Of a DNA stretch of 64,000 bases, positions 1-64,000 are shown in pieces. The DNA is taken from positions 1 through 64,000 of the forward strand of contig NZ_LQBP01000007.1 in the NCBI RefSeq assembly GCF_001507545.1, given 5' to 3'. The number at the start of each line of letters is the position of its first letter. Positions within the stretch are counted from its first letter, which is position 1. The notes beneath the pieces are model-generated. The model made no database searches. It had not been told where the DNA came from and saw only the letters and a list, made by a program, of their open reading frames with translations. This DNA comes from Ruegeria profundi (GTDB lineage Bacteria > Pseudomonadota > Alphaproteobacteria > Rhodobacterales > Rhodobacteraceae). The translations under genes were made by a program, and so were the position numbers.

Positions 1-22
1 GCGGTAGACCAAACCAAAGTGT

Positions 23-99
<77 letters not shown>

Positions 100-300
100 G
101 CGCCAGAAAATAAAAAGCAGCCCGGTCAGACTACAATTGATCCACCGGATCAATCGCTTAACGTCTTCACGGCACCGATGGGCGACCGTTTAGAAAGCAC
201 TGCCGACTGGATTGCGACAAGACACCTTCGGCAAGGTCTTGCGCCGCAGCCCTAAACTTGCATTTGTTTCAATTAAGCACTGAAGAACCGGAGACCATTC

Positions 301-684
301 ATGGCCGATATTTTCGACGAAGACCTTTTTCTGAAAGGGTTAGAGCAGCGCAAAGGCACCTTGGGTGCGGAATATGTGGAAAAGAACCTGGCAGCTGCCG
401 ATGACTTCACCCGCCCATTTCAAGAAGCGATGACAGCCTGGTGCTGGGGGTTCGGCTGGGGCGATGACGTGATTGATGCCAAGACCCGGTCGATGATGAA
501 CCTGGCGATGATTGGTGCCTTGGGTAAAATGCATGAATGGGAAATCCACTGCAAAGGCGCGATCAACAACGGTGTGTCAAAAGAGGAAATCAGGGCCATC
601 ATTCACGTTGTCGGCATCTATTGCGGTGTTCCGCAGGCGCTGGAGTGTTTTCGCGTTGCCCGTAAAGTGTTGGATGCCAGCTAA
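301..684 (+). CDS. carboxymuconolactone decarboxylase family protein (PcaC-like)
   Basis: The 127-aa product has the size and layout of 4-carboxymuconolactone decarboxylase (protocatechuate branch of the beta-ketoadipate pathway). The family core is the C-terminal run NNGVSKEEIRAIIHVVGIYC followed by GVPQALECFR, very close to PcaC. It lacks the CxxC peroxidatic pair of AhpD-type members, so a thiol peroxidase role is unlikely. The start has GGAGA 8 nt upstream. No other protocatechuate gene lies nearby. It converges on the Rieske gene, which is transcribed from the other strand, so decarboxylase activity is inferred only from family. Cytoplasmic. Confidence 0.85.
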   Translation: MADIFDEDLFLKGLEQRKGTLGAEYVEKNLAAADDFTRPFQEAMTAWCWGFGWGDDVIDAKTRSMMNLAMIGALGKMHEWEIHCKGAINNGVSKEEIRAIIHVVGIYCGVPQALECFRVARKVLDAS

Positions 685-868
685 CACCGAGAGCAGTCAA
701 ACATTCAGCGACAACATGTGAAAGCGTCCCTGCGCCCTTCTAGTTAGGTTGAAACAGTTGTTTTCTGATCTCCAGCGCTGGAATTACGCGGCTTTGCTGA
801 CGAAAGCACAGGAAATCGACGCCAAAGGTGTCCGTTCTTAGTGGTGGTCGGGCAGACCCCTTGGCGTG

Positions 869-1957
869 TTAATCTACGGCTTCGCGCATCCACTGTTGCA
901 GCCGGGCGATTGAATGTTCTGACATCACCCCGCATCCCGGATCCAGCACCAGCGGACCGGGGCGATAGCCGCGGGACTTGAGGCCACGGTGGACGCTTTC
1001 AACAAGCCTGATGTCTTCCTCAACCGTGGTTTCCCGATCCTGAACGGCCAGTTGCCGGATCACTGCGCTTTCCGAACCACCCTCGGTGTACCACCCCCGG
1101 AACACGGTACAGTGGTCCGCGTCCTTGGCGCGCCAGTGATAAGTGTTCAACACATTACCCGGGTAGCATTGGAACGAAAACATCGGCCACAGAAACCATG
1201 ACTGATAGTCTCCGGCATGGGGCACCGACAGGTCGATTGGATAGGTCATCTTGTCGAGGCTCTGACATTCGGTGGTGTGACGCAGGACATAACCGCCGTT
1301 CGCGTCGGGCTGGATGTCATAGGTCTCGGGTTTAACCACACCCTCAGCAAAGGTCGGGTGATTGGTCGGGCAGTGGTAGCATTCCGAGTAATTCTCGACA
1401 CTGACTTTCCAGTTGCAGTTTTCGGGTATTTCGACCCATTCCAATGGTTCGAGATCGTCAATCTGAGGCACAAAAGCGCGGATTTCTTCGCGGACGCCGG
1501 GGTACCACTCATCCATCGGGGCGGCGGCGTCATCAAGGTTGACGAAGATGAAACCGTTGAACACCTCGGTTCGGACCGCGGTCAGGCAGATCGCGCTGCG
1601 GTCAAAGCCGGGTACAGATTTGATATTGGGTCCAGCGCGCAGTTGGCCGGACAGCTCATACGTCCAAGCATGATAAGGGCAGACGACGACGCGGGTATTC
1701 CCCGCACCCGTTACCATTTCATGCGCACGGTGCTGGCAGACATTGTAAAAAGTGCGGATTTCGCCATCGCGTCCGCGGATACAGAACAGGTTCTGCCCGG
1801 CGATCTCGAACGCAAAATAGTCACCCGTTTCCCGCACCTGCGCCACATGGCCTGCAAACTGCCACGTTCGCGCCAGAAGCCCCTGCATCTCGCGCTCGAA
1901 AATTGCAGGATCGGTATAGTACCGGGCGTCCAGGGAATGGGTCAGCGGTGCGTTCAT
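869..1957 (-). CDS. Rieske non-haem iron oxygenase, GbcA/CntA/HpbB-like (quaternary amine N-demethylase candidate)
   Basis: This 362-aa oxygenase alpha subunit has a Rieske [2Fe-2S] motif C74-x-H76 and C93-xx-H96. The mononuclear iron site is NYSECYHCPTNH, with ligands H195 and H200 and probably D315. The residue between the two centres is E192, the bridging glutamate typical of betaine and carnitine oxygenases rather than the aspartate of aromatic-ring dioxygenases. This points to oxidative N-demethylation of a trimethylated or dimethylated amino acid. No ferredoxin reductase partner is encoded in the window. The ATG overlaps the stop of the upstream rpiR-like gene by 4 bp, so the two are co-transcribed. 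The substrate is inferred from family and context. Confidence 0.88.
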   Translation of the reverse strand: MNAPLTHSLDARYYTDPAIFEREMQGLLARTWQFAGHVAQVRETGDYFAFEIAGQNLFCIRGRDGEIRTFYNVCQHRAHEMVTGAGNTRVVVCPYHAWTYELSGQLRAGPNIKSVPGFDRSAICLTAVRTEVFNGFIFVNLDDAAAPMDEWYPGVREEIRAFVPQIDDLEPLEWVEIPENCNWKVSVENYSECYHCPTNHPTFAEGVVKPETYDIQPDANGGYVLRHTTECQSLDKMTYPIDLSVPHAGDYQSWFLWPMFSFQCYPGNVLNTYHWRAKDADHCTVFRGWYTEGGSESAVIRQLAVQDRETTVEEDIRLVESVHRGLKSRGYRPGPLVLDPGCGVMSEHSIARLQQWMREAVD

Positions 1958-2841
1958 TCGGGCTCCTCCGCGTAGAGGCCTAGTTGGTATCTGCGTTGGT
2001 GAAATCGTGCCACGCGCTCGACGATCTCATCGCTGGAAAGCGCAATCACGAAAGACAGCAGCGTTTCCAGCAAAGCGATGGTTGAAACGGATGACGGGAA
2101 GAATTGCGGTGTATCGGCGGCCACAACAAAACCGTGCTGCGCGTTCAGTATGACCGGGCTGGCCGGGCTGTCGGAAATGCCGATGACTGTTAAACCTTGT
2201 TGCCGCGCCAGTTTGATCGCCTCAATTACCTCGGTGCGGTAGGGATGGCATGTAATGGCAATCAGCACGTCCTGTTCATCAGCCCAGGCCAGATCGTCCA
2301 CCGGTGTGGAGCCGGGTCTGGGGATGGCATGGAATTGCTTCATCCCCGTTGAGGCAAGATACGTGAAATTACGCGCGTTCGAATTGTTGACTCCGACACC
2401 CAGCGTGAACACCTGTCGTGAAGTCCAGATCGTTTCAGCTGCTTTCTCAAGGCGCTGGGCATCAATCCCTGCAAAGGTTTCTTCGATATTGCGGATCGCG
2501 GCACCGACCATGTCGGCATAAAGCCCGCCCAGTTCGCCGGACTTGCCGATATCCTGCAGCCAACGGGCGCGGTCCGGAAAAGACACCGTACCTTTGCGAA
2601 TCGCGTCGCGGAAGGGTGCGCGGAAATCCTCGTAGCCCTCGAACCCCACCTGTCGGGCCATGCGCACGAAGGTGTTCGGTTTGACGTTGGCGGCTTCGGC
2701 GATCTCTCGCACCGTTGAAACCCCAACATCCGTTGGGTTTTCCAGCACGTAACGCGCGGCTTTCTGCGCTTCGGGCGTCAGGGCTTCCCATTCGCGGGAC
2801 AATCGGTCGAGAACCGTATATGATACATTTGTGTCATTCAT
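1954..2841 (-). CDS. RpiR-family transcriptional regulator (HTH-SIS)
   Basis: This 295-aa protein has an N-terminal helix-turn-helix (about residues 15-90, with EIAEAANVKPNTFVRMARQ as the recognition region) and a C-terminal SIS domain (about 125-265) that normally binds a phosphosugar or other small ligand. It is divergent from the flavoprotein operon starting at 2910 and co-transcribed with the Rieske gene. It is therefore the obvious local regulator of both. A copy of the proposed operator half-site lies inside its own first codons. Repressor or activator cannot be told from sequence. Confidence 0.9.
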   Translation of the reverse strand: MNDTNVSYTVLDRLSREWEALTPEAQKAARYVLENPTDVGVSTVREIAEAANVKPNTFVRMARQVGFEGYEDFRAPFRDAIRKGTVSFPDRARWLQDIGKSGELGGLYADMVGAAIRNIEETFAGIDAQRLEKAAETIWTSRQVFTLGVGVNNSNARNFTYLASTGMKQFHAIPRPGSTPVDDLAWADEQDVLIAITCHPYRTEVIEAIKLARQQGLTVIGISDSPASPVILNAQHGFVVAADTPQFFPSSVSTIALLETLLSFVIALSSDEIVERVARFHQRRYQLGLYAEEPE

Positions 2842-2862
2842 GATTGACGATGGTACAAATGT
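2825..2862. promoter_or_regulatory. paired 8-bp inverted-repeat sites in the rpiR / flavoprotein divergent region
   Basis: ACATTTGT at 2825-2832 and ACAAATGT at 2855-2862 are exact reverse complements, 30 bp apart start to start. Each half is itself an imperfect palindrome (ACA-WW-TGT). One lies over the first codons of the RpiR gene, the other in the 68-bp gap between the divergent starts. The arrangement fits a dimeric or tetrameric regulator bound on one face of the helix. Binding by the adjacent RpiR protein is inference. Confidence 0.5.
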
Positions 2863-2909
2863 GGAATTAGCGTGTCGAGCAGAAACGCGACTCGGGAAGA
2901 GGAAAAATC

Positions 2910-5363
2910 ATGTCCGAGAAACATTTGCCGTCACATGCCCGCGTCGTCATCGTGGGCGGAGGTGTCATGGGGGTCGGTCTGGCTTATCACCTGGCGCATG
3001 AAGGGTGGGGCGGTGATACCGTTCTTCTGGAAAAGGCTGAGCTGACCAGTGGCAGTACGTGGCACGCGGCGGGCCAGATCACGCATTCGACGTCAAGTTT
3101 CGGGCTGGGCAAATGCGTCGACTACAATATCGGGCTGTATTCGGGCGCGTTAGAGGCTGAAACGGGTCAACCGGTAACGTGGCATGGCTGCGGTTCCTTC
3201 CGTCTGGCCTATACCGAGGATGAGATGGACTGGCTGCGCCACACCTTGTCGGTGGGCCGGTCGCTGGGCTTCAATATCGAACTTGTCGGCCCTGAAAAGG
3301 TGGCCGAACTGCACCCGTTCTACAATCTCGAGGGCGTTCTGGGCGCACTTTACACGCCCGATGACGGCCATGTTGACCCGACCAACGTGACCATGGCGAT
3401 GGCAGCCGGGGCACGTCAGAAGGGCGTGCGCATCGTCCGCAACTGCCGCGCAACCAACATTACTCAGGCCGACAGTGGCGAATGGGTGGTTGAGACCGAG
3501 ATGGGCACCATCACCTGTGAGCACGTGGTGAACGCCGGTGGTACCTATGCAAGGCAAATGGGCGAATGGTCGGGGCTGCAACTGCCGATGACCTCGATGA
3601 CGCACCATTACTTCGTGACCGAGCCTGTGCCAGAGTTTCAGAACCTGGATAAGGAGCTGCCGGTGATCCGCGATGACCGCAAGGTCTCGGGCTATATCCG
3701 GATGGAGCAGCAGCGCGGGCTGATCGGGATCTATGAAAAAGAGAACCCGAACTCGGTCTGGCATGATCACTGCCCTTGGGAATACGAGAACTGGCTGTTC
3801 GACGCGGATTATGACCGGGTGATGCCGTGGCTTGAAGAAAGCCTGAACCGCATGCCGATCTTTGCCGAGTTGGGTATTCAACGCGATGTGCATGGGGCGA
3901 TTTCACATCCGCCGGATGGCAACCCGCTTATCGGGCCAGCACCGGGCGTGCGGAATTACTGGTGCTGCTGCGGGACTCAAATCGGGATCGGTTGGGGTCC
4001 GGGCCTGACCCGCGAATTGGCGCGCTGGATGGTGCATGGGGCCGCCGATATCTCGATGCGCGAATTCGACCCGCGCCGGTTCGGCAGTTATGCCACCAAG
4101 GAGTGGCAGGTGATCAAGGCCGAGGAAGATTACTGCCTGCGCCACGAAATCCCCTTCCCGCATTTCAACCGGCTTGCGGGGCGTCCAATCAAGCCGTCGC
4201 CACTGTATGAACTGCTGAAATCCAAGGGTGCGGTGCACGAAGAAGTCTACGGCTTTGAACGTCCCCGCTGGTTCGCGCGGGACGGGGTGGAGCAGTGCGA
4301 TCATTATTCTTTCCGCCGGACGCCCGCCGACGATATGGTCGCGGCCGAGGTCAAGGCGGTGCGTGAGCGCGTCGGGATCATGGATGTCACCGCTTTCACC
4401 AAGGTCGAGGTTTCGGGGCCGGACGCTTACACTTTGCTGGACCGCCTGACTGCCAACCGGATGCCGCAAAAGGTCGGATCGATCACATTGACCCACATGC
4501 TGAACCGGCGGGGCCGGATCGAGTTGGAGACCACCATCGTTCGCATGGCCGAGGATCGGTTCTATCTGGTCTGCGCAGCGTTCTTCGAACAGCGCCTGCT
4601 GGATCACCTTGCGCAACAGCGCGCAGATGAGGATGTACAGATTACGGCTCTGTCCTCTGATTGGTCTGCCCTGTCGCTGAACGGCCCCCGGTCGCGCGAT
4701 GTGTTGGCGCGCTGCACCGATGCTGACCTGACCAATGCCGGGTTCCGCTGGCTGTCCGCACAGGAAATTACTGTTGCAGGGCATCAGGTCTGGGCCTTCC
4801 GCATGTCCTATGCCGGCGAATTGGGGTGGGAACTGCACATGCCCAACGTCGCCTGCCTCGACGTCTACAATGCGCTCTGGGCGGCAGGTGAGCCGCATGG
4901 CATCGCCGACTACGGCAGCTTTGCCATGAACGTGATGCGGATGGAGAAAGGGTTTAAAGGCGCTGGGGAATTAACCAATGAGGTCACGCTGGCCGAGGCC
5001 GACGTGCTGCGCTTTGCCCGCACCGACAAGGAGTATCTGGGTAAAGAGAAAACCCTGAACACCGACCTGCCCTGGGTCTGCGCGTATCTCGAGATCGAGC
5101 CGGATGGCGAGATCGACGGGCATGGCGGCGAAGCCGTGATGTTAGATGGCCGTGTCGTAGGCTCGACCGCTTCGGTTGCCTATGGTCATACGGTCGGCAA
5201 AATCCTGGCCTTTGCCTATATCAAGCCCGAGGCCGCAACACCCGGAACCGCGTTGCAGGTGGTGATCCACGACTCACCCCGCGCGGCCCGTGTTCTGGGC
5301 GAACCCGCTTACGATCCGCAAAGCCTGCTGCCGCGCACCGACGCCGCATTCGAGACCGCCTGA
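2910..5363 (+). CDS. FAD-dependent dimethylglycine/sarcosine dehydrogenase-like protein (DAO + GcvT)
   Basis: This 817-aa two-domain enzyme has an N-terminal DAO flavin domain (about 10-370, with dinucleotide motif GGGVMG at 16-21). A linker and a GcvT-like aminomethyltransferase half (about 430-810) follow. The motif GSTWHAAG places H52 where dimethylglycine and sarcosine dehydrogenases bind FAD covalently. The family oxidatively removes N-methyl groups from tertiary or secondary amines and passes the C1 unit to tetrahydrofolate. It is the first gene of the plus-strand operon and overlaps the next ORF by 1 bp (TGATG). The exact amine substrate is unknown. A step after Rieske demethylation of a betaine is the natural reading. 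Confidence 0.9.
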   Translation: MSEKHLPSHARVVIVGGGVMGVGLAYHLAHEGWGGDTVLLEKAELTSGSTWHAAGQITHSTSSFGLGKCVDYNIGLYSGALEAETGQPVTWHGCGSFRLAYTEDEMDWLRHTLSVGRSLGFNIELVGPEKVAELHPFYNLEGVLGALYTPDDGHVDPTNVTMAMAAGARQKGVRIVRNCRATNITQADSGEWVVETEMGTITCEHVVNAGGTYARQMGEWSGLQLPMTSMTHHYFVTEPVPEFQNLDKELPVIRDDRKVSGYIRMEQQRGLIGIYEKENPNSVWHDHCPWEYENWLFDADYDRVMPWLEESLNRMPIFAELGIQRDVHGAISHPPDGNPLIGPAPGVRNYWCCCGTQIGIGWGPGLTRELARWMVHGAADISMREFDPRRFGSYATKEWQVIKAEEDYCLRHEIPFPHFNRLAGRPIKPSPLYELLKSKGAVHEEVYGFERPRWFARDGVEQCDHYSFRRTPADDMVAAEVKAVRERVGIMDVTAFTKVEVSGPDAYTLLDRLTANRMPQKVGSITLTHMLNRRGRIELETTIVRMAEDRFYLVCAAFFEQRLLDHLAQQRADEDVQITALSSDWSALSLNGPRSRDVLARCTDADLTNAGFRWLSAQEITVAGHQVWAFRMSYAGELGWELHMPNVACLDVYNALWAAGEPHGIADYGSFAMNVMRMEKGFKGAGELTNEVTLAEADVLRFARTDKEYLGKEKTLNTDLPWVCAYLEIEPDGEIDGHGGEAVMLDGRVVGSTASVAYGHTVGKILAFAYIKPEAATPGTALQVVIHDSPRAARVLGEPAYDPQSLLPRTDAAFETA

Positions 5364-6445
5364 TGGCCCTGCCAAATACAATGAGGGCCATGGTCACCAT
5401 GGGCCACGGCGGGTTAGAGCAAATGGTGCTGCACACCGACTGGCCGCGCCCTGAACCCGCGCCCGGCGAGGTGCTGATCAAGGTCGCCGCCTGTGGTCTG
5501 AACAATACGGACGTGAACACGCGCTCGGGCTGGTATTCCAAGACCGTCACAGACGCGACCACTGGCGACGCGTTTGAGAAGGTGGGTGAGGACGACCCGA
5601 CTTGGGGCGGCAATCCGATCACCTTTCCGCGCATTCAGGGGGCTGATATCTGCGGAGAAATCGTAGCTGTCGGTGCAGGTGTCGACAGCGCCCACATCGG
5701 TCAACGCGTCATCACCGATGGCTGGCTGCGCGATCCGAATGATCCGGAAAACATGGACAAGACAGGCTACTATGGCTCGGAACGCGATGGTGGTTTTGCC
5801 GAATATGCGACAACGCTTGCGGTAAACGCTCTTCCAGTCAAATCGAACCTGTCAGATGCCGAACTGGCGACGTTTTCCTGCTCCTATTCAACTGCCGAGG
5901 GCATGCTGACCCGCGCCAATGTAACGGACAGGGATACGGTGCTGGTGCCCGGCGCCTCGGGCGGTGTTGGCGGTGCGCTGGTCCAGCTTGCCAAACGGCG
6001 CGGTGCGCGGGTGATTGCGATGGCGTCCGAGGTAAAGCATCCTGATGTTGCCAAGCTGGGGCCAGACCGCATCCTACCCCGTGCGCCAGAGAACCTGCGC
6101 GCGGCCCTTGGTGAAGAAAAGGTAACCGTAGTTGCGGATGTGGTTGGCGGGCCATACTGGCCGAATCTGATCGACATTCTGGAACGCGGCGGGCGCTATA
6201 CCTGTTCCGGCGCAATTGCTGGTCCGATGGTCGAGTTCGACCTGCGCACATTCTACCTGCGCGACCTGACCTTTACCGGCTCGACCGTGATCGACCCGCA
6301 GGTAATGCGGAACATCGTGAAATACATCGAGACCGATCAGATCAAACCCGCCCTTGCCGCGACCTATCCGTTAGAGGACCTGCGCGACGCTCAGGCTGCT
6401 TTCATTGCAAAACAGCATACCGGCAACATAGTGGTGATCCCATGA
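5363..6445 (+). CDS. medium-chain dehydrogenase/reductase, quinone-oxidoreductase type
   Basis: This 360-aa MDR protein has a GroES-like N-terminal half and an NAD(P)-binding Rossmann half with PGASGGVGGALVQLAK (about 195-210). The catalytic zinc ligands of alcohol dehydrogenases are missing: the usual Cys position reads NNTDV and the GHE region reads GADI. It is therefore probably a zinc-independent reductase acting on an activated double bond or a small carbonyl. The ATG shares one base with the stop of the upstream flavoprotein gene. The enolase-superfamily gene follows 13 bp later, so it belongs to the same operon. Its substrate is unknown. Confidence 0.85.
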   Translation: MALPNTMRAMVTMGHGGLEQMVLHTDWPRPEPAPGEVLIKVAACGLNNTDVNTRSGWYSKTVTDATTGDAFEKVGEDDPTWGGNPITFPRIQGADICGEIVAVGAGVDSAHIGQRVITDGWLRDPNDPENMDKTGYYGSERDGGFAEYATTLAVNALPVKSNLSDAELATFSCSYSTAEGMLTRANVTDRDTVLVPGASGGVGGALVQLAKRRGARVIAMASEVKHPDVAKLGPDRILPRAPENLRAALGEEKVTVVADVVGGPYWPNLIDILERGGRYTCSGAIAGPMVEFDLRTFYLRDLTFTGSTVIDPQVMRNIVKYIETDQIKPALAATYPLEDLRDAQAAFIAKQHTGNIVVIP

Positions 6446-6458
6446 CATTGGATGCCGC

Positions 6459-7565
6459 ATGAAAATTACCCGCATCCGAATCTACCAGACCGGGCTGCCC
6501 TATGTGGGTGGTGCCTATGTCTGGGGTGCGGGCAATGCGATCGAAACGGCCATCGCCTCGGTCGTGGTGATAGACACCGATGCCGGGTTGCAGGGATGTG
6601 GTGAGTTCACACCTTGTGGCGAGAACTACATGGCCGCGCATTCCCAAGGTGTGGCATCGCTGGCGCGTCTTGTGGCTCCGAAACTGCTGGGGGAGGATCC
6701 TCGGCACGTAGGTCGGATCGAGCAAATGATGGACCATCTGGTGCAAGGTCACGGCTATGCAAAGGCGCCGTTTGATGCGGCCTGTTGGGATATTTTGGGC
6801 CAAGCTTGCGATCAGCCGGTCTGGATGCTGCTGGGCGGCAAGCTGACCGATGGCGCACCGATGTACCGGGTCGCGCCGCAGAAAGCGGTGGATGAGACCG
6901 TGGCCGAGATGAACGCCTATCGCGATCAGGGTTACAGGCAGTTTCAAATCAAGGTCGGGGGCGACTGGGCCAGCGATATTGACAGGATACGCGCCACCGT
7001 GCCGTTGCTTGAACCGGGCGAAAAGGCGATGGCCGATGCCAATCAGGGATGGCGCGTCGACAATGCGATCAGGGTCGCCCGTGCCACGCGCGATCTGGAC
7101 TTTATTCTGGAACAGCCCTGCCGCACCTATGAGGAATGCCAGCAAGTGCGCCGCGTGGCTGAACAGCCGATGAAGCTGGATGAATGTATGACCGACATCC
7201 AGATGGCGCAGCGGATCGTTGCGGATCGCGGGGCCGAGATTTGCTGTCTGAAAATTTCGAACCTCGGCGGGCTCAGTAAGGCGCGGCGGGTGCGGGACTA
7301 TCTGATCGACAACCGAATTCCCGTGGTCAGCGAGGATACATGGGGTGGTGAGATCGCGACCTCGGTCGTTGCGCATTTTGCGGCCTCCACCCCGCCCGAA
7401 TATCTGCAGAACACAACCGATCTGATGAACTACAATACGCGATCAACCGGAATTGGCGGGGCAACGTCGCAGGATGGCAAGCTTTATGCCCCGGATGCGC
7501 CCGGACTTGGTGTGAAGCCTGATTTCGAAAGCCTGGGTGCGCCGGTGGCGGAATATGTGTCATGA
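6459..7565 (+). CDS. enolase-superfamily MR/MLE protein 1 (hydroxyproline-betaine-epimerase-like)
   Basis: This 368-aa protein has an N-terminal capping domain and a (beta/alpha)7-beta barrel. The catalytic lysines are K165 (FQIKVGG) and K265 (CLKIS). The metal ligands are D193 (MADAN), E218 (ILEQP) and D241 (KLDE), so a two-base 1,1-proton transfer is possible. Shared signatures with HpbD (4-hydroxyproline betaine 2-epimerase) include GHGYAKAPFD, Y57 in the capping loop and W295 in DTWGG. In HpbD the corresponding aromatic residues contact the quaternary ammonium group, to my recollection. It is the first of three tandem paralogues and overlaps the next by 4 bp. Racemase, epimerase or dehydratase activity remains open. 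Confidence 0.87.
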   Translation: MKITRIRIYQTGLPYVGGAYVWGAGNAIETAIASVVVIDTDAGLQGCGEFTPCGENYMAAHSQGVASLARLVAPKLLGEDPRHVGRIEQMMDHLVQGHGYAKAPFDAACWDILGQACDQPVWMLLGGKLTDGAPMYRVAPQKAVDETVAEMNAYRDQGYRQFQIKVGGDWASDIDRIRATVPLLEPGEKAMADANQGWRVDNAIRVARATRDLDFILEQPCRTYEECQQVRRVAEQPMKLDECMTDIQMAQRIVADRGAEICCLKISNLGGLSKARRVRDYLIDNRIPVVSEDTWGGEIATSVVAHFAASTPPEYLQNTTDLMNYNTRSTGIGGATSQDGKLYAPDAPGLGVKPDFESLGAPVAEYVS

Positions 7566-8671
7566 AGATAAAATCGATCACCGTATACCAAGCCGACCTG
7601 CCTTTGGAGCATCCCTATTGGTTGTCCGGCGGACGGCTGAAGTTCGAAACACTCGACGCAACGATTGTAAAGATCGAAACTGATGCAGGGCTGGTCGGCT
7701 GGGGTGAGGGTACCCCTTGGGGGCATACGTATGTGCCCGCGCATGGCCCGGGTATCCGTGCGGGTATTCAGACGATGGCCCCGTTCATTCTGGGCCTTGA
7801 TCCGCGCAAGCTGCTGGTGGTTGAGCGCGCGATGGATACCGCCTTGCCCGGCCACCTCTATGCCAAAAGTCCAATCGATATGGCCTGCTGGGATGTTGCA
7901 GGGCAGGCAGCGGGGTTGCCAATTGCTGATCTGATGGGAGGAGGGTCGCGCACGCCGCGCCCGATTGCGTCGTCGGTGGGGGCGAAAACCATCGAAGAAA
8001 CCCGCAAGGTGATTGAGCGGTATCGCAGTCGGGGGTATGTCGCACACTCGGTAAAGATCGGCGGCAATGTTGAACGCGATATTGCCCGCGTTCGAGATGT
8101 CGAGAGCTTCCGCAAACCGGGCGAGATCGTCCTCTATGATGTCAACCGGGGTTGGACCCGACAACAGGCCCTGCGGGTGATGAGCACCTGTGAGGACCTG
8201 AACGTCATGTTCGAACAGCCGTGTGAAACGCTGGACGATATCGCGGCGATATCGGGCCGTCATGCCTCGCCCGTTTCGGTGGATGAAAGCCTTGTCACCT
8301 TGCAAGATGCCGCCCGTATTGCGCGCGATGGGCTGGCTGAGGTGTTTGGGATCAAGCTGAACCGCGTTGGCGGGCTGACCAAGGCCGCGCGGATGCGGGA
8401 TATCGCGCTGGCGCATGGCATCGACATGTTCGTGATGGCCACCGGCGGCTCGGTCCTGGCCGATACCGAGGCGCTGCACCTGGCCGCGACCATTCCCGAC
8501 GAAAACTGCCACGCCGTCTGGGCCTGTCAGGACATGATCACAGTGGACATTGCCGGTGGACGCGGTCCGCGCAATATCGACGGTCACTTGTACCTGCCAG
8601 AGGTTCCCGGACTTGGCGTGTATCCCGACGAAGACGCGTTGGGTGCGGCTGTCGCGGAATATAGGGTTTGA
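7562..8671 (+). CDS. enolase-superfamily MR/MLE protein 2
   Basis: This 369-aa paralogue of the preceding gene is collinear with it almost residue for residue. It keeps both catalytic lysines (K165 in HSVKIGG, K265 in GIKLN) and the metal ligands D193, E218 and D241. It differs where protein 1 has W295: here the segment reads ATGGS, with glycine at 295. If that tryptophan cages a quaternary amine, protein 2 should act on a substrate without one (for example after demethylation) or catalyse a different step such as dehydration. The ATG overlaps the upstream stop by 4 bp. The downstream gap is AT-rich and holds an unrelated membrane-protein gene. Confidence 0.87.
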   Translation: MKIKSITVYQADLPLEHPYWLSGGRLKFETLDATIVKIETDAGLVGWGEGTPWGHTYVPAHGPGIRAGIQTMAPFILGLDPRKLLVVERAMDTALPGHLYAKSPIDMACWDVAGQAAGLPIADLMGGGSRTPRPIASSVGAKTIEETRKVIERYRSRGYVAHSVKIGGNVERDIARVRDVESFRKPGEIVLYDVNRGWTRQQALRVMSTCEDLNVMFEQPCETLDDIAAISGRHASPVSVDESLVTLQDAARIARDGLAEVFGIKLNRVGGLTKAARMRDIALAHGIDMFVMATGGSVLADTEALHLAATIPDENCHAVWACQDMITVDIAGGRGPRNIDGHLYLPEVPGLGVYPDEDALGAAVAEYRV

Positions 8672-8767
8672 AGCGAGAGACTGATATGCAATTTTATTCT
8701 AAGAGATTGAAATTATGGCAATTTCCTTTTATACTTCTGATATCAAAAGATAAAAATTGGACGAATA

Positions 8768-9157
8768 ATGGATGTTACACATCTGATTGTTGCGATCATC
8801 GCGCTGAGCATTGGGGTGTTGATCGGTCGGAACGGAATACGCAAACGCGAAAACGAAAAAGCAATCGTCGGCAATCCAGAGACACTACCGCGCGGCAACG
8901 ATGGGGGGCAGCGAAACGACAAATCGGAAATGTCTTTTGGAATGCGCGTGTTTTCGGCGGTTTTCCTGTTCGGTTGGCTTACCGCGTGGACAGCGGGTAT
9001 CGCTATGGCCGTCTCAAACTTCAGCTCGACCGAGGGTGGGGCATCTCTTTTCATGGTGGGGTGGTTGATCGCAGCGATCGCCGGATGGGTTTGGGCTGTC
9101 TATACACTTTGGAAACTGGTTACCGGGCGGCCAGTGAAACTGCGGGGTTGGAACTAA
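8768..9157 (+). CDS. small membrane protein of unknown function, inserted in the MR/MLE gene row
   Basis: I do not recognise this 129-aa protein. Three hydrophobic stretches are visible: residues about 4-20 (LIVAIIALSIGVLIG), 58-82 and 93-115. A charged segment lies between the first and second (GIRKRENEK and following). The leader at 8672-8767 is strikingly AT-rich compared with the surrounding operon and could carry its own promoter. The gene sits between the second and third enolase-superfamily genes, where nothing links it to catabolism, so it may be a later insertion. Confidence 0.6.
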   Translation: MDVTHLIVAIIALSIGVLIGRNGIRKRENEKAIVGNPETLPRGNDGGQRNDKSEMSFGMRVFSAVFLFGWLTAWTAGIAMAVSNFSSTEGGASLFMVGWLIAAIAGWVWAVYTLWKLVTGRPVKLRGWN

Positions 9158-9191
9158 GTAATTTACCGCTCCATTTCATGGGGGCGGAGCA

Positions 9192-10295
9192 ATGAAGGTC
9201 AACAAGATAACGCTTTGGTCCGTCGATCTGACCAGCCATGAAACCTATCACATGGCCGAGGGTAAGACCTGCGCGACCGTGACCTCTCATGTCCTGTGCC
9301 TTGAGACGGATACGGGTTTGACGGGCTGGGGCGAGGTTTGCCCAATCCCCCATTACCTGCCTGCATATGCCGGTGGAGTACCGGCTGCTGTTGCGGAAAT
9401 GGGGCCGGAAATCCTTGGAATGTCCCCGTTTGGTGTGGATGCGCCGATGCGCAAGCTGGACGGATTTCTTCCGGGTCACCAATATGCAAAATCCATCGTC
9501 GATATCGCCCTGTGGGACCTGTTCGGGCAGGCTACGGGCCAGCCGGTTTATGCTCTGCTGGGTGGACGGACGCGGAAGGATATGCCGCTTTACCACTCGA
9601 TCACCTGCATTGCGCCGGATGACATGGCCCGGATCGCTAAGGCAGCTTACCAGTCCGGCATTCGCCAGTTTCAGGTCAAGCTGGGTGTCGAAGGCGACTG
9701 GCAGGCCGATGCCGAACGTCTGATCAAGGTGCGTGAGGCCGTGGGGCAGGGACCGCTGGTTTATGGCGATTGGAATTGCGGAGCGTCGCGGCTGCAAGCT
9801 ACGCGCACGGGACGGGCGGTTGCCCACCTGGACATTATGCTGGAGCAGCCCTGCAAAACGCTTGAAGACTGTGCTGCTGTTCGGCAGGCAACCGGATTGC
9901 CGATGAAGATTGACGAGAACGCATATGATCTGGACTCGCTTTTGCGCGCGCATGAGTTGGGTTGTCTGGACGCGGTGGCGCTGAAATTATCAAAGTTCGG
10001 CGGGCTTTCAGCCATGCGGCGCGCGCGTGACCTGACCGTCCATCTGGGGGCTGAGATCTGTGCCGAATGCACTTGGGGGTCGGACATCGTGACGGCGGCG
10101 TCATTGCACTTTGCGGCGTCGACTCCACACGGATCTTTGTTGAACACCTGTGATCTCTCGTCTTATGTTGCGCCGCGCATCTGCCCGGATGCACCAAACC
10201 GTGTGAATGGCAGGATTGCCCCGCCGGACGGGCCGGGGTTAGGTGTTGCGCCAGACCCGGATATCCTAGGTTCCCCTGTATCGGAGATCGTGTGA
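9192..10295 (+). CDS. enolase-superfamily MR/MLE protein 3 (hydroxyproline-betaine-epimerase-like)
   Basis: This is the third 367-aa paralogue. Its catalytic lysines are K163 (FQVKLG) and K265 (ALKLS). Its metal ligands are D193 (YGDWN), E218 (MLEQP) and D241 (KIDE). It carries GHQYAKSIVD, W295 in CTWGS and an aromatic capping loop (PHYLPAY). The lysine numbering matches HpbD, and of the three it looks closest to that enzyme to my eye. GGGCGGAGC precedes the ATG by a few bases. The aminotransferase gene starts 1 bp after its stop. Activity on an amino-acid betaine is inferred from the motif set and neighbours. Confidence 0.87.
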   Translation: MKVNKITLWSVDLTSHETYHMAEGKTCATVTSHVLCLETDTGLTGWGEVCPIPHYLPAYAGGVPAAVAEMGPEILGMSPFGVDAPMRKLDGFLPGHQYAKSIVDIALWDLFGQATGQPVYALLGGRTRKDMPLYHSITCIAPDDMARIAKAAYQSGIRQFQVKLGVEGDWQADAERLIKVREAVGQGPLVYGDWNCGASRLQATRTGRAVAHLDIMLEQPCKTLEDCAAVRQATGLPMKIDENAYDLDSLLRAHELGCLDAVALKLSKFGGLSAMRRARDLTVHLGAEICAECTWGSDIVTAASLHFAASTPHGSLLNTCDLSSYVAPRICPDAPNRVNGRIAPPDGPGLGVAPDPDILGSPVSEIV

Positions 10296-10296
10296 A

Positions 10297-11574
10297 ATGC
10301 TGAAAATCAATACTCAAGCCGAATGGATCGACCGAGCGAACGCCGTCTTGCCCGCCGGGGGATTTGGCAATTTCGACCCCGGTATCATCATTGCACGTGG
10401 CGAAGGCAGCCATGTTTGGGACGAAGATGGAAATGAATTCATCGACTATCTGATTGGCTCGGGTCCGATGCTGCTGGGTCATGGCCACCCCGAAGTGATT
10501 GAGGCCGTGCTGGAACAACTGCCCAAAGGCATGACATTCTTTGCCAACAACGCCAAAGGCATTGAGCTGGCCGAGGCGATCATTGATGCGGTTCCATGCT
10601 GTGAACAAATCCGCTTTGTCGCGTCGGGTGGCGAAGCGGACATGTACGCAATCCGCCTTGCCCGCGCCTTTACTGGCCGCGACAAGATACTTAAATTCGA
10701 AGGCGGTTATCACGGAATGAGTGCCGAGGCGCAGATGAGCCTTGCCCCAAGCCGCCAGGTCAACTTTCCGCAGGCCGTACCCGATAGCGCCGGTATCCCC
10801 GAAGGTGTGGCCGAGCAAATGCTGATCGCGCCCTTCAACGATCTGGAAGCCGTGTCGGCCCTGCTGGATGAACATGACGATGTCGCCGCGATCATGGTCG
10901 AGCCGTTGCAGCGGATCATTCCACCTTTACCCGGGTATCTTCAGGGGCTGCGGGACCTGTGCGACAAACACGATGTTCTGCTGATCTTTGATGAGATCGT
11001 CACCGGTTTCCGTCTGGCCTATGGCGGTGCGCAGGAAAAATACGGCGTCACGCCCGATATCTGCACCCTTGGAAAGATTACCGGCGGTGGTTTCCCCTTG
11101 GCCGCGCTGGGCGCCAGCGCCGATATCATGAAACATTTCGACAAAGCGCAAGTGGGTGAAGAAGGCTGGCTGATGCAGTTGGGGACCTTGTCCGGCAATC
11201 CCGTGGCATCGGTCGCGGGTCTCAAGACCATGGAAGTATTGCGGCGCGACGGTGTTTACGACCAATTGCGCGCGACGGGTGCGGCATTGCAGCAGATGCA
11301 AGTGGATGCGCTGACAAAGGCTGGCATTCCGCATCAGGTTTGCGGCGATGAGACACTGTTCGATATCTATTTTACCGATGCTGCCTGTCGTGACTACCGA
11401 AGTGCGAAACATGACGATCCACACCGCAACACACTCTACAACGATACGTTGCGCGCACACGGTATCTTCAAATCCCCCGGCAAGCTTTATCCGTCCTTTG
11501 CAGTCACCGAGGCTGATTTGGAACAAACCCGTGCAGCCGTTGAAAAGGCAGTAGACGCAATCAGCGCAGCGTGA
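10297..11574 (+). CDS. class III PLP aminotransferase (glutamate-1-semialdehyde aminomutase-like)
   Basis: This 425-aa fold-type I PLP enzyme has SGGEADMYAIRLARA (about 110-124) binding the phosphate, D232 in FDEIVTGFR contacting the pyridine nitrogen, and Schiff-base K260 in LGKITGGGFP. The nearest branch is the HemL-like group that also holds many catabolic omega-aminotransferases. Its place at the end of the catabolic operon argues against tetrapyrrole synthesis, even though hemC lies just beyond, because hemC is convergent and separated by a hairpin. It probably transaminates an aldehyde or keto intermediate released by the upstream enzymes. Confidence 0.87.
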   Translation: MLKINTQAEWIDRANAVLPAGGFGNFDPGIIIARGEGSHVWDEDGNEFIDYLIGSGPMLLGHGHPEVIEAVLEQLPKGMTFFANNAKGIELAEAIIDAVPCCEQIRFVASGGEADMYAIRLARAFTGRDKILKFEGGYHGMSAEAQMSLAPSRQVNFPQAVPDSAGIPEGVAEQMLIAPFNDLEAVSALLDEHDDVAAIMVEPLQRIIPPLPGYLQGLRDLCDKHDVLLIFDEIVTGFRLAYGGAQEKYGVTPDICTLGKITGGGFPLAALGASADIMKHFDKAQVGEEGWLMQLGTLSGNPVASVAGLKTMEVLRRDGVYDQLRATGAALQQMQVDALTKAGIPHQVCGDETLFDIYFTDAACRDYRSAKHDDPHRNTLYNDTLRAHGIFKSPGKLYPSFAVTEADLEQTRAAVEKAVDAISAA

Positions 11575-11595
11575 CGCACCTCAGAGAAAAGAAAT

Positions 11596-11624
11596 GGGCC
11601 GCTGTCGAAATATGACAGCGGCCC
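11596..11624 (+). terminator. hairpin at the end of the betaine-type operon
   Basis: A perfect 11-bp stem (GGGCCGCTGTC / GACAGCGGCCC) closes a 7-nt loop, 21 nt after the aminotransferase stop. No T-run follows, so it may act as an mRNA 3' end stabiliser or a Rho-assisted terminator rather than a classical intrinsic one. It is symmetrical and could also serve hemC, whose transcript converges from the other side. Confidence 0.6.
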
Positions 11625-11796
11625 TAACCGATCAGCAGTTTGGTGCAATCTCGCCCCCTCGAATACCACTTAAGCGAATGTACTGAAAAAACTTTCGACT
11701 TTTTTGAGACAGCCCCCTGATCTCATCGGTATGCCACCTTGATGCCAGATTGGCAGAGAATCTACAGTGAAGTAATTCACATTACTCAAATTTTTC

Positions 11797-12756
11797 TCAG
11801 GTTCTCCAATCAAAGAACCCGGGCCCCGCTTTCTTCAGAAGCGACTCTGCCATTTTGCGCCCCATTTCCGCTGCATCGGCGATGGTGCCAGAGATGTCTT
11901 CGGAAATCGCCTCGGAACCATCCGGTCGCAGCACTTCACCGCGCAAGCGCAGGGTGCCGCCCTGTATCTCGGCCAGACCGGCAATGGGTGTTTCACAAGA
12001 CCCATCCAACGCGGCAAGCAAAGCACGTTCTGCGATCAGGCGTTGACCGGTTTCGGTATCGTGGATTGCCTCAAGCATACCCGCTGCGCGGGAATCATCG
12101 TTGCGGCGCTCGATACCGATTGTGCCCTGTGCAATGGCCGGTAACATCTGTTCAGGTGCGATCGCCGTGGCGGGCACGTCTTCCATATTCAGGCGGCGTA
12201 TGCCTGCCATGGCAAGAAAGGTACAATCGGCCACACCATCCGCCAGTTTCTTCAGTCTGGTCTGCACGTTGCCACGAAATTCCACCACTTTCAGGTCGGG
12301 CCGCCGGTTCAGTAGCTGCGCCCGGCGGCGCAGTGATGAGGTACCGACCACCGCTCCCTGTGGCAGATCGTGGATCGAATTGAGCTTGGGTGAGATAAAC
12401 GCATCGCGCACATCTTCGCGCGGCAGGAATGTGTCCAACACCAGCCCCTCGGGCTGTTTTACTGGCATGTCCTTGGTGGAATGCACTGCGATGTCGATAT
12501 CTCCGCGCAACATCGCTTCTTCGATTTCCTTGGTGAACAGACCCTTGTTGCCGATCTCTTTCAAAGGTCGGTCCGCGTCGATCATGGCCCGGTTGTCGCC
12601 CGTGGTTTTGATCACCACGATTTCAAACGCATCGTCCGGCAGGTCAAAGGCCGAACCCAGCCTTTGCCGGGTCTCATAGGCTTGCGCCAGGGCCAGTGGC
12701 GAACCACGTGTGCCGATTTTCAGCGGTGAGTCGGGATTGGGCAGGGTCAGTGTCAT
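11797..12756 (-). CDS. hemC: hydroxymethylbilane synthase (porphobilinogen deaminase)
   Basis: This 319-aa enzyme joins four porphobilinogens to hydroxymethylbilane in tetrapyrrole synthesis. KIGTRGSPLALAQ at the N terminus, HSTKDMP (about 92-98) and the dipyrromethane-cofactor cysteine C254 in GSCETP are all present. The open frame runs 72 codons further upstream, but the homologous start MTLTLPNPDSPLKIGTR fits the family length. Extending it would also run into the region ahead of hemE. It is divergent from hemE, with 107 bp between the starts. Confidence 0.97.
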   Translation of the reverse strand: MTLTLPNPDSPLKIGTRGSPLALAQAYETRQRLGSAFDLPDDAFEIVVIKTTGDNRAMIDADRPLKEIGNKGLFTKEIEEAMLRGDIDIAVHSTKDMPVKQPEGLVLDTFLPREDVRDAFISPKLNSIHDLPQGAVVGTSSLRRRAQLLNRRPDLKVVEFRGNVQTRLKKLADGVADCTFLAMAGIRRLNMEDVPATAIAPEQMLPAIAQGTIGIERRNDDSRAAGMLEAIHDTETGQRLIAERALLAALDGSCETPIAGLAEIQGGTLRLRGEVLRPDGSEAISEDISGTIADAAEMGRKMAESLLKKAGPGFFDWRT

Positions 12757-12863
12757 ATGCCAAGCTTTAGTCGCGTCACATTGCCCTGACAATGGGGGCA
12801 GAGCTTGACAAATTGCCGCCGAAGACGGACCCGTTCCGTTGACCGACACGATTGGGGGCAAAT

Positions 12864-13898
12864 ATGGCCGAGACAAAGAAACTGCTGCGGGCGCTGGCGG
12901 GTGAGGTGCAGGATGTGCCGCCGATCTGGATGATGCGTCAGGCCGGGCGGTATCTGCCCGAATATCGCGCAACCCGCGCGCAAGCCGGCGATTTTCTGTC
13001 GCTGTGCTACAACCCCGAACTGGCGGCCGAGGTCACGCTGCAACCTATCCGACGCTATGGGTTCGATGCGGCCATCCTGTTTGCAGACATTTTGTTGGTG
13101 CCACAGGCGCTGGGCGCTGAGTTGTGGTTCGTGACCGGAGAAGGCCCGCGCTTGTCGACCATCACGCAGCAATCCGACTTTGACGCGCTGAAACCGGTTG
13201 AGACGATTCATGAGACTTTGTCACCGGTCTATGAAACGGTGCGCATCCTTTCGAGGGAATTGCCGTCCGAGACGACGCTGATCGGGTTCGCCGGCGCGCC
13301 CTGGACGGTGGCGACCTATATGATCGCAGGGCGCGGCACACCGGATCAAGGTCCGGCCCATGCGCTGCGCGAAGAAAACACCGCGTTGTTCGAGGCGCTG
13401 TTGGATCGGATCACGCTGGCCACGATCGAGTATCTCTCGGCCCAGATCGACGCCGGGGCCGAGGTGGTCAAGATCTTTGACAGCTGGGCCGGATCGCTGA
13501 AGGGTGACGCATTCCAGAAATACGCGGTCGAGCCTTGCCGGGTGATTACACAAGCCATCAAGGCACGCCATCCCGGTATCCCGGTGATCGGCTTCCCCCG
13601 TGAAGCCGGGGATGGCTATATCGGTTTCGCCAAGGCAACCGGTGTGGACTGCGTTGCGCTGGACAATTCGGTGTCGCCGGAATGGGGGGCCGAGCATGTG
13701 CAGGTCGACGGTTGCGTTCAGGGCAATCTGGCCTCATCCCATATGGTGACCGGCGGACAGGCATTGGTGGATGAGACGCGGCGGATCGTCCAGGCATTCT
13801 CGAATGGTCCACATATCTTCAACCTTGGTCACGGGATTACACCGGACGCAGACCCAGAGAATGTTCAGTTGATGATCGACACAGTCCGCGGGCGGTAG
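12864..13898 (+). CDS. hemE: uroporphyrinogen decarboxylase
   Basis: This 344-aa enzyme decarboxylates the four acetates of uroporphyrinogen III to coproporphyrinogen III. Signature 1 ([17 protein letters not shown]) lies at residues about 19-35. The second family motif [13 protein letters not shown] is intact. An in-frame TTG at 12852 exists, but the ATG at 12864 is preceded by a GGGGG stretch at suitable distance and gives the normal N terminus. It is divergent from hemC, so the shared 107-bp gap can coordinate two steps of the same pathway. A strong hairpin follows. Confidence 0.97.
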
Positions 13899-13904
13899 GC
13901 AAGG

Positions 13905-13924
13905 GAAGGGGGCCAGCCCCCTTC
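13905..13924 (+). terminator. hairpin after hemE
   Basis: The stem GAAGGGGG / CCCCCTTC (8 bp) encloses the tetraloop CCAG and begins 7 nt after the hemE stop. The following bases are TTGGCC, with no long T-run. It also lies between hemE and the convergent CaiB-type gene. Confidence 0.65.
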
Positions 13925-13958
13925 TTGGCCTGCGGCCAATTCATCCCCCGGGATATTT

Positions 13959-15068
13959 TTAGCCAGATGAAGAGGTGGATACCTGTTGTGCGTCAAACTC
14001 GTTCAGGATGTCCTGACGATGTTCTCCGCGTCTGGGGCTGGGTTTGGGGCGCCATTCAGAAGTTGAAAATCTGGGGGCGGCGGCGGCTTGAAGGGTGCCA
14101 TCTGTACTGCGCCATGTTTGGCGGGCAATGTTCATCGGGTGGGCATATGCTTCGGTCGGGCTGAGGACGGGCGCGACGCAGGCATCGGTGCCGTCGAAGA
14201 GATCTGCCCAATGATCACGCGGTTGGCTGGCAAAGATTTCGGTCAGGCGTTGTGTGAGGGCAGGCCAGCTTGCGCGATTGTATTGTTGCTGGAAGTCAGG
14301 GTCTTCGGACAAGCCCAGTTTTTGCAGAAACAGGGCGTAGAATTTGGGTTCCAGACACTGTACCGTTACGAACCCGCCATCGGCGCAGGTGTAAGTCCGG
14401 CTCCAATGAGGGCCATCCAGCAGGCTCTGCCCGCGCAATTCCGACAGGTTGCCCGTCTGGCCAAGGCTCATCAGCAGGTTCATCATATGGGCCGACCCGT
14501 CATAGATTGCGGCGTCGACCACCGTTCCTTCACCCGTTTTCTGCGCATTCAGAAGCCCGGCCAGAAGGCCAGCAACAAGATACAAAGCCCCACCGCCGAT
14601 GTCACCAACAAGCGTTGCCGGGGTTTGCGGGGGCTGACCCGGTTGAGACGCATACCAAAGCGCACCGGACAGGGCGATATAGTTCAGATCGTGTCCGGCA
14701 GCGTCTGAAAGGGGGCTGTCCTGCCCCCAGCCGGTCATCCGGCCATAGACCAGCTTTGGGTTCAACGCATGACATTTTTCGGGGCTTAAGCCGAGTTTCT
14801 CCATCACGCCGGGGCGAAATCCTTCGATCAATCCATCGGCCCGTGCAATCAGGCGTTTCGCAATCTCAAGATCGCCTGCGTCTTTTAGATCGAGATCAAT
14901 CGACCGTTTACCGCGGTCGAGCACCGAACGCTCTGGCATCCCGGGCGTTACCGCTTGTCCTTTTCGGTGGACGGTTATGACGTCTGCGCCCATATCCGCC
15001 AATAACATCGCCGCGAAAGGAGCCGGGCCCAGCCCCTCGAACTCTAGGATCCTGTAACCGTTCAGCAT
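13959..15068 (-). CDS. CaiB/BaiF family CoA transferase, alpha-methylacyl-CoA racemase-like
   Basis: This 369-aa family III CoA-transferase fold protein keeps the three residues used by alpha-methylacyl-CoA racemases: a histidine in AGHDLNY, an aspartate in GDIGGGAL and a glutamate in CLEPKF. Epimerisation of 2-methylacyl-CoA is therefore more likely than CoA transfer. The ATG at 15068 has AAGGGG upstream. A longer in-frame start adds 17 residues of unlikely sequence. The stop lies within a GGGATATTTTTAGCC stretch that looks like a dispersed intergenic element. It is divergent from the ABC exporter genes. Confidence 0.88.
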   Translation of the reverse strand: MLNGYRILEFEGLGPAPFAAMLLADMGADVITVHRKGQAVTPGMPERSVLDRGKRSIDLDLKDAGDLEIAKRLIARADGLIEGFRPGVMEKLGLSPEKCHALNPKLVYGRMTGWGQDSPLSDAAGHDLNYIALSGALWYASQPGQPPQTPATLVGDIGGGALYLVAGLLAGLLNAQKTGEGTVVDAAIYDGSAHMMNLLMSLGQTGNLSELRGQSLLDGPHWSRTYTCADGGFVTVQCLEPKFYALFLQKLGLSEDPDFQQQYNRASWPALTQRLTEIFASQPRDHWADLFDGTDACVAPVLSPTEAYAHPMNIARQTWRSTDGTLQAAAAPRFSTSEWRPKPSPRRGEHRQDILNEFDAQQVSTSSSG

Positions 15069-15239
15069 TGTGCCCCTTTCACTTTGGCGCAGGGTTTCGG
15101 GATCGTCCGCGAATTGCAAGACCCCAGTTGTTAGCTAAGGAGGCTCCTTCAATTCACAAAAGCGCAGGAGGATGTGCGGAATTGACCTGTTCTGTGCACG
15201 ACGAGCGGGTTAGGGTCGCCGCCAGAACAAGGAACTTGC

Positions 15240-16169
15240 ATGACGACCATTCTATCTATCAAGGACCTGCGCAAATCCTACGCCGACGGGTTTGAGGCGT
15301 TGAAAGGTGTCTCGTTGGAGATCGAGCAGGGGGAAATTCTGGCGCTGCTGGGGCCCAACGGTGCGGGCAAGACGACACTTATTTCGACGATCTGTGGCAT
15401 CACCACGCCGACCTCGGGGGCAGTGACGGTAGGCGGCCACGATATTCAAACTGATTTTCGCGCCGCGCGTCGGATGATTGGTTTGGTGCCGCAAGAAATT
15501 GCCCTTGAGCCGTTTGAGAAGGTCTGGAACACGGTGCGCCTGTCGCGCGGCCTGTTCGGGCTGAGCCGAAACGACGAGAGGATCGAAGACATCCTGCGCA
15601 AACTGTCCCTTTGGGAAAAGCGCAAGAACGCGATCAAAGAGCTGTCCGGCGGTATGAAACGCCGGGTGATGATCGCCAAAGCGCTTTCGCATGAACCGCG
15701 GGTGCTGTTTCTGGACGAACCAACCGCAGGTGTGGATGTCGAACTGCGCAAGGATATGTGGGAGATTGTGGCCGAACTGAAACGGTCCGGTGTCACCATT
15801 ATCCTAACTACACATTACATAGAAGAGGCCGAAGCGATTGCTGATCGCGTTGGCGTCATCGACAAGGGTGAATTGCTTCTGGTGCAGGACAAAGACACTT
15901 TGATGGCGCAGATGGGCAAAAAACACCTTGAGGTGATGTTGACCGAGCCGATCCAGTCTATTCCGGACAGTCTGGCGGCCCATAACCTTGAGCTCAACGG
16001 CAGTGGCGATGCGCTTGTCTATACATATGACACCAACGCAGACCGTACCGGGATAACCGCCTTGTTGAACGACGTGGCGCAGGCTGGTCTGGTTTTGCGT
16101 GATGTGCAAACCCGGCAGTCAAGCCTTGAAGAGATTTTTGTCAATCTGGTGTCGGGAGAGCCCGCATGA
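15240..16169 (+). CDS. ABC-2 type exporter, ATP-binding subunit
   Basis: This 309-aa ATPase has Walker [10 protein letters not shown] (38-46), Q-loop VPQEIALE, signature LSGGMKRR (135-142), Walker [13 protein letters not shown] (155-166) and H-loop TTHYIEEAE. The C-terminal 75 residues form the regulatory extension common in DrrA/NodI-type subunits. It overlaps the permease gene by 4 bp. Together they form a two-gene exporter of unknown substrate at the inner membrane. Confidence 0.92.
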
Positions 16170-16927
16170 ACTGGTCTGCCATTGCCGCCATATACCGCTT
16201 TGAAATGGCCCGGTTCTTTCGCACCCTGGCGCAGAGCTTCCTGTCTCCGGTCCTTTCGACTTCGCTGTACTTCGTGGTGTTTGGCACTGCTATCGGCAGC
16301 CGCATCCAAGAGGTCGATGGGGTTTCTTATGGCGCTTTCATCGTGCCGGGGCTGATCATGTTGTCAGTGGTGCTGCTTGCGATATCGAACGCGTCCTTTG
16401 GCATCTACTTTCCCAAGTTTCTTGGCACGATTTACGAACTGCTTTCGGCGCCTGTTAATTTTATCGAGATCGTGATCGGCTATGTGGGCGCGGCGGCAAC
16501 AAAAGCGTTGTTTGTTGGTGTGGTCATTCTTGTGACAGCCTCGTTCTTTGTGGACTTGCGTATCCAGCACCCAATTGCGATGGCCGCTTTCCTGATCCTC
16601 ACCTGCCTAAGCTTTTCGTTGCTGGGCTTTATCATCGGCATCTGGGCCAGCAATTTCGAGCAGATGTCTCTGGTACCTCAACTTGTTGTGACGCCGCTGA
16701 TTTTTCTAGGCGGCACGTTCTACTCGATCTCGATGCTGCCGCCAGTTTGGCAGACAGTCACCCTGTTCAACCCCGTGGTTTATCTGATTTCGGGGTTTCG
16801 ATGGTCATTTTATGGAATGGCGGATGTGCCAATCGGGCTTAGCCTTCTGGCAATTCTTCTCTTTACCGGCCTGTGCCTTGGCATCATTGGCTGGATATTC
16901 AAAACCGGCTGGCGCATCCGCAGCTAA
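16166..16927 (+). CDS. ABC-2 type exporter, permease subunit
   Basis: This 253-aa inner-membrane protein shows about six hydrophobic segments and the ABC2 membrane-domain signature around the last third ([24 protein letters not shown] is the typical conserved loop). The start overlaps the ATPase stop (ATGA). Length and layout fit the NodJ/DrrB group, which exports lipids, oligosaccharides or drugs. The cargo is not determinable from the window. Confidence 0.92.
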
Positions 16928-17041
16928 CCCGCAGACAGGAGTTGTATTTTTGTCCTCTGACCTAACGAAATCTGTTCGGGTTGCGCATTCCGCAACGGCG
17001 GTCCCTTGTTTACCGGTTGGGCGCACTCTACATCGGCACCC

Positions 17042-17839
17042 ATGAAACTCAGCCTGCCTTTCATAAAGAAACACCCTGTCGTGGCCGTTGTGCGCCTTTC
17101 TGGCGCTATCGGGATGGCCGGACGTGGGTCAATGTCCGACACCACGCTGGCCCCTGTGCTTGAGAAAGCCTTTCGCAAGGGTAAGCCAGCCGCCGTCGCG
17201 CTTGAAATTAACTCGCCCGGTGGGTCGCCCGTGCAAAGCTCTTTGATCGGGTCGCGTATCCGGCGATTGTCGGATGAGCTTGACGTTCCCGTCATCGCGT
17301 TTGTCGAGGATGTGGCGGCATCGGGGGGCTATTGGCTGGCCGCCGCTGCGGATGAGATTTATGCTGATGACAGCTCGGTTCTGGGCTCGATTGGGGTCAT
17401 TTCATCGGGCTTCGGCGCGCATATCCTGTTGAAACGGCAAGGGATTGAACGGCGCGTGCATACGGCTGGGCAGTCGAAATCCATGCTCGACCCATTCTCG
17501 CCGGAAAAGAAAGAGGATGTTGCGCGTCTCGAAGGGCTGCTGGCCGACATCCATGAAAACTTCATTGCCCATGTCAAAAATCGGCGCGGGTCCAAGCTGG
17601 ATCACAGCCAAGACCTGTTTACAGGTGAAATCTGGCTGGCGCGTCGAGCGCAGGAGTTGGGCCTGATCGATGGTATTGCCCATCTGAAGCCCAAAATGCA
17701 GGAACGCTTTGGCGACAAGGTTAAATTCCGCCGGTATGGGCTGCGCAAGCCGTTATGGACCCGGTTCGGTGCGTCGCTGGCGCAGGATGCCATCGCCGGG
17801 CTGGAAGAGCGTGCCGCCTACGCGCGGTTTGGTCTGTAA
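17042..17839 (+). CDS. S49 family (SppA-like) serine peptidase, short form
   Basis: This 265-aa protein has the SppA core. The nucleophile is S94 in VAASGGYW and the general base is probably K146 in AGQSKSMLDPF. The NSPGGSP oxyanion segment lies at about 57-63. A hydrophobic strand near the N terminus is too weak for a clear signal anchor. A TTG 36 bp upstream keeps the frame open, but the ATG gives the normal MKLSLPFIKK start. The S49 family degrades signal peptides or acts in membrane quality control. A 56-aa zinc-ribbon gene starts 1 bp downstream. Confidence 0.92.
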   Translation: MKLSLPFIKKHPVVAVVRLSGAIGMAGRGSMSDTTLAPVLEKAFRKGKPAAVALEINSPGGSPVQSSLIGSRIRRLSDELDVPVIAFVEDVAASGGYWLAAAADEIYADDSSVLGSIGVISSGFGAHILLKRQGIERRVHTAGQSKSMLDPFSPEKKEDVARLEGLLADIHENFIAHVKNRRGSKLDHSQDLFTGEIWLARRAQELGLIDGIAHLKPKMQERFGDKVKFRRYGLRKPLWTRFGASLAQDAIAGLEERAAYARFGL

Positions 17840-17840
17840 C

Positions 17841-18011
17841 GTGATCGTCAAGATTGTCACCCTTTTCCTGATCGCCATGGGCGTCCTGGCGATGTTCGGA
17901 AAGCTGCGTTTTCCGGGGCAGAAGCGGCTGCAATCTGCCAGATGTCCACGCTGCGGACGGTTCAGGATCGGTAAAGGCCCCTGCGCCTGCGAAAAAGGAG
18001 GCCGTACATGA
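17841..18011 (+). CDS. 56-aa membrane-anchored zinc-ribbon microprotein
   Basis: This GTG-start gene begins 1 bp after the peptidase stop and overlaps the antiporter start by 4 bp (ATGA). The product has one N-terminal membrane helix (IVTLFLIAMGVLAMFG), a basic linker and four cysteines (CPRCG and CAC spaced by RFRIGKGP) that look like a zinc ribbon. Similar short proteins occur beside S49 peptidases in Roseobacter genomes, as I recall, often under misleading names. Function unknown. The tight coupling suggests a partner of the peptidase or antiporter. Confidence 0.82.
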   Translation: MIVKIVTLFLIAMGVLAMFGKLRFPGQKRLQSARCPRCGRFRIGKGPCACEKGGRT

Positions 18012-18970
18012 CGGCATGGCTGTTAACCGGCCTTGGTTTGTTGATCCTGCTGTTGGCGGGGGATGCCTTGGTTCGTGGCGCCGTGAACCTAAGCCTGCGT
18101 TTGGGGGTGCCAGCGTTGATCGTCAGCTTGACGATTGTTGCGTTTGGCACTTCGGCGCCTGAATTGTTGATTGCGATCAGTGCGATCAAGGAAAACGCGC
18201 CCGGAATTGCGCTGGGCAATGTTGTCGGGTCGAATACCGCCAATATCCTTTTGGTTCTGGGTGTACCGGCGTTGCTGGCAACATTGCATACCAGCGAATG
18301 CGACAGCCGAAAGAACTACGTGTTCATGCTGCTGGCTTCGGCCATGTTCATCGGGCTGGCCTTTTTTGGTGTGTTCACATTGCTAAGCGGGGCCATACTG
18401 CTGGCCGCCCTTGGTATCATACTGTGGATTGCTTTCCGCGAGGCCAATAACCATCGAAAATCCTGTGGCCAGACCTTTCCCAATTCCGACGACCTTGAAG
18501 GCCTGGAAGAAGCTGACCCCAGCATGCCGTATTGGAAAGTGTCGATCTACCTGGTTCTTGGCCTCATCGGCCTGCCGATGGGTGCGCATCTTCTTGTTGA
18601 AAACGCGACCCTGATTGCCCGGACCTACGGCGTCAGTGAAACAGTTATTGGCCTGACATTGGTTGCGGTAGGAACTTCTTTACCCGAACTGGCGACGACG
18701 GTGATGGCAGCGCTACGACGGCAGGCGGATGTGGCATTGGGCAATGTCATTGGGTCGAACATGTTCAACCTGCTGGCCATCGTCGGGATTGCAACCTTTG
18801 TGGGCCCCATTCCGGTGGATGCAGAATTTCTTCGCTTTGATCTGTGGGTCATGCTCGGGGCATCTTTGCTGTTGATCCCGTTTGTCTTTTTCAAACAGGA
18901 TATCACGCGCATCTGGGGCATCTTGTTGACACTTTTGTACGCGGCCTATGTGCTCTCCCTGCTAGTGTGA
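18008..18970 (+). CDS. calcium/sodium antiporter of the CaCA family (YrbG-like)
   Basis: This 320-aa inner-membrane protein has two homologous halves, each with the alpha-repeat of cation/Ca2+ exchangers: GTSAPELLIAISA in the first and GTSLPELATTV in the second. Each is followed by a GNVxGSN motif (GNVVGSNTANI, GNVIGSNMFN). The acidic PE residues bind the cation. About ten membrane helices are visible, with a hydrophilic loop near 155-180 between the halves. It is translationally coupled to the microprotein upstream. Confidence 0.93.
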   Translation: MTAWLLTGLGLLILLLAGDALVRGAVNLSLRLGVPALIVSLTIVAFGTSAPELLIAISAIKENAPGIALGNVVGSNTANILLVLGVPALLATLHTSECDSRKNYVFMLLASAMFIGLAFFGVFTLLSGAILLAALGIILWIAFREANNHRKSCGQTFPNSDDLEGLEEADPSMPYWKVSIYLVLGLIGLPMGAHLLVENATLIARTYGVSETVIGLTLVAVGTSLPELATTVMAALRRQADVALGNVIGSNMFNLLAIVGIATFVGPIPVDAEFLRFDLWVMLGASLLLIPFVFFKQDITRIWGILLTLLYAAYVLSLLV

Positions 18971-18989
18971 TTGGACGGAAAGGGCCCAC

Positions 18990-19769
18990 ATGACCCGAGC
19001 TTTAGTAACCGGTGCGGGAAAACGTCTTGGCAGAGCAATGGCGTTATACCTAGCGCGGCGCGGTTATGACGTAGCCGTGCATTTTGCCACCTCAGAGCAA
19101 GCCGCGCAGGAAACAGTAGATGAAATTCAATCCTTGGGCCGTAACGCAGTCGCATTACAGGCCGACCTGCTGGATGAGGCTCAGGTCAGCGCCCTGCTTT
19201 CCCGCGCGGCCGAGGCGTTGGGCGGCCCGATTACCTGCCTGATCAATAACGCATCTATCTTTGAGTATGACAACATCCACACCGCCACGCGTCAAAGCTG
19301 GGATCGGCATCTGGAAAGCAATTTGCGTGCGCCTTTCGTGCTGACACAGGCCATGGCTGAACAGGGTTTGAAACCCGACACTGATGAGGCGGGTGAACCC
19401 GTTGCCACCGGGCTGATCGTCAACATGGTAGATATGCGGGTGCGCAAACTGACGCCCGAGTTCATGTCCTACACCATTGCGAAAATGGGTCTGTGGGCCT
19501 TGACGCGCACGGCCGCTCAGGCGTTGACACCTGCGATCCGGGTAAACGCCATTGGGCCGGGCCCGACCATGCAGGGCCACCGTCAGACCGAGGACCACTT
19601 TAAGACTCAGCGCGCCAACACCGTCCTCGAACGTGGCGCGAACCTGTCGGATATCACGGCCGCGTTGGGCTATTTTCTCGATGCGCACGCGGTCACCGGA
19701 CAGCTTCTTTGCGTGGATGGTGGACAGCATTTGGGCTGGCAAACACCGGATGTTTTGGGTGTTGAATAG
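18990..19769 (+). CDS. SDR family oxidoreductase (pteridine-reductase-like)
   Basis: This 259-aa short-chain dehydrogenase has the nucleotide motif TGAGKRLGRAMA near the N terminus, NNAS (about 87-90) and the catalytic YTIAK. The TGxGKRLG form and the IRVNAIGPGPTMQ segment are typical of the group containing pteridine reductases and FolM dihydromonapterin reductase, which would need NADPH. The substrate is not certain. It lies 19 bp after the antiporter gene and is probably co-transcribed with it. Confidence 0.87.
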   Translation: MTRALVTGAGKRLGRAMALYLARRGYDVAVHFATSEQAAQETVDEIQSLGRNAVALQADLLDEAQVSALLSRAAEALGGPITCLINNASIFEYDNIHTATRQSWDRHLESNLRAPFVLTQAMAEQGLKPDTDEAGEPVATGLIVNMVDMRVRKLTPEFMSYTIAKMGLWALTRTAAQALTPAIRVNAIGPGPTMQGHRQTEDHFKTQRANTVLERGANLSDITAALGYFLDAHAVTGQLLCVDGGQHLGWQTPDVLGVE

Positions 19770-20059
19770 GTAATTCCGCCGCAAGTTTTGCACCGCTCGC
19801 GTTTCCGTTACCAGATTGTTACAAAAATGTCTTTTTTTTCATGTACTTGCCCTGTGTATGAAAAAGTTTCTTTTAAAAACAATATCTTATGTATCCGCCT
19901 ATTTTTTAGGCAATTTCAGCAATCCTTAATGAAACAAGGGAATTTCGTAATGCTCGGAAACTTATCTTCATACTTATCCACAGAAACCGTGGATTTGTTT
20001 TCTCTTGAACTGCACCGCCTAAGATTGCAGCCATAGTCAGAGAATCATATTTCAGGGCC

Positions 20060-21934
20060 ATGAAGATTCAGAACGACCCGACACCCGAAATGCAGCCCTC
20101 CGGCTATGCCTGCATCCAGCGTTATGTGAAAACGCTGGACAGCTCGCCCGGCGTTTACCGGATGCTGGATGCAGACAGCCGGGTTTTGTATGTGGGCAAA
20201 GCACGGAACCTGAAAGCGCGCGTTTCGAATTATGCGCGCCCCGGCCATTCCGGACGGATCGAGCGGATGATTGCATCGACTGCCTCGATGATGTTCCTGA
20301 CAACCCGGACCGAGACCGAAGCGCTGCTGCTTGAGCAAAACCTGATCAAGCAACTCAAGCCAAAATACAATGTGCTGCTGCGCGACGATAAGAGCTTTCC
20401 GAATATCCTGGTCGCCAAAGATCACGCATACCCACAGATCAAGAAACATCGGGGCGCGAAGAAAGAGAAGGGTGCATATTTTGGCCCCTTTGCCAGTGCG
20501 GGCGCGGTAAACCGAACACTCAACCAACTGCAAAAGGCGTTTTTGCTGCGCAACTGTTCAGACTCCATGTTCGACAGCCGGACCCGACCTTGCTTGCTGT
20601 ATCAGATCAAGCGGTGTTCCGGGCCTTGTGTCGATTTGATCTCGAAGGAGGATTACCGGGAGAGCGTTAAAGATGCCGAGCGTTTCCTGTCGGGCCGCTC
20701 GACCAAGGTGCAAGAGGATTTGGCCGAACAGATGATGGCGGCCTCTGAGGCAATGGAATTCGAACGCGCCGCTGGTCTGCGGGATCGAATCCGGGCGCTG
20801 ACGCAGGTGCAGACCTCGCAGGGGATCAACCCGCGCGGTGTGGCCGAAGCGGACGTGATTGGCCTCTACATGGACAGTGGGCAGGCCTGCGTTCAGGTGT
20901 TCTTTATTCGTGCGAACCAGAACTGGGGAAATAAGGATTTCTATCCCCGGGTTGGCGCCGATGTGTCAGCCGCCGAAGTGATGGAGGCGTTCATTGGGCA
21001 GTTCTACGACAACAAGGAACCGCCCCGTCAATTGATCCTGTCAGACGCGATCGAGAACGCCGATCTCATGCAAGAGGCCCTTTCTGAGAAGGCGGGTCGC
21101 AAGGTTGAACTCCTGGTTCCGCAGCGCGGTGAGAAACAGGAACTTGTGGCCGGTGCCCTGCGTAATGCACGCGAGTCTCTGGCCCGGCGGATGTCAGAAA
21201 GTGCCACGCAGGCCAAGTTGCTGCGCGGTGTGGCCGAGGCGTTCGATCTGGACGCGCCACCAACGCGGATTGAGGTCTATGACAACTCTCATATTCAGGG
21301 CACCAATGCGGTCGGCGGCATGATCGTTGCGGGGCCAGAGGGGTTCATGAAAAACGCCTATCGCAAGTTCAATATCCGTGGCGATGACCTGACCCCCGGC
21401 GATGACTTTGGGATGATGAAAGAGGTTCTGACCCGCCGCTTTACCCGCCTGCAAAAAGAGGACCCCGATCGCGATAAAGGGATGTGGCCCGATCTTCTGT
21501 TGATCGACGGCGGGGCCGGACAGGTGAGTGCTGTCCACGAGATCATGCAAACGCATGGGGTCGAAGACATACCGATGGTCGGCGTCGCCAAGGGTATTGA
21601 TCGGGACCACGGCAAGGAAGAGTTCCATCGCATCGGCCAACGCCCCTTTGCGCTGAAACGCAATGATCCGGTTTTGTACTTCATCCAGCGCCTGCGGGAT
21701 GAGGCGCACAGGTTTGCCATCGGCACCCATCGCGCAAAACGGGCCAAGGCTGTGGGTGCAACTCCGCTGGATGACATTCCCGGCGTAGGCGCGGCGCGAA
21801 AACGCGCTTTGCTGGCACATTTCGGCAGCGCCAAGGCCGTCAGCCGGGCCAATCTGGCCGATCTGAAGGCAGTAGACGGCATCTCAGCCGGATTGGCGCA
21901 GAAAGTTTACGACTTCTTTCACGAAAAAGGTTAG
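20060..21934 (+). CDS. uvrC: excinuclease ABC subunit C
   Basis: This 624-aa nucleotide excision repair nuclease makes both incisions with UvrAB. In order: GIY-YIG nuclease domain (about 30-105, [10 protein letters not shown] and VLYVGKA), a UVR motif (about 215-250), the RNase H-like 5'-incision domain (about 270-540, with YDNSHIQG and LLIDGGAGQ carrying acidic catalytic residues), and a C-terminal helix-hairpin-helix ([15 protein letters not shown]). An AT-rich 290-bp leader precedes it. Its TAG stop overlaps the convergent EamA stop. Confidence 0.97.
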
Positions 21935-22815
21935 GCCTGCCGTCCGCGCCAAAGGATGTAAAGCCCCGAGGCGACGATTAGCGCGGTGCCTATCCACATG
22001 GTCCCGTCCAGACGCTCGCCAAAGGCGACTACGCCCAATGCGACGCCAAAAAGCAGGCGCGAATAGCGGAACGGGGCGACGGATGAAACCTCTCCGGTCC
22101 GCATCGCCTTCATCAGCAGTGCGTAGGCCAGGCTGCCGATCACAATCGCGCCGCCGACATACAGGCCAGTTTGCAGGTCAAGTGCCGCCATTGGCGTGCC
22201 CTCCCAAAGCCTGAAGACCAGCCCTGCAACCACGATGCAAAGAAAGCCGTAAAAGCCCAGCACCTCGGTCCCCAGCGTTGCCGGGGCGGCACGGCTGGCC
22301 AGGTCACGCCCGGCAAAGCCCAGCATGCCAAGCACGGCAAGGATTGAGAGCGCCGAGAACCCCTCACCAGTTGGCTGGATGATCACCATGACGCCGATCA
22401 GGCCGGTCACAATCGCGCTCCAGCGTCGCCAGCCAACTGTTTCATCAAAGAACAGCGCGGCACCCGCAACCACGAACAACGGGGTCGCTTGCAGGATCAC
22501 GGTGGCGACAGAAAGCGGGGTCAGCGCAATGGCAAGCACGAAGAACAGCCGCCCAAGTATTTCGAACAGAACCCGTACCTTCATCGGGCGCGACAACACA
22601 TCGATGTGGAAAAGCCGCGCTCCGCGCAGCAGCGCGGCTGCCGCAAAAACCGCTGAGCCACCCGCGCCGAACAGCACCAGTATTTGCCAGATCGGCAGTG
22701 TGGCAGAAGCCCCTTTGATCAGTGCATCTTCAAGCGCAAAAAGCGCCATCGCTGAAATCATGAAGGCGCTGCCGATCAGATTGGATCGGGGATCGGTCTT
22801 TATGTGGGATATCAT
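21931..22815 (-). CDS. EamA/DMT-family transporter
   Basis: This 294-aa inner-membrane protein has ten predicted helices in two EamA repeats. The second ends in YILWRGRQA. The family exports metabolites such as amino acids or purines. The substrate is unknown here. The chosen ATG gives [15 protein letters not shown]. An upstream in-frame start adds 17 residues with no hydrophobic content. The gene is convergent with uvrC, their stop codons sharing TTA at 21931-21933. Confidence 0.88.
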
Positions 22816-22996
22816 ATTTTCGCCGCTTTGGAATCGGGCGCCAACCTGACCGCAATGCAACCGCATGCCAAGGGGTATCTGGCGGAAAAACTGGCTTGCG
22901 ACCGTTTGACCAGCAGCATCGCAACTGCCTGTGATTGGGTTAGTTTTTTCCGGTGCTGTCTTTTATGTCTGCACTCGGCACTGTAATGTCCGAACC

Positions 22997-23665
22997 ATGA
23001 AGTGGAACCTGCCCAATATCCTGACCGTGCTACGCTTGCTTGCAGCGCCCGGTCTGGCCGTAATGTTTCTGTATTTCACGCGTCCTTATGCAGATTGGTT
23101 TGCTTTGGTCCTGTTTCTGTCGGCGGCTATCACCGACTGGTTCGACGGCTATCTTGCGCGGGCCTGGCAACAGGAAACCAAGATCGGTGCCATGATGGAT
23201 CCGATTGCCGACAAGGCGATGGTGGTGATCGCGTTGATGATCCTTGTCGGCTATTCGACCGAAAGCTGGACACCATGGCTGGTCCTGCCCGCGACCGTGA
23301 TCCTGTTCCGCGAAGTCTTTGTTTCTGGGCTGCGCGAATATCTGGGTGATGTGGCGGGTACACTCAAAGTCACGAAACTGGCCAAGTGGAAAACAACTGC
23401 GCAAATGGTGGCGATCGCCGTACTGTTTTCACAAGGGATCTTTGAACATTACTTCGTGATGGGTTCTTTCGGTATGACCCCAGAGTTGATAGACGAAGTT
23501 TTGTCTGGGCAGGTCGACGACGTAAACCACCTGCGTTGGCATCTGGAAGGGATGTTCTGGTCGGGCCGCATCGGGCTGTGGCTGCTGTGGATCGCTGCGG
23601 CGCTGACATTGATCACCGGCTATGACTACCTACGTAAAGCTTTGCCCCATCTGAAGGAGAGCTGA
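22997..23665 (+). CDS. pgsA: CDP-diacylglycerol-glycerol-3-phosphate 3-phosphatidyltransferase
   Basis: This 222-aa integral membrane enzyme of phosphatidylglycerol synthesis contains the complete CDP-alcohol phosphotransferase motif, DG at DWFDG, AR three residues on, then G and the two aspartates in GAMMDPIADK. The N terminus MKWNLPNILTVLRLLAAPG is standard for PgsA. The open frame extends 22 codons upstream without homology. moaD follows after 3 bp. uvrC-pgsA-moaD-moaE is a common order in this group. Confidence 0.95.
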   Translation: MKWNLPNILTVLRLLAAPGLAVMFLYFTRPYADWFALVLFLSAAITDWFDGYLARAWQQETKIGAMMDPIADKAMVVIALMILVGYSTESWTPWLVLPATVILFREVFVSGLREYLGDVAGTLKVTKLAKWKTTAQMVAIAVLFSQGIFEHYFVMGSFGMTPELIDEVLSGQVDDVNHLRWHLEGMFWSGRIGLWLLWIAAALTLITGYDYLRKALPHLKES

Positions 23666-23668
23666 CTG

Positions 23669-23914
23669 ATGGACGTGCTGTATTTCGCCTGGGTGCGCGA
23701 ACGGATCGGCCTGCCGAAAGAGCGGATCGAGACCGAGGCCGCGACGGTATCCGATCTGGTTGCCGAGCTCAGCGCGCGCGAGGACCGATATGCGGCAGCC
23801 TTCGCTGATCTGTCTGCATTGCGGGTCGCGCTGGATCAGGAATTATCGGATTTTGACGCCTCATTGTCCGGCGTGCGCGAGGTTGCATTTTTCCCACCGA
23901 TGACCGGCGGTTGA
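23669..23914 (+). CDS. moaD: molybdopterin synthase sulfur carrier subunit
   Basis: This 81-aa ubiquitin-like protein ends in the GG motif (PPMTGG) that is adenylated and thiocarboxylated to carry sulfur. The N terminus MDVLYFAWVRERIG is typical. It starts 3 bp after pgsA and ends 1 bp before moaE, so the two subunits of molybdopterin synthase are made together. Confidence 0.95.
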   Translation: MDVLYFAWVRERIGLPKERIETEAATVSDLVAELSAREDRYAAAFADLSALRVALDQELSDFDASLSGVREVAFFPPMTGG

Positions 23915-23915
23915 A

Positions 23916-24359
23916 ATGCGCATCGTCGTACAGGAACAGGAATTCGATCTGGGTGCCGAGGCCAACGCTTTTGCCGCAGGCGACAACGGCAACGGGGCAA
24001 TTGTAACCTTTACCGGTGTTGTGCGTGATCTGGCATCCGGCAATCTGGACGTGATGGAGATCGAGCACTATCCCGGCATGACCGAACGGGCGCTGACCAA
24101 GATAGCAGAAGATGCGCAGGTCCGCTGGTCTTTGGGTGATGTGCTGGTGATCCACCGTTACGGGCGGCTGGCCCCAGGGGACCGGATTATGATGGTGGCC
24201 ACGGCCGCTCCGCATCGCAAGGATGCGTTCGAGGCGGCGGAATACCTGATGGACTACCTGAAATCCCGCGCGCCGTTCTGGAAAAAAGAAATCACCTCGG
24301 GTGGCGCTGACTGGGTTGCCGCCAAGGACGAGGATGAAGACGCGCTGGCCCGGTGGTAG
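23916..24359 (+). CDS. moaE: molybdopterin synthase catalytic subunit
   Basis: This 147-aa large subunit converts cyclic pyranopterin monophosphate to molybdopterin using MoaD thiocarboxylate. Visible family features are GAIVTFTGVVRD, the E-H segment EIEHYPGMTE, the VIHRYGRLAPGD stretch and the KKEITSGGADWV lysine-containing loop near the C terminus. It lies directly downstream of moaD. Confidence 0.95.
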   Translation: MRIVVQEQEFDLGAEANAFAAGDNGNGAIVTFTGVVRDLASGNLDVMEIEHYPGMTERALTKIAEDAQVRWSLGDVLVIHRYGRLAPGDRIMMVATAAPHRKDAFEAAEYLMDYLKSRAPFWKKEITSGGADWVAAKDEDEDALARW

Positions 24360-24362
24360 TGG

Positions 24363-24683
24363 TCAGTCGGCGTTGTTTATCCGACCTCGCAGCTCTTCGG
24401 CCTCTTGCCGTGCTGCGCGCAGACCGTCCATAGCCGCAGCCAGTTCAGCCTCGGCCTGCGTAAGCTGGTTGGTCAGTTCCGCCTCACGCTGTTGCAGATA
24501 TGTTATCGCCTGATCGCGGGTTTCCTCGGCCTCGTGCAGTTCTTGGCTCATGCGGTCCAGATCGGCCACGTCGCTCTGACGTACACGAGACAGGCGATGC
24601 GCCAGCCAGTTGGCAAACCAGCCCATGCAAAAAGCCGCGAACAGGATGATGGCGGTGGCGATAATGAATTCAGTTCTGTTCAC
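24363..24683 (-). CDS. short membrane-anchored coiled-coil protein
   Basis: I do not recognise this 106-aa product. It has one N-terminal membrane helix (FIIATAIILFAAFCMGWFANWL) followed by about 70 residues of charged heptad-like sequence (coiled coil, LDRMSQELHEAEETRDQ and onward). The proposed GTG start overlaps the upstream OmpA gene by 14 bp and has GGGGA 8 nt before it. An ATG at 24701 is an alternative. Coupling to the OmpA protein suggests an envelope role. Confidence 0.68.
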   Translation of the reverse strand: MNRTEFIIATAIILFAAFCMGWFANWLAHRLSRVRQSDVADLDRMSQELHEAEETRDQAITYLQQREAELTNQLTQAEAELAAAMDGLRAARQEAEELRGRINNAD

Positions 24684-26604
24684 TTTGCTGGTCCCCTGCA
24701 TCCGCGTCTGCGGCGGTGTTTTCCGTCTGCTCTGCCTCGATTGACTCAGCCTCAATCGCGTCCAGCCCTGTTTCCGGGTTTTCAACCGGTTCAGGCCGGA
24801 CCAAACGGAACTCGATACGGCGGTTCTGTTCGCGACCCTCTTCGGTGTCGTTTTCGGCAATGGGCTGAGTCTCCCCATAGCCCACGGCGGTATAGCTGGC
24901 CGTTGGTATCCGACGTCCGCGCAGTTCGTTCAGAATGGACTGGGCGCGCGCCTGGCTGAGCTGCTGGTTCATTTCTTCGCGACCCTGACTGTCGGTATGA
25001 CCCTGAATCTCAAGCCGGATCGGGCCACATTCGCGCAAGATATCGGCAATCCGGTTTACTGTATCGCGCGAGTCCGCGGCGACGGTGGCCGAACCGGGTT
25101 CAAAAGCAATCTTGGTTTCTGCCTGAACTTCGACGATGCGTTCTTCACAAACTTCAGGATCGGGAAGTGTGTCTTCGGGTACGGTGGGCGGTTCCTGATA
25201 GGTAATGGATAACGAGAACTCTTGTGCGTCGCCCAGTTTTTCGGACAACATCCCAGCGATCTGCGCCTTTGTGTCCGGGCTGTGACTGACACCATTCAGA
25301 ACAAGATCATCAGGCGTGACCGTCAGCGCACCGTTGTGCAGATGAGCAAGCGCTTCAAGCCCTGTCAGAACGCGAACGGGCCACGTCATTGGCAGATCCT
25401 CTGGCGCGATGCGGGTCGCGGTGTAGACGTGTTCGGACCCAAACGCAGCGCGGGCATAGCTGTCCACCATGTCACGCTGAGATGCATCGCTCAGCCGGCC
25501 ACGCATCTGAACCAGGCCTTCAGGGCTGCGTGTTGCTGTGAACTCTGGCGGGCCGGCCTCTTCTTCTGTCTCGGGCGGTGGCAAGATCGCGTGCAAGGCA
25601 AAGACCGGAGGCAAGGCGTTCTCAAGCTCACCCACCACCCGGTCAAAGGTTCCGGCATCGGTGCCTTCTGCGGCGACCAGCGTTATGTCTGCGTCCGACA
25701 TCGTTACCGACCCCCGGCCAAGTTCGGCCAAAGCGCGAATGCTGAGTACGGCGGCCTCGGGCCAACGCGGTGAGGGTTCACCAAGCCCGATGGTGCAGGT
25801 GTAGATGGAATTCAGACCGGCCTCTTGCGCTGCGGCAATAATGGTATCGCGCGCCTTTGTGTCCTGGGCGGAACAGGCGTCGAATTGGCCACCGTTTTCG
25901 TCGATAAGAAAGCGCAGGGTAAAGGGTGTGATAACAGGACGCGGTGCCGAGATTGATAAACCGATCCGAAGGCTGGGCGGGGCCGCACGCATCAGGCCTT
26001 GTTCCAGTTGTTCTTTTTCCTGCTGGCTGTCGGCAATAGCCGTGATTTTGACCAGACCGGGGCTGGCCGAGATCTTTGCCCGCGGCAATCGGGCCAGTGC
26101 CTCAACAGCAAATCCGATTGCGTCGTCCCAGCCCTTGGGCTTGGGATAATTGGCAGTTTCCATCAGGTCCGAAACAGGGCTGCCATTACCCAGATTGCTT
26201 AGCCTTTTCACTAGCGCTTCACGGTCCTCGCTGGCCGGGATAAGGCCGATGACGGAGATGCCGCTGTCGTTGCGCAGAATCTCGGCCGAGAATCCGGGTG
26301 CAGCCAGTTCGGTTGTTGGCGCGACTTCCATCTCGTCGATCACGCGCGAGGTGTCGACCTCGGTGCCTGCGGCCGTAAGCGCGTTAAAGCGTACGGCTTC
26401 GGTGCTGGCCGTGCCCGTCAGAACAACGCGCAAACCGTCTGAATATACCTCGGCCCAGTCATGCCCCTGAAGGTCCAGCGCGCGGCGAACAGCAAATTCC
26501 GACGTTTCCTCGACCTTGGTCACTGCAAAGCTGGCGGCCAACAGACACAGGCCCGCAGACAAAAGAAAGATGATAGCAGCGGCAAGGGCATAGGGTAGGC
26601 GCAT
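24670..26604 (-). CDS. OmpA family protein with tandem BON-like repeats
   Basis: This 644-aa protein has an N-terminal hydrophobic anchor or signal (residues about 5-30). About 450 residues of repeated units follow, each with a variant of AxxALAxL followed by a beta-rich segment (ALARLPRAK, ALAELGRGS, ALAHLHNGA). The C-terminal OmpA peptidoglycan-binding domain (about 500-610) carries IQGHTDSQG, LSQARAQSI and NRRIEFRLV. The tail is acidic and glutamine-rich. Architecture resembles BON-OmpA proteins that tether the envelope to the wall. A small coiled-coil gene overlaps its 3' end. Confidence 0.85.
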   Translation of the reverse strand: MRLPYALAAAIIFLLSAGLCLLAASFAVTKVEETSEFAVRRALDLQGHDWAEVYSDGLRVVLTGTASTEAVRFNALTAAGTEVDTSRVIDEMEVAPTTELAAPGFSAEILRNDSGISVIGLIPASEDREALVKRLSNLGNGSPVSDLMETANYPKPKGWDDAIGFAVEALARLPRAKISASPGLVKITAIADSQQEKEQLEQGLMRAAPPSLRIGLSISAPRPVITPFTLRFLIDENGGQFDACSAQDTKARDTIIAAAQEAGLNSIYTCTIGLGEPSPRWPEAAVLSIRALAELGRGSVTMSDADITLVAAEGTDAGTFDRVVGELENALPPVFALHAILPPPETEEEAGPPEFTATRSPEGLVQMRGRLSDASQRDMVDSYARAAFGSEHVYTATRIAPEDLPMTWPVRVLTGLEALAHLHNGALTVTPDDLVLNGVSHSPDTKAQIAGMLSEKLGDAQEFSLSITYQEPPTVPEDTLPDPEVCEERIVEVQAETKIAFEPGSATVAADSRDTVNRIADILRECGPIRLEIQGHTDSQGREEMNQQLSQARAQSILNELRGRRIPTASYTAVGYGETQPIAENDTEEGREQNRRIEFRLVRPEPVENPETGLDAIEAESIEAEQTENTAADADAGDQQSEQN

Positions 26605-26668
26605 GTTGGGTTTATCGACTCCTCAAGCGATTGTGCGAACTCTTACAGAGGCCCGCGCCAAGGTGCAA

Positions 26669-27631
26669 TCAGAGCACAAGCGCGACGCAGATGAAGATCA
26701 GCGGAATAAGGCCGGTATCGCGATTGGCGCGGAACAGTTGCAGCAGTTTCGCGTTGTCTTCTATGTCCAGTCCGCGAAGTTGCCATGCCATGTGCCAGCC
26801 CATCGCCCAAGGTCCGGCCAGCGCCACGACAAGGGCCAAAACGGAAACCTGCGCCAGCGCCCCGTCAATAATGGCCAGTGCCATGAGGAAAACAGTGGCC
26901 ACAAGAAAGTACTTCAGCCAGCGCGCGGTGTCGGTGCCAAACAGCCGGGCGGTGGACTTGATACCAATCAGTTCGTCATCCTCGGCGTCCTGATGGGCGT
27001 AGATCGTGTCATAGAACAGCGTCCACGCGATCCCAGCTAGGTACAGCGTGATCGCCGGAACACCGACCGAACCCGTATGTGCCGCCCAGGCCAGCAGAAT
27101 ACCCCAGTTGAAGGCCAGCCCCAGAAACACCTGCGGCCACCATGTGAACCGTTTCGCAAACGGATAGATCGTCACCGGCAGGAGTGACAGCACCCCCATG
27201 GCGATGGCGGCCTGGTTGAAGGTCAGCAGAATCCCCAGCGCCAGCAGGCATTGCAGGCCCATCCAGATCACGGCTTGCCTTACGCTGACCTGACCTGACG
27301 GGATTGGGCGCGACCTTGTGCGTTCGACCTGTCCGTCAAAATCGCGGTCGGTGATGTCGTTCCATGTACATCCGGCACCGCGCATCAAGAAGGCTCCGAT
27401 CGCGCAGCCGATGGCGATCCACAGATCCTCCCACCGGGGATTGCCGTCGCTGAGGATCGCAAGCGCCAGACCCCACCAGCAGGGGATCAGCAAAAGCCAC
27501 GTGCCGATGGGCCGGTCTGCGCGGCTCAGGCGCAGGTAGGGGCGAGTGAAAACCGGTGCGTATGTGTCCACCCAGTTGCCGGATACCGCATCAGCGACCT
27601 GACCGTCTGGTGTTGGGGCGTTGCCTTGCAT
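26669..27631 (-). CDS. ubiA: 4-hydroxybenzoate polyprenyltransferase
   Basis: This 320-aa inner-membrane prenyltransferase of ubiquinone synthesis has about eight or nine helices. Both aspartate-rich motifs are present: NDITDRDFD (91-99), the Mg-prenyl diphosphate site, and YAHQDAEDD in the second half. RTRSRPIPSG after the first motif is a UbiA hallmark. The open frame continues upstream over rsmE, but the ATG at 27631 is the natural start. It leaves only 12 bp to the divergent rsmE start. Confidence 0.95.
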   Translation of the reverse strand: MQGNAPTPDGQVADAVSGNWVDTYAPVFTRPYLRLSRADRPIGTWLLLIPCWWGLALAILSDGNPRWEDLWIAIGCAIGAFLMRGAGCTWNDITDRDFDGQVERTRSRPIPSGQVSVRQAVIWMGLQCLLALGILLTFNQAAIAMGVLSLLPVTIYPFAKRFTWWPQVFLGLAFNWGILLAWAAHTGSVGVPAITLYLAGIAWTLFYDTIYAHQDAEDDELIGIKSTARLFGTDTARWLKYFLVATVFLMALAIIDGALAQVSVLALVVALAGPWAMGWHMAWQLRGLDIEDNAKLLQLFRANRDTGLIPLIFICVALVL

Positions 27632-27643
27632 ATGTAGCGTCTC

Positions 27644-28369
27644 ATGAGTGCAAAGATCAGACTGTATGTAGAGCACCCTTTGGGTCAGGGGCAATCCGTT
27701 GATTTGACGCGTGAGCAGGCCCATTACCTGTTTGGCGTCATGCGTCTGTCTGTTGGCGGTCAGGTGGCCCTGTTCAACGGGCAGGACGGAGAATGGCTGG
27801 CTGAGGTGGCCGAGGCAGGCAAGCGGGGCGGTGTTCTGGCCTGTTTGAAACAGACCAAACCGCTGCAAATGCCGCCCGATCTGTGGCTTTTGTTCGCGCC
27901 GATAAAAAAGGCGCGTACGGATTTCATTGTGGAAAAAGCGGCGGAAATGGGCGCGGCGCGGATCATGCCGGTAAAGACCGAGTTCACCAATTCGGAACGT
28001 ATCCGTCAGGATCGCTTGCAGGCTCATGCAGTTGAGGCCGCAGAACAATGCGGCGGCACGTTTGTGCCCGAGGTCACTGATCTGCAGCGGCTCAGCCATG
28101 TTTTGGACACATGGCCTGATGGTCGTCAACTGATGTTCTGCGACGAGGCCGAGGTTGGTTCGGCGCTTCGTTTGGCCGCAAGTGAAAAGAACCAGCCCTG
28201 GGCCATCCTAATCGGGCCAGAGGGTGGATTTTCTGACGTCGAACGCGCGCGGCTGACCGGTTTGCCCTTTGCGCATGTGGTCAGTCTTGGGCCGCGCATC
28301 CTGCGGGCGGACACAGCCGCCGTCGCGGCGCTGACGCTTTGGCAACAGGCTTTGGGGGATTGGTCGTGA
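27644..28369 (+). CDS. rsmE: 16S rRNA (uracil-1498-N3)-methyltransferase
   Basis: This 241-aa SPOUT methyltransferase has an N-terminal PUA-like domain (about 1-75). The C-terminal knotted domain has the SAM-binding motifs IGPEGGFSDVE and SLGPRILRADTAA. It methylates U1498 in the 30S decoding site. It is divergent from ubiA and followed by a GNAT gene whose start overlaps its stop (TGATG). Confidence 0.95.
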   Translation: MSAKIRLYVEHPLGQGQSVDLTREQAHYLFGVMRLSVGGQVALFNGQDGEWLAEVAEAGKRGGVLACLKQTKPLQMPPDLWLLFAPIKKARTDFIVEKAAEMGAARIMPVKTEFTNSERIRQDRLQAHAVEAAEQCGGTFVPEVTDLQRLSHVLDTWPDGRQLMFCDEAEVGSALRLAASEKNQPWAILIGPEGGFSDVERARLTGLPFAHVVSLGPRILRADTAAVAALTLWQQALGDWS

Positions 28370-29214
28370 TGTGGCGCCTTGCCCAGAAACAGGATGTGCC
28401 AAGGATCGAGGCGTTCCTTTCGCAGCATATTCAAACCTCGATGTTTCCCTTGGCCAATCTAAGGGATTACGGTCTTTCCGCGTCACATCCACGCGGTATC
28501 AAGGCCTGGGTTCTGGGGAGCCAGCCAAACGCCGTGTTTTGCATCACGAATGAAGGCATGGTGATGCCGCAATGCCCCGACTGTTCCGATGATCAACTCG
28601 CCGCCGCAATTCAGTTGATCCGCGGTCAACCACTGTTCGGAGTCGCTGCTGAGGCATCACAAGCGCGCAGGATCATGCGGCTTGGGGGCTGGGAAAATCG
28701 CCCTGCAACATTGAACAGCGATGAGCCCGGGTTTTCACTGAATCTGGACAAGCTGGTTTTACCTGATGCCAATGGCGCGATGCTTTTGCCATTGGGTAAT
28801 TTCAATCTGACGATCTTTGACGCGTGGCGCGAAAGTTACCTGATAGAGGTCTCGGGGTTCTCTCCAGAAAGGGCGAAGACGCAGGCAAGGCAGGATATTG
28901 CGGTTTATGTGGAGCGTGACTCGCACCGTGCCTTGGTGATTGACGGGAAACCGGTAGCCATGACCGGCTTCAACGCCCGTCTGCCTGAAACTGTTCAGAT
29001 CGGAGGCGTTTATACACCGCCTGACCTGCGCGGAAACGGTTACGCTAAACTAGCTGTCGCGTTGCATCTGTTAGAAGCGCGCACCGAGGGTGCGACGCGC
29101 GCGGTTCTGTTTGCAGCTTCCGATTCTGCCGCTCGGGCCTATATCGCAATCGGATTTCAACCTGCGGGTCAATTCTCGCTGCTTCTGTTCACAAACCCAA
29201 AGGATATGGCATGA
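28369..29214 (+). CDS. GNAT family N-acetyltransferase
   Basis: This 281-aa protein has its acetyl-CoA motif A in the C-terminal third: GGVYTPPDLRGNGYAKLAV, followed by AASDSAARAYIAIGFQPAG. The N-terminal half has no motif I can name and may be a degenerate second GNAT lobe. The start chosen is the ATG sharing a base with the rsmE stop. The next gene overlaps its end by 4 bp. The acceptor is unknown. Confidence 0.82.
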   Translation: MWRLAQKQDVPRIEAFLSQHIQTSMFPLANLRDYGLSASHPRGIKAWVLGSQPNAVFCITNEGMVMPQCPDCSDDQLAAAIQLIRGQPLFGVAAEASQARRIMRLGGWENRPATLNSDEPGFSLNLDKLVLPDANGAMLLPLGNFNLTIFDAWRESYLIEVSGFSPERAKTQARQDIAVYVERDSHRALVIDGKPVAMTGFNARLPETVQIGGVYTPPDLRGNGYAKLAVALHLLEARTEGATRAVLFAASDSAARAYIAIGFQPAGQFSLLLFTNPKDMA

Positions 29215-29738
29215 GTTTCATCCGACCCGAAGCCAAACTGACCCTGTGGCGCTGGCGTGAAGTGCTGGTGGCCGGGTTTGTCCTGCTGGTTGGCCTGAGC
29301 TGGATCAGTGGGCCGGGCGGGTTGTTGGGCTGGCTGGGCTGGGTGCTGGTTGTTGCGGCCGGGGCGCTCGCCATCATCGGCATCCAGCGCGCCCGCTTCC
29401 GGACGGGTGCCGGCGGCCCCGGTGTGGTGGCGATCGACGAAGGTCAGATCACCTATCTGGGTCCGTTGGAGGGTGGTATGGTCGCCACGCGGGAAATTGA
29501 GCGCTTGGCACTGGACCCAACCTCGTCTCCGGCCCATTGGGTGCTGGAACAACCCGGTCAGCCCGCGCTTCACATTCCTGTGAATGCCGAAGGGGCCGAG
29601 GCGTTGTTCGATGTCTTCTCGGCCCTGCCGGGGTTGAAAACCGAACAAATGTTGACCGAATTGAACAGTGGTGGGGCACATCCGGTGGTGATCTGGGAAC
29701 GCACGCCATCCCGTCCGACTCATCTCCGCCTGCATTGA
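29211..29738 (+). CDS. two-helix membrane protein, function unknown
   Basis: This 175-aa product has a hydrophobic hairpin at residues about 18-60 (VLVAGFVLLVGLSWI, then a glycine-rich turn, then VLVVAAGALAIIGIQ). A soluble C-terminal domain follows, with pleckstrin-like beta content (GVVAIDEGQITYLGPLEGG, IERLALDPT). It is translationally coupled to the GNAT gene. I cannot name a function. Confidence 0.75.
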   Translation: MSFIRPEAKLTLWRWREVLVAGFVLLVGLSWISGPGGLLGWLGWVLVVAAGALAIIGIQRARFRTGAGGPGVVAIDEGQITYLGPLEGGMVATREIERLALDPTSSPAHWVLEQPGQPALHIPVNAEGAEALFDVFSALPGLKTEQMLTELNSGGAHPVVIWERTPSRPTHLRLH

Positions 29739-29803
29739 CACTCGCGCGGTTTGCCCCCACGACTGACCAACTAAACAGACACATCAGGATCGGAGCGCAA
29801 TTC

Positions 29804-31174
29804 ATGTCCATCCCCCAGTCCGGCGGCGGACCGATCGAACGCCATGAACAACTGGCTGAATATCTGGAATCGGGCTGCAAGCCCAAACAGGATTGGCGCA
29901 TCGGGACCGAACATGAAAAGTTCGGTTATTGCAAAGACACACTGAAGCCGCTGCCATTCGAAGGTAAGCGGTCGATCGTTGCGGTGCTGGAAGGCTTGCG
30001 GGATCGTCACGGTTGGAGCGAGGTGCGCGAAGGCGACAAGCTGATCGGATTGGAAAAAGACGGGGCCAATGTCAGCCTTGAACCCGGCGGCGCGCTAGAG
30101 CTGTCAGGTGCTCCGTTGGAAACGATCCACGAGACCTGCGACGAGGTGAACACCCATCTGCGCGAGGTCAAGGATATCGCCGACGAAATCGGCGTGGGTT
30201 TCATAGGTCTGGGCGCGGCACCGATCTGGACCCATGACGAGATGCCGCTGATGCCCAAAGGCCGCTATCGTCTGATGAATGACTATATGGCGAAGGTCGG
30301 AACCATGGGCCGCGCCATGATGCGCCGGACTTGCACCGTTCAGGTCAATATCGATTTCGGGTCCGAGGCCGACATGGTGCAAAAACTGCGTGTCGCGCTG
30401 GCCTTACAGCCGGTGGCAACGGCGCTGTTTGCCAACTCACCGTTTTTCGAGGGTAAGGTGAACGGCCAGAAAAGCTGGCGCAGCTATATCTGGCGGCATC
30501 TGGATGATGCGCGCACCGGCATGCTGCCTTTCGTGTTCGAAGATGGGTTCGGGTTCGAGCGTTACGTGCAATATGCGCTGGATGTACCGATGTATTTTGT
30601 CTACCGCGATGGGCAGTATATTGATGCGCTGGGCATGTCCTTCCGTGACTTCCTGCAAGGCAAACTGCCGGCGCTGCCGGGTGAAACGCCAACCCTGTCC
30701 GATTGGGCCGACCATCTGACCACCGCTTTCCCCGAAGCGCGGATCAAGAAGTTCATGGAGATGCGCGGCGCTGACGGTGGTCCGTGGCGGCGTCTTTGCG
30801 CGCTGCCCGCCTTTTGGGTTGGTCTGACCTATGATCAGGGCGCGCTGGATGCGGCTTGGGATCTGGTCAAAGGCTGGGATGCGGAAACGCGCGAGGCACT
30901 GCGCGTTGCCGCCGCCAAGGACGGGTTGCAGGCGCAGGTCGGCGGCATCAACATGCATGATCTGGCGCGTGAGGTTCTTGCGATCTCCGAGGCGGGCCTG
31001 AAATCCCGCGCCTTCCCTGGTGCAGGTAGTCTGGTGCCGGATGAGGCTCATTTCCTCAGCGCGCTCAAAGACAGTATCGAAACCGGCAAGGTTCCGGCGG
31101 ATGAGTTGCTGGATCACTACAATGGCGACTGGAACGGCGACCTGACCCGGATTTATCCCGAATACAGCTATTGA
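29804..31174 (+). CDS. gshA: glutamate-cysteine ligase, plant/alphaproteobacterial type
   Basis: This 456-aa enzyme makes gamma-glutamylcysteine, the first step of glutathione synthesis. GCS2-family features include WRIGTEHEKFGY near residue 32, the ELSGAPLETIHETC segment, MMRRTCTVQVNIDF and PFVFEDGFGFERYV. The open frame extends far upstream, but the ATG at 29804 has GGAG 9 nt before it and gives the usual MSIPQSGGGPIE start. It is plus-strand, after the membrane-protein gene with a 65-bp gap. Confidence 0.95.
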   Translation: MSIPQSGGGPIERHEQLAEYLESGCKPKQDWRIGTEHEKFGYCKDTLKPLPFEGKRSIVAVLEGLRDRHGWSEVREGDKLIGLEKDGANVSLEPGGALELSGAPLETIHETCDEVNTHLREVKDIADEIGVGFIGLGAAPIWTHDEMPLMPKGRYRLMNDYMAKVGTMGRAMMRRTCTVQVNIDFGSEADMVQKLRVALALQPVATALFANSPFFEGKVNGQKSWRSYIWRHLDDARTGMLPFVFEDGFGFERYVQYALDVPMYFVYRDGQYIDALGMSFRDFLQGKLPALPGETPTLSDWADHLTTAFPEARIKKFMEMRGADGGPWRRLCALPAFWVGLTYDQGALDAAWDLVKGWDAETREALRVAAAKDGLQAQVGGINMHDLAREVLAISEAGLKSRAFPGAGSLVPDEAHFLSALKDSIETGKVPADELLDHYNGDWNGDLTRIYPEYSY

Positions 31175-31180
31175 TCCGCA

Positions 31181-31206
31181 CCGTCCCGCTTGCATTCGCG
31201 GGGCGG
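31181..31206 (+). terminator. weak hairpin between gshA and pheS
   Basis: CCGTCCCGC and GCGGGGCGG can pair over 9 positions with one G-T wobble, with an 8-nt loop. No T-run follows. It may attenuate read-through from gshA into pheS. Confidence 0.35.
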
Positions 31207-31257
31207 GGCCGATAGCAGGTTCTGGACCAAATTCAGGGGCCGGTTTCGGAAAGCGTC

Positions 31258-32331
31258 ATGGACGATCTAAAGGCAAAATATCTGGGGCAGATCGCCGAGG
31301 CTGGCGATGAAAGCACGCTTGAGGCGATCCGCGTCGCCGCCGTTGGCAAAAAGGGTGAGGTCGCGCTGAAGATGCGCGAGCTGGGCAAGATGACGCCCGA
31401 GGAGCGGCAAGTCGCAGGCCCGGCGCTGAACGCCCTGAAGGATGAGATCAACTCGGCGCTTTCCGCCAAGAAAGCCGCGTTGGCTGACGCCGCGCTGGAC
31501 GAACGCCTGCGTACCGAATGGCTGGATGTCACCCTGCCGACCCGTGCCCGCCGTCAGGGCTCTATCCACCCGGTCAGTCAGGCGACCGAGGAACTGACCG
31601 CAATCTTTGCCGAACTCGGATTCTCTGTCGCCGAAGGGCCGCGGATCGAAACCGACTGGCACAACTTTGACGCTCTGAACATCCCCGGCCACCACCCCGC
31701 GCGGGCCGAGATGGATACATTCTACATGCACCGCGCCGAGGGCGATAATCGCCCGCCGCATGTGCTGCGGACGCATACATCGCCCGTGCAGATCCGCTCA
31801 ATGGAGTTGCAGGGCGCACCGATCCGCGTGATCTGCCCGGGCGGCGTGTACCGCGCCGACTATGACCAGACGCACACGCCGATGTTCCATCAGGTCGAAG
31901 GGCTGGCCATCGACAAAGACATCTCGATGGCGAACCTGAAATGGGTTCTGGAAGAGTTCGTGAAAGCGTTTTTCGAGGTTGACGACGTCGAACTGCGCTT
32001 CCGCGCCTCGCACTTTCCCTTCACCGAACCTTCGGCCGAGGTCGATATCCGCTGTTCCTGGGATAACGGCCAGCTGAAGATCGGCGAGGGCGACGACTGG
32101 ATGGAGATTCTGGGCTCCGGCATGGTCCACCCCAAAGTGATCGCCGCCGGTGGGATCGACCCCGAGGTCTATCAGGGCTTTGCCTTCGGTATCGGTATCG
32201 ACCGTCTGGCGATGCTGAAATACGGCATCCCGGATTTGCGGGCGTTCTTTGATTCCGATCTGCGCTGGCTGAGGCACTACGGGTTTGCAGCGCTGGATAT
32301 GCCGAACCTGCATGGTGGTTTGTCGCGTTGA
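31258..32331 (+). CDS. pheS: phenylalanyl-tRNA synthetase alpha subunit
   Basis: This 357-aa catalytic subunit has an N-terminal coiled-coil arm (about 1-85) that binds tRNA. The class II synthetase core carries motif 1 region [11 protein letters not shown], motif 2 (TSPVQIRSM and [10 protein letters not shown]) and motif 3 [18 protein letters not shown]. Its stop overlaps a TTG-start gene by 4 bp. The beta subunit gene lies 2.4 kb downstream, after three unrelated genes. Confidence 0.97.
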
Positions 32332-32666
32332 AACGGGACCCTGACATCGTTCGCAAACTCCTATTCGAAGCTGAAGCATCCGATGATTGGCAGTTTGTGT
32401 ATGACTTCGAAGAAGGTGCAGAAGGCGACTACTATCATCTCCAATTGATGAAAGATGACGGTTTAATCGTCGACGTCAGTGACTATGGGTTTCGGTTAAC
32501 CTCATTGGGTCACGATTACATCGAGGCAATTAGAAGTGATACTGTCTGGAAAAAGACAAAGTCAGGAGCCTCTAAAGTAGGTGGTATGACGCTGGGGATG
32601 ATGAAAGATTTGGCGCTTGCCTATGTTAAGCAAGAAGCGGCAGAAAAACTGGGCATCAAACTGTAG
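32328..32666 (+). CDS. DUF2513 family protein (TTG start)
   Basis: This 112-aa protein starts with TTG, sharing TTGA with the pheS stop. The N terminus [18 protein letters not shown] is the standard DUF2513 start, which settles the choice. The family is a small winged-helix-like domain often found in mobile or phage regions. Function unknown. Codon use and GC (roughly 45% by eye) are clearly below the flanking pheS gene. The C-terminal 35 residues ([21 protein letters not shown]) are an extension often seen in the family. Confidence 0.8.
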
Positions 32667-32962
32667 TAAACTTCCGTAAGAACTATAGACGCAATGCGCG
32701 GAGCAAAGGCCGATAGGCCGCCGCGCTATCGGTCGTTCATTGCGGCGCCATTGGTTCAAGCCCAATGGGCGACACCGCCCGCACGGGCTGGCGATTTGTC
32801 TCCGTAGGTGCTCCGTTTGAACGACGCACAGGTTTGGCCAGCATAAATTGCCCACCACGAACGGAGGATCGCCACCCCGCGGTCTGGCGATGGCGCGGCT
32901 TGTTTCAGGTTCCCACGGGGTTGTGACGTGACACTGAGTGGAGGCTCGCTACGGTTCGACAG

Positions 32963-33757
32963 ATGATCTACCGACTGCTCTGCCTTTTCCTTTTGACCGC
33001 CACCCAAACCGCCGCTATCGAATCCTGTCACGGCGATACCGCCTGTCAGGTCGGCGACCGCTCGTACCACGTGCTGGAACCGGACGGATGGGATGGGAAA
33101 ACACCCCTTCCGGTGCTGATGCATTTTCACGGCTGGGCGCGGCAGGGAACCGTGGTGGTGAACCACGAACGGATTGCAGGGGCTACGAAACTACACGGCG
33201 TGCTGTTGGTGGCCCCAAACGGGCTGCGCAAAACATGGGATTTCTGGACTTCGGACACCAGCGATGTGGGGTTTGCCGACGAAGTTCTGGACGATGTTGC
33301 AAAACGCTACCCGATTGACCCCCAGCGCATCTATGTTTCGGGCTATTCCTATGGTGGGGCGATGGCGTGGCGATATGCCTGCCAGTCTGGCAATGACACG
33401 GCAGCGCTGCTGGCTGTTGCGGGATCGATCCGTCAGACCGAGCATTGCCCCGAGGCCCCGCGTGAGGTGCGCCACGTCCATGGCCTGAAAGACACGGTGA
33501 TGGATTTCCCCTTCGGCGCAGATGGCGACACGACCTATCCGGTTGCTCTGTGGCGCGCGAAATACGACTGCCACGATGCGACCCCGCGCGGAGATTGGGG
33601 CGTGGTGCCGATCCTGACGCTGACCCGCGTGGAATGGACCGATTGCCTGCAAGGGCAGGTCACGCTCGACACCCATCCGGGCGGGCATTTCATCCCCCAT
33701 GGCTGGATCGGGCGACAATTGGACGAGCTTTTGGGCCGCAGCCCGACATACCCTTGA
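32963..33757 (+). CDS. secreted alpha/beta-hydrolase, PHB-depolymerase/feruloyl-esterase-like
   Basis: This 264-aa protein starts with a signal peptide (residues 1-18, cleavage near TAA). The fold is the LpqC/polyhydroxybutyrate depolymerase type: oxyanion loop HFHGWARQG, nucleophile S129 in SGYSYGG, probable acid D177 (HGLKDTV), histidine H242 or H246 (PGGHFIPHGW). Five cysteines in the mature part suggest disulfides. It lies between pheS and pheT without functional connection. The substrate (ester polymer or feruloyl ester) is unknown. Confidence 0.82.
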   Translation: MIYRLLCLFLLTATQTAAIESCHGDTACQVGDRSYHVLEPDGWDGKTPLPVLMHFHGWARQGTVVVNHERIAGATKLHGVLLVAPNGLRKTWDFWTSDTSDVGFADEVLDDVAKRYPIDPQRIYVSGYSYGGAMAWRYACQSGNDTAALLAVAGSIRQTEHCPEAPREVRHVHGLKDTVMDFPFGADGDTTYPVALWRAKYDCHDATPRGDWGVVPILTLTRVEWTDCLQGQVTLDTHPGGHFIPHGWIGRQLDELLGRSPTYP

Positions 33758-33838
33758 TCCGATTTCCGACACGGATGTGTCGTGAACAGGTTTGCCTGCG
33801 ATCATTGTCCGGACTACCCGGTGGAAAACGGGGTATCC

Positions 33839-34612
33839 ATGGCGACAATTCTCATCATCGAAGGCAACACACCTGATATGGTCGCAGCTGGCCATGCCGG
33901 AGCGAATGGTTTCATCGGAACGCTTGCCGCTTTGTCGCCGGACACGCGCGTCCGCATCGCCAACCCCTATGCGAAACCGGTCGGCAATGACGACCTGCGG
34001 GATGTGGACGGTGTAATCTTTACCGGATCGGGCGTCAGCTGGTCCGTTGATGCAGCAGAGGGTGCGCCACAACGCGCGGCCATGGAGATCGTACTTGCCT
34101 CGGGCCTTCCCATTTGGGGCTCTTGCAACGGGCTGCAACTGGCAATGCATGTACTTGGTGGGACGGTCGGGGCCTCGCCCGCCGGGATGGAAGTTGGAAT
34201 GGCGCTGGACATATCTTTGACCAAGGCGGGTTCCGTGCATCCGATGATGGCGGGCCGGGCACCCGGCTTTGGTGCACCGTGCATTCACCGCGACGAGGTT
34301 CAGCTGCTGCCGGATGGAGCAATGCTTTTGGCGGGGAATGACCACTCTCCGGTGCAGTCGGTGGCATATGAGCGTGCGGGTGTCAGGTTCTGGGGTACTC
34401 AGTACCACCCGGAGCTGAGCTCCCGCGATATCGGCATATACGTGCGCGATCGCGGTATTTTTTCAGATCATATCGGTCTTGCAGAGGATCTGGAGGCCGC
34501 AGACTCGAACGAAGCGGCGGCGGCGCGGCTCGGAACACACCCCGATGCCATAGTGTTGCCCGCGCGCAGCCGCGAACTGGCGAACTGGCTGCAATTCGTC
34601 ACTGACGGTTAA
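33839..34612 (+). CDS. class I glutamine amidotransferase-like protein
   Basis: This 257-aa single-domain amidotransferase has nucleophile C96 in WGSCNGLQ and the histidine-glutamate pair H190/E192 in TQYHPEL, so it is probably active. There is no synthase domain. Stand-alone members of this type hydrolyse gamma-glutamyl compounds (PuuD-like) or resemble the GMP-synthase glutaminase. An in-frame GTG at 33782 would add 19 residues, but the ATG is preceded by AACGGGG and gives the expected MATILIIEGN start. Between pheS and pheT. Confidence 0.82.
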   Translation: MATILIIEGNTPDMVAAGHAGANGFIGTLAALSPDTRVRIANPYAKPVGNDDLRDVDGVIFTGSGVSWSVDAAEGAPQRAAMEIVLASGLPIWGSCNGLQLAMHVLGGTVGASPAGMEVGMALDISLTKAGSVHPMMAGRAPGFGAPCIHRDEVQLLPDGAMLLAGNDHSPVQSVAYERAGVRFWGTQYHPELSSRDIGIYVRDRGIFSDHIGLAEDLEAADSNEAAAARLGTHPDAIVLPARSRELANWLQFVTDG

Positions 34613-34683
34613 GCGGCCCTTCCACCCGCAGGGAATATCCGTTACACGCGATCCGACCCGAAAATTCTGGCGGATAGCGACTG

Positions 34684-37080
34684 ATGAAATTCACCCTTTC
34701 CTGGCTGAAAGACCACCTCGACACTGATGCCTCGGTTGATGAGATCGCCGAGGCGCTGACTGATCTCGGGCTTGAGGTCGAAGAGATCGTGAACCCGGCG
34801 GATCGTCTGGCGGGCTTTACGCTGGGCTATGTGAAACATGCCGAGAAACACCCCGACGCCGACAAGCTACGCGTCTGCAAGGTGGACACGGACGAAGGGG
34901 AATTGCAGATCATCTGTGGCGCCCCTAATGCGCGTGAAGGCATCACCGTCGTCGTCTGCAAGCCGGGCATGTATATCCCCGGCCTCGACCTGACCATTGG
35001 CGTTGGCAAGATCCGCGGCGTCGAAAGCTTTGGCATGATGGCCTCGGAACGCGAGCTTGAGCTATCGGACGAGCATGACGGCATTATCGAGCTGCCCTCG
35101 GGTGAGGTCGGTGACAAGTTCGTCGATTGGCTGGCCGAGAATGAGCCCTCAAAAGTTGATCCGGTGATTGAGATTGCAATCACCCCGAACCGTCCCGATG
35201 CGTTGGGCGTGCAAGGGATTGCCCGTGATCTGGCCGCGCGCGGCATTGGTACGTTGAAGCAGCGCGACTATGCACCGGTGCCGGGTGATTTCGAAAGCCC
35301 GATCAAGGTCTCAATCGACGACGACACACTGGATGGTTGCCCGCATTTCACCGGGCGTTTGATCAAGGGCGTAAGGAATGGCCCCAGCCCGCAATGGTTG
35401 CAGGACCAGTTGAGGGCAATTGGCCTTCGTCCGATCTCGGCCTTGGTGGATATCACCAACTACATGACCTTCGACCATAACCGGCCTCTGCACGTGTTCG
35501 ATGCCGACAAGGTACAGGGCAATCTGCGCGTCCACCGTGCCAAGGGTGGCGAGAAACTGGTGGCGCTGGATGAAAAGCAATACACACTGCAACCCGGTAT
35601 GATGGTCATTTCCGATGACAACGGTCCGGAGTCGATCGCGGGCATCATGGGCGGGCAAGAAACCGGTTGCACCGAGGAAACGGTTAATGTGTTTTTGGAA
35701 AGCGCGTTCTGGGATCACGTGCAGATTGCCCTGACGGGCCGCGCGCTTAAGATCAATTCTGACGCCCGCTATCGCTTTGAACGCGGGGTAGATCCGGAAT
35801 ACACGCTGGAAGGGCTGGAACAAGCCACTCAGATGATCCTCGATATTTGCGGTGGTGAGGTCTCCAAAGTGGTCGAGGCTGGCAAAGCGCCAAATCATTC
35901 TCGCGCTTTCAAGCTGAACGCGGAGCGGGTGCAGTCGCTGGTCGGCATGGACATTCCCGAAAGCGAACAGCGTCAGACCCTGACCCGACTGGGTTTCCGT
36001 CTGGAAGGTGAAATGGCGCACGTGCCCGGTTGGCGACCTGATGTAAACGGTGAGGCAGATCTGGTGGAAGAGGTCGCGCGGATCGCCTCGTTGACCAAAC
36101 TGCAAGGTAAGCCGTTGCCGCGTGTGACCGATGGCATCCCCAAGCCGGTGATGACGCCGACGCAGCGCCGCCAGTCCATGGCACGGCGTACCTGCGCGGC
36201 GTTGGGCTACAACGAATGTGTGTCGTACACCTTCATTGATCAGGCGTCTGCCGCGTTGTTCGGCGGGGGTGATGAAGCGACGCAGCTGGAAAACCCGATC
36301 TCGTCGGAAATGAGCCATATGCGCCCCGATCTTTTGCCCGGCCTGCTGCAGGCGGCTGCCCGCAATCAGGCGCGCGGCTATGCCGACGTTGCGCTGTTCG
36401 AAGTCGGCCCCGTTTTCCACGACGGTGAGCCCGGCGACCAGAAAACCCAGATCACCGGTCTGCTGGTCGGTCGCAGCGGCCCTAAGGACGTCCACGGTAC
36501 TGCGCGACCGGTCGATGTGTTCGATGCCAAGGCAGATGCCCAGGCTGTTCTGGCCGCCATCGGCGCGCCAGCCAAGGTTCAGGTTCTGCGCGACGGCGAT
36601 GCCTGGTGGCATCCGGGTCGTCACGGCAAGATTTGCCTGGGTCCAAAGAAGGTGCTGGGCGTTTTTGGTGAACTGCACCCGCGCATATTGCAGGCCATGG
36701 ATATCAAAGGCCCGGCGATGGCGTTCACAATCTGGCCGGATGAGGTGCCGCTGCCCCGCAAGTCCGGTGCCACCCGCGCCGCGTTGGAACTGCGCGATCT
36801 GCAAGCGGTCGAGCGTGACTTTGCCTTTGTCGTTGATGAAAGCGTTGAGGCGCTGACACTGGTGAACGCCGCCGCCGGTGCTGACAAGGCACTGATCGAG
36901 GATGTCCGTGTTTTCGATGAGTTCATCGGCGGCAGCTTGGGTGAGGGCAAGAAATCCCTCGCCATCACCGTGCGCCTGCAGCCGACGGATGCAACGCTGA
37001 AGGAAAAAGACATCGAAGCGGTGGGCGAAAAGATCATCGCCAAGGTCGTCAAGGCAACCGGCGGCGTTTTACGCAGCTGA
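34684..37080 (+). CDS. pheT: phenylalanyl-tRNA synthetase beta subunit
   Basis: This 798-aa subunit has the domains in the usual order. These are a tRNA-binding OB fold (about 40-150, KIRGVESFGMMASERELEL), the B3/B4 editing domain (about 210-385), a B5 domain (about 400-475), the degenerate catalytic-like domain (about 490-690) and the C-terminal ferredoxin-like anticodon-binding domain (about 705-798, RDFAFVVDE). It partners PheS encoded upstream. Confidence 0.97.
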   Translation: MKFTLSWLKDHLDTDASVDEIAEALTDLGLEVEEIVNPADRLAGFTLGYVKHAEKHPDADKLRVCKVDTDEGELQIICGAPNAREGITVVVCKPGMYIPGLDLTIGVGKIRGVESFGMMASERELELSDEHDGIIELPSGEVGDKFVDWLAENEPSKVDPVIEIAITPNRPDALGVQGIARDLAARGIGTLKQRDYAPVPGDFESPIKVSIDDDTLDGCPHFTGRLIKGVRNGPSPQWLQDQLRAIGLRPISALVDITNYMTFDHNRPLHVFDADKVQGNLRVHRAKGGEKLVALDEKQYTLQPGMMVISDDNGPESIAGIMGGQETGCTEETVNVFLESAFWDHVQIALTGRALKINSDARYRFERGVDPEYTLEGLEQATQMILDICGGEVSKVVEAGKAPNHSRAFKLNAERVQSLVGMDIPESEQRQTLTRLGFRLEGEMAHVPGWRPDVNGEADLVEEVARIASLTKLQGKPLPRVTDGIPKPVMTPTQRRQSMARRTCAALGYNECVSYTFIDQASAALFGGGDEATQLENPISSEMSHMRPDLLPGLLQAAARNQARGYADVALFEVGPVFHDGEPGDQKTQITGLLVGRSGPKDVHGTARPVDVFDAKADAQAVLAAIGAPAKVQVLRDGDAWWHPGRHGKICLGPKKVLGVFGELHPRILQAMDIKGPAMAFTIWPDEVPLPRKSGATRAALELRDLQAVERDFAFVVDESVEALTLVNAAAGADKALIEDVRVFDEFIGGSLGEGKKSLAITVRLQPTDATLKEKDIEAVGEKIIAKVVKATGGVLRS

Positions 37081-37145
37081 CTTTTTCAATTGGTTTCCCT
37101 TCTCTGGCTCATAAGTAGGGTGGGGAACAAAAGCGGAGTATAGTC

Positions 37146-37595
37146 ATGGGTCTGAACGTTTACCTCTCTGGCGAGATTCACACCGATTGGCGCGAACAGA
37201 TCATCGATGGCGCACAGGGGCTGGATATCAACTTCAACAGTCCTGTCACCGATCATGCCGCCAGCGATGATTGCGGTGTAGCCATTCTGGGGGCCGAGCC
37301 AAACAAGTACTGGCACGACCACAAGGGCGCGATGGTCAACGCAATTCGCACACGCAAAGGCATCGCGGATGCCGATGTGGTCGTTGTCCGGTTTGGTGAG
37401 AAATACAAACAATGGAACGCGGCCTTTGACGCAGGCTATGCCGCGGCGCTGGGTAAATCCCTGATCGTGCTGCATGGCCCCGATCACCAGCATGCGTTGA
37501 AAGAGGTTGATGCAGCAGCTCTGGCCGTGGCCGAGGAGCCGGGCCAAGTGGTTGAGGTGCTGCGTTACGTCCTGACCGGCAAGCTGCCCGGCTAA
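37146..37595 (+). CDS. ytoQ: YtoQ family protein
   Basis: This 149-aa protein matches the YtoQ family, named after the Bacillus protein. It has an MGLNVYLSGEIHTDW start, the NSPVTDHAASDDCG segment and a VVVVRFGEKYKQWNAAFDAG core reminiscent of a nucleoside deoxyribosyltransferase fold. Function unknown. It is a single gene after pheT, ended by a strong hairpin. Confidence 0.85.
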   Translation: MGLNVYLSGEIHTDWREQIIDGAQGLDINFNSPVTDHAASDDCGVAILGAEPNKYWHDHKGAMVNAIRTRKGIADADVVVVRFGEKYKQWNAAFDAGYAAALGKSLIVLHGPDHQHALKEVDAAALAVAEEPGQVVEVLRYVLTGKLPG

Positions 37596-37600
37596 AATCA

Positions 37601-37636
37601 AAAGGGCTTGCGAACCGACGCGGCCGCAAGCCCTTT
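37601..37636. terminator. bidirectional terminator between ytoQ and the GST gene
   Basis: A perfect 12-bp stem (AAAGGGCTTGCG / CGCAAGCCCTTT) closes a 12-nt loop. It begins 5 nt after the ytoQ stop. The terminal T-run on the plus strand and A-run on the left give a U-tract in both directions. It separates the two convergent genes. Confidence 0.85.
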
Positions 37637-37654
37637 CAGCGCACCAACTGTTGA

Positions 37655-38353
37655 TCAGTCCCGCGCAGGTGTTTTCAACCCCTTCTGTACGGCGGGCCGC
37701 TGCAAAAACCGGTCAAGATAGGCCGCAACGTTGGCATAGCTGTCCCAGCCCACGACCTCTTTGGTGCCGTAATACTCCAACCCACGTAGCCAGGGTGCAA
37801 TTGCGATGTCAGCAATTGAATAGTCGCCGGCGATCCAGTCCTGCCCGTCGAGTTGTTGGTTCAAAACGTTCAATAGCCGCTTGGCTTCGTTGACGTAGCG
37901 TTCGCGAGGGCGGGGGTCTTCGATTTCTCTGCCAGCGAATTTGTGGAAATAGCCCAACTGTCCAAACATCGGCCCAACGCCGCCCATCTGGAACATCAGC
38001 CATTGGGTGATGCGGTGTTTGTCACCCGTATTCCGTCCAATGAACTTGCCCGTTTTTTCTGCCAAATACAAAAGGATCGCGCCGCTTTCGAACAAACCCA
38101 ATGGTTCACCATCCGGGCCGTCGGGGTCGATGATCGCGGGAATCTTGTTGTTCGGGTTTAGCGACAGGAACTCGGTACTTTTGACATCCGAGTCAGACAG
38201 GGTGACCTTGTGCGCCTCATACGGCAGGCCGGTTTCTTCCAGCATAATCGAAACTTTGACACCGTTCGGTGTCGGAAACGAATAAAGCTGAATGCGATCT
38301 GGAAATTGTGCGGGCCAGCGGTTCATGATCGTGTGCGATGTGTTGTCCAGCAT
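37655..38353 (-). CDS. glutathione S-transferase, YfcG/Nu-class-like
   Basis: This 232-aa GST has a thioredoxin-like N-terminal domain (YSFPTPNGVKVSIMLEE, cis-proline in NPNNKIPAI, glutathione-binding SGAILLYLAEKTG) and an all-helical C-terminal domain. The TPNG motif replaces the tyrosine or serine of other classes and is typical of the Nu or Ure2-like group with disulfide-bond reductase activity. AGGAG lies 8 nt before the ATG at 38353. Confidence 0.9.
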   Translation of the reverse strand: MLDNTSHTIMNRWPAQFPDRIQLYSFPTPNGVKVSIMLEETGLPYEAHKVTLSDSDVKSTEFLSLNPNNKIPAIIDPDGPDGEPLGLFESGAILLYLAEKTGKFIGRNTGDKHRITQWLMFQMGGVGPMFGQLGYFHKFAGREIEDPRPRERYVNEAKRLLNVLNQQLDGQDWIAGDYSIADIAIAPWLRGLEYYGTKEVVGWDSYANVAAYLDRFLQRPAVQKGLKTPARD

Positions 38354-38565
38354 TGCGGCGCTCCTGTTTGGCGATCATCGGTACGTAGGGAGTCGCGGGC
38401 CAAGTTGTAAGGCCTGCATGCCAGCAGGACGGTCATCGCATTGTTTTGTCGGGCAGCGGGGAAAACAGGGTCAAGAGGAACCTAGACCAAAGGGATAATT
38501 TGCCTCACAATTCGGTGACTCCCGCGTGAACGGCGCGGGTTTCTTGTTGCTGAAAGGAGATGCGC

Positions 38566-39372
38566 GTGGATGAGGTCGTAACACAGGTGGGTGCCTTTGC
38601 CCCGCTGATCATGAATGCGGTAAAGGCTCTGATCGTTCTGATCCTGGGTTGGATCGCGGCTGGTGCGATCGGAGGCATGGTGCGTCGCCGGATCAATGCG
38701 ACCCCACAGATCGACCCAACGCTTGGCAATTTCATGGCCAGCTTGGTCAAATGGGCCATCCTTGCGATGGTTCTGGTCGCTGTTCTGGGAATTTTTGGTA
38801 TCCAAGCGACCAGTATCGTCGCCATTCTGGGTGCCGCATCGCTGGCAATCGGACTGGCCTTGCAGGGCACGTTGAGCGATCTGGCAGCCGGTGTGATGCT
38901 GGTGGTGTTCCGTCCTTACAAACTGGGTCAATACGTGGACATCGGCGGCACGGCCGGAACGGTCAAAGATCTGAACCTGTTCACCACTGAACTGGTGACA
39001 CCGGATAATGTGCAGATCATCGTGCCTAATGGGCAAAGCTGGGGGTCGGTCATCATAAATTACTCCGCACACGATACCCGGCGTGTCGATCTGGTGTTTG
39101 GCATAGATTACGGCGACAGCGCGGATGAGGCGATGAAGATCATTTTGGACATTGCCAAAGCGGATCAGCGTATTCACGATGATCCCGAACCATGGGTACG
39201 TGTTACCAACCTTGGCGATAGCTCGGTCGACTTGACCGCCCGACTGTGGTGCGCCGCGGCGGATTACTGGGACGTGAAGTTTGAAGTCACAAAAGCGGTG
39301 AAAGAGGCGTTTGATGCCAAGGGCGTTTCAATCCCGTACCCTCATTCTGTGGAAATCCACAAAGAAGCGTAA
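38566..39372 (+). CDS. small-conductance mechanosensitive channel (MscS family)
   Basis: This 268-aa channel has three membrane helices (about 14-34, 58-85 and 88-110). TM3 has the alternating Ala/Gly packing (LGAASLAIGLALQGTLSD). The beta domain and alpha/beta domain follow (FRPYKLGQYVDIGG, TPDNVQIIVPNG). The start is GTG at 38566, because AAAGGAG sits 6 nt before it. The ATG at 38560 abuts the same Shine-Dalgarno with no spacing. It protects against hypo-osmotic shock. Confidence 0.92.
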   Translation: MDEVVTQVGAFAPLIMNAVKALIVLILGWIAAGAIGGMVRRRINATPQIDPTLGNFMASLVKWAILAMVLVAVLGIFGIQATSIVAILGAASLAIGLALQGTLSDLAAGVMLVVFRPYKLGQYVDIGGTAGTVKDLNLFTTELVTPDNVQIIVPNGQSWGSVIINYSAHDTRRVDLVFGIDYGDSADEAMKIILDIAKADQRIHDDPEPWVRVTNLGDSSVDLTARLWCAAADYWDVKFEVTKAVKEAFDAKGVSIPYPHSVEIHKEA

Positions 39373-39424
39373 AGGCTCCCGCCCGTCGAGCGGGCATTGA
39401 AATGCCCTCCTCCGGTTGGGCCCG

Positions 39425-39447
39425 GCGCCGCGCTGGCCGCGCGGCGC
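39425..39447 (+). terminator. terminator after the MscS gene
   Basis: Perfect 9-bp GC stem (GCGCCGCGC / GCGCGGCGC), 5-nt loop, followed by TTTAT. It lies 52 nt after the mscS stop. Confidence 0.75.
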
Positions 39448-39525
39448 TTTATCGTTTGTGGGACGGTTGTATCAAGGGCCAACCGCGCCGTGCCGCAGGT
39501 GCGGCGCTTTGCCCGACGCTGTAAA

Positions 39526-39543
39526 CGCCCTTGTCAAAGGGCG
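39526..39543 (-). terminator. terminator after ald
   Basis: Read on the minus strand, CGCCCTT / AAGGGCG forms a 7-bp stem with a 4-nt loop followed by TTTAC, 20 nt after the ald stop. Confidence 0.6.
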
Positions 39544-39563
39544 CTTTCAGAGGCGGGAGAGCC

Positions 39564-40682
39564 TTAGGACTTGATAACCACGTTGGGCGAGACGACGTCG
39601 ATGCCCAATGCCTTACCCACGGCGTAATACGTCAGCTGCCCGGCATGCACGTTCAAACCGGCCAGCAAATGCGCGTCGTCCTGACAAGCCTGTTTCCACC
39701 CTTTGTCAGCCAGCGCCAGCATGAACGGCATCGTCGCGTTCCCCAGTGCGATGGTCGAGGTGCGCGCAACCGCGCCCGGCATGTTGGCCACGCAGTAGTG
39801 CATGATGCCGTCCACGTTATAGATCGGGTCCGCATGCGTTGTGGCTTTTGACGTCTCAAAACATCCCCCCTGGTCGATGGCAACATCCACCAGTACCGCG
39901 CCGGGTTTCATTGTCGACAATTGCGCACGGCTGATCAGTTTGGGCGCGGCCGCTCCGGGGATCAGAACCGCACCGATGACCATGTCGGCATCCTCGATCA
40001 ATTCGGATGTCGCACCAGCGGTCGAATACCGGTTTTTGAATTGACGCCCGAACACATCGTCAAGATAGCGCAGGCGTGGCAGGGAACGGTCAAGCACCGT
40101 GACATCGGCACCCATGCCAGCGGCAATTTTCGCCGCATGCGTGCCAACCACGCCACCCCCGATCACCACAACTTTTGCCGGGCCGACACCGGGCACACCC
40201 CCCATCAGAACGCCGCGACCGCCATTGGCTTTTTGCAGGGTCCACGACCCGACCTGAGGGGCCAGCCGACCTGCGACCTCGGACATTGGTGCAAGCAGAG
40301 GCAGGCCGCCGCTTGCATCCGTCACAGTTTCGTAGGCGATGGCTGTGCAGCCCGATTCCAGCAGATCATGCGTCTGATCCGGGTCTGGCGCCAGGTGCAG
40401 ATAGGTGAACAAAAGCTGACCTTCGCGGAGCATCTTGCGCTCAACGGCTTGTGGTTCCTTGACCTTTACGATCATGTCCGCGGTGGCAAACACTTCTTCA
40501 GCCGTGTCGACAATTCGCGCACCGGCGGCGACATAGGCGTCATTGTCAAATCCAGCACCGATCCCGGCATTTGTCTCGATCAGAACCTCGTGGCCACTCG
40601 CAACGGCCTCTTGCGCGGCGTTCGGGGTCATTCCAACGCGAAATTCCTGGGGTTTGATTTCCTTGGGGCAACCGATTTTCAT
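39564..40682 (-). CDS. ald: alanine dehydrogenase
   Basis: This 372-aa NAD-dependent enzyme interconverts L-alanine and pyruvate plus ammonia. N-terminal [20 protein letters not shown] is diagnostic. The catalytic histidine lies in [10 protein letters not shown] and the Rossmann motif is [29 protein letters not shown] is the second family signature. GGGAGGAG precedes the ATG at 40682. A 41-codon upstream extension is rejected. It is divergent from an Lrp-type gene that very probably regulates it, with 136 bp between. Confidence 0.96.
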
Positions 40683-40818
40683 TGCGCTCCTCCCTTCACA
40701 ATTTGGCCGGATATTCGACAATTTCAGGCGCAATTTCTGTGAAACTTTGCCCGCATACAGGCTTTTTTTCAGGATAATCTCCGCTAGTCTAAAGGAAACT
40801 TGCAAAGGAATTGCGTCG

Positions 40819-41277
40819 ATGATCCTGGATGCGACAGATAAAAAGATTCTTGCCGCTCTTCAGCGGGATGGTCGCATGTCGAATGCCGAACTGTCCGAGC
40901 AGGTAAACTTGTCACCCTCTGCCTGCCATCGGCGGGTTCAACGGCTGGAGGCGGACGGCTACATCCGAAACTACGTCGCGCTGCTGGATGCACGCAAGAT
41001 GAACGTCCCGACAACGGTATTTGTCGAGATTACGCTACAAGGGCAGGCCGAGGAACTTTTGGACGCGTTCGAAAAGGCAGTCGCCCGAATACCTGACGTG
41101 CTTGAATGCCATCTTATGGCTGGGACGGCGGACTATATCCTGAAGGTTGTCGCCGAGGATACCGAGGATTTTGCACGTATACACCGGCAATACCTGTCGC
41201 GGCTACCGGGGGTGGCCCAGATGCAAAGTTCGTTTGCCTTGCGGACGGTTTTCAAGACCACGGCCCTTCCTGTGTAG
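40819..41277 (+). CDS. Lrp/AsnC family regulator, probable ald regulator
   Basis: This 152-aa protein has an N-terminal winged helix ([28 protein letters not shown]) and a C-terminal RAM ligand-binding domain (VFVEITLQG, then [14 protein letters not shown]). Divergence from ald over a 136-bp AT-richer gap is the AldR arrangement, in which alanine binding activates ald. AAAGGA lies 11 nt before the ATG. The frame extends upstream across the gap but the ATG gives the normal length. Confidence 0.93.
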
Positions 41278-41647
41278 GTTCAAGCTGCGCCGGGGCAAAG
41301 CCAGATGATAAGCGTCAGCCCGAAGTGCTTGCGGGCTGGCCGGAACAAAGTCAGGAAGGCTCGTTCCCAACTTCCGCAAGGGTCATTCGCGGCCTGAATG
41401 TCGTCTTTGGCGAACCCGTTCAGGGCGCATGGACGCAAACCTGTCGACAATGCGTCAATTCTAACGCTTGCATCCCTTGGCGTGTCGGCTCAAATTTAAT
41501 ACAAGACTAATTTCCGTTTTGCATCACCTTGACCCCGCAACCACAGCGGTTTCGCTTGGGAGAGGCTTTCATCAAGTCTTTTGATGACATCAGGCAGTTA
41601 CGCGCGTGGTGTACGGTTCTGACCCGATAGACGATAAGGAAAAGATC
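41278..41647. other. 370-bp gap between the Lrp gene and ppk2
   Basis: I find no gene. A hairpin at 41316-41338 (CAGCCCG / CGGGCTG with a partly paired loop) can end the lrp transcript. The rest is unremarkable, with an AT-rich patch near 41490-41520 that could hold the ppk2 promoter, though no clear -35/-10 pair stands out. Confidence 0.5.
41316..41338 (+). terminator. hairpin after the Lrp gene
   Basis: 7-bp stem CAGCCCG (41316-41322) / CGGGCTG (41332-41338). The 9-nt loop can pair further (AAG with CTT). There is no T-run. Confidence 0.45.
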
Positions 41648-42565
41648 TTGGTTTACGAACGCAATGATGGCCCTAAAGACTGGCTGGAAGCCGAGTTGGA
41701 AGACACGCTGGACGAAGATTTTGAGATCGAATTCAGCGAACCCATGCTCTCGATGGAAATCCGCAAGATCTACAGGGATCAGCACCCGGATATGCTGGAC
41801 CGCAAGGTCTATTTCCGCAATCTGCTGCGATTGCAGGCCGAACTGATCAAAGTGCAGGACTGGGTGCAGCATACCGGGGCCAAGGTTTGTATCCTGTTCG
41901 AAGGCCGCGACAGTGCTGGCAAGGGCGGCGTGATCAAGCGTATCACCCAGCGCCTGAACCCGCGTGTTGCGCGCGTTGTCGCCCTGCCCGCGCCCAGTCG
42001 CCGGGAACAGAGCCAGTGGTATTTCCAGCGTTACGTCCCGCATCTGCCCGCAGCCGGGGAGATCGTCCTGTTTGATCGGTCTTGGTACAACCGTGCCGGG
42101 GTTGAACGTGTGATGGGCTTTGCCTCTGATGACCAGGTTGAGCAGTTCTTTCAGGACGTTCCCGAATTCGAGCGGATGCTGGTTCGGTCAGGGATCATCT
42201 TGCTGAAATATTGGTTCTCGATCACAGACGAGGAACAGCAGCTGCGCTTTCTCATGCGCATTCATGATCCGATGAAACAGTGGAAACTCTCCCCGATGGA
42301 TCTGGAATCGCGCATCCGTTGGGAGGCTTATACAAAGGCCAAGGAAGATATGTTCTTCCGCACCAACATCCCAGAGGCGCCTTGGTACATCGTTGAAGGC
42401 AACGACAAAAAGCGCGAGCGTCTGAATTGTATCGAGCATCTGCTGACCAAGATCCCATACACGGATGTGCCGCAGGAAAAAGTCAATTTACCGGATCGTA
42501 AGTACAACCCTGATTACGAGCGTCGCGTTCTACCGGATGAACTGCACGTGCCCAAAATCTATTGA
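41648..42565 (+). CDS. ppk2: polyphosphate kinase 2
   Basis: This PPK2-family P-loop kinase of about 305 aa moves phosphate between polyphosphate and nucleotides. Walker A is EGRDSAGKGG, the Walker B-like motif LFDRSWYNRAG and the lid region FQRYVPHLPAAGE. The N-terminal 35 residues are acidic. I prefer the TTG at 41648 because AAGGAAA stands 7 nt before it. An in-frame GTG at 41606 has no visible Shine-Dalgarno but would add 14 residues. It is ended by a strong bidirectional hairpin. Confidence 0.9.
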   Translation: MVYERNDGPKDWLEAELEDTLDEDFEIEFSEPMLSMEIRKIYRDQHPDMLDRKVYFRNLLRLQAELIKVQDWVQHTGAKVCILFEGRDSAGKGGVIKRITQRLNPRVARVVALPAPSRREQSQWYFQRYVPHLPAAGEIVLFDRSWYNRAGVERVMGFASDDQVEQFFQDVPEFERMLVRSGIILLKYWFSITDEEQQLRFLMRIHDPMKQWKLSPMDLESRIRWEAYTKAKEDMFFRTNIPEAPWYIVEGNDKKRERLNCIEHLLTKIPYTDVPQEKVNLPDRKYNPDYERRVLPDELHVPKIY

Positions 42566-42570
42566 TCAAA

Positions 42571-42598
42571 AAAACACCCCCGGAATCGGGGGTGTTTT
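42571..42598. terminator. bidirectional terminator between ppk2 and the CAP-RTX gene
   Basis: A perfect 12-bp stem (AAAACACCCCCG / CGGGGGTGTTTT) has tetraloop GAAT. U-tracts appear on either strand. It begins 5 nt after the ppk2 stop and serves both convergent genes. Confidence 0.9.
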
Positions 42599-42618
42599 GT
42601 GTCAAATCGCCAGCAAAT

Positions 42619-43746
42619 TCAGAACAGAAAATGATCCATCGTCAGGTCTGCAACTCGTGTATCTTCCAGAGTTAGAGAGTTTCCTGCGCCGTCGTCGATA
42701 ATCACATCTCCGCGCGATTCTGAAATGTGGTTGTTCATCAAATCGCTGTACCCGGTAATGGCGGTATTCAGGCTTAAGTCGATGTAATCCTCATCGGTGA
42801 AATCCGTCACGGTGTCCGGCCCGATGGTGAACACAAACGTATCCGAACCTGAACCGCCGGTCATGGTGTCGATGCCGCGCGCCCCGATCAGGGTGTCGTC
42901 GTCATCGCCGCCGATCAGTGTGTCGCGTCCGCGTCCGCCCCGCAACACGTCATCGCCAGCACCGCCTTGCAACCGGTCGGCGCCCATGCCTGATTGCAGC
43001 CAGTCATTGCCCGTGGCACCCTTCAACAGGTCGACGCCCTGGCCGCCAAGTAGGGTGTCATTGCCGCCATAACCGCTGAGAGTGTCATCGCCGAGCCCAC
43101 CAATCAGGGTGTCACGGCCATTTCCTCCGCCCAGAATGTCATCGCCATCGCGACCGTCCAAGGTGCCGGCCTGACCTGATTTCAGGATAAACCAGTCATC
43201 GGACGCATCGCCGATGGTGCCAGCGTCCACGGCTTCTTGGCCCGGTTCGGTTGGGGTAGGTGCAGGGGTACTTCCACCCGAACCACCAGTATCCAGATCA
43301 AGCTGCCCCGAGGTGCGGGCGAAGTTCTGGGTCACGATGATCGCGTCCCAACCTTCGAACTTGCCAACCTCGATGCCAATACCGACCACGGTGACATTGG
43401 GATCAAGGATGTTCGCCCTGTGGCCCGGGCTGTTCATCAGGCTGTTGTGCAGGTTTTCAACGTCGTCCGATAGTCCGGGTGCGCCCCGGATGCTTTGCCA
43501 CGCGATGTTTTCGGTCGCGCGCCAACTGCCGGCAAAGTCAAACCCGGCCGCATCCATGCGCTGCGACGGGCTTGAGCCGCCCTGACCAGTGTGACTGAAC
43601 GTGTCGGTGTTCAGCATCCATTGACTGTGGTCTTCCGCGGCCTCATTCAAATTCAATTCAAGCCGGACAGGGGGAAGTCCGGCCTGCGCGCGCTCTGCAT
43701 TGATCAATGCGAGCATCTGCCTTTCTAGTTCGCTTGCGGTTGACAT
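42619..43746 (-). CDS. secreted CAP-domain protein with RTX calcium-binding repeats
   Basis: This 375-aa protein lacks an N-terminal signal. Residues about 8-140 form a CAP/SCP-like domain: ALINAERAQAGL, DHSQWMLNTDTFSHTG, then NSLMNSPGHRANIL and IIVTQNFA. A Pro/Gly/Thr linker follows, then about 8 RTX nonapeptides between about 190 and 310 (GGLGDDTLS, GGQGVDLLK, GGAGDDVLR, GGSGSDTFV). The hydrophobic C-terminal tail ends in DHFLF. This is the architecture of a type I secretion substrate folding in extracellular Ca2+. No T1SS genes are in the window. Confidence 0.9.
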   Translation of the reverse strand: MSTASELERQMLALINAERAQAGLPPVRLELNLNEAAEDHSQWMLNTDTFSHTGQGGSSPSQRMDAAGFDFAGSWRATENIAWQSIRGAPGLSDDVENLHNSLMNSPGHRANILDPNVTVVGIGIEVGKFEGWDAIIVTQNFARTSGQLDLDTGGSGGSTPAPTPTEPGQEAVDAGTIGDASDDWFILKSGQAGTLDGRDGDDILGGGNGRDTLIGGLGDDTLSGYGGNDTLLGGQGVDLLKGATGNDWLQSGMGADRLQGGAGDDVLRGGRGRDTLIGGDDDDTLIGARGIDTMTGGSGSDTFVFTIGPDTVTDFTDEDYIDLSLNTAITGYSDLMNNHISESRGDVIIDDGAGNSLTLEDTRVADLTMDHFLF

Positions 43747-43880
43747 GATTCTGCCTCCAAAGAATTGCGTTATTTTGCGGCGACATTAATGGCGAGAATT
43801 TGGCGGGATACAGACGCAATCTGGGCCGCTGGCTTGGTCGGCGAATTGCCACCGCCCTATTTGCTTTGTGTGTGCAAAAA

Positions 43881-43896
43881 ACTGCGCATGCGCAGT
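43881..43896. promoter_or_regulatory. 16-bp perfect palindrome upstream of the CAP-RTX gene
   Basis: ACTGCGCATGCGCAGT is self-complementary over all 16 bases. It lies 135 bp upstream of the CAP-RTX start on its promoter side, just after an A-run. The size suits a dimeric regulator such as a LuxR or TetR protein. No binding protein can be assigned. Confidence 0.4.
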
Positions 43897-43948
43897 GTCA
43901 ACGCGTTTGAGGCACGCCATTGCGGCACCCTGCGGGCCTAAAAGGCTG

Positions 43949-44200
43949 TCAGGCAAAATCCATCAAAAGGCCGAGGTCGAGCTGCATAAGGCGTGAAGGA
44001 ATTTCGATTGCGCCACGGGTTGGGCCGGTATGTTTACGGGTGACGATGATCGGCGTCCAAGTCTTGCGATCATCGGCAGGGTCACCAAACCGACCTTCCG
44101 GATTCAGCCGGTTTGCCCGTGGGCGATTCAGCGGGCTACAACCGGTATCTAAAACGACAAACCCCCGGGCAGGGCCTCGGGGGTCGTCAAATAGTGTCAT
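43949..44200 (-). CDS. doubtful 83-aa open reading frame
   Basis: The frame begins with MTLFDDPRGPARG, which is encoded by the rpsU terminator hairpin, so the start is suspect. The remainder (from about 44157 down) has codon use like local genes (CTG, ATC, ACC, GGC preferred) and ends in QLDLGLLMDFA. It may be a real small gene, the tail of a lost one, or chance. I do not recognise any family. Confidence 0.25.
   Translation of the reverse strand: MTLFDDPRGPARGFVVLDTGCSPLNRPRANRLNPEGRFGDPADDRKTWTPIIVTRKHTGPTRGAIEIPSRLMQLDLGLLMDFA
44162..44183 (-). terminator. rpsU terminator
   Basis: Read on the minus strand, CCCCCG and CGGGGG pair across a partly paired GC loop, and the stem is followed by TTTGTCGTTTT. 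It starts about 40 nt after the rpsU stop. Confidence 0.8.
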
Positions 44201-44222
44201 CCAAAGCTGGACGAGACGGGTC

Positions 44223-44429
44223 TTAGAGCAGACCTTCGCGCTGGGCTTTCTTGCGTGCCAGTTTACGAGCACGGCGGATCGCTTCAGCTTTCTCGCGCGC
44301 TTTTTTCTCGGACGGTTTCTCGAAATGTTGCTTGAGCTTCATTTCACGGAACACGCCTTCGCGCTGCAGCTTTTTCTTCAGGGCACGAAGCGCCTGATCG
44401 ACGTTATTGTCGCGAACACTAACCTGCAT
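44223..44429 (-). CDS. rpsU: 30S ribosomal protein S21
   Basis: This 68-aa bS21 starts [20 protein letters not shown] and ends in the basic [15 protein letters not shown] helix. AAGGTGGTG precedes the ATG. A good promoter lies 54-82 bp upstream. It is divergent from the COQ9 gene. Confidence 0.97.
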
Positions 44430-44482
44430 GTGGTTGTCACCACCTTTCTAGATAGAGTTGCAAGGAAATTGCAGGAGTTGGC

Positions 44483-44511
44483 CGTATAGCAAAGCCGGCC
44501 TATCTTGTCTA
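44483..44511 (-). promoter_or_regulatory. probable sigma-70 type promoter of rpsU
   Basis: On the minus strand, TAGACA (44511-44506, five of six consensus bases) is followed after exactly 17 bp by TATACG (44488-44483, four of six). The -10 box ends 54 bp before the rpsU ATG. Confidence 0.55.
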
Positions 44512-44539
44512 GTACTGGCCCCGAGAACCGGAGAACCCC

Positions 44540-45232
44540 ATGACTGTCACCTATGAAGATGCCAAGCAACAGCTTTTGGACGCGATCTTGATGCACGTCC
44601 CCTTTGATGGCTGGTCCGAAACCAGCTTTCGTGCCGCGGTTGTCGATTGTGATCTGGATCAGGGTCTGGCGCGGGCAATTTGTCCCCGTGGTGCGGTTGA
44701 TCTGGCACTGGCCTTTCATGCCCGTGGCGATGCCGCGATGGTGGAACGACTCAATGCCACCGATCTGAGGGAACTGAAATTCCGTGACCGCGTGGCCGCA
44801 GCCGTACGCTTTCGGCTTGAGGCTGTTCCCGACAAAGAGCTGGTTCGTCGCGGGATGACGCTTTTTTCGCTGCCGAGCCATGCGGCCGATGGAGCGAAGG
44901 CGCTTTGGCAGACCTGTGACCTGATCTGGGACACGCTGGGCGATACGTCGGATGATGTGAACTGGTACACCAAACGAGCAACCCTGTCGGGGGTCTATTC
45001 TTCGACCCTGCTGTTTTGGCTGGGCGATGATTCTCCGGATCATCAAAAGACGTGGGAATTTCTGGACCGTCGCATCGACAATGTGATGCAGATCGAAAAG
45101 CTCAAGGCGCAGGTAAACGGCAATCCGCTGCTCAAACCCCTCCTTGCGGTGCCAAACTGGTTTGCCAGTCAGGTAAAGCCGCCAATCAGGATGAGGGCTG
45201 ATCTGCCCGGAGTTCTGAATACGCGAAAGTAA
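44540..45232 (+). CDS. COQ9 family protein
   Basis: This 230-aa protein matches the COQ9 family, lipid-binding TetR-like-fold proteins that assist the hydroxylation steps of ubiquinone synthesis. The C-terminal segment DDVNWYTKRATLSGVYSSTLLFWLGDDS is the family core. The N-terminal part is helical. The rpsU-COQ9 divergent pair is common in alphaproteobacteria. It is peripheral to the inner membrane. Confidence 0.9.
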   Translation: MTVTYEDAKQQLLDAILMHVPFDGWSETSFRAAVVDCDLDQGLARAICPRGAVDLALAFHARGDAAMVERLNATDLRELKFRDRVAAAVRFRLEAVPDKELVRRGMTLFSLPSHAADGAKALWQTCDLIWDTLGDTSDDVNWYTKRATLSGVYSSTLLFWLGDDSPDHQKTWEFLDRRIDNVMQIEKLKAQVNGNPLLKPLLAVPNWFASQVKPPIRMRADLPGVLNTRK

Positions 45233-45287
45233 CTGTCTGGGCCTTCTGTTATTACCCTGATAGGCATTGGGCAAAGGAGATTTTCCC

Positions 45288-46274
45288 ATGACCCAGACAA
45301 TGCGCGCTGTTGAGATCACCAAGCCCGGAGGACCGGAGGTTCTGCAAGTGACAGACCGTCCCGTACCCGAGCCCAAAAACGGTCAGGTGATCCTTAAGAT
45401 CGCTTATGCTGGCGTGAACCGTCCGGATGCGTTGCAGCGCGCAGGAGCTTATGATCCACCCCCGGGGGCGAGCGATCTGCCGGGGCTTGAGGCTTCGGGA
45501 GAGGTGGTCGCCATAGGCCCCGGCGTTGAAGGTCTTTTTTTGGGTGACCAGGTTTGTGCGTTATTGCCGGGCGGCGGCTACGCCGACTACGTGGCCACGC
45601 CTGCCGCGCATTGTCTGCCGGTGCCGGCAGGGATGGGCATGAAAGAGGCCGCGTGCCTGCCCGAGACATTTTTCACCGTCTGGTCCAACGTCTTTACCCG
45701 CGGTGGGCTCAAGGCTGGTGAGCGGTTTCTGGTCCATGGCGGCTCAAGCGGGATTGGCACCACGGCAATTCAACTGGCCCATGCCTTTGGCGCCCGCGTT
45801 TTCACCACTGCCGGGTCGGATGAGAAATGCGAAGCCTGCGTCAAACTTGGTGCTGAGCGCGCAATAAATTACCGGGATGAGGACTTCGTAGCGGTTATGC
45901 GGGCTGAAGGGGGTGCAAACCTGATCCTTGATATGGTTGGCGGTGACTATATCCCGCGCAATGTCAAAACTCTGGCCGAAGACGGTCGGCTTGTTCAGAT
46001 CGCCTTTCTGCAAGGTCCAAACGTCGAATTGAACTTTGCGATGATGATGGTCAAGCGCCTGACCCTGACCGGCAGCACCCTGCGTCCGCAAAGTGATTTG
46101 GCCAAGGCAAAAATCGCTCGGGACTTACGCGAGGCGGTCTGGCCATTGCTTGAGGCGGGGAAGGTCGCCCCCGTCATGGACAGTGAATTCGATCTGGAAG
46201 ATGCCTCGGCCGCCCATGCGCGGATGGAGAGTTCGGATCATATTGGCAAGATTGTTCTTAAAGTCTCAGGTTGA
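45288..46274 (+). CDS. NAD(P)H quinone oxidoreductase, PIG3-like MDR
   Basis: This 328-aa zinc-independent medium-chain reductase starts MTQTMRAVEITKPGGPEVLQ. Its cofactor motif is VHGGSSGIGTTAIQLA and GSDEKCEACVKLGA follows. It matches the PIG3/TP53I3 quinone reductase group. GCAAAGGAG lies 9 nt before the ATG. The ORF could extend 7 codons upstream without homology. It is convergent with the DUF2189 gene. Confidence 0.9.
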   Translation: MTQTMRAVEITKPGGPEVLQVTDRPVPEPKNGQVILKIAYAGVNRPDALQRAGAYDPPPGASDLPGLEASGEVVAIGPGVEGLFLGDQVCALLPGGGYADYVATPAAHCLPVPAGMGMKEAACLPETFFTVWSNVFTRGGLKAGERFLVHGGSSGIGTTAIQLAHAFGARVFTTAGSDEKCEACVKLGAERAINYRDEDFVAVMRAEGGANLILDMVGGDYIPRNVKTLAEDGRLVQIAFLQGPNVELNFAMMMVKRLTLTGSTLRPQSDLAKAKIARDLREAVWPLLEAGKVAPVMDSEFDLEDASAAHARMESSDHIGKIVLKVSG

Positions 46275-46306
46275 AGCAGTGCGCGGGCTGGTACCGCGCC
46301 ATTTCC

Positions 46307-47164
46307 TCAGGTCACAGCGCGGCGGTACAGGTGCCAGGTTGCATGGCCAAGTACCGGCATGACCACGATCAGCCCGAGAAGCATCGGAATGGCACCGGCG
46401 ATCAACAAGACAGCGACCACAAGACCCCAGGCCAGAATGACTTTGGGGTTATGCCGAAGGACACGGACGGAGGTCACAACCGCCACCGGAAGCCCGACTT
46501 TACGATCCAGCAAAAGCGGAAAGCTGACGACACTGATCGCCAGCGCGACCAGGGCAAAAAGAAACCCCACCGCGTTGCCAAAGATGATCATCGTCCAGCC
46601 CGCACCGGTGGTGAATACTTGCGCCACGAACGCGCCGAAGGATGTTGGCAAATCTGGGCCCAGCGTGTGGACATAGATGCTCTGCGCGACCATGAGCCAG
46701 ACCAGTAGCCAAAGGACCAGATAAAAGCCCAACAGCAGAATTGCACCGAATGAGGGTGAGCGGAAGACACCGAAAGCGTCCAGCCAATGCACATCGCCCC
46801 CTTGCTCTCGCTTGCGGCTGATTTCATACAATCCCACCGCCGCAATGGGGCCAATCAATGCAAAGCCCATGATCAGCGGTGCAAGCAATGGCACCATGTT
46901 CTTGTTCAACCCAAAGCCGAACATGAGCAGTCCTGCAATCGGGTAGATCAGAACGATGAATATGGCATCTGCCCGCGTTTCCAGAAAATCGTTGTATCCT
47001 GCCCGCAGGCAATCCTTCAGGTCTTGCATTGTCAGCGTTTGCACCACCGGCATGTGCCGCGTATCCGCGCTGCCGATATGATTTACACTTTCCGCAATAT
47101 GATCGCTGGTCGCGCTGATGTTCTTGGCGGCCCAGCTGATCGGATTTCCAATCGTTTTCGCCAT
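46307..47164 (-). CDS. DUF2189 family inner-membrane protein
   Basis: This 285-aa protein has about six hydrophobic segments and the DUF2189 pattern: LKDCLRAGYNDFLETRADAIF leading into the first helix, and LGHATWHLYRRAV at the C terminus. The N terminus (1-60) is soluble. The ATG at 47164 is preceded by GGGAGGGG. The open frame runs 77 codons further with no conserved content. Function unknown. Confidence 0.87.
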   Translation of the reverse strand: MAKTIGNPISWAAKNISATSDHIAESVNHIGSADTRHMPVVQTLTMQDLKDCLRAGYNDFLETRADAIFIVLIYPIAGLLMFGFGLNKNMVPLLAPLIMGFALIGPIAAVGLYEISRKREQGGDVHWLDAFGVFRSPSFGAILLLGFYLVLWLLVWLMVAQSIYVHTLGPDLPTSFGAFVAQVFTTGAGWTMIIFGNAVGFLFALVALAISVVSFPLLLDRKVGLPVAVVTSVRVLRHNPKVILAWGLVVAVLLIAGAIPMLLGLIVVMPVLGHATWHLYRRAVT

Positions 47165-47356
47165 CGATATCCCCTCCCGTAGCGTATCAGCGCAGCAGAG
47201 TGAATCCGGCACGGGTTGCCCTTGGCCGGACCAGCCGGCAACGCCCGATAGTGAGTATATCACATTTTTTCGCCTTTTGGTTGCTTGATACGAAACAGAG
47301 CCGATTGCCCTGATTCTCAGGCGTGTTAGCTTGGTTGCAGGCAACAGGAGGTCAGC

Positions 47357-48340
47357 ATGCATCAAACGGCAAGAACCGTCGTCATTCACGAACATGGCGG
47401 CCCGGAAGTATTAAGGATCGAAGACCGGCCGCTGGGCGATCCCGGCCCCGGAGAAGTTCGTATTCGTCACAATGCTTGCGGGTTGAACTTTATCGATGTC
47501 TATCAGCGTTCAGGACTTTATCCGTTGGATCTGCCGCATGCCTTGGGCATGGAAGCCGCAGGCGTGATCGAGGCCGTGGGCGAAGGCGTGACTCACCTGG
47601 AACCCGGCCAGCGGGCGGCATATGCAGCGGCCCCTCCCGGTGCCTATTGCGAGGCACGGGTGATGCCTGCGGCGCAGGTGTGCCCTTTGCCAGACGAGAT
47701 TGGATTTGACGCAGCGGCCGCGATGATGCTCAAGGGGATGACGGTCGAATACCTGTTTCACCGCACCACGCCGTTAAAACGCGGGGACACCGTCCTTTTT
47801 CACGCAGCTGCTGGTGGCGTGGGGCTGATCGCCTGCCAATGGGCCAAATCCGAAGGTATCACCCTTATAGGCACCGCCGGAACCGACGAAAAATGCAGCC
47901 TGGCGCAATTCAATGGCGCAGCCCACTGTATCAATTACCGGACCGAAAACTTTGCTGAACGTGTGGCCGAACTCACCGGGGGCAAAGGCGTGGACGTGGT
48001 GATGGATTCAATCGGGGCGGATACCTTCACCGGGTCGCTGGACTGCCTCAAGCCCCTTGGGATGATGATATCGTTTGGCAATGCCTCGGGACCGGTGCCG
48101 CTGATCGATCTGGGAATATTGGCCAAGAAAGGGTCGCTCAAGATCACGCGCCCGACTCTTTTTACGCATATTGCCGATCACGCTGTCTGTCAGGCTATGG
48201 CGCGACGGCTATTCGGCAAGGTCGAGGGCGGAGAGGTGAAAATCCACATCGACCAGCGCTTTCCGCTGGAACAAGTGGCTGACGCCCACCGCGCGCTTGA
48301 GGCGCGCCAGACCACCGGCAGCACGGTTCTGGAGCTTTGA
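47357..48340 (+). CDS. quinone oxidoreductase (QOR/QorA-type)
   Basis: This 327-aa zinc-independent MDR protein is typical of NADPH:quinone oxidoreductase 1. ACGLNFIDVYQRSGLYP, HALGMEAAGVIEAVG, then cofactor motif HAAAGGVGLIACQWAK are visible. A perfect Shine-Dalgarno (AGGAGG) precedes the ATG by 6 nt. Related to the protein at 45288 but clearly a different subgroup. Ended by a hairpin with a T-rich tail. Confidence 0.92.
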   Translation: MHQTARTVVIHEHGGPEVLRIEDRPLGDPGPGEVRIRHNACGLNFIDVYQRSGLYPLDLPHALGMEAAGVIEAVGEGVTHLEPGQRAAYAAAPPGAYCEARVMPAAQVCPLPDEIGFDAAAAMMLKGMTVEYLFHRTTPLKRGDTVLFHAAAGGVGLIACQWAKSEGITLIGTAGTDEKCSLAQFNGAAHCINYRTENFAERVAELTGGKGVDVVMDSIGADTFTGSLDCLKPLGMMISFGNASGPVPLIDLGILAKKGSLKITRPTLFTHIADHAVCQAMARRLFGKVEGGEVKIHIDQRFPLEQVADAHRALEARQTTGSTVLEL

Positions 48341-48347
48341 CAAAAGA

Positions 48348-48367
48348 CCCGGCCTGTCGGGGCCGGG
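48348..48367 (+). terminator. terminator after the qor gene
   Basis: 7-bp stem CCCGGCC / GGCCGGG, 6-nt loop, then CTGTTTATTTATT. Begins 7 nt after the stop. Confidence 0.85.
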
Positions 48368-48544
48368 CTGTTTATTTATTGACCTGCCATTTAGCCCTGA
48401 AAGGAGGCGCGGAATACTATCATGATCACTTCCAAGCCTATCCTTTTGATCCGAAATCGTCGAGTTGGTGACGCAGGCATAAACGCACATTGGACTTGCA
48501 GAACGTCGCATACAGCAGTTCATGAGGTCTGCCGAAAAAGAAAA

Positions 48545-48566
48545 GGCGGCGAGGTGACTCGCCGCC
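48545..48566 (-). terminator. terminator after the YHS-domain gene
   Basis: Perfect 9-bp stem GGCGGCGAG / CTCGCCGCC, loop GTGA, followed on the minus strand by TTTTCTTTTTC. It begins 24 nt after the stop. Confidence 0.88.
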
Positions 48567-48590
48567 GAATGCTTTTCAAACTCAGCTGAT

Positions 48591-49064
48591 TTACTGCTGC
48601 AGTTCTGCCGGCTCTTTGTCAGCAATGGTTTCCCAGTTGGCGCTGGCTTTTTCGATGAAGCCCGGGATGTCGCCTTCCCAACGTTCCTGGATGTCCTGGG
48701 ACAGGTTCAGGTACAGTTTGTTGTCAACGATTTTCCAGTAGGTCGGGTCACCGTCGAACTTGAAGCCCATGGCCGCGCCGAATGCGCAGTAACCGCCGTA
48801 TGCAGGCAGGTAAGCTTCCGGGTTGGCTTCGAACGCCGCTTTGTTTTCTTCGGTTGCAAAACGGTACAGAGCGTCGTTGTGCAGTGCGGAGATGCGGTAG
48901 TCACCTTTGGTCGGTGCGCCTTCGGTGAAATAGGCAACCGGGTCATAGCCCTGCATTGCAAGACCGGTCGAGCTTGCGTTCAGTTCAACGCCTGCTGCCA
49001 TGGCCGAGCTTGCGATTGCGACGGACAAGGCAACCCCGCCCAGGATGGATTTGAACTTGTTCAT
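48591..49064 (-). CDS. secreted YHS-domain protein
   Basis: This 157-aa protein has a clear signal peptide (MNKFKSILGGVALSVAIASSAMA, cut near residue 23). The YHS core is GYDPVAYFTEGAPTKGDYRIS, then YRFATEENKAAFEANPEAYLPAYGGYCAFG with the conserved cysteine that may bind metal. Periplasmic. AAAGGTG stands 6 nt before the ATG. A GTG three codons upstream is possible. Similar proteins are annotated only by domain. Confidence 0.9.
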   Translation of the reverse strand: MNKFKSILGGVALSVAIASSAMAAGVELNASSTGLAMQGYDPVAYFTEGAPTKGDYRISALHNDALYRFATEENKAAFEANPEAYLPAYGGYCAFGAAMGFKFDGDPTYWKIVDNKLYLNLSQDIQERWEGDIPGFIEKASANWETIADKEPAELQQ

Positions 49065-49240
49065 TTGTTTCACCTTTCGTGAACTTAGGCACCCTCTGCC
49101 GCCGGAATTGCGGCTGGTGCCCCTTTGGATTTTTTTTCATGTGCGGTCAGCAATTGTCCGGCACGCAGCCTACTTGGGCAGTGATCTCTTCACGTTCAAA
49201 GCAATCAATTGTGATTGTGTGGTAACAAAGATTGAACTGT

Positions 49241-49531
49241 TCAAATATGCACAGATTCAGCTTGCCGATCGGGTCTGAAGCCCAGCACAAATTTGACCAC
49301 TTTTTCTGCGGGCATCTCGCAGGGGCGCAACAGGGCACCGCTGGCGCGTGTCAAATATAGGTTCAGGCTGATGTAATCGTTGCCGCCAAGCTCGTGCGCG
49401 ACCAGCTTTTGGGATTTGCCCCCGGCCAGTTCCGAACGGCTTACGACATAGCGCTTGCCATTGCTTTGGCCGGTAGACGACCCCGCGGGAATCGCGAAAA
49501 AGGCGCTCAGAAAGGTATCAGGAGCGTTCAA
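49241..49531 (-). CDS. conserved small protein of unknown function downstream of plsY
   Basis: This 96-aa product overlaps the plsY stop by 4 bp. It has no membrane segment. RYVVSRSELAGGKSQKLVAHELGG, then DYISLNLYL, then LLRPCEMPAEKVVKFVLGF look like a compact alpha/beta domain. As I recall, relatives accompany plsY or pyrC' in this group. No function can be given. Last gene of the pyr-plsY operon. Confidence 0.75.
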   Translation of the reverse strand: MNAPDTFLSAFFAIPAGSSTGQSNGKRYVVSRSELAGGKSQKLVAHELGGNDYISLNLYLTRASGALLRPCEMPAEKVVKFVLGFRPDRQAESVHI

Positions 49532-50133
49532 GATTGACCGATTTTAGGTTCAGTGCCGGCCTTGATCCGCACAAGGTTGGCCCGGTGGCGCCAAAACACA
49601 AGAACGGTCAGCATGATACTCAGTGCAAGGGCTGAGCCATCCGTCAGGGACAGGACCCATACAGCAGACATTGCAGCGGCCACCAACGCACCCAGCGAGG
49701 AAATCCGCCATATTGCAGCCGCAACCAGCCACGTCAGGCAGCAGGCCACCCCAACACGCCAGTCGAGTGCCAGCCAAAGGCCAAGAAAGGTTGCCACGCC
49801 CTTGCCGCCCTTGAACCCCAGCCAAACAGGAAAACAATGACCCAGAAACGCGGCCAGCGCCGCGATCTGTGCGGCGTCTTCCTGTGCCAGCGCACGGGCC
49901 AGCAAGACGGCGATTGCGCCTTTGGCGGCGTCGAAAAGCAATGTCAGCGCAGCGGCGGGTTTGTTCCCGGTGCGCAGTACATTGGTTGCGCCGATATTGC
50001 CCGATCCGATGCTGCGCAAATTGCCCAGCCCCATGACCCGTGCGATAATCATGCCAAACGGGATTGAACCCATCAGATAGCCGAGCACTGCCCAGAGGAG
50101 CAACTGGGTCATCGAACTGTCAATTGATGGCAT
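49528..50133 (-). CDS. plsY: acyl-phosphate:glycerol-3-phosphate acyltransferase
   Basis: This 201-aa inner-membrane enzyme makes lysophosphatidate from acyl phosphate. Its three signature loops are all intact: GSIPFGMI, GSGNIGATNVLRTG, then GHCFPVWLGFKGGKGVAT. Five membrane helices or so. The start overlaps the pyrC' stop by 1 bp. Confidence 0.95.
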   Translation of the reverse strand: MPSIDSSMTQLLLWAVLGYLMGSIPFGMIIARVMGLGNLRSIGSGNIGATNVLRTGNKPAAALTLLFDAAKGAIAVLLARALAQEDAAQIAALAAFLGHCFPVWLGFKGGKGVATFLGLWLALDWRVGVACCLTWLVAAAIWRISSLGALVAAAMSAVWVLSLTDGSALALSIMLTVLVFWRHRANLVRIKAGTEPKIGQS

Positions 50134-51413
50134 CAGGCTCTCCGGTACACTTCTTGTCCTGCGACGTAGGTTGCGGTGACCTTACCCTGCATCCTTTGGC
50201 CGTCAAACGGTGTGTTCTGCGATTTCGATTTTAGCGAGAAACGGTCCAGTACAAACGGCACGTCCGGGTCGAACAGTACCAGATCGGCAGGTGCGCCTTG
50301 TGACAACCGGCCACTGTCCAGACCTAACCGTTTCGCTGGATTCAAGGCCATGGCCCGGAACAGGGTGGGGAGGTCCAGGTACCCCGCATGGTAGAGCCGC
50401 AACACCGCAGGCAGTAACGTTTCAAGAGCCACCGCGCCCGAGGCAGCCTCTTCAAACGGCAGGCGTTTGCTCTCTTCGTCCTGCGGTGTGTGCATTGAGC
50501 TGATCGTGTCGATCAGACCGGACTGCACAGCCTCAATCACGGCGAGCCGGTCGTCTTCGGACCGCAGCGGCGGCTTGACCTTGAAGAAGGTGCGATAGTC
50601 GGCCACGTCCAGCTCATTCAGGGTAAGGTGGTGAACTGAAGTCCCGGCAGTGATGCCCAGCCCGTTGCGCTTGGCGCGCTCCAGCGCGGGCAGGGCGCGG
50701 GCGGTGGTGATCTGATCGGCGTGGTACTTGGCGCCTGTCATCTCAAGCAAGGCGATGTCTCGATCCAGGCCCATACGCTCGGCCATGGGCGAAACAGCTG
50801 GCAAACCGCGCAGGGTTGCGAATTTGCCGCTGGTTGCGGCAGCGCCGCTGCTGAGCGTTGGCTCCTGCGGATGGGCGATGACCAGCGCGCCGCAGGATCG
50901 CGCATAGGTCAGGGCGCGGGAAAACACTTTGGTATTTAAGACCACGTGGTCGCAATCGGTAAAGGCAACCGCACCGGCATCTTGCAGAAAGCCGATTTCG
51001 GTCATCTCGCGCCCGTCACGGCCCTTGGTCAAAGCCGCCATCGGCAGCACGTTGACTGGTGAGTCCGACTGCGCGCGTCGCGTGACAAATTCCAGGCTTT
51101 CAGGGGTGTCGATAGCCGGAGTGGTATCCGGACGGGTGACGATCGTGGTCACACCTCCGGCCGCCGCTGCCAGACCGGCAGTTTTATAGCTTTCCTTGTG
51201 CCTCTCACCGGGCTCACACACTTTGACGCCGATATCGACGATGCCGGGGGCAAGGCATTTCCCATCGCAATCAATGGCCTTCGCCTCGGTGGTCGGGGCA
51301 TCGCCTTCACCGCGCGCGGCAATCCGGCCATTGGTCACCCGCAGCCAACCGGGGCTGTCCGTACCGGTTTCTGGATCGATCAGGCGCGCGTTGGTGAAGA
51401 TCAGGTTGGTCAT
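50133..51413 (-). CDS. pyrC': non-catalytic dihydroorotase-like protein (PyrC')
   Basis: This 426-aa amidohydrolase-fold protein of dihydroorotase type has degenerate metal sites. The usual DxHVHxR motif reads DIGVKVC (60-66), so both histidines are replaced by G62 and K64, and the arginine by C66. The catalytic aspartate segment (TDHAPH) reads SMHTPQ (306-311), replacing Asp with M307. Such PyrC' proteins are structural partners of aspartate transcarbamoylase. pyrB is encoded upstream in the same operon, so that role fits. A true pyrC must lie elsewhere. It overlaps its neighbours by 4 bp and 1 bp. Confidence 0.9.
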   Translation of the reverse strand: MTNLIFTNARLIDPETGTDSPGWLRVTNGRIAARGEGDAPTTEAKAIDCDGKCLAPGIVDIGVKVCEPGERHKESYKTAGLAAAAGGVTTIVTRPDTTPAIDTPESLEFVTRRAQSDSPVNVLPMAALTKGRDGREMTEIGFLQDAGAVAFTDCDHVVLNTKVFSRALTYARSCGALVIAHPQEPTLSSGAAATSGKFATLRGLPAVSPMAERMGLDRDIALLEMTGAKYHADQITTARALPALERAKRNGLGITAGTSVHHLTLNELDVADYRTFFKVKPPLRSEDDRLAVIEAVQSGLIDTISSMHTPQDEESKRLPFEEAASGAVALETLLPAVLRLYHAGYLDLPTLFRAMALNPAKRLGLDSGRLSQGAPADLVLFDPDVPFVLDRFSLKSKSQNTPFDGQRMQGKVTATYVAGQEVYRRA

Positions 51414-51796
51414 GCCATGGCCCTTTCGATGGCGGCTTTGGTAGCGGCGGGATTGGCCTGATACTTGATCAGATGTTTGTCGCCGTTTTTTGTGACGATC
51501 TGAACAAAGCTTCCCATGGTGTTGACGGCCTCAATATGGGTCAACGCCACTTTGCGTGGGCCAGGACCGGTGAGGGCGGTATCAGTCATCTCCCACGTGG
51601 CGACCAGTTCTTCGGATGCCAGATACCATGCGCGCAGGCCGATGGCCGCAAGGCCCGCGGGCGCGCCGGTCCAGGGATAGGGATTGCCGATCAGCCAAAG
51701 TACGATCATCGCGCCCGCCATGGCAACGGCGGCCAACCACGTGTTCGTGCGGATATAGGCACCCCTGTCGGGGGCAAAGGTCACAGGATCAGCCAT
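51410..51796 (-). CDS. small membrane protein in the pyrB operon, unknown function
   Basis: This 128-aa protein has two hydrophobic segments (about 18-38 and 43-62). A soluble tail follows, with a PH-like beta layout (LVATWEMTDTALTGPGPRKVALTHIEAV, then GSFVQIVTKNGDKHLIKY). It overlaps pyrC' by 4 bp and the next upstream gene by 16 bp. I cannot assign a function. Coupling suggests it is made together with PyrB and PyrC'. Confidence 0.75.
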   Translation of the reverse strand: MADPVTFAPDRGAYIRTNTWLAAVAMAGAMIVLWLIGNPYPWTGAPAGLAAIGLRAWYLASEELVATWEMTDTALTGPGPRKVALTHIEAVNTMGSFVQIVTKNGDKHLIKYQANPAATKAAIERAMA

Positions 51797-52299
51797 AGGG
51801 CACCTCCGACTGCCAAAAGGACTACCAGCGCCACAATGGCTGAGCCGACGCGGCGGGGCTTGTTGTCTTGCGGCGCGGTTTGAGGGGCAGAAAACGGCTT
51901 GGCGCTTTCAGTCTGAATCGGGTCACCGGTCCAGTTGGTCGCCTCTTCGGTGTAGAACCCGATCAGGCGCAAGCGTTTGTCCGGAGTCAGAGTGGCGGCA
52001 CGCCCGCCGAACGCAGCGCTTCGAACCACCATCACCCAGCCTTCAATTGCCTCAAGCCCTTTATGATCCAGCTGATCGGCAGACACACCGCAGCCGTCGT
52101 TCAGATAGCCAAAAAGCCCAAGGTCCTCGAGGTCCGATACCGGAAAAACGTCGATCTGACCTGAATCCAGCCCCTCAACGCCCAAGACCTGATCAGCCGC
52201 GCCGGGTTCGCGCAGGAACTTCGCCTCTTCAGGGCGCATATCCAGTGAGAAAATGCGGATCACACCGCGTTCATGGGGGGCAATGGTCAGCTTGCTCAT
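51781..52299 (-). CDS. tail-anchored protein of unknown function in the pyrB operon
   Basis: This 172-aa protein has a soluble N-terminal domain of about 125 residues ([20 protein letters not shown]). A proline/glutamine-rich linker and a single C-terminal membrane helix ([22 protein letters not shown]) follow. That makes it a tail-anchored inner-membrane protein. Its start overlaps the pyrB stop by 4 bp. No family recognised. Confidence 0.75.
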
Positions 52300-53252
52300 G
52301 CCGCCTCGCGCAGGTTGCGGGCCAGCAATTCCATCGCGGCCATGCGGACGGCGACACCCATTTCGACCTGGTCTTGGATAACGGATCGGTTGATGTCGTC
52401 GGCCAGCGTGCCATCAATCTCAACCCCGCGGTTCATCGGACCGGGATGCATGACGATGGCGTCGGGCTTGGCCAGCGCCAATTTTGCGGCGTCCAAACCA
52501 TAGCGATGGTAGTATTCGCGCTCTGACGGGATAAAGCCGCCATCCATACGCTCTTTCTGAAGGCGCAGCATCATGACCACATCGACGTCTTTTAGACCTT
52601 CGTTCATATCGTCATAAACCTCAGCCCCGAAATCGGCGAAATGGCCGGGGACCAGCGTTGGCGGGCCGATCAGGCGAATGCGGTTTTCCATCTTGCCCAG
52701 CAGGATCAGGTTCGAGCGCGCCACACGGGAATGTGCAACATCGCCGCAAATGGCGATGTTCAGACGGTGCAGACGACCCTTGGCGCGACGAATGGTCAAC
52801 GCATCCAACAGCGCCTGCGTCGGATGTTCATGTTTGCCATCGCCTGCGTTCAGAACCGCGCAATTCACTTTCTGCGCCAGCAGATCGACGGCACCTGAAT
52901 GCGGATGGCGCACCACCAGCAGATCGGGATGCATCGCGTTCAGAGTCATTGCAGTGTCGATCAGGGTTTCCCCCTTTTTGATCGAACTGGCCTGCATCGC
53001 CATGTTCATCACATCCGCGCCCAGCCGTTTGCCTGCGATTTCAAAGCTGGCCTGCGTGCGGGTCGAATTTTCAAAGAACATGTTTATCTGGGTCAGCCCC
53101 GACAGCACGTCGGATCGTTTTGTCGATTGTCGGTTCAGGTCGACATATGTCTCGGCCAGATCAAGGATGGCGGTAATATCGGATTGCGACAGATGCTCGA
53201 TGCCAAGAAGGTGACGATGGGCGAAACGCATGGGCGGGCTCCTGTCTGACAA
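52296..53252 (-). CDS. pyrB: aspartate carbamoyltransferase catalytic subunit
   Basis: This 318-aa enzyme condenses carbamoyl phosphate with aspartate in pyrimidine synthesis. The carbamoyl phosphate site [13 protein letters not shown], the HP segment in [14 protein letters not shown], and the late [11 protein letters not shown] motif are intact. There is no pyrI regulatory gene here. Instead pyrC' follows two genes downstream, as in pseudomonad-type holoenzymes. First or second gene of the overlapping operon. Confidence 0.96.
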
Positions 53253-53290
53253 TCGAACCGCTTATAAGAAGCTGCGGAGGCCGAGGCAAC

Positions 53291-53920
53291 CTACGGTTCG
53301 GTTCCTTCCGGCAGTTTCTCGCATCCGCCATCGGGCAGGCATTGCTCGCCGGGTTTGCACCATTTGGCATAGCCGCAGTCGATGGCGTTCATCGGGACAC
53401 AACCTTGATGTTCTGAACACTTAAACCCCGGGCGGCATTGCGAGCCCGTTTCTTCGCACACGAACCATCCGGGGCGCGAGCATCCGCCACCCGGCAAGCA
53501 CGAAGACCCATCGCCACAGACCAGACCATCGTCGCACACTTTAAGAAGACCGTCGGTCGGTGCGTTCGGGTCAGCTCCGGGTGTTGTGGGTTCACACTCG
53601 CCACGTGCATTGCAAAACGTACCCCCCGGGCAATCCACGCGCGACGTACATTTATTTGGCCCGGCTGGCGCGCAGCGCGTGCCCCCCGCGACGCAGCGTT
53701 CAAACGGGCCGCAGCTTCGCCCACCGCCGCAATAGGTTCCGCCCAACGGTATGCAGTGGCCGTCAAAGCTGCATCTCTGCGCGCCTGAACAGCAGCGAAA
53801 ACCGCATTTGGTTTGCCCGGGCCTGCATTGACCGTCCCGTTCAAAGAGCTGCGCAAAAGCTGGGCCGCCGAGCGTGCCCAGCAGCGCAAAAACAAAAAAG
53901 AATCGAAACAGCACAATCAT
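53291..53920 (-). CDS. cysteine-rich secreted protein of unknown function
   Basis: This 209-aa product starts with a signal peptide (MIVLFRFFFVFALLGTLGGPAFA). The mature part is about 185 residues with 26 cysteines, an even number that could form 13 disulfides. They occur in repeated CxxGxxC, CC and GGxC spacings like granulin or Dickkopf-type knots. An in-frame start 13 codons upstream is possible but would bury the signal. It is encoded 38 bp upstream of pyrB on the same strand, divergent from the uracil glycosylase gene. Function unknown. Confidence 0.75.
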   Translation of the reverse strand: MIVLFRFFFVFALLGTLGGPAFAQLFERDGQCRPGQTKCGFRCCSGAQRCSFDGHCIPLGGTYCGGGRSCGPFERCVAGGTRCAPAGPNKCTSRVDCPGGTFCNARGECEPTTPGADPNAPTDGLLKVCDDGLVCGDGSSCLPGGGCSRPGWFVCEETGSQCRPGFKCSEHQGCVPMNAIDCGYAKWCKPGEQCLPDGGCEKLPEGTEP

Positions 53921-54005
53921 GAATGTCTTGATGGTCGGCGCGATGAACGGCCCGATCAAGGCCTATTCGCTTTCCCTCGGACAAAAGCTGGTTAGATTGA
54001 GGGCT

Positions 54006-54770
54006 ATGGAATCGGCTATGGACTATCATACTGCGCGGGCGCTGCTGGACTGGCAGATAGAACTGGGCGCGACGGAGGCGATCGGTGATGCACCGGTGGA
54101 CCGATACGCGCTGCCTGACACAACGCCTAAGGTCAAAAAAGCCACTGTATCCCAAGCCGCACCGGAAAAGCCCAAGCAGCTTGACCCGGTTGCAGTTGCG
54201 AAGGCGGCGGCGCAAAGTTCCGGGTCGCTTGATCAGCTGCGCGCGGCTATGGACGGTTTTGAGCATTGTGAGTTGAAACGCGGCGCGCGGCAACTGGTTT
54301 TTTCCGACGGCACACCCGGCGCGCGGGTTATGATCATCGGCGAAGCACCGGGCCGCGAAGAAGACCGTGAAGGAAAGCCATTTGTCGGACGCGCGGGGCA
54401 ATTGCTGGACCGGATGCTGGCAGCGATTGATCTGGATCGTAAACAGAACGTCTATATCACCAATGTCCTGCCGTGGCGGCCGCCTCAGAACCGAGACCCC
54501 AAGCCGGAAGAGATCGGGATGATGAAACCCTTCCTCGAACGGCATGTCGCATTGGCCAAACCCGAAGTTCTGGTGATCATGGGTAATATCAGCTGTCAGG
54601 CGGTCTTGGGCAAACGCGGCATCACCCGGCTGCGCGGACAATGGGAACAAGCGCTGAGCTTGCCGGTCATCCCGATGTTCCACCCCGCCTACTTGCTGCG
54701 CCAACCGCTGATGAAGCGCCACGCCTGGGCGGATCTGCTGGAGTTACAAGCCTGGTTGGAGGGCAAGTGA
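54006..54770 (+). CDS. uracil-DNA glycosylase family 4/5-like
   Basis: This 254-aa UDG-superfamily protein has motif A IIGEAPGREEDREGKPFVGRAG (the GEAPG water-activating loop, residues 112-116) and motif B FHPAYLLR (about 226-232). Family 4 enzymes hold a [4Fe-4S] cluster with four cysteines. Here there are only C88 and C197 in the whole protein, so such a cluster cannot form in the usual way. Residues 35-70 are a low-complexity linker. The ATG gives MESAMDYHTARALL. The open frame extends 44 codons upstream. The phosphoesterase gene overlaps its stop by 1 bp. Confidence 0.85.
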   Translation: MESAMDYHTARALLDWQIELGATEAIGDAPVDRYALPDTTPKVKKATVSQAAPEKPKQLDPVAVAKAAAQSSGSLDQLRAAMDGFEHCELKRGARQLVFSDGTPGARVMIIGEAPGREEDREGKPFVGRAGQLLDRMLAAIDLDRKQNVYITNVLPWRPPQNRDPKPEEIGMMKPFLERHVALAKPEVLVIMGNISCQAVLGKRGITRLRGQWEQALSLPVIPMFHPAYLLRQPLMKRHAWADLLELQAWLEGK

Positions 54771-55369
54771 TGCGCGTTCTGGCTTTTTCGGACCTGCACA
54801 TGGCCCGCCCGCGCGCGGCTGAGATCGTCGCGGCAAGCGCCGAGGCCGATCTTGTGATCGGGGCCGGCGATTTCTGCAATATGCGGCAGGGCTTGGATCA
54901 GGCGATGGCGATGCTGTCCGAAATCACAGCGCCTTTTGTCATGGTGCCCGGCAATGCAGAAAGCGTGCAGGACCTGACCGAGGCTGCACCCGAGGGCGGC
55001 CATGTACTGCACGGCACCGGTATGACGCTGGATGGTCTGCGGCTGTTCGGTCTGGGCTATGGCGTACCCGTCACGCCTTTTGGTGACTGGTCCTGTGATT
55101 TGACCGAGGCCGAAGCCGCTGAGCTGCTGGAGCGTTGCGAAGCCTCAGATATCCTTATTTCGCATTCTCCCCCAAAAGGGTATGGCGATGTCACATCCAT
55201 GGGTGATGCGGTGGGGTCAGTGGCCGTGCGGGATGCGGTGGAACGGTTGCAGCCACAATACGCTTTTTGCGGACATATCCACGACGGTTGGGGTTATCGC
55301 GGAACTTTGGGCCGCACTCAGGTTGCCAATCTGGGGCCAACGGTAAACTGGTTTGAGGTCTCCATATGA
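54770..55369 (+). CDS. calcineurin-like metallophosphoesterase
   Basis: This 199-aa protein has all the metallophosphoesterase blocks: FSDLH (D8, H10), GAGD, GNAES, ISHSPP and CGHIHDGWG, so a dinuclear metal centre is expected. The substrate is unknown. Its ATG shares a base with the UDG stop, and the LysE gene overlaps its own stop by 4 bp. Confidence 0.88.
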   Translation: MRVLAFSDLHMARPRAAEIVAASAEADLVIGAGDFCNMRQGLDQAMAMLSEITAPFVMVPGNAESVQDLTEAAPEGGHVLHGTGMTLDGLRLFGLGYGVPVTPFGDWSCDLTEAEAAELLERCEASDILISHSPPKGYGDVTSMGDAVGSVAVRDAVERLQPQYAFCGHIHDGWGYRGTLGRTQVANLGPTVNWFEVSI

Positions 55370-55986
55370 TCGAGACGGTCACCCTGCTGGCGTTCATCCC
55401 GGCTGCTCTGGCGCTAAACTTTACCCCCGGCGCGGATATGATGTTCTGCCTGGGTCAGGGGCTGCGGTCTGGTGCCAAACCGGCTTTGGTGGCTAGCGCC
55501 GGAATCTCTATTGGCCTGATGGTGCATGTGCTGTTGGCCGGGCTCGGGCTGGGAGCCGTGGTCTCCAGCATGCCGTGGCTGTTCGACGTAATCCGTTGGG
55601 TGGGCGTGGCGTATCTGCTGTACCTGGCGTGGGGCGTGATCCGGCACGGGGCGATGACCTCCGAAACACCTTCAAAGCCGACGCGTTACGCGTTTCGCGA
55701 CGGAATGGTGGTGAACCTGACCAACCCCAAGGTCATCCTTTTTGTGCTGGCTTTTATTCCTCAATTCGTGAACCCCGCCAACGGCCCGATCCTGCCGCAA
55801 TTTCTGATATTCGGCGTAATCATCGCGCTGGGCGGTTTCGTGGTGAATGGGATGGTTGGCATTTTTGCCGGTGGCGCGGGTAGGGTTCTGATCTCGAACC
55901 CGCGTGCCTCACGTATCATGGGCTGGACAACCGGGGGTATCTTTACAGCCCTCGCCGTCCGGCTTGCCATAATGGAAAGGGCCTGA
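55366..55986 (+). CDS. LysE/RhtB family amino-acid exporter
   Basis: This 206-aa inner-membrane protein has five or six helices and the family start LALNFTPGADMMFCLGQGLRSG, with GISIGLMVHVLLAGLGLGA following. It exports amino acids or homoserine lactone-like compounds. The specific cargo is unknown. Coupled to the phosphoesterase gene. Confidence 0.92.
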   Translation: MIETVTLLAFIPAALALNFTPGADMMFCLGQGLRSGAKPALVASAGISIGLMVHVLLAGLGLGAVVSSMPWLFDVIRWVGVAYLLYLAWGVIRHGAMTSETPSKPTRYAFRDGMVVNLTNPKVILFVLAFIPQFVNPANGPILPQFLIFGVIIALGGFVVNGMVGIFAGGAGRVLISNPRASRIMGWTTGGIFTALAVRLAIMERA

Positions 55987-55992
55987 CGCCAT

Positions 55993-56535
55993 ATGTCGCG
56001 CATTGACGAGAGCATTGAATTCATCCCGGTCCGGATCGCCGTTCTGACAGTCTCGGACACACGCTCGCTGGACGAAGATCGTTCTGGCCAAACACTGGTC
56101 GACCGGATCGAACGCGCGGGCCATTTGGTGGCGGATCGCAAGATCATCCGGGATGAGCGCGCCGAAATCGCGGCGCAACTACGGCTGTGGGTCGGTGATC
56201 CCGATATCGACGTTGTAATTTCGACTGGCGGTACAGGCCTGACCGGCCGCGATGTGACGGTTGAGGCGCATCGAGACGTCTATGAAAAGGAAATCGAGGC
56301 GTTCAGCACGGTTTTCACCATTGTGTCCATGGAAAAGATCGGCACATCGGCCGTACAATCGCGCGCGACAGGCGGCGTGGCACAGGGTACCTATCTGTTT
56401 GCGTTACCCGGCAGCCCCGGGGCCTGCAAAGACGCGTGGGACGGAATTTTGGAAAAACAGTTCGATTATCGCCACCGACCCTGCAATTTCGTGGAAATAA
56501 TGCCCCGATTGGACGAACATCTTCGACGGAAGTAG
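55993..56535 (+). CDS. moaB: molybdenum cofactor biosynthesis protein B
   Basis: This 180-aa MoaB/Mog-type protein has SDTRSLDEDRSGQ and the molybdopterin-binding STGGTGLTGRDVTVEA. The C-terminal LFALPGSPGACKDAW is the usual end motif. It is expected to adenylate molybdopterin or assist metal insertion. It lies 7 bp after the LysE gene, far from the moaDE genes at 23.7 kb. Confidence 0.93.
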   Translation: MSRIDESIEFIPVRIAVLTVSDTRSLDEDRSGQTLVDRIERAGHLVADRKIIRDERAEIAAQLRLWVGDPDIDVVISTGGTGLTGRDVTVEAHRDVYEKEIEAFSTVFTIVSMEKIGTSAVQSRATGGVAQGTYLFALPGSPGACKDAWDGILEKQFDYRHRPCNFVEIMPRLDEHLRRK

Positions 56536-56641
56536 ACTGGACGCGCGTATAACTGGTTGAAACCGCTTTGTGGCTTGGCATTTTCCTTTGCCCGGCTACC
56601 TTTTTCAGATGGCAGCCTGATGCGACCGGGGTAAGTGACTG

Positions 56642-58090
56642 ATGCGATTCTTAAGGCAAAGCCTTTTTGGTGTCTTTCTGGCGTTTCTGACGCTGGCACT
56701 GTTGTTTGTCGCGGTTCAACTCATCGCCAGCGCGGTGCAAGAGGCTTTGAACAGGGATAGTGCCCCACCCGAGGCGCGTGAACGTACCTTCGCTGTCAGC
56801 GTGCAGCGTGCAGAATTTCAGACAGTTACACCTTACCTCGAAGCCTTTGGCGAGGTGCAAAGCCGTCGTCGGTTGGAACTGCGCGCAGCGCTCGGCGGTC
56901 GGGTCATCGCGCTGGCGGAAGATTTCGAGGATGGTGGCGTCGTTCAAGCCGGAGAGGTCTTGGTAGAACTTGATCCGGCTGATGCGCAATCAGCGCTGGA
57001 TCGGGCCAAGTCCGATCTGTTGGATGCGCAGTTCGAAGAGCGTGACGCGGAACGCTCACTGCTCTTGGCACAGGATGAGCTGAACTCGGCCACCGCGCAG
57101 GCTGAATTGCGCGGGCGTGCCTTGCAGCGTCAGGAAAACCTGCAAAGCCGCGGCGTCGGAACACCTGCCGCCGTGGAAGAGGCGGAACTGGCCGAGGCTG
57201 CCGCCCAGCAATCCGTTCTGGCCCGCCGCATTGCGCTGGCGCAGGCCGAGTCCCGCGTTGATCAGGCCGCCACCCTACTGTCTCGCGCCCGCATCGCGCT
57301 TGAGGCCGCAGAACGTGATCTGGACGACATGACGGTTCGCGCAGGGTTCGACGGGACATTGACCGATGTTTCCTTGGTCGAAGGGCGGCTGGTATCAGCC
57401 AATGAAAAACTGGCGGAATTAGTAGATCCCAACGCATTGGAGGTCGCGTTCCGTGTCTCGACTGCACAATATGTGCGCTTGTTGGACGCAGGCGGCAAGT
57501 TGATCGACGCTCCGGTAACTGTTTCGCTTGAGGTGACTGGAACTGATCTGACGGCCAAGGGGCGCATCAGTCGTGACAGCGGCTCGGCCGGTGAAGGTCA
57601 GACAGGTCGCCTGATTTACGCGCGGCTGGATGATGCGCCGGGCTTCAAACCGGGTGATTTCGTAACAGTCACCGTCGAAGAACAATCATTGGACAACGTG
57701 GTGCGACTGCCGTCATCGGTTCTGGACTCGGCCGGCACTGTGTTAGTTCTTGGCGCGGATGACCGGTTAGAGGTTCTGCCGGTGCAACTGATCCGCCGTC
57801 AAGGGGACGACGTTTTGCTGCGAGGAGACGGGCTCGACGGGCGTGAGGTCGTTGTTGGCCGGACGCCCTTGTTGGGTGGCGGGGTCCGGGTGCGGCCATT
57901 GCGGGTTGAGGCCAATGCCGACCCCGACATGGTGGAACTGTCGGATGAGCTGCGCGCGCAACTGGTGGCGCAGGTTGAGGCAAGCGACCAGATGCCCAAT
58001 GACATGAAGGCACGCGTTTTGGGACAGTTGAACGAGGTCAAGGTTCCCGCCTCTTTGGTGCGCAGCATCGAGACGCGGGCCGGAGGGTAA
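56642..58090 (+). CDS. RND efflux periplasmic adaptor subunit
   Basis: This 482-aa membrane fusion protein has an N-terminal hydrophobic anchor (about 8-30). It has a lipoyl/biotinyl-like half near 75-100, a long alpha-helical hairpin (about 115-225, rich in Ala, Glu, Gln and Arg), beta-barrel and membrane-proximal domains, and a C-terminal tail of about 60 charged residues. It pairs with the RND pump gene starting 5 bp downstream. The outer-membrane channel is not encoded here. Confidence 0.92.
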   Translation: MRFLRQSLFGVFLAFLTLALLFVAVQLIASAVQEALNRDSAPPEARERTFAVSVQRAEFQTVTPYLEAFGEVQSRRRLELRAALGGRVIALAEDFEDGGVVQAGEVLVELDPADAQSALDRAKSDLLDAQFEERDAERSLLLAQDELNSATAQAELRGRALQRQENLQSRGVGTPAAVEEAELAEAAAQQSVLARRIALAQAESRVDQAATLLSRARIALEAAERDLDDMTVRAGFDGTLTDVSLVEGRLVSANEKLAELVDPNALEVAFRVSTAQYVRLLDAGGKLIDAPVTVSLEVTGTDLTAKGRISRDSGSAGEGQTGRLIYARLDDAPGFKPGDFVTVTVEEQSLDNVVRLPSSVLDSAGTVLVLGADDRLEVLPVQLIRRQGDDVLLRGDGLDGREVVVGRTPLLGGGVRVRPLRVEANADPDMVELSDELRAQLVAQVEASDQMPNDMKARVLGQLNEVKVPASLVRSIETRAGG

Positions 58091-58095
58091 GCGCG

Positions 58096-61000
58096 ATGAT
58101 GCGCAAAATCCCCGGCGCGGCGGGTGGAATTCTCAGCTACTTTACCCGGCATCGCACGGTGGCCAACCTTCTTCTGCTGCTGATGCTTGTTCTGGGCGCG
58201 GCGGCGATCCCCTCGATGCGCGCCCAATTCTTCCCCGATGTGATACTTGAGCGCGTGGACGTTCGGGTCTCGTGGGAGGGTGCCGGGCCAGAAGATGTGG
58301 ATAGCGGCATCGTTCAGCTTCTGGAGCCGGAGCTTCTTGCAGTAGAAGGCGTAACCGACACGACCTCAACCTCGCGCGAGGGGTCTGCCCACATCCGTCT
58401 TGAGTTCGAGCCTAACTGGGACATGTCGCGGGCGGTCGACGAAGTCAGAACCGCTGTCGACGGTGTAACCAACCTGCCGGAAGATGCCGAAGAGCCAACG
58501 ATCCGGCGCGGTGCGTGGCGCGATCGGGTTACGGATGTGGTTGTCACCGGCCCTGTTGATCCGGATCAACTGGCCAAGTTCACGGATGAACTGATCAATC
58601 GCCTGTTTGCGGCCGGAGTAACCCGCACCACGATCCGGGGTCTTGCCGCGCCGCGCGTGGTGGTCGAAGTGCCAACGGCGCAGTTGATCGCAAATGACAT
58701 CACCCTGTCCGAGATTGCCCAAGCCATAGCGGCCGAGGCGATCACCAACCCGGCCGGAGATGTCACAGGGGCCAATGCCCGCATCCGTACCGGGACAGAA
58801 AAGCGCACCCCGGAAGAGATCGAAAGCATCGCGCTGCGGAACTTTGCCGATGGGTCGAAACTTTATGTAGGCGATGTAGCCAAGATCAGAGTTGAGGGCG
58901 TCAACCGTAACCGCAGCTATTATGTAGGCGAAAACCCGGCCATGTCGGTGCGCGTGGACCGCTCGAACCTGGGTGACGCGATCAAGGTGCAGCACACGGT
59001 TGAGGATGTGGTGGCCGAAATGCAGGCCAGCCTGCCCGAAGGCGTCACGGCCGAGTTGATCCGAACACGCGCCCAAGCCATCACCGACCGTCTCGATATT
59101 CTTGTCGATAATGGGTTGGTGGGTCTGGGGCTTGTGGTTTGTTTGCTGTTTCTGTTTTTGAACGCTCGTATCGCCTTCTGGGTGGCGGCGGGTATTCCTG
59201 TGGCGATGTCAGCCGCCATTGCGTTCATGTATATTGGCGGGTTGTCGATCAACATGGTCTCGCTGTTCGGGCTGATCATCACGCTGGGTATAGTTGTGGA
59301 CGATGCCATTGTCGTCGGGGAACATGCGGATTTCCGTGCCCGACGGCTGGGCGAAGCGCCAGTCGTGGCTGCTGAGCGGGCAGCGCAGCGCATGGCGATG
59401 CCGGTTTTTGCTGCAACGCTGACCACCGTGATCGCGTTTTTTGGGCTGACCGCAATTGGTGGCCGGTTCGGAGAGTTGATCTATGACATCCCTTTCACTG
59501 TTATCGCGGTTCTGATCGCCTCGTTGATCGAATGCTTCCTGATCCTGCCCAACCACATGGCCCATGCGATTAAGCATTCCGCCAAGGAACACTGGTACGA
59601 CTTGCCCAATCGCGTGGTCAATCGCGGTTTCCGCTGGGTGCGGGACACGCTGTTTCGACCGTTGATCGGTTGGGTCGTCCGGGCACGATACGTGGTTGTC
59701 GCGATCATGGTGGTGATACTGTCCAGCCAGATCGCCCTGTTTATCAAGGGCGACGTGAACTGGCGCTTTTTCAATGCACCCGAACAGGGATCGGTGACAG
59801 GGAACTTCATCATGGTCGAAGGCGCGACCCGTGATGACACGCTTGCCATGATGCGTCAGCTGCAGGTGGCGGTCGAAGAAATGGGCCAAATCTACGAAGA
59901 GCGCCACGGACGCAACCCAATCGAATATGTTCTGGCCGAGGTCGGGGGTACCGCCGGTCGCGGCCTGTCTGCTGCCGATGGCAAGGATGCCGACCTGCTG
60001 GGCGGAATCTCGGTTGAGTTGATTGACGCCGATCTGCGCCCTTATTCCAGTTTTGAATTTGTGGCCGATTTGCGGGATCACGTGCCCCGCCACCCAAAGG
60101 TCGAACTGCTCAGTTTCCGTGGCTGGCGGTCTGGTCCCGGTGGGGATGCGATCGACGTGCAACTCTCTGGTGCCGATCTGGGCGCGCTGAAACAGGCGTC
60201 CGAGGATTTGCAGGCGGAATTGTCAAAATACCCCGAGGTTTCGGCGCTTGAAGACAACCTCGCCTATGACAAGGAAGAGTTCATTCTGGACCTGACTGCG
60301 AAAGGTGAGGCGCTCGGCTTCCGGATTGAAACGCTGGGCCGCGTGCTGCGGGATCGGCTCAACGGTATCGAGGCGGCAACATTCCCTGATGGCCCGCGCA
60401 GTGCCGAGATACGTGTCGAACTACCCGAAAACGAACTGACCGCTGATTTCCTTGAACGTACACTGATGCGCACCCCAGACGGTGTTTATGTGCCCTTGGC
60501 CGACATCGTATCGGTGGAACGGAAAGCGGGATTTTCAAGCATCCGACGCGAAAACGGGCTGCGGGTTTTGACAGTGAACGGAGACATTTCAGAGGATGAT
60601 CCGGCCCGCGCTGCTGAGATTGAGCGCGCTATGGGCGAAGAGATTTTGCCCAAGATCGCATCCGAGCGGCAAGTCGAATGGCAGATGTCAGGCCTGAGCG
60701 AGCAAGAAAATGAATTCTTGTCCGAGGCGCGCACAGGGCTGATCCTGTGTCTGACAGGTATCTACCTTGTTTTGGCTTGGGTCTTTGCCAGCTGGACGCG
60801 GCCCGTGGTGGTGATGGCGATCATTCCTTTTGGGTTGGTAGGCGCGATCTGGGGGCATTACATCTGGGATGTGCCGCTGAGCATGTTCACCGTGATCGGC
60901 CTGCTGGGGATGACCGGGATCATCATCAACGACTCGATCGTATTGGTAACGACCATCGATGGCTACCAGCAGGAGCGCGGGCTGGTGCCTTCAATTGTCG

Positions 61001-61494
61001 AGGGTACGGCAGACCGTTTGCGCCCGGTGATGCTGACGACACTTACTACGGTTCTGGGGCTGACGCCGTTGCTATACGAAAGCTCCACACAGGCGCAGTT
61101 TCTCAAACCCACGGTGATCACGCTGGTTTATGGGTTGGGCTTCGGAATGTTGCTGGTGCTGTTGCTGGTCCCGGCACTGCTGGCTATTCTGAGCGACCTG
61201 TCGCGCCCGATGACAGCGATGCGCCGCGCGCTGCGTGCGCCGGATCGGGTGGTGCAAGGCGCGGTGGGGGCCACTGCGCTTGCGCTGTTGGTCTGGTTCG
61301 GCGTGACAATGATCTGGCCTGCGATCGCTGGCACGCCGTTCGGCCTGCTTTCGGGGCTATACGGAGGGGCCGAGAGTTTTGTGGCCCTGCAAATGGGGCT
61401 GGGTGCTTTCGTTGCCGGGGCTGTACCAATCCTGTTGGTCAGCTTTGTACTGTCCGGTCTGCTGTATGTACGGCTACGGGGGCGGGCAGTTTAA
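58096..61494 (+). CDS. RND family efflux permease (AcrB/MMPL type) with a C-terminal extension
   Basis: This 1132-aa proton-driven pump starts with a cytoplasmic tail and TM1 (NLLLLLMLVLGAAAIP), a periplasmic loop, TM2-6 at about 330-500, a second periplasmic half and TM8-12 at about 880-1045. Conserved GLIITLGIVVDDAIV carries the paired aspartates of the proton relay. The usual length is about 1020-1050. Here some 90 residues follow TM12 with two further hydrophobic segments (ATALALLVWFGVTM, then AVPILLVSFVLSGLLYVRL). The last bases overlap the Nudix stop on the other strand. Confidence 0.92.
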   Translation: MMRKIPGAAGGILSYFTRHRTVANLLLLLMLVLGAAAIPSMRAQFFPDVILERVDVRVSWEGAGPEDVDSGIVQLLEPELLAVEGVTDTTSTSREGSAHIRLEFEPNWDMSRAVDEVRTAVDGVTNLPEDAEEPTIRRGAWRDRVTDVVVTGPVDPDQLAKFTDELINRLFAAGVTRTTIRGLAAPRVVVEVPTAQLIANDITLSEIAQAIAAEAITNPAGDVTGANARIRTGTEKRTPEEIESIALRNFADGSKLYVGDVAKIRVEGVNRNRSYYVGENPAMSVRVDRSNLGDAIKVQHTVEDVVAEMQASLPEGVTAELIRTRAQAITDRLDILVDNGLVGLGLVVCLLFLFLNARIAFWVAAGIPVAMSAAIAFMYIGGLSINMVSLFGLIITLGIVVDDAIVVGEHADFRARRLGEAPVVAAERAAQRMAMPVFAATLTTVIAFFGLTAIGGRFGELIYDIPFTVIAVLIASLIECFLILPNHMAHAIKHSAKEHWYDLPNRVVNRGFRWVRDTLFRPLIGWVVRARYVVVAIMVVILSSQIALFIKGDVNWRFFNAPEQGSVTGNFIMVEGATRDDTLAMMRQLQVAVEEMGQIYEERHGRNPIEYVLAEVGGTAGRGLSAADGKDADLLGGISVELIDADLRPYSSFEFVADLRDHVPRHPKVELLSFRGWRSGPGGDAIDVQLSGADLGALKQASEDLQAELSKYPEVSALEDNLAYDKEEFILDLTAKGEALGFRIETLGRVLRDRLNGIEAATFPDGPRSAEIRVELPENELTADFLERTLMRTPDGVYVPLADIVSVERKAGFSSIRRENGLRVLTVNGDISEDDPARAAEIERAMGEEILPKIASERQVEWQMSGLSEQENEFLSEARTGLILCLTGIYLVLAWVFASWTRPVVVMAIIPFGLVGAIWGHYIWDVPLSMFTVIGLLGMTGIIINDSIVLVTTIDGYQQERGLVPSIVEGTADRLRPVMLTTLTTVLGLTPLLYESSTQAQFLKPTVITLVYGLGFGMLLVLLLVPALLAILSDLSRPMTAMRRALRAPDRVVQGAVGATALALLVWFGVTMIWPAIAGTPFGLLSGLYGGAESFVALQMGLGAFVAGAVPILLVSFVLSGLLYVRLRGRAV

Positions 61495-61910
61495 GACTGA
61501 CGTAGTGCGGTTTCCAAAAGGTCGATAACCCGGTTGCTCATTTGCAGATCGCCTTGCCTGATCCGTTCAATTGGGAACCAGCGGGCGTCCTGCGCGTCAT
61601 CTCCGGCCAAGGGCGTGCCCGATCGGTATTGGCAGGCGACCCCGACCAGCAAATAGTGTGACTGCACGCTGCCCTGATCGTCGTGGCGCAGTAAGTCCAG
61701 GTTATCGAGGTAGTGCAGCGGCTCGGCGATGATCGAGGTTTCCTCATGCAATTCCCGCTGCGCTGCCTGCATCACAGTCTCACCCCATTCGACGTGACCG
61801 CCGGGAAAACCCCAAAGCCCAGCATCAGGTTGCTTGCTGCGTTGCACAAGCAGGACACGCGCATTGTGCACCACGACGGCAAGCGCGCCGATCTTCGGAG
61901 TTTTCTGCAT
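61491..61910 (-). CDS. Nudix hydrolase
   Basis: This 139-aa protein has the complete Nudix box GGHVEWGETVMQAAQRELHEETSI (given in part: G, E, REL, EE positions all match GX5EX7REUXEEXGU). The substrate is a nucleoside diphosphate derivative or similar, unknown. Convergent with the RND gene, their stops overlapping at TTAA (61491-61494). It follows the DsbD-like gene by 3 bp. Confidence 0.92.
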   Translation of the reverse strand: MQKTPKIGALAVVVHNARVLLVQRSKQPDAGLWGFPGGHVEWGETVMQAAQRELHEETSIIAEPLHYLDNLDLLRHDDQGSVQSHYLLVGVACQYRSGTPLAGDDAQDARWFPIERIRQGDLQMSNRVIDLLETALRQS

Positions 61911-61913
61911 GCT

Positions 61914-62726
61914 TCAGCCCGCGCTGCATCCCTGAATGTCGACCGCGTGTTTGGCACCCAGAACCGTGATCCGAATGTCAGATCGGTCCAAGGCAAAAGA
62001 TCCGCCCGCGGCGCTGATCACCTCGGATGTGGCAATCAGCGTATCGCCTTGGCGTGTCGTCTCGGGCTGAGAAGTCCACAATGCCGGATCGCCCGGCTCA
62101 ATCACGGCAACTTCGCGTCCACCGGCCGAGGGCATAGTAACGCGGGCTTCGATTTGCATGCCATCCGCCGTAGGGGTCAGGTGGCAGCTGGCGGCAGAAA
62201 CGCGCGCCTCTTTTGCCGAGAAGGGACGCTGCGCCAGCGCAGCGGCGATTGCCGGGTTGCGCGCAGCATTGGCGTCCAGCATATGGTCGAAATCCAAACG
62301 TTCGGGAATGCAGACATCCTTGCAGACGCCCAAATCCATGTCCCCGCGCAGCCGCACAGGTTTGGCCGGGTTGCGGGGGGTGATTTCAACTGGTAGCACC
62401 AGTTGATTGGCGTAGCCGATGGACTGTAGCCCGTTTTGAACAAACACCTCGGGTGCAGGCCAGGTGATCGAAACGTCACCAACATTCTGCGAACTCTGCC
62501 AATCAAACTGTGGCGGAATGCCTGCATCTCCGGGCGCGCGCCAATAGGTTTTCCACCCATCCTGCAACGTCAACCTGAGCGCGCCAAGATAGGTGCCAGT
62601 GGCCGTACGTCCGCCATCAAGAATATCCAGTTTCACAACGCCGTCCACCCGCTGCGCTTGAGCAGGGGCGTTCAGCATGACACAGGCGGTCAGCGCGACT
62701 GCAGTCGACTTAAGAAAACGCTTCAT
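61914..62726 (-). CDS. DsbD-N/ScsB-like periplasmic thiol-disulfide protein
   Basis: This 270-aa protein has a signal peptide (MKRFLKSTAVALTACVMLNAPAQA). A beta-rich domain resembles the N-terminal domain of DsbD/ScsB: LQDGWKTYWRAPGDAG, then LPVEITPRNPAKPV, and the redox-type pair C-KDV-C in DLGVCKDVCIPE. It lacks the membrane and thioredoxin parts of full DsbD, so it is likely to take electrons from a separate partner. Divergent from yqgE. Confidence 0.85.
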   Translation of the reverse strand: MKRFLKSTAVALTACVMLNAPAQAQRVDGVVKLDILDGGRTATGTYLGALRLTLQDGWKTYWRAPGDAGIPPQFDWQSSQNVGDVSITWPAPEVFVQNGLQSIGYANQLVLPVEITPRNPAKPVRLRGDMDLGVCKDVCIPERLDFDHMLDANAARNPAIAAALAQRPFSAKEARVSAASCHLTPTADGMQIEARVTMPSAGGREVAVIEPGDPALWTSQPETTRQGDTLIATSEVISAAGGSFALDRSDIRITVLGAKHAVDIQGCSAG

Positions 62727-62872
62727 ATGTAATAAATGCGCGCTTTGGGCCGTGATTCCAAGTCACGTTCCGGTCACATGGATGAAATCTGGCGAAATGT
62801 GGCTTGATCCCTTGCCAATCCCCACATGCCGGGGCCATTGTTGAAAGGGGACGAAGCGAGAGTCAAAATTCA

Positions 62873-63427
62873 ATGGACCTGACTGGAAAACTGTTGATTG
62901 CGATGCCCGGCATGGGTGACCCGCGCTTCGATCACTCGGTTGTTTTCATTTGCAGCCATGGTGATGAAGGGGCGATGGGGCTGATTGTGAACAAGCCATC
63001 GGATTTGCGGATCAAAACCCTGCTGAGCCAGCTGAATATCGCTTGCCGCATCCCTGTCGTGGGTGAACGTCTGGTGCATTTCGGTGGGCCGGTCGAGATG
63101 TCGCGCGGCTTTGTCCTGCACAGCGCCGATTATGAGGCTAACCTGCATTCGATGCAGATTTCAGATGATTTCAGCATGACGGCAACGCTGGACATACTCG
63201 AAGATCTGGCCTCGGGGCGGGGGCCTTTGAATTCAACACTGGCGCTGGGCTATTCCGGTTGGGGGCCCGGCCAGTTGGAGGAAGAGATCGCGATGAATGG
63301 CTGGCTGACCACTGAGGCGACATCGAAACTTGTGTTCGACGTGCCCGATGATGGCAAGTGGGAGGCCGCATTGGCCACGCTGGGTGTGGACCCGCTAACC
63401 CTGTCGGCCAGCGCCGGGCGCGCCTGA
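62873..63427 (+). CDS. yqgE: YqgE/AlgH family protein
   Basis: This 184-aa protein matches UPF0301/AlgH: MDLTGKLLIAMPGMGDPRFDHSVVFIC, EGAMGLIVNKPS, then YSGWGPGQLEEEIAMNGWL. The exact role is unsettled, though linked to transcription control in some species. The ATG at 62873 gives the standard start. An earlier in-frame codon at 62804 adds 23 unlikely residues. It is plus-strand, and the TsaC gene on the minus strand ends immediately after it. Confidence 0.93.
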   Translation: MDLTGKLLIAMPGMGDPRFDHSVVFICSHGDEGAMGLIVNKPSDLRIKTLLSQLNIACRIPVVGERLVHFGGPVEMSRGFVLHSADYEANLHSMQISDDFSMTATLDILEDLASGRGPLNSTLALGYSGWGPGQLEEEIAMNGWLTTEATSKLVFDVPDDGKWEAALATLGVDPLTLSASAGRA

Positions 63428-64000
63428 TCACGTGTCGCGTGGCGCTGCGGCGCGACGCAAACGGTCGTTGATGGCCACACCCAGACCCTGATCCGGTATC
63501 GGAGAAACGGCGATTGGACGGCCTGTCGCGTTCAGCGTGTGCAGGGCCGAGAACAAATTGGCTGCCGCTTCGTCCAGATCGCCCGCCTCTGATAGGTTCA
63601 GATCGCACGGGACCGGGCCAAAGCCCAGCAAAACCTCATCACCTTGGGGGCTTTCAGCGTTCAGGCGCACCGGAGCGTCCGGGGCATAGTGCGATTGAAG
63701 CTGGCCCGGAGCGGTCAGCAGATCTCCGGCCTGATGCAGGTGCAACCGCGTGCCCAGAACGGATTCGATGTCTTCCAGTGCTACACCGCCGGGACGCAGA
63801 AGGCTGGGCTCTCCGGCCAGTCCGACGATGGTGGATTCCACACCGACGCCACACGGGCCGTCGTCCAGAATGGCGGCAATGCGCCCTCCAAGACCCGAAC
63901 GTACGTGATCGGCTGTTGTTGGGCTGATCTGACCAGAGGGGTTGGCCGAGGGTGCCGCGACCGGGCCACCAAAAGCAGTAAGCAGCGCCCGCGCGGTACC
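63428..64000 (-). CDS. L-threonylcarbamoyladenylate synthase (TsaC/Sua5), partial
   Basis: The last 190 codons of a Sua5-type protein are present. The 5' end lies beyond the window. Visible blocks are PVAAPSANPSGQISPTTADHV, IAAILDDGPCGVGVESTIVGL and LRPGGVALEDIE. The C-terminal Sua5 domain follows (QLQSHYAPDAPVRL). With threonine, bicarbonate and ATP it makes threonylcarbamoyl-AMP for tRNA t6A. Its stop is adjacent to the yqgE stop (convergent). Confidence 0.93.
   Translation of the reverse strand, partial: GTARALLTAFGGPVAAPSANPSGQISPTTADHVRSGLGGRIAAILDDGPCGVGVESTIVGLAGEPSLLRPGGVALEDIESVLGTRLHLHQAGDLLTAPGQLQSHYAPDAPVRLNAESPQGDEVLLGFGPVPCDLNLSEAGDLDEAAANLFSALHTLNATGRPIAVSPIPDQGLGVAINDRLRRAAAPRDT

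What the first reader, a model, noticed from the sequence alone, without database searches (positions are those of the whole stretch)
1954..11574. Candidate undescribed betaine catabolic system with three tandem HpbD-like enzymes
Three adjacent enolase-superfamily genes of hydroxyproline-betaine-epimerase type sit with a flavin demethylase (covalent-FAD His52), a Rieske oxygenase with a bridging glutamate, a zinc-less reductase and a class III aminotransferase, all around an RpiR regulator. The known 4-hydroxyproline betaine pathway uses one such epimerase with Rieske demethylases. Three paralogues imply two or more proton-transfer or dehydration steps, or a family of related substrates. No transporter or ferredoxin reductase is in the window. 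The substrate class is inferred from the motifs. The exact substrate is not deducible.
Basis: partly seen in the sequence, partly recalled or inferred. Interest (0 to 1): 0.78.

Follow-up and report, generated by a model that had tools for sequence, protein, structure and literature searches.

The report
Roseobacter betaine cluster missing its dddQ
This stretch of a marine bacterium's genome is a copy of a widespread but biochemically unassigned gene cluster, probably for eating a nitrogen-containing betaine, in which most close relatives carry dddQ, a gene known for making the climate gas dimethyl sulfide; here dddQ has been cleanly deleted.

Summary
In detail: every named gene is there. But the locus is not unknown: it is the neighbourhood of dddQ, the cupin DMSP lyase of roseobacters. 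PMC3338564 already notes that dddQ of Ruegeria pomeroyi and Roseovarius nubinhibens is linked to an MDR gene. Of 27 named clusters (26 Ruegeria titles, one KLH11) 25 hold dddQ; in the window an in-frame deletion left a 6-codon remnant (6442-6462).

Comparison of 104 clusters (100 distinct) shows a core of Rieske oxygenase, RpiR, DMGDH-like FAD-GcvT protein and GSA-type aminotransferase. The enolases are add-on modules: ENO2 is gained and lost with the MDR reductase, ENO1 partly with dddQ, ENO1 and ENO2 independently. So three paralogues do not mean three fixed steps.

Only ENO2 carries the tryptophan of HpbD (WxxQ); ENO1 and ENO3 resemble cis-3-hydroxyproline dehydratase. The Rieske protein has the Tyr/Glu pair of the carnitine/choline clade, not the Asn of the glycine-betaine/proline-betaine clade, and the core includes an aminotransferase. 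This favours an acyclic, non-alpha betaine over hydroxyproline betaine. But the paper used assigns N-demethylation to the Asn clade, so the Rieske step is open. The substrate is unproven.

The parts
301..684 (+). CMD: carboxymuconolactone-decarboxylase-family protein, often beside the cluster (25 of 40)
   Evidence: Pfam CMD 69.7 bits; TIGR02425 PcaC 116 bits, under its cut-off 155.7; counts
869..1957 (-). Rieske oxygenase, group V residues Tyr190/Glu192
   Evidence: Pfam; nearest PDB is CntA, 209.8 bits against 126.1 for 3VCA; motif; group Va/Vb from PMC7948474 passages
1954..2841 (-). RpiR-type regulator, overlaps the Rieske gene by 4 bases
   Evidence: Pfam HTH_6 + SIS
2842..2909 (.). 68-bp divergent promoter region, conserved across genera; TGTCG-N10-CGACT at 2873-2892 is an operator candidate
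   Evidence: this repeat in 44 of 92 unique intergenic regions (200 shuffles: mean 0.025, max 1); pattern chosen after looking
2910..5363 (+). FAD-GcvT protein, dimethylglycine-dehydrogenase-like, His52
   Evidence: Pfam DAO + FAO_M + GCV_T + GCV_T_C; PDB 5L46/4PAB DMGDH 516 bits
5363..6445 (+). MDR reductase without GHE zinc motif (place of SPO1593/ISM_14095 near dddQ)
   Evidence: Pfam; no GHE; PMC3338564 passages
6442..6462 (+). dddQ deletion scar: remnant frame MTLDAA-stop joining the two ends of dddQ, where relatives hold dddQ
   Evidence: dddQ in 25 of 27 named clusters (26 Ruegeria titles + KLH11)
6459..7565 (+). ENO1, MLE-subgroup enolase, orthologue of PDB 2RDX; strand-8 Asp
   Evidence: 2RDX 678.7 bits; sites
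7562..8671 (+). ENO2, MLE-subgroup enolase, orthologue of PDB 3EEZ; WxxQ motif as in HpbD
   Evidence: 3EEZ 730.7 bits; sites
8768..9157 (+). 129-aa membrane-like frame (by eye) of unknown family, homologue in 2 of 27 Ruegeria/KLH11 clusters
   Evidence: no Pfam/NCBIfam hit; counts
9192..10295 (+). ENO3, MLE-subgroup enolase, the most constant of the three (36 of 40 clusters, a set mostly chosen through ENO3 and FAD-GcvT); strand-8 Asp
   Evidence: 4MGG 274.6 bits; counts
10297..11574 (+). AT3, class III aminotransferase of glutamate-1-semialdehyde-aminomutase type, Lys260
   Evidence: Pfam; GSAM subfamily 386.7 bits, cut-off 398; PDB 2CFB 326 bits

Best explanation
A conserved alphaproteobacterial, mainly roseobacter, catabolic cluster for an acyclic quaternary-ammonium carboxylate, the same cluster that carries dddQ in most Ruegeria. 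Inferred route: the Rieske oxygenase attacks the trimethylammonium group or the carbon next to it; the DMGDH-like FAD-GcvT protein removes N-methyl groups onto tetrahydrofolate; AT3 takes the amine off the demethylated product; an aldehyde dehydrogenase (beside the cluster in some relatives, not found in this window) oxidises the semialdehyde. RpiR controls two divergent operons. Enolase-superfamily and dddQ genes are add-on modules that use alpha-proton abstraction to funnel related compounds in: ENO2 + MDR at the betaine stage (elimination or epimerisation, then reduction), ENO3 and ENO1 at the demethylated amine stage, DddQ as a beta-eliminase. Shown: gene content, conservation, modularity, motifs, dddQ deletion. 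Inferred: every reaction and the substrate.
For: Core recurs: of 40 clusters RpiR 39, AT3 36, ENO3 36, ENO2 27, MDR 28, ENO1 15, DddQ 15 (one of the 40, L077, is a contig end wrongly counted whole). Of 19 loci outside the family, 5 have Rieske, RpiR, FAD-GcvT and an AT3 relative but no enolase (L195, L196, L197, L199, L201; AT3 67% in L195, 41-43% in the others). Rieske: Tyr + Glu in 45 of 46 motif-bearing copies, the residues of the carnitine/choline clade. FAD-GcvT nearest DMGDH. ENO2 and MDR change on the same branch 10 times, all in the same direction (0 of 2000 random draws reach 10); ENO1-DddQ 6 times (0.009); ENO1-ENO2 once. Strand 8: Trp in 30 of 30 ENO2 at 60% identity or more, Asp in 17 of 17 ENO1 and 45 of 45 ENO3. 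dddQ scar.
Against: No reaction was tested. PMC7948474 assigns oxidative N-demethylation to clade Vb (Asn), not to the Tyr clade Va, and places CntA's hydroxylation on the carbon next to the ammonium: this speaks against a Rieske demethylation step. Clade membership rests on one residue pair, not on a Rieske tree. Rieske's best NCBIfam hit is GbcA, an alpha-betaine enzyme (160.7 bits, partial, cut-off 670). No reductase of the one family tested lies beside the window copy, and no transporter was seen there. Among 38 non-Ruegeria named clusters ENO1-DddQ and DddQ-ENO2 are not associated (p 0.39 and 1.0). DddQ-MDR share 7 branches but only 4 in the same direction. The AT3 relatives at 41-43% outside the family may not be orthologues.
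Confidence: 0.45

Rival explanations
1. Carnitine-type route: the Rieske protein oxidises the carbon next to nitrogen as CntA does, releasing trimethylamine and a semialdehyde; the FAD-GcvT protein handles methylamine-derived or other N-methyl compounds.
For: Nearest solved structure is CntA; Tyr/Glu pair of clade Va, which PMC7948474 separates from the demethylating clade Vb; aldehyde dehydrogenase in 10 of 40 and 13 of 38 clusters.
Against: Similarity to CntA is modest (209.8 bits); release of trimethylamine would not explain the aminotransferase or the DMGDH-like protein; no FAD_binding_6 reductase in the window.
Confidence: 0.2
2. One reading: a (hydroxy)proline-betaine route in which HpbD-like epimerases and Rieske/flavin demethylases yield (hydroxy)prolines.
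For: All three enolases fall in the neighbourhood of HpbD and cis-3-hydroxyproline dehydratase; ENO2 has the HpbD WxxQ; PMC5144071 passages describe LhpJ, HpbD and proline betaine racemase as related activities.
Against: The Rieske protein lacks the Asn that PMC7948474 gives for glycine betaine and stachydrine enzymes. The core contains an aminotransferase, which a cyclic secondary amine does not need, and exists without enolases. The only unlabelled families recurring in 3 or more of the loci (n1-n4) are a DddQ relative, antisense frames, a dehydrogenase and a LysR regulator by eye; single neighbours were not annotated, so nearby proline genes are not excluded.
Confidence: 0.15
3. A DMSP accessory locus: the cluster serves DMSP/acrylate metabolism through dddQ, with MDR as acrylate-type reductase.
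For: dddQ is inside it in 25 of 27 Ruegeria/KLH11 clusters; dddQ mutants of R. pomeroyi make 97% less DMS and dddQ is induced by DMSP (PMC5395565 passages).
Against: The core has no evident use for DMSP; 25 of 40 clusters lack dddQ; the MDR gene of R. nubinhibens did not correct acrylate sensitivity in E. coli (PMC3338564 passages).
Confidence: 0.1

Closest known systems
dddQ cluster of Ruegeria pomeroyi DSS-3 (SPO1593, SPO1596) and Roseovarius nubinhibens ISM
   Same: dddQ beside an MDR gene, likely co-transcribed (PMC3338564 passages); ENO1 and ENO2 have close solved orthologues 2RDX and 3EEZ (source organisms recalled, not shown by a call)
   Different: dddQ is deleted in the window; the passages seen assign no function to the rest of the cluster. 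These two loci were not themselves fetched
4-hydroxyproline betaine 2-epimerase HpbD (PDB 4H2H/2PMQ; 4E8G group; identities recalled) and its pathway
   Same: MLE-subgroup fold, Lys/Lys dyad, WxxQ in ENO2
   Different: ENO1 and ENO3 have Asp at the Trp place; Rieske residue and aminotransferase differ; modular enolase copies
[quoted passage not shown] NF043002)
   Same: best NCBIfam model for all three; ENO1 and ENO3 share the strand-8 Asp
   Different: 404/318/329 bits against a cut-off of 500
CntA carnitine oxygenase (group Va Rieske)
   Same: Tyr and bridging Glu of the quaternary-amine enzymes
   Different: no FAD_binding_6 reductase gene in the window; different partners
Dimethylglycine dehydrogenase
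   Same: DAO-FAO_M-GcvT architecture, 516 bits, His in the FAD motif
   Different: substrate unknown; constant partner of Rieske, RpiR and AT3

Membership tests
HpbD (hydroxyproline betaine 2-epimerase) | Two catalytic lysines at the ends of strands 2 and 6 and D/E/D metal ligands | tested here: met
   All three window enolases keep the motifs at equivalent places; the roles of these residues are recalled
HpbD (hydroxyproline betaine 2-epimerase) | Strand-8 Trp (cation-pi role recalled) as in 4H2H, 2PMQ, 4E8G | tested here: inconclusive
   ENO2 yes (30 of 30 at 60% identity or more), ENO1 no (Asp in 17 of 17), ENO3 no (Asp in 45 of 45); met by one of three
HpbD (hydroxyproline betaine 2-epimerase) | Closest characterised relative is HpbD | tested here: not met
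   4MGG 325/275/275 bits for ENO1/2/3, against 4H2H 176/179/189 and 4E8G 160/232/199
[quoted passage not shown]
   404.2, 318.0, 328.9 bits
Group V Rieske oxygenase, clade Va (carnitine, choline) | Aromatic residue at CntA position 203 and Glu at 205 | tested here: met
   Tyr190 and Glu192; 45 of 46 motif-bearing copies, one His; 3 of 49 hits lack the motif. No Rieske tree was built
Group V Rieske oxygenase, clade Vb (glycine betaine, proline betaine demethylation) | Asn at CntA position 203 | tested here: not met
   Tyr in the window; of two other Rieske genes of the genome L059 has Asn, L058 Tyr
DMGDH-type demethylating dehydrogenase | DAO, FAO_M, GCV_T, GCV_T_C domains with the FAD-motif His | tested here: met
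   covalent flavin and activity not testable
Glutamate-1-semialdehyde 2,1-aminomutase | Curated cut-offs 398 (NF000818) and 527.3 (TIGR00713) | tested here: not met
   386.7 and 373.2 bits
PcaC 4-carboxymuconolactone decarboxylase | TIGR02425 cut-off 155.7 | tested here: not met
   116 bits
dddQ cluster | Same gene order as clusters holding dddQ | tested here: met
   scar
dddQ cluster | dddQ itself present | tested here: not met
   five DddQ proteins find nothing in the window better than E 0.09; the genome's one PF16867 protein (C13:60425) is about 30% alike

The most novel reading that the evidence does not exclude
DddQ evolved, and largely still serves, as a beta-eliminase of a nitrogen-betaine pathway: the cluster degrades a DMSP-like ammonium carboxylate (for example beta-alanine betaine or the hydroxymethyl-trimethyl-beta-alanine head of the algal betaine lipid DGTA), and DMS from DMSP is a second activity of one accessory module. 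This would explain its millimolar Km for DMSP and its company of betaine-type genes, also outside the family (L207).
Probability: 0.22. Interest if true: 0.85.

Novelty: new variant of a known kind. Interest (0 to 1): 0.56.

Why it matters
dddQ is described as one of the two most abundant bacterial DMSP-lyase genes in the marine metagenome, yet its Km for DMSP is about 22 mM (PMC5395565 passages). Its home is a conserved cluster whose core looks built for a nitrogen betaine. Naming that substrate would show what dddQ counts in metagenomes mean, and would add a route for marine dissolved organic nitrogen. The window strain, with the cluster but a natural in-frame dddQ deletion, is a ready comparison: it should still use the core substrate. 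Two structural-genomics enzymes listed without a specific function (2RDX, 3EEZ) would gain a pathway context.

Tried and rejected
Homarine pathway: a library search gave three papers, none on its genes by the listing; not pursued. Muconate or acid-sugar enzymes: those models score far below the hydroxyproline dehydratase model. DddP link: one related cluster (L199) has a DddP-family gene beside AT3, but DddP-like genes occur in 78 of 385 class genomes and in only this 1 of 21 genomes with a FAD-GcvT match does a listed place lie by the cluster; chance is not excluded. 'dddQ only with ENO2' (15 of 15) did not hold in the named set: L119, L124, L141 and L164 have dddQ without ENO2. Transporters: none recurs by my gene clustering; THAF8 has an ABC importer directly after AT3, L148 a TRAP-like set and L175 another ABC set (by eye). 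A first DddQ motif pattern was wrong (1 of 56), corrected to 55 of 56. A first gene caller picked antisense frames and was replaced; the neighbour tables still contain some. Literature on dddQ and this cluster: dddQ + mandelate racemase, 0 papers; dddQ + dimethylglycine dehydrogenase, 0; the primary papers (Zhao 2013, Kumar 2014, Todd 2011, Zhang 2015) are not held, so I cannot say what they show. Rows dropped: ENO2-like copies under 60% (L055, L087, WLCH at strand 8), one ENO1-like at 44% and the fourth enolase kind were left out of the 30/17/45 counts; FAD-GcvT places of G078, G099 and G236 were not fetched. The named set is the best 80 of 357 and overlaps the unnamed set (for example G043 and L120). 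No structure prediction was run. After the filing check I lowered the best explanation from 0.50 to 0.45 and raised the carnitine-type rival from 0.15 to 0.20, because PMC7948474 assigns demethylation to clade Vb.
Full report
What is there. One search lists the frames and the Pfam domains: CMD (301-684), Rieske (869-1957, minus), RpiR (1954-2841, minus), FAD-GcvT (2910-5363), MDR (5363-6445), ENO1 (6459-7565), ENO2 (7562-8671), a 129-aa frame without known family (8768-9157), ENO3 (9192-10295) and AT3 (10297-11574). Overlaps of 1 to 4 bases (Rieske/RpiR, FAD-GcvT/MDR, ENO1/ENO2) and a 1-base gap (ENO3/AT3) point to two divergent operons around a 68-bp region. The window is the first 64 kb of contig C7, so what lies before it is not visible. 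By its nearest named relatives (ENO3 81-93% identity in Ruegeria records) the organism is probably a Ruegeria.

Spread. ENO3 orthologues (63-100% identity) occur in 46 of 295 family genomes, window genome included; FAD-GcvT at 70% or more in 47 of 295, three of them partial; 21 of 385 class genomes match FAD-GcvT at E 1e-250 or better; 7 of 329 phylum genomes at 1e-230, all in the same class. The neighbours recur across genera, and the core lies on plasmids of Roseovarius, Ruegeria and Sulfitobacter (the Ruegeria one without an annotated RpiR and with another aminotransferase).

The hidden gene. In 10 of the first 20 neighbourhoods the gene calls showed an extra gene of about 195 aa, by tblastn in 13 of 20. 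It is a DMSP_lyase cupin, and the copy of the same genus matches DddQ structures 4LA2 and 5JSO at 295 bits. Of 40 clusters classed whole, 15 hold it (one of the 40, L077, is a contig end and should not count). Of 27 named clusters (26 Ruegeria titles plus KLH11) 25 do, all but L122 and L158; of 38 others 7. Of 56 such proteins in both sets 55 keep the Y-HxH-E-Y-H motif. In R. arenilitoris and kin the dddQ start overlaps the MDR stop and its stop overlaps the ENO1 start. In the window that junction reads as the first codons of dddQ followed directly by its last codons, a six-codon frame MTLDAA (6442-6462); TGGATG, which stands at both ends of dddQ in relatives such as L101, is at the joint. This is a plain in-frame deletion. 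The genome's only other PF16867 protein (C13:60425) is about 30% alike to DddQ; a DddP-like gene lies at C1:495909.

What is in print. PMC3338564 (passages) states that dddQ of R. pomeroyi (SPO1596 per PMC5395565) and of R. [quoted passage not shown] it also reports that DddQ makes DMS in vivo (97% less DMS in an R. pomeroyi mutant). In the held library I found no paper joining dddQ with the mandelate-racemase-like or DMGDH-like genes (0 papers; 30, 31, 39, 75 wider, listings only). The papers most likely to show the neighbourhood are not held, so this is no claim of priority.

The enolases. [quoted passage not shown] Structures: ENO1 is an orthologue of 2RDX, ENO2 of 3EEZ, ENO3 nearest to 4MGG. 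That 4MGG is the Labrenzia LhpJ and that 4H2H/2PMQ/4E8G are HpbD enzymes is recalled; PMC5144071 (passages) describes LhpJ as a muconate-subclass enzyme that epimerises and dehydrates cis-3-hydroxyproline. The lysine and metal-ligand motifs are kept. At strand 8 ENO2 has WxxQ as do 4E8G, 2PMQ and 4H2H, in 30 of 30 ENO2 copies at 60% identity or more; two ENO2-like copies under 60% (L055, L087) have W without the Q. ENO1 has Asp in 17 of 17 and ENO3 in 45 of 45, as in 4MGG. A tree of 56 of the 104 rows groups ENO1, ENO3 and 4MGG (95/82) and separates them from ENO2, 2QDD and 4E8G, with warnings of long branches. I infer that ENO2 handles a quaternary ammonium and ENO1/ENO3 an amine.

Modules, not steps. 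On a tree of 100 distinct FAD-GcvT proteins (104 clusters, both sets, some genomes in both), ENO2 changes 20 times and MDR 23 times by parsimony; 10 fall on the same branch, all in the same direction (random mean 2.3; 0 of 2000 draws reach 10). ENO1 and DddQ share 6, all in the same direction (0.009). DddQ and MDR share 7, only 4 in the same direction (0.0025); DddQ and ENO2 share 4, 2 in the same direction (0.11). ENO1 shares 1 with ENO2 and 1 with MDR. As ENO1 usually stands between MDR and ENO2, joint loss of neighbours alone would make ENO1 follow them, which it does not. Fisher tests, not corrected for kinship: ENO2-MDR p 2e-5, 1e-5 among 38 non-Ruegeria clusters, 3e-12 overall. ENO1-DddQ p 5e-4, 8e-5 overall, but 0.39 in the 38. 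DddQ-ENO2 p 5e-4, 2e-4 overall, but 1.0 in the 38. The last two are therefore weaker. Enolase copies range from 1 to 3 in the 39 whole clusters to six enolase-type genes in L047 and none in L089 and five loci outside the family.

The core points away from proline betaines. Of 19 long stretches fetched outside the family (20 kb or less each), L195, L196, L197, L199 and L201 have Rieske, RpiR, FAD-GcvT and an AT3 relative without any enolase hit; L193 and L194 have FAD-GcvT and AT3 without Rieske; seven have an enolase; L207 has a DddQ relative (44%) with MDR, Rieske, FAD-GcvT and CMD. AT3 is 63-73% identical in seven of these loci but 37-45% in seven others, where it may be another aminotransferase. 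The Rieske protein is nearest CntA among solved structures. PMC7948474 (passages) divides quaternary-amine Rieske enzymes into clade Va, Tyr or Phe at position 203 (carnitine, choline, benzalkonium), and Vb, Asn (oxidative demethylation of glycine betaine and proline betaine; Stc2 binds stachydrine to iron through the carboxylate). The window has Tyr, as do 45 of 46 motif-bearing copies (one has His; 3 of 49 hits lack the motif); of two other Rieske genes of the genome one has Asn and one Tyr. This cuts both ways: it speaks against an alpha-betaine, and it also speaks against simple N-demethylation by this enzyme. An aminotransferase is of use for a primary amine, which full demethylation of an acyclic trimethylammonium acid gives and a prolyl betaine does not. 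Together this favours a beta- or gamma-ammonium carboxylate. AT3 also matches beta-amino-acid transaminases (4AO9, 2YKU), below the GSA aminomutases.

Regulation. The 68-bp region is conserved across genera; TTGAC-ATGGTA is in 77 of 92 unique regions and TGTCG-N6-13-CGACT in 44 of 92 (200 mononucleotide shuffles for the latter: mean 0.025, maximum 1). Both patterns were chosen after looking, and the regions are related, so these are not independent cases. It is a candidate RpiR operator only.

Verdict. Real, conserved, partly known as the dddQ neighbourhood, biochemically unassigned as far as the papers seen go.

Noticed in passing
L199:3010-4272 (G441:C35): A DddP-family M24 protein (250 bits to 4RZY; next family 55 bits) sits next to AT3, with CMD and ALDH beyond it, in a related core cluster; single case, chance not excluded.
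   Followed up: partly
L207 (G514:C23:68001-88000): Outside the family a DddQ relative (44%) stands with MDR, Rieske, FAD-GcvT (55%) and CMD, without enolase or AT3 hit.
   Followed up: partly
loci L124-L179, upstream of Rieske: A gene weakly like arylmalonate decarboxylase/EutA and a sulfotransferase-like gene travel together (13 of 14 non-Ruegeria clusters with the first also have the second); function unknown.
   Followed up: partly
G000:C13:60425-60739 (L099): The genome's only PF16867 protein is a distant DddQ relative next to genes that look like a sulfopyruvate/phosphonopyruvate decarboxylase pair (by eye).
   Followed up: no
L051, L061, L074: These clusters have ENO1 but a class III aminotransferase only 28% like AT3 as the nearest match.
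   Followed up: no
L156 (Pseudohalocynthiibacter aestuariivivens): Cluster with Rieske 57%, RpiR 64%, MDR, ENO2, ENO3 and AT3 but no FAD-GcvT hit; perhaps replaced by another demethylase.
   Followed up: no
L047/L094 (G194:C96), L087, L063: A fourth enolase kind (37-41% to ENO2, LDTR/LDCR/LDPR at strand 8) occurs in these loci, in L063 beside Rieske, ALDH and MDR genes on a Leisingera methylohalidivorans plasmid.
   Followed up: partly
window 8768-9157: 129-aa membrane-like frame between ENO2 and ENO3; homologues in only 2 of 27 Ruegeria/KLH11 clusters (L103, L110).
   Followed up: partly
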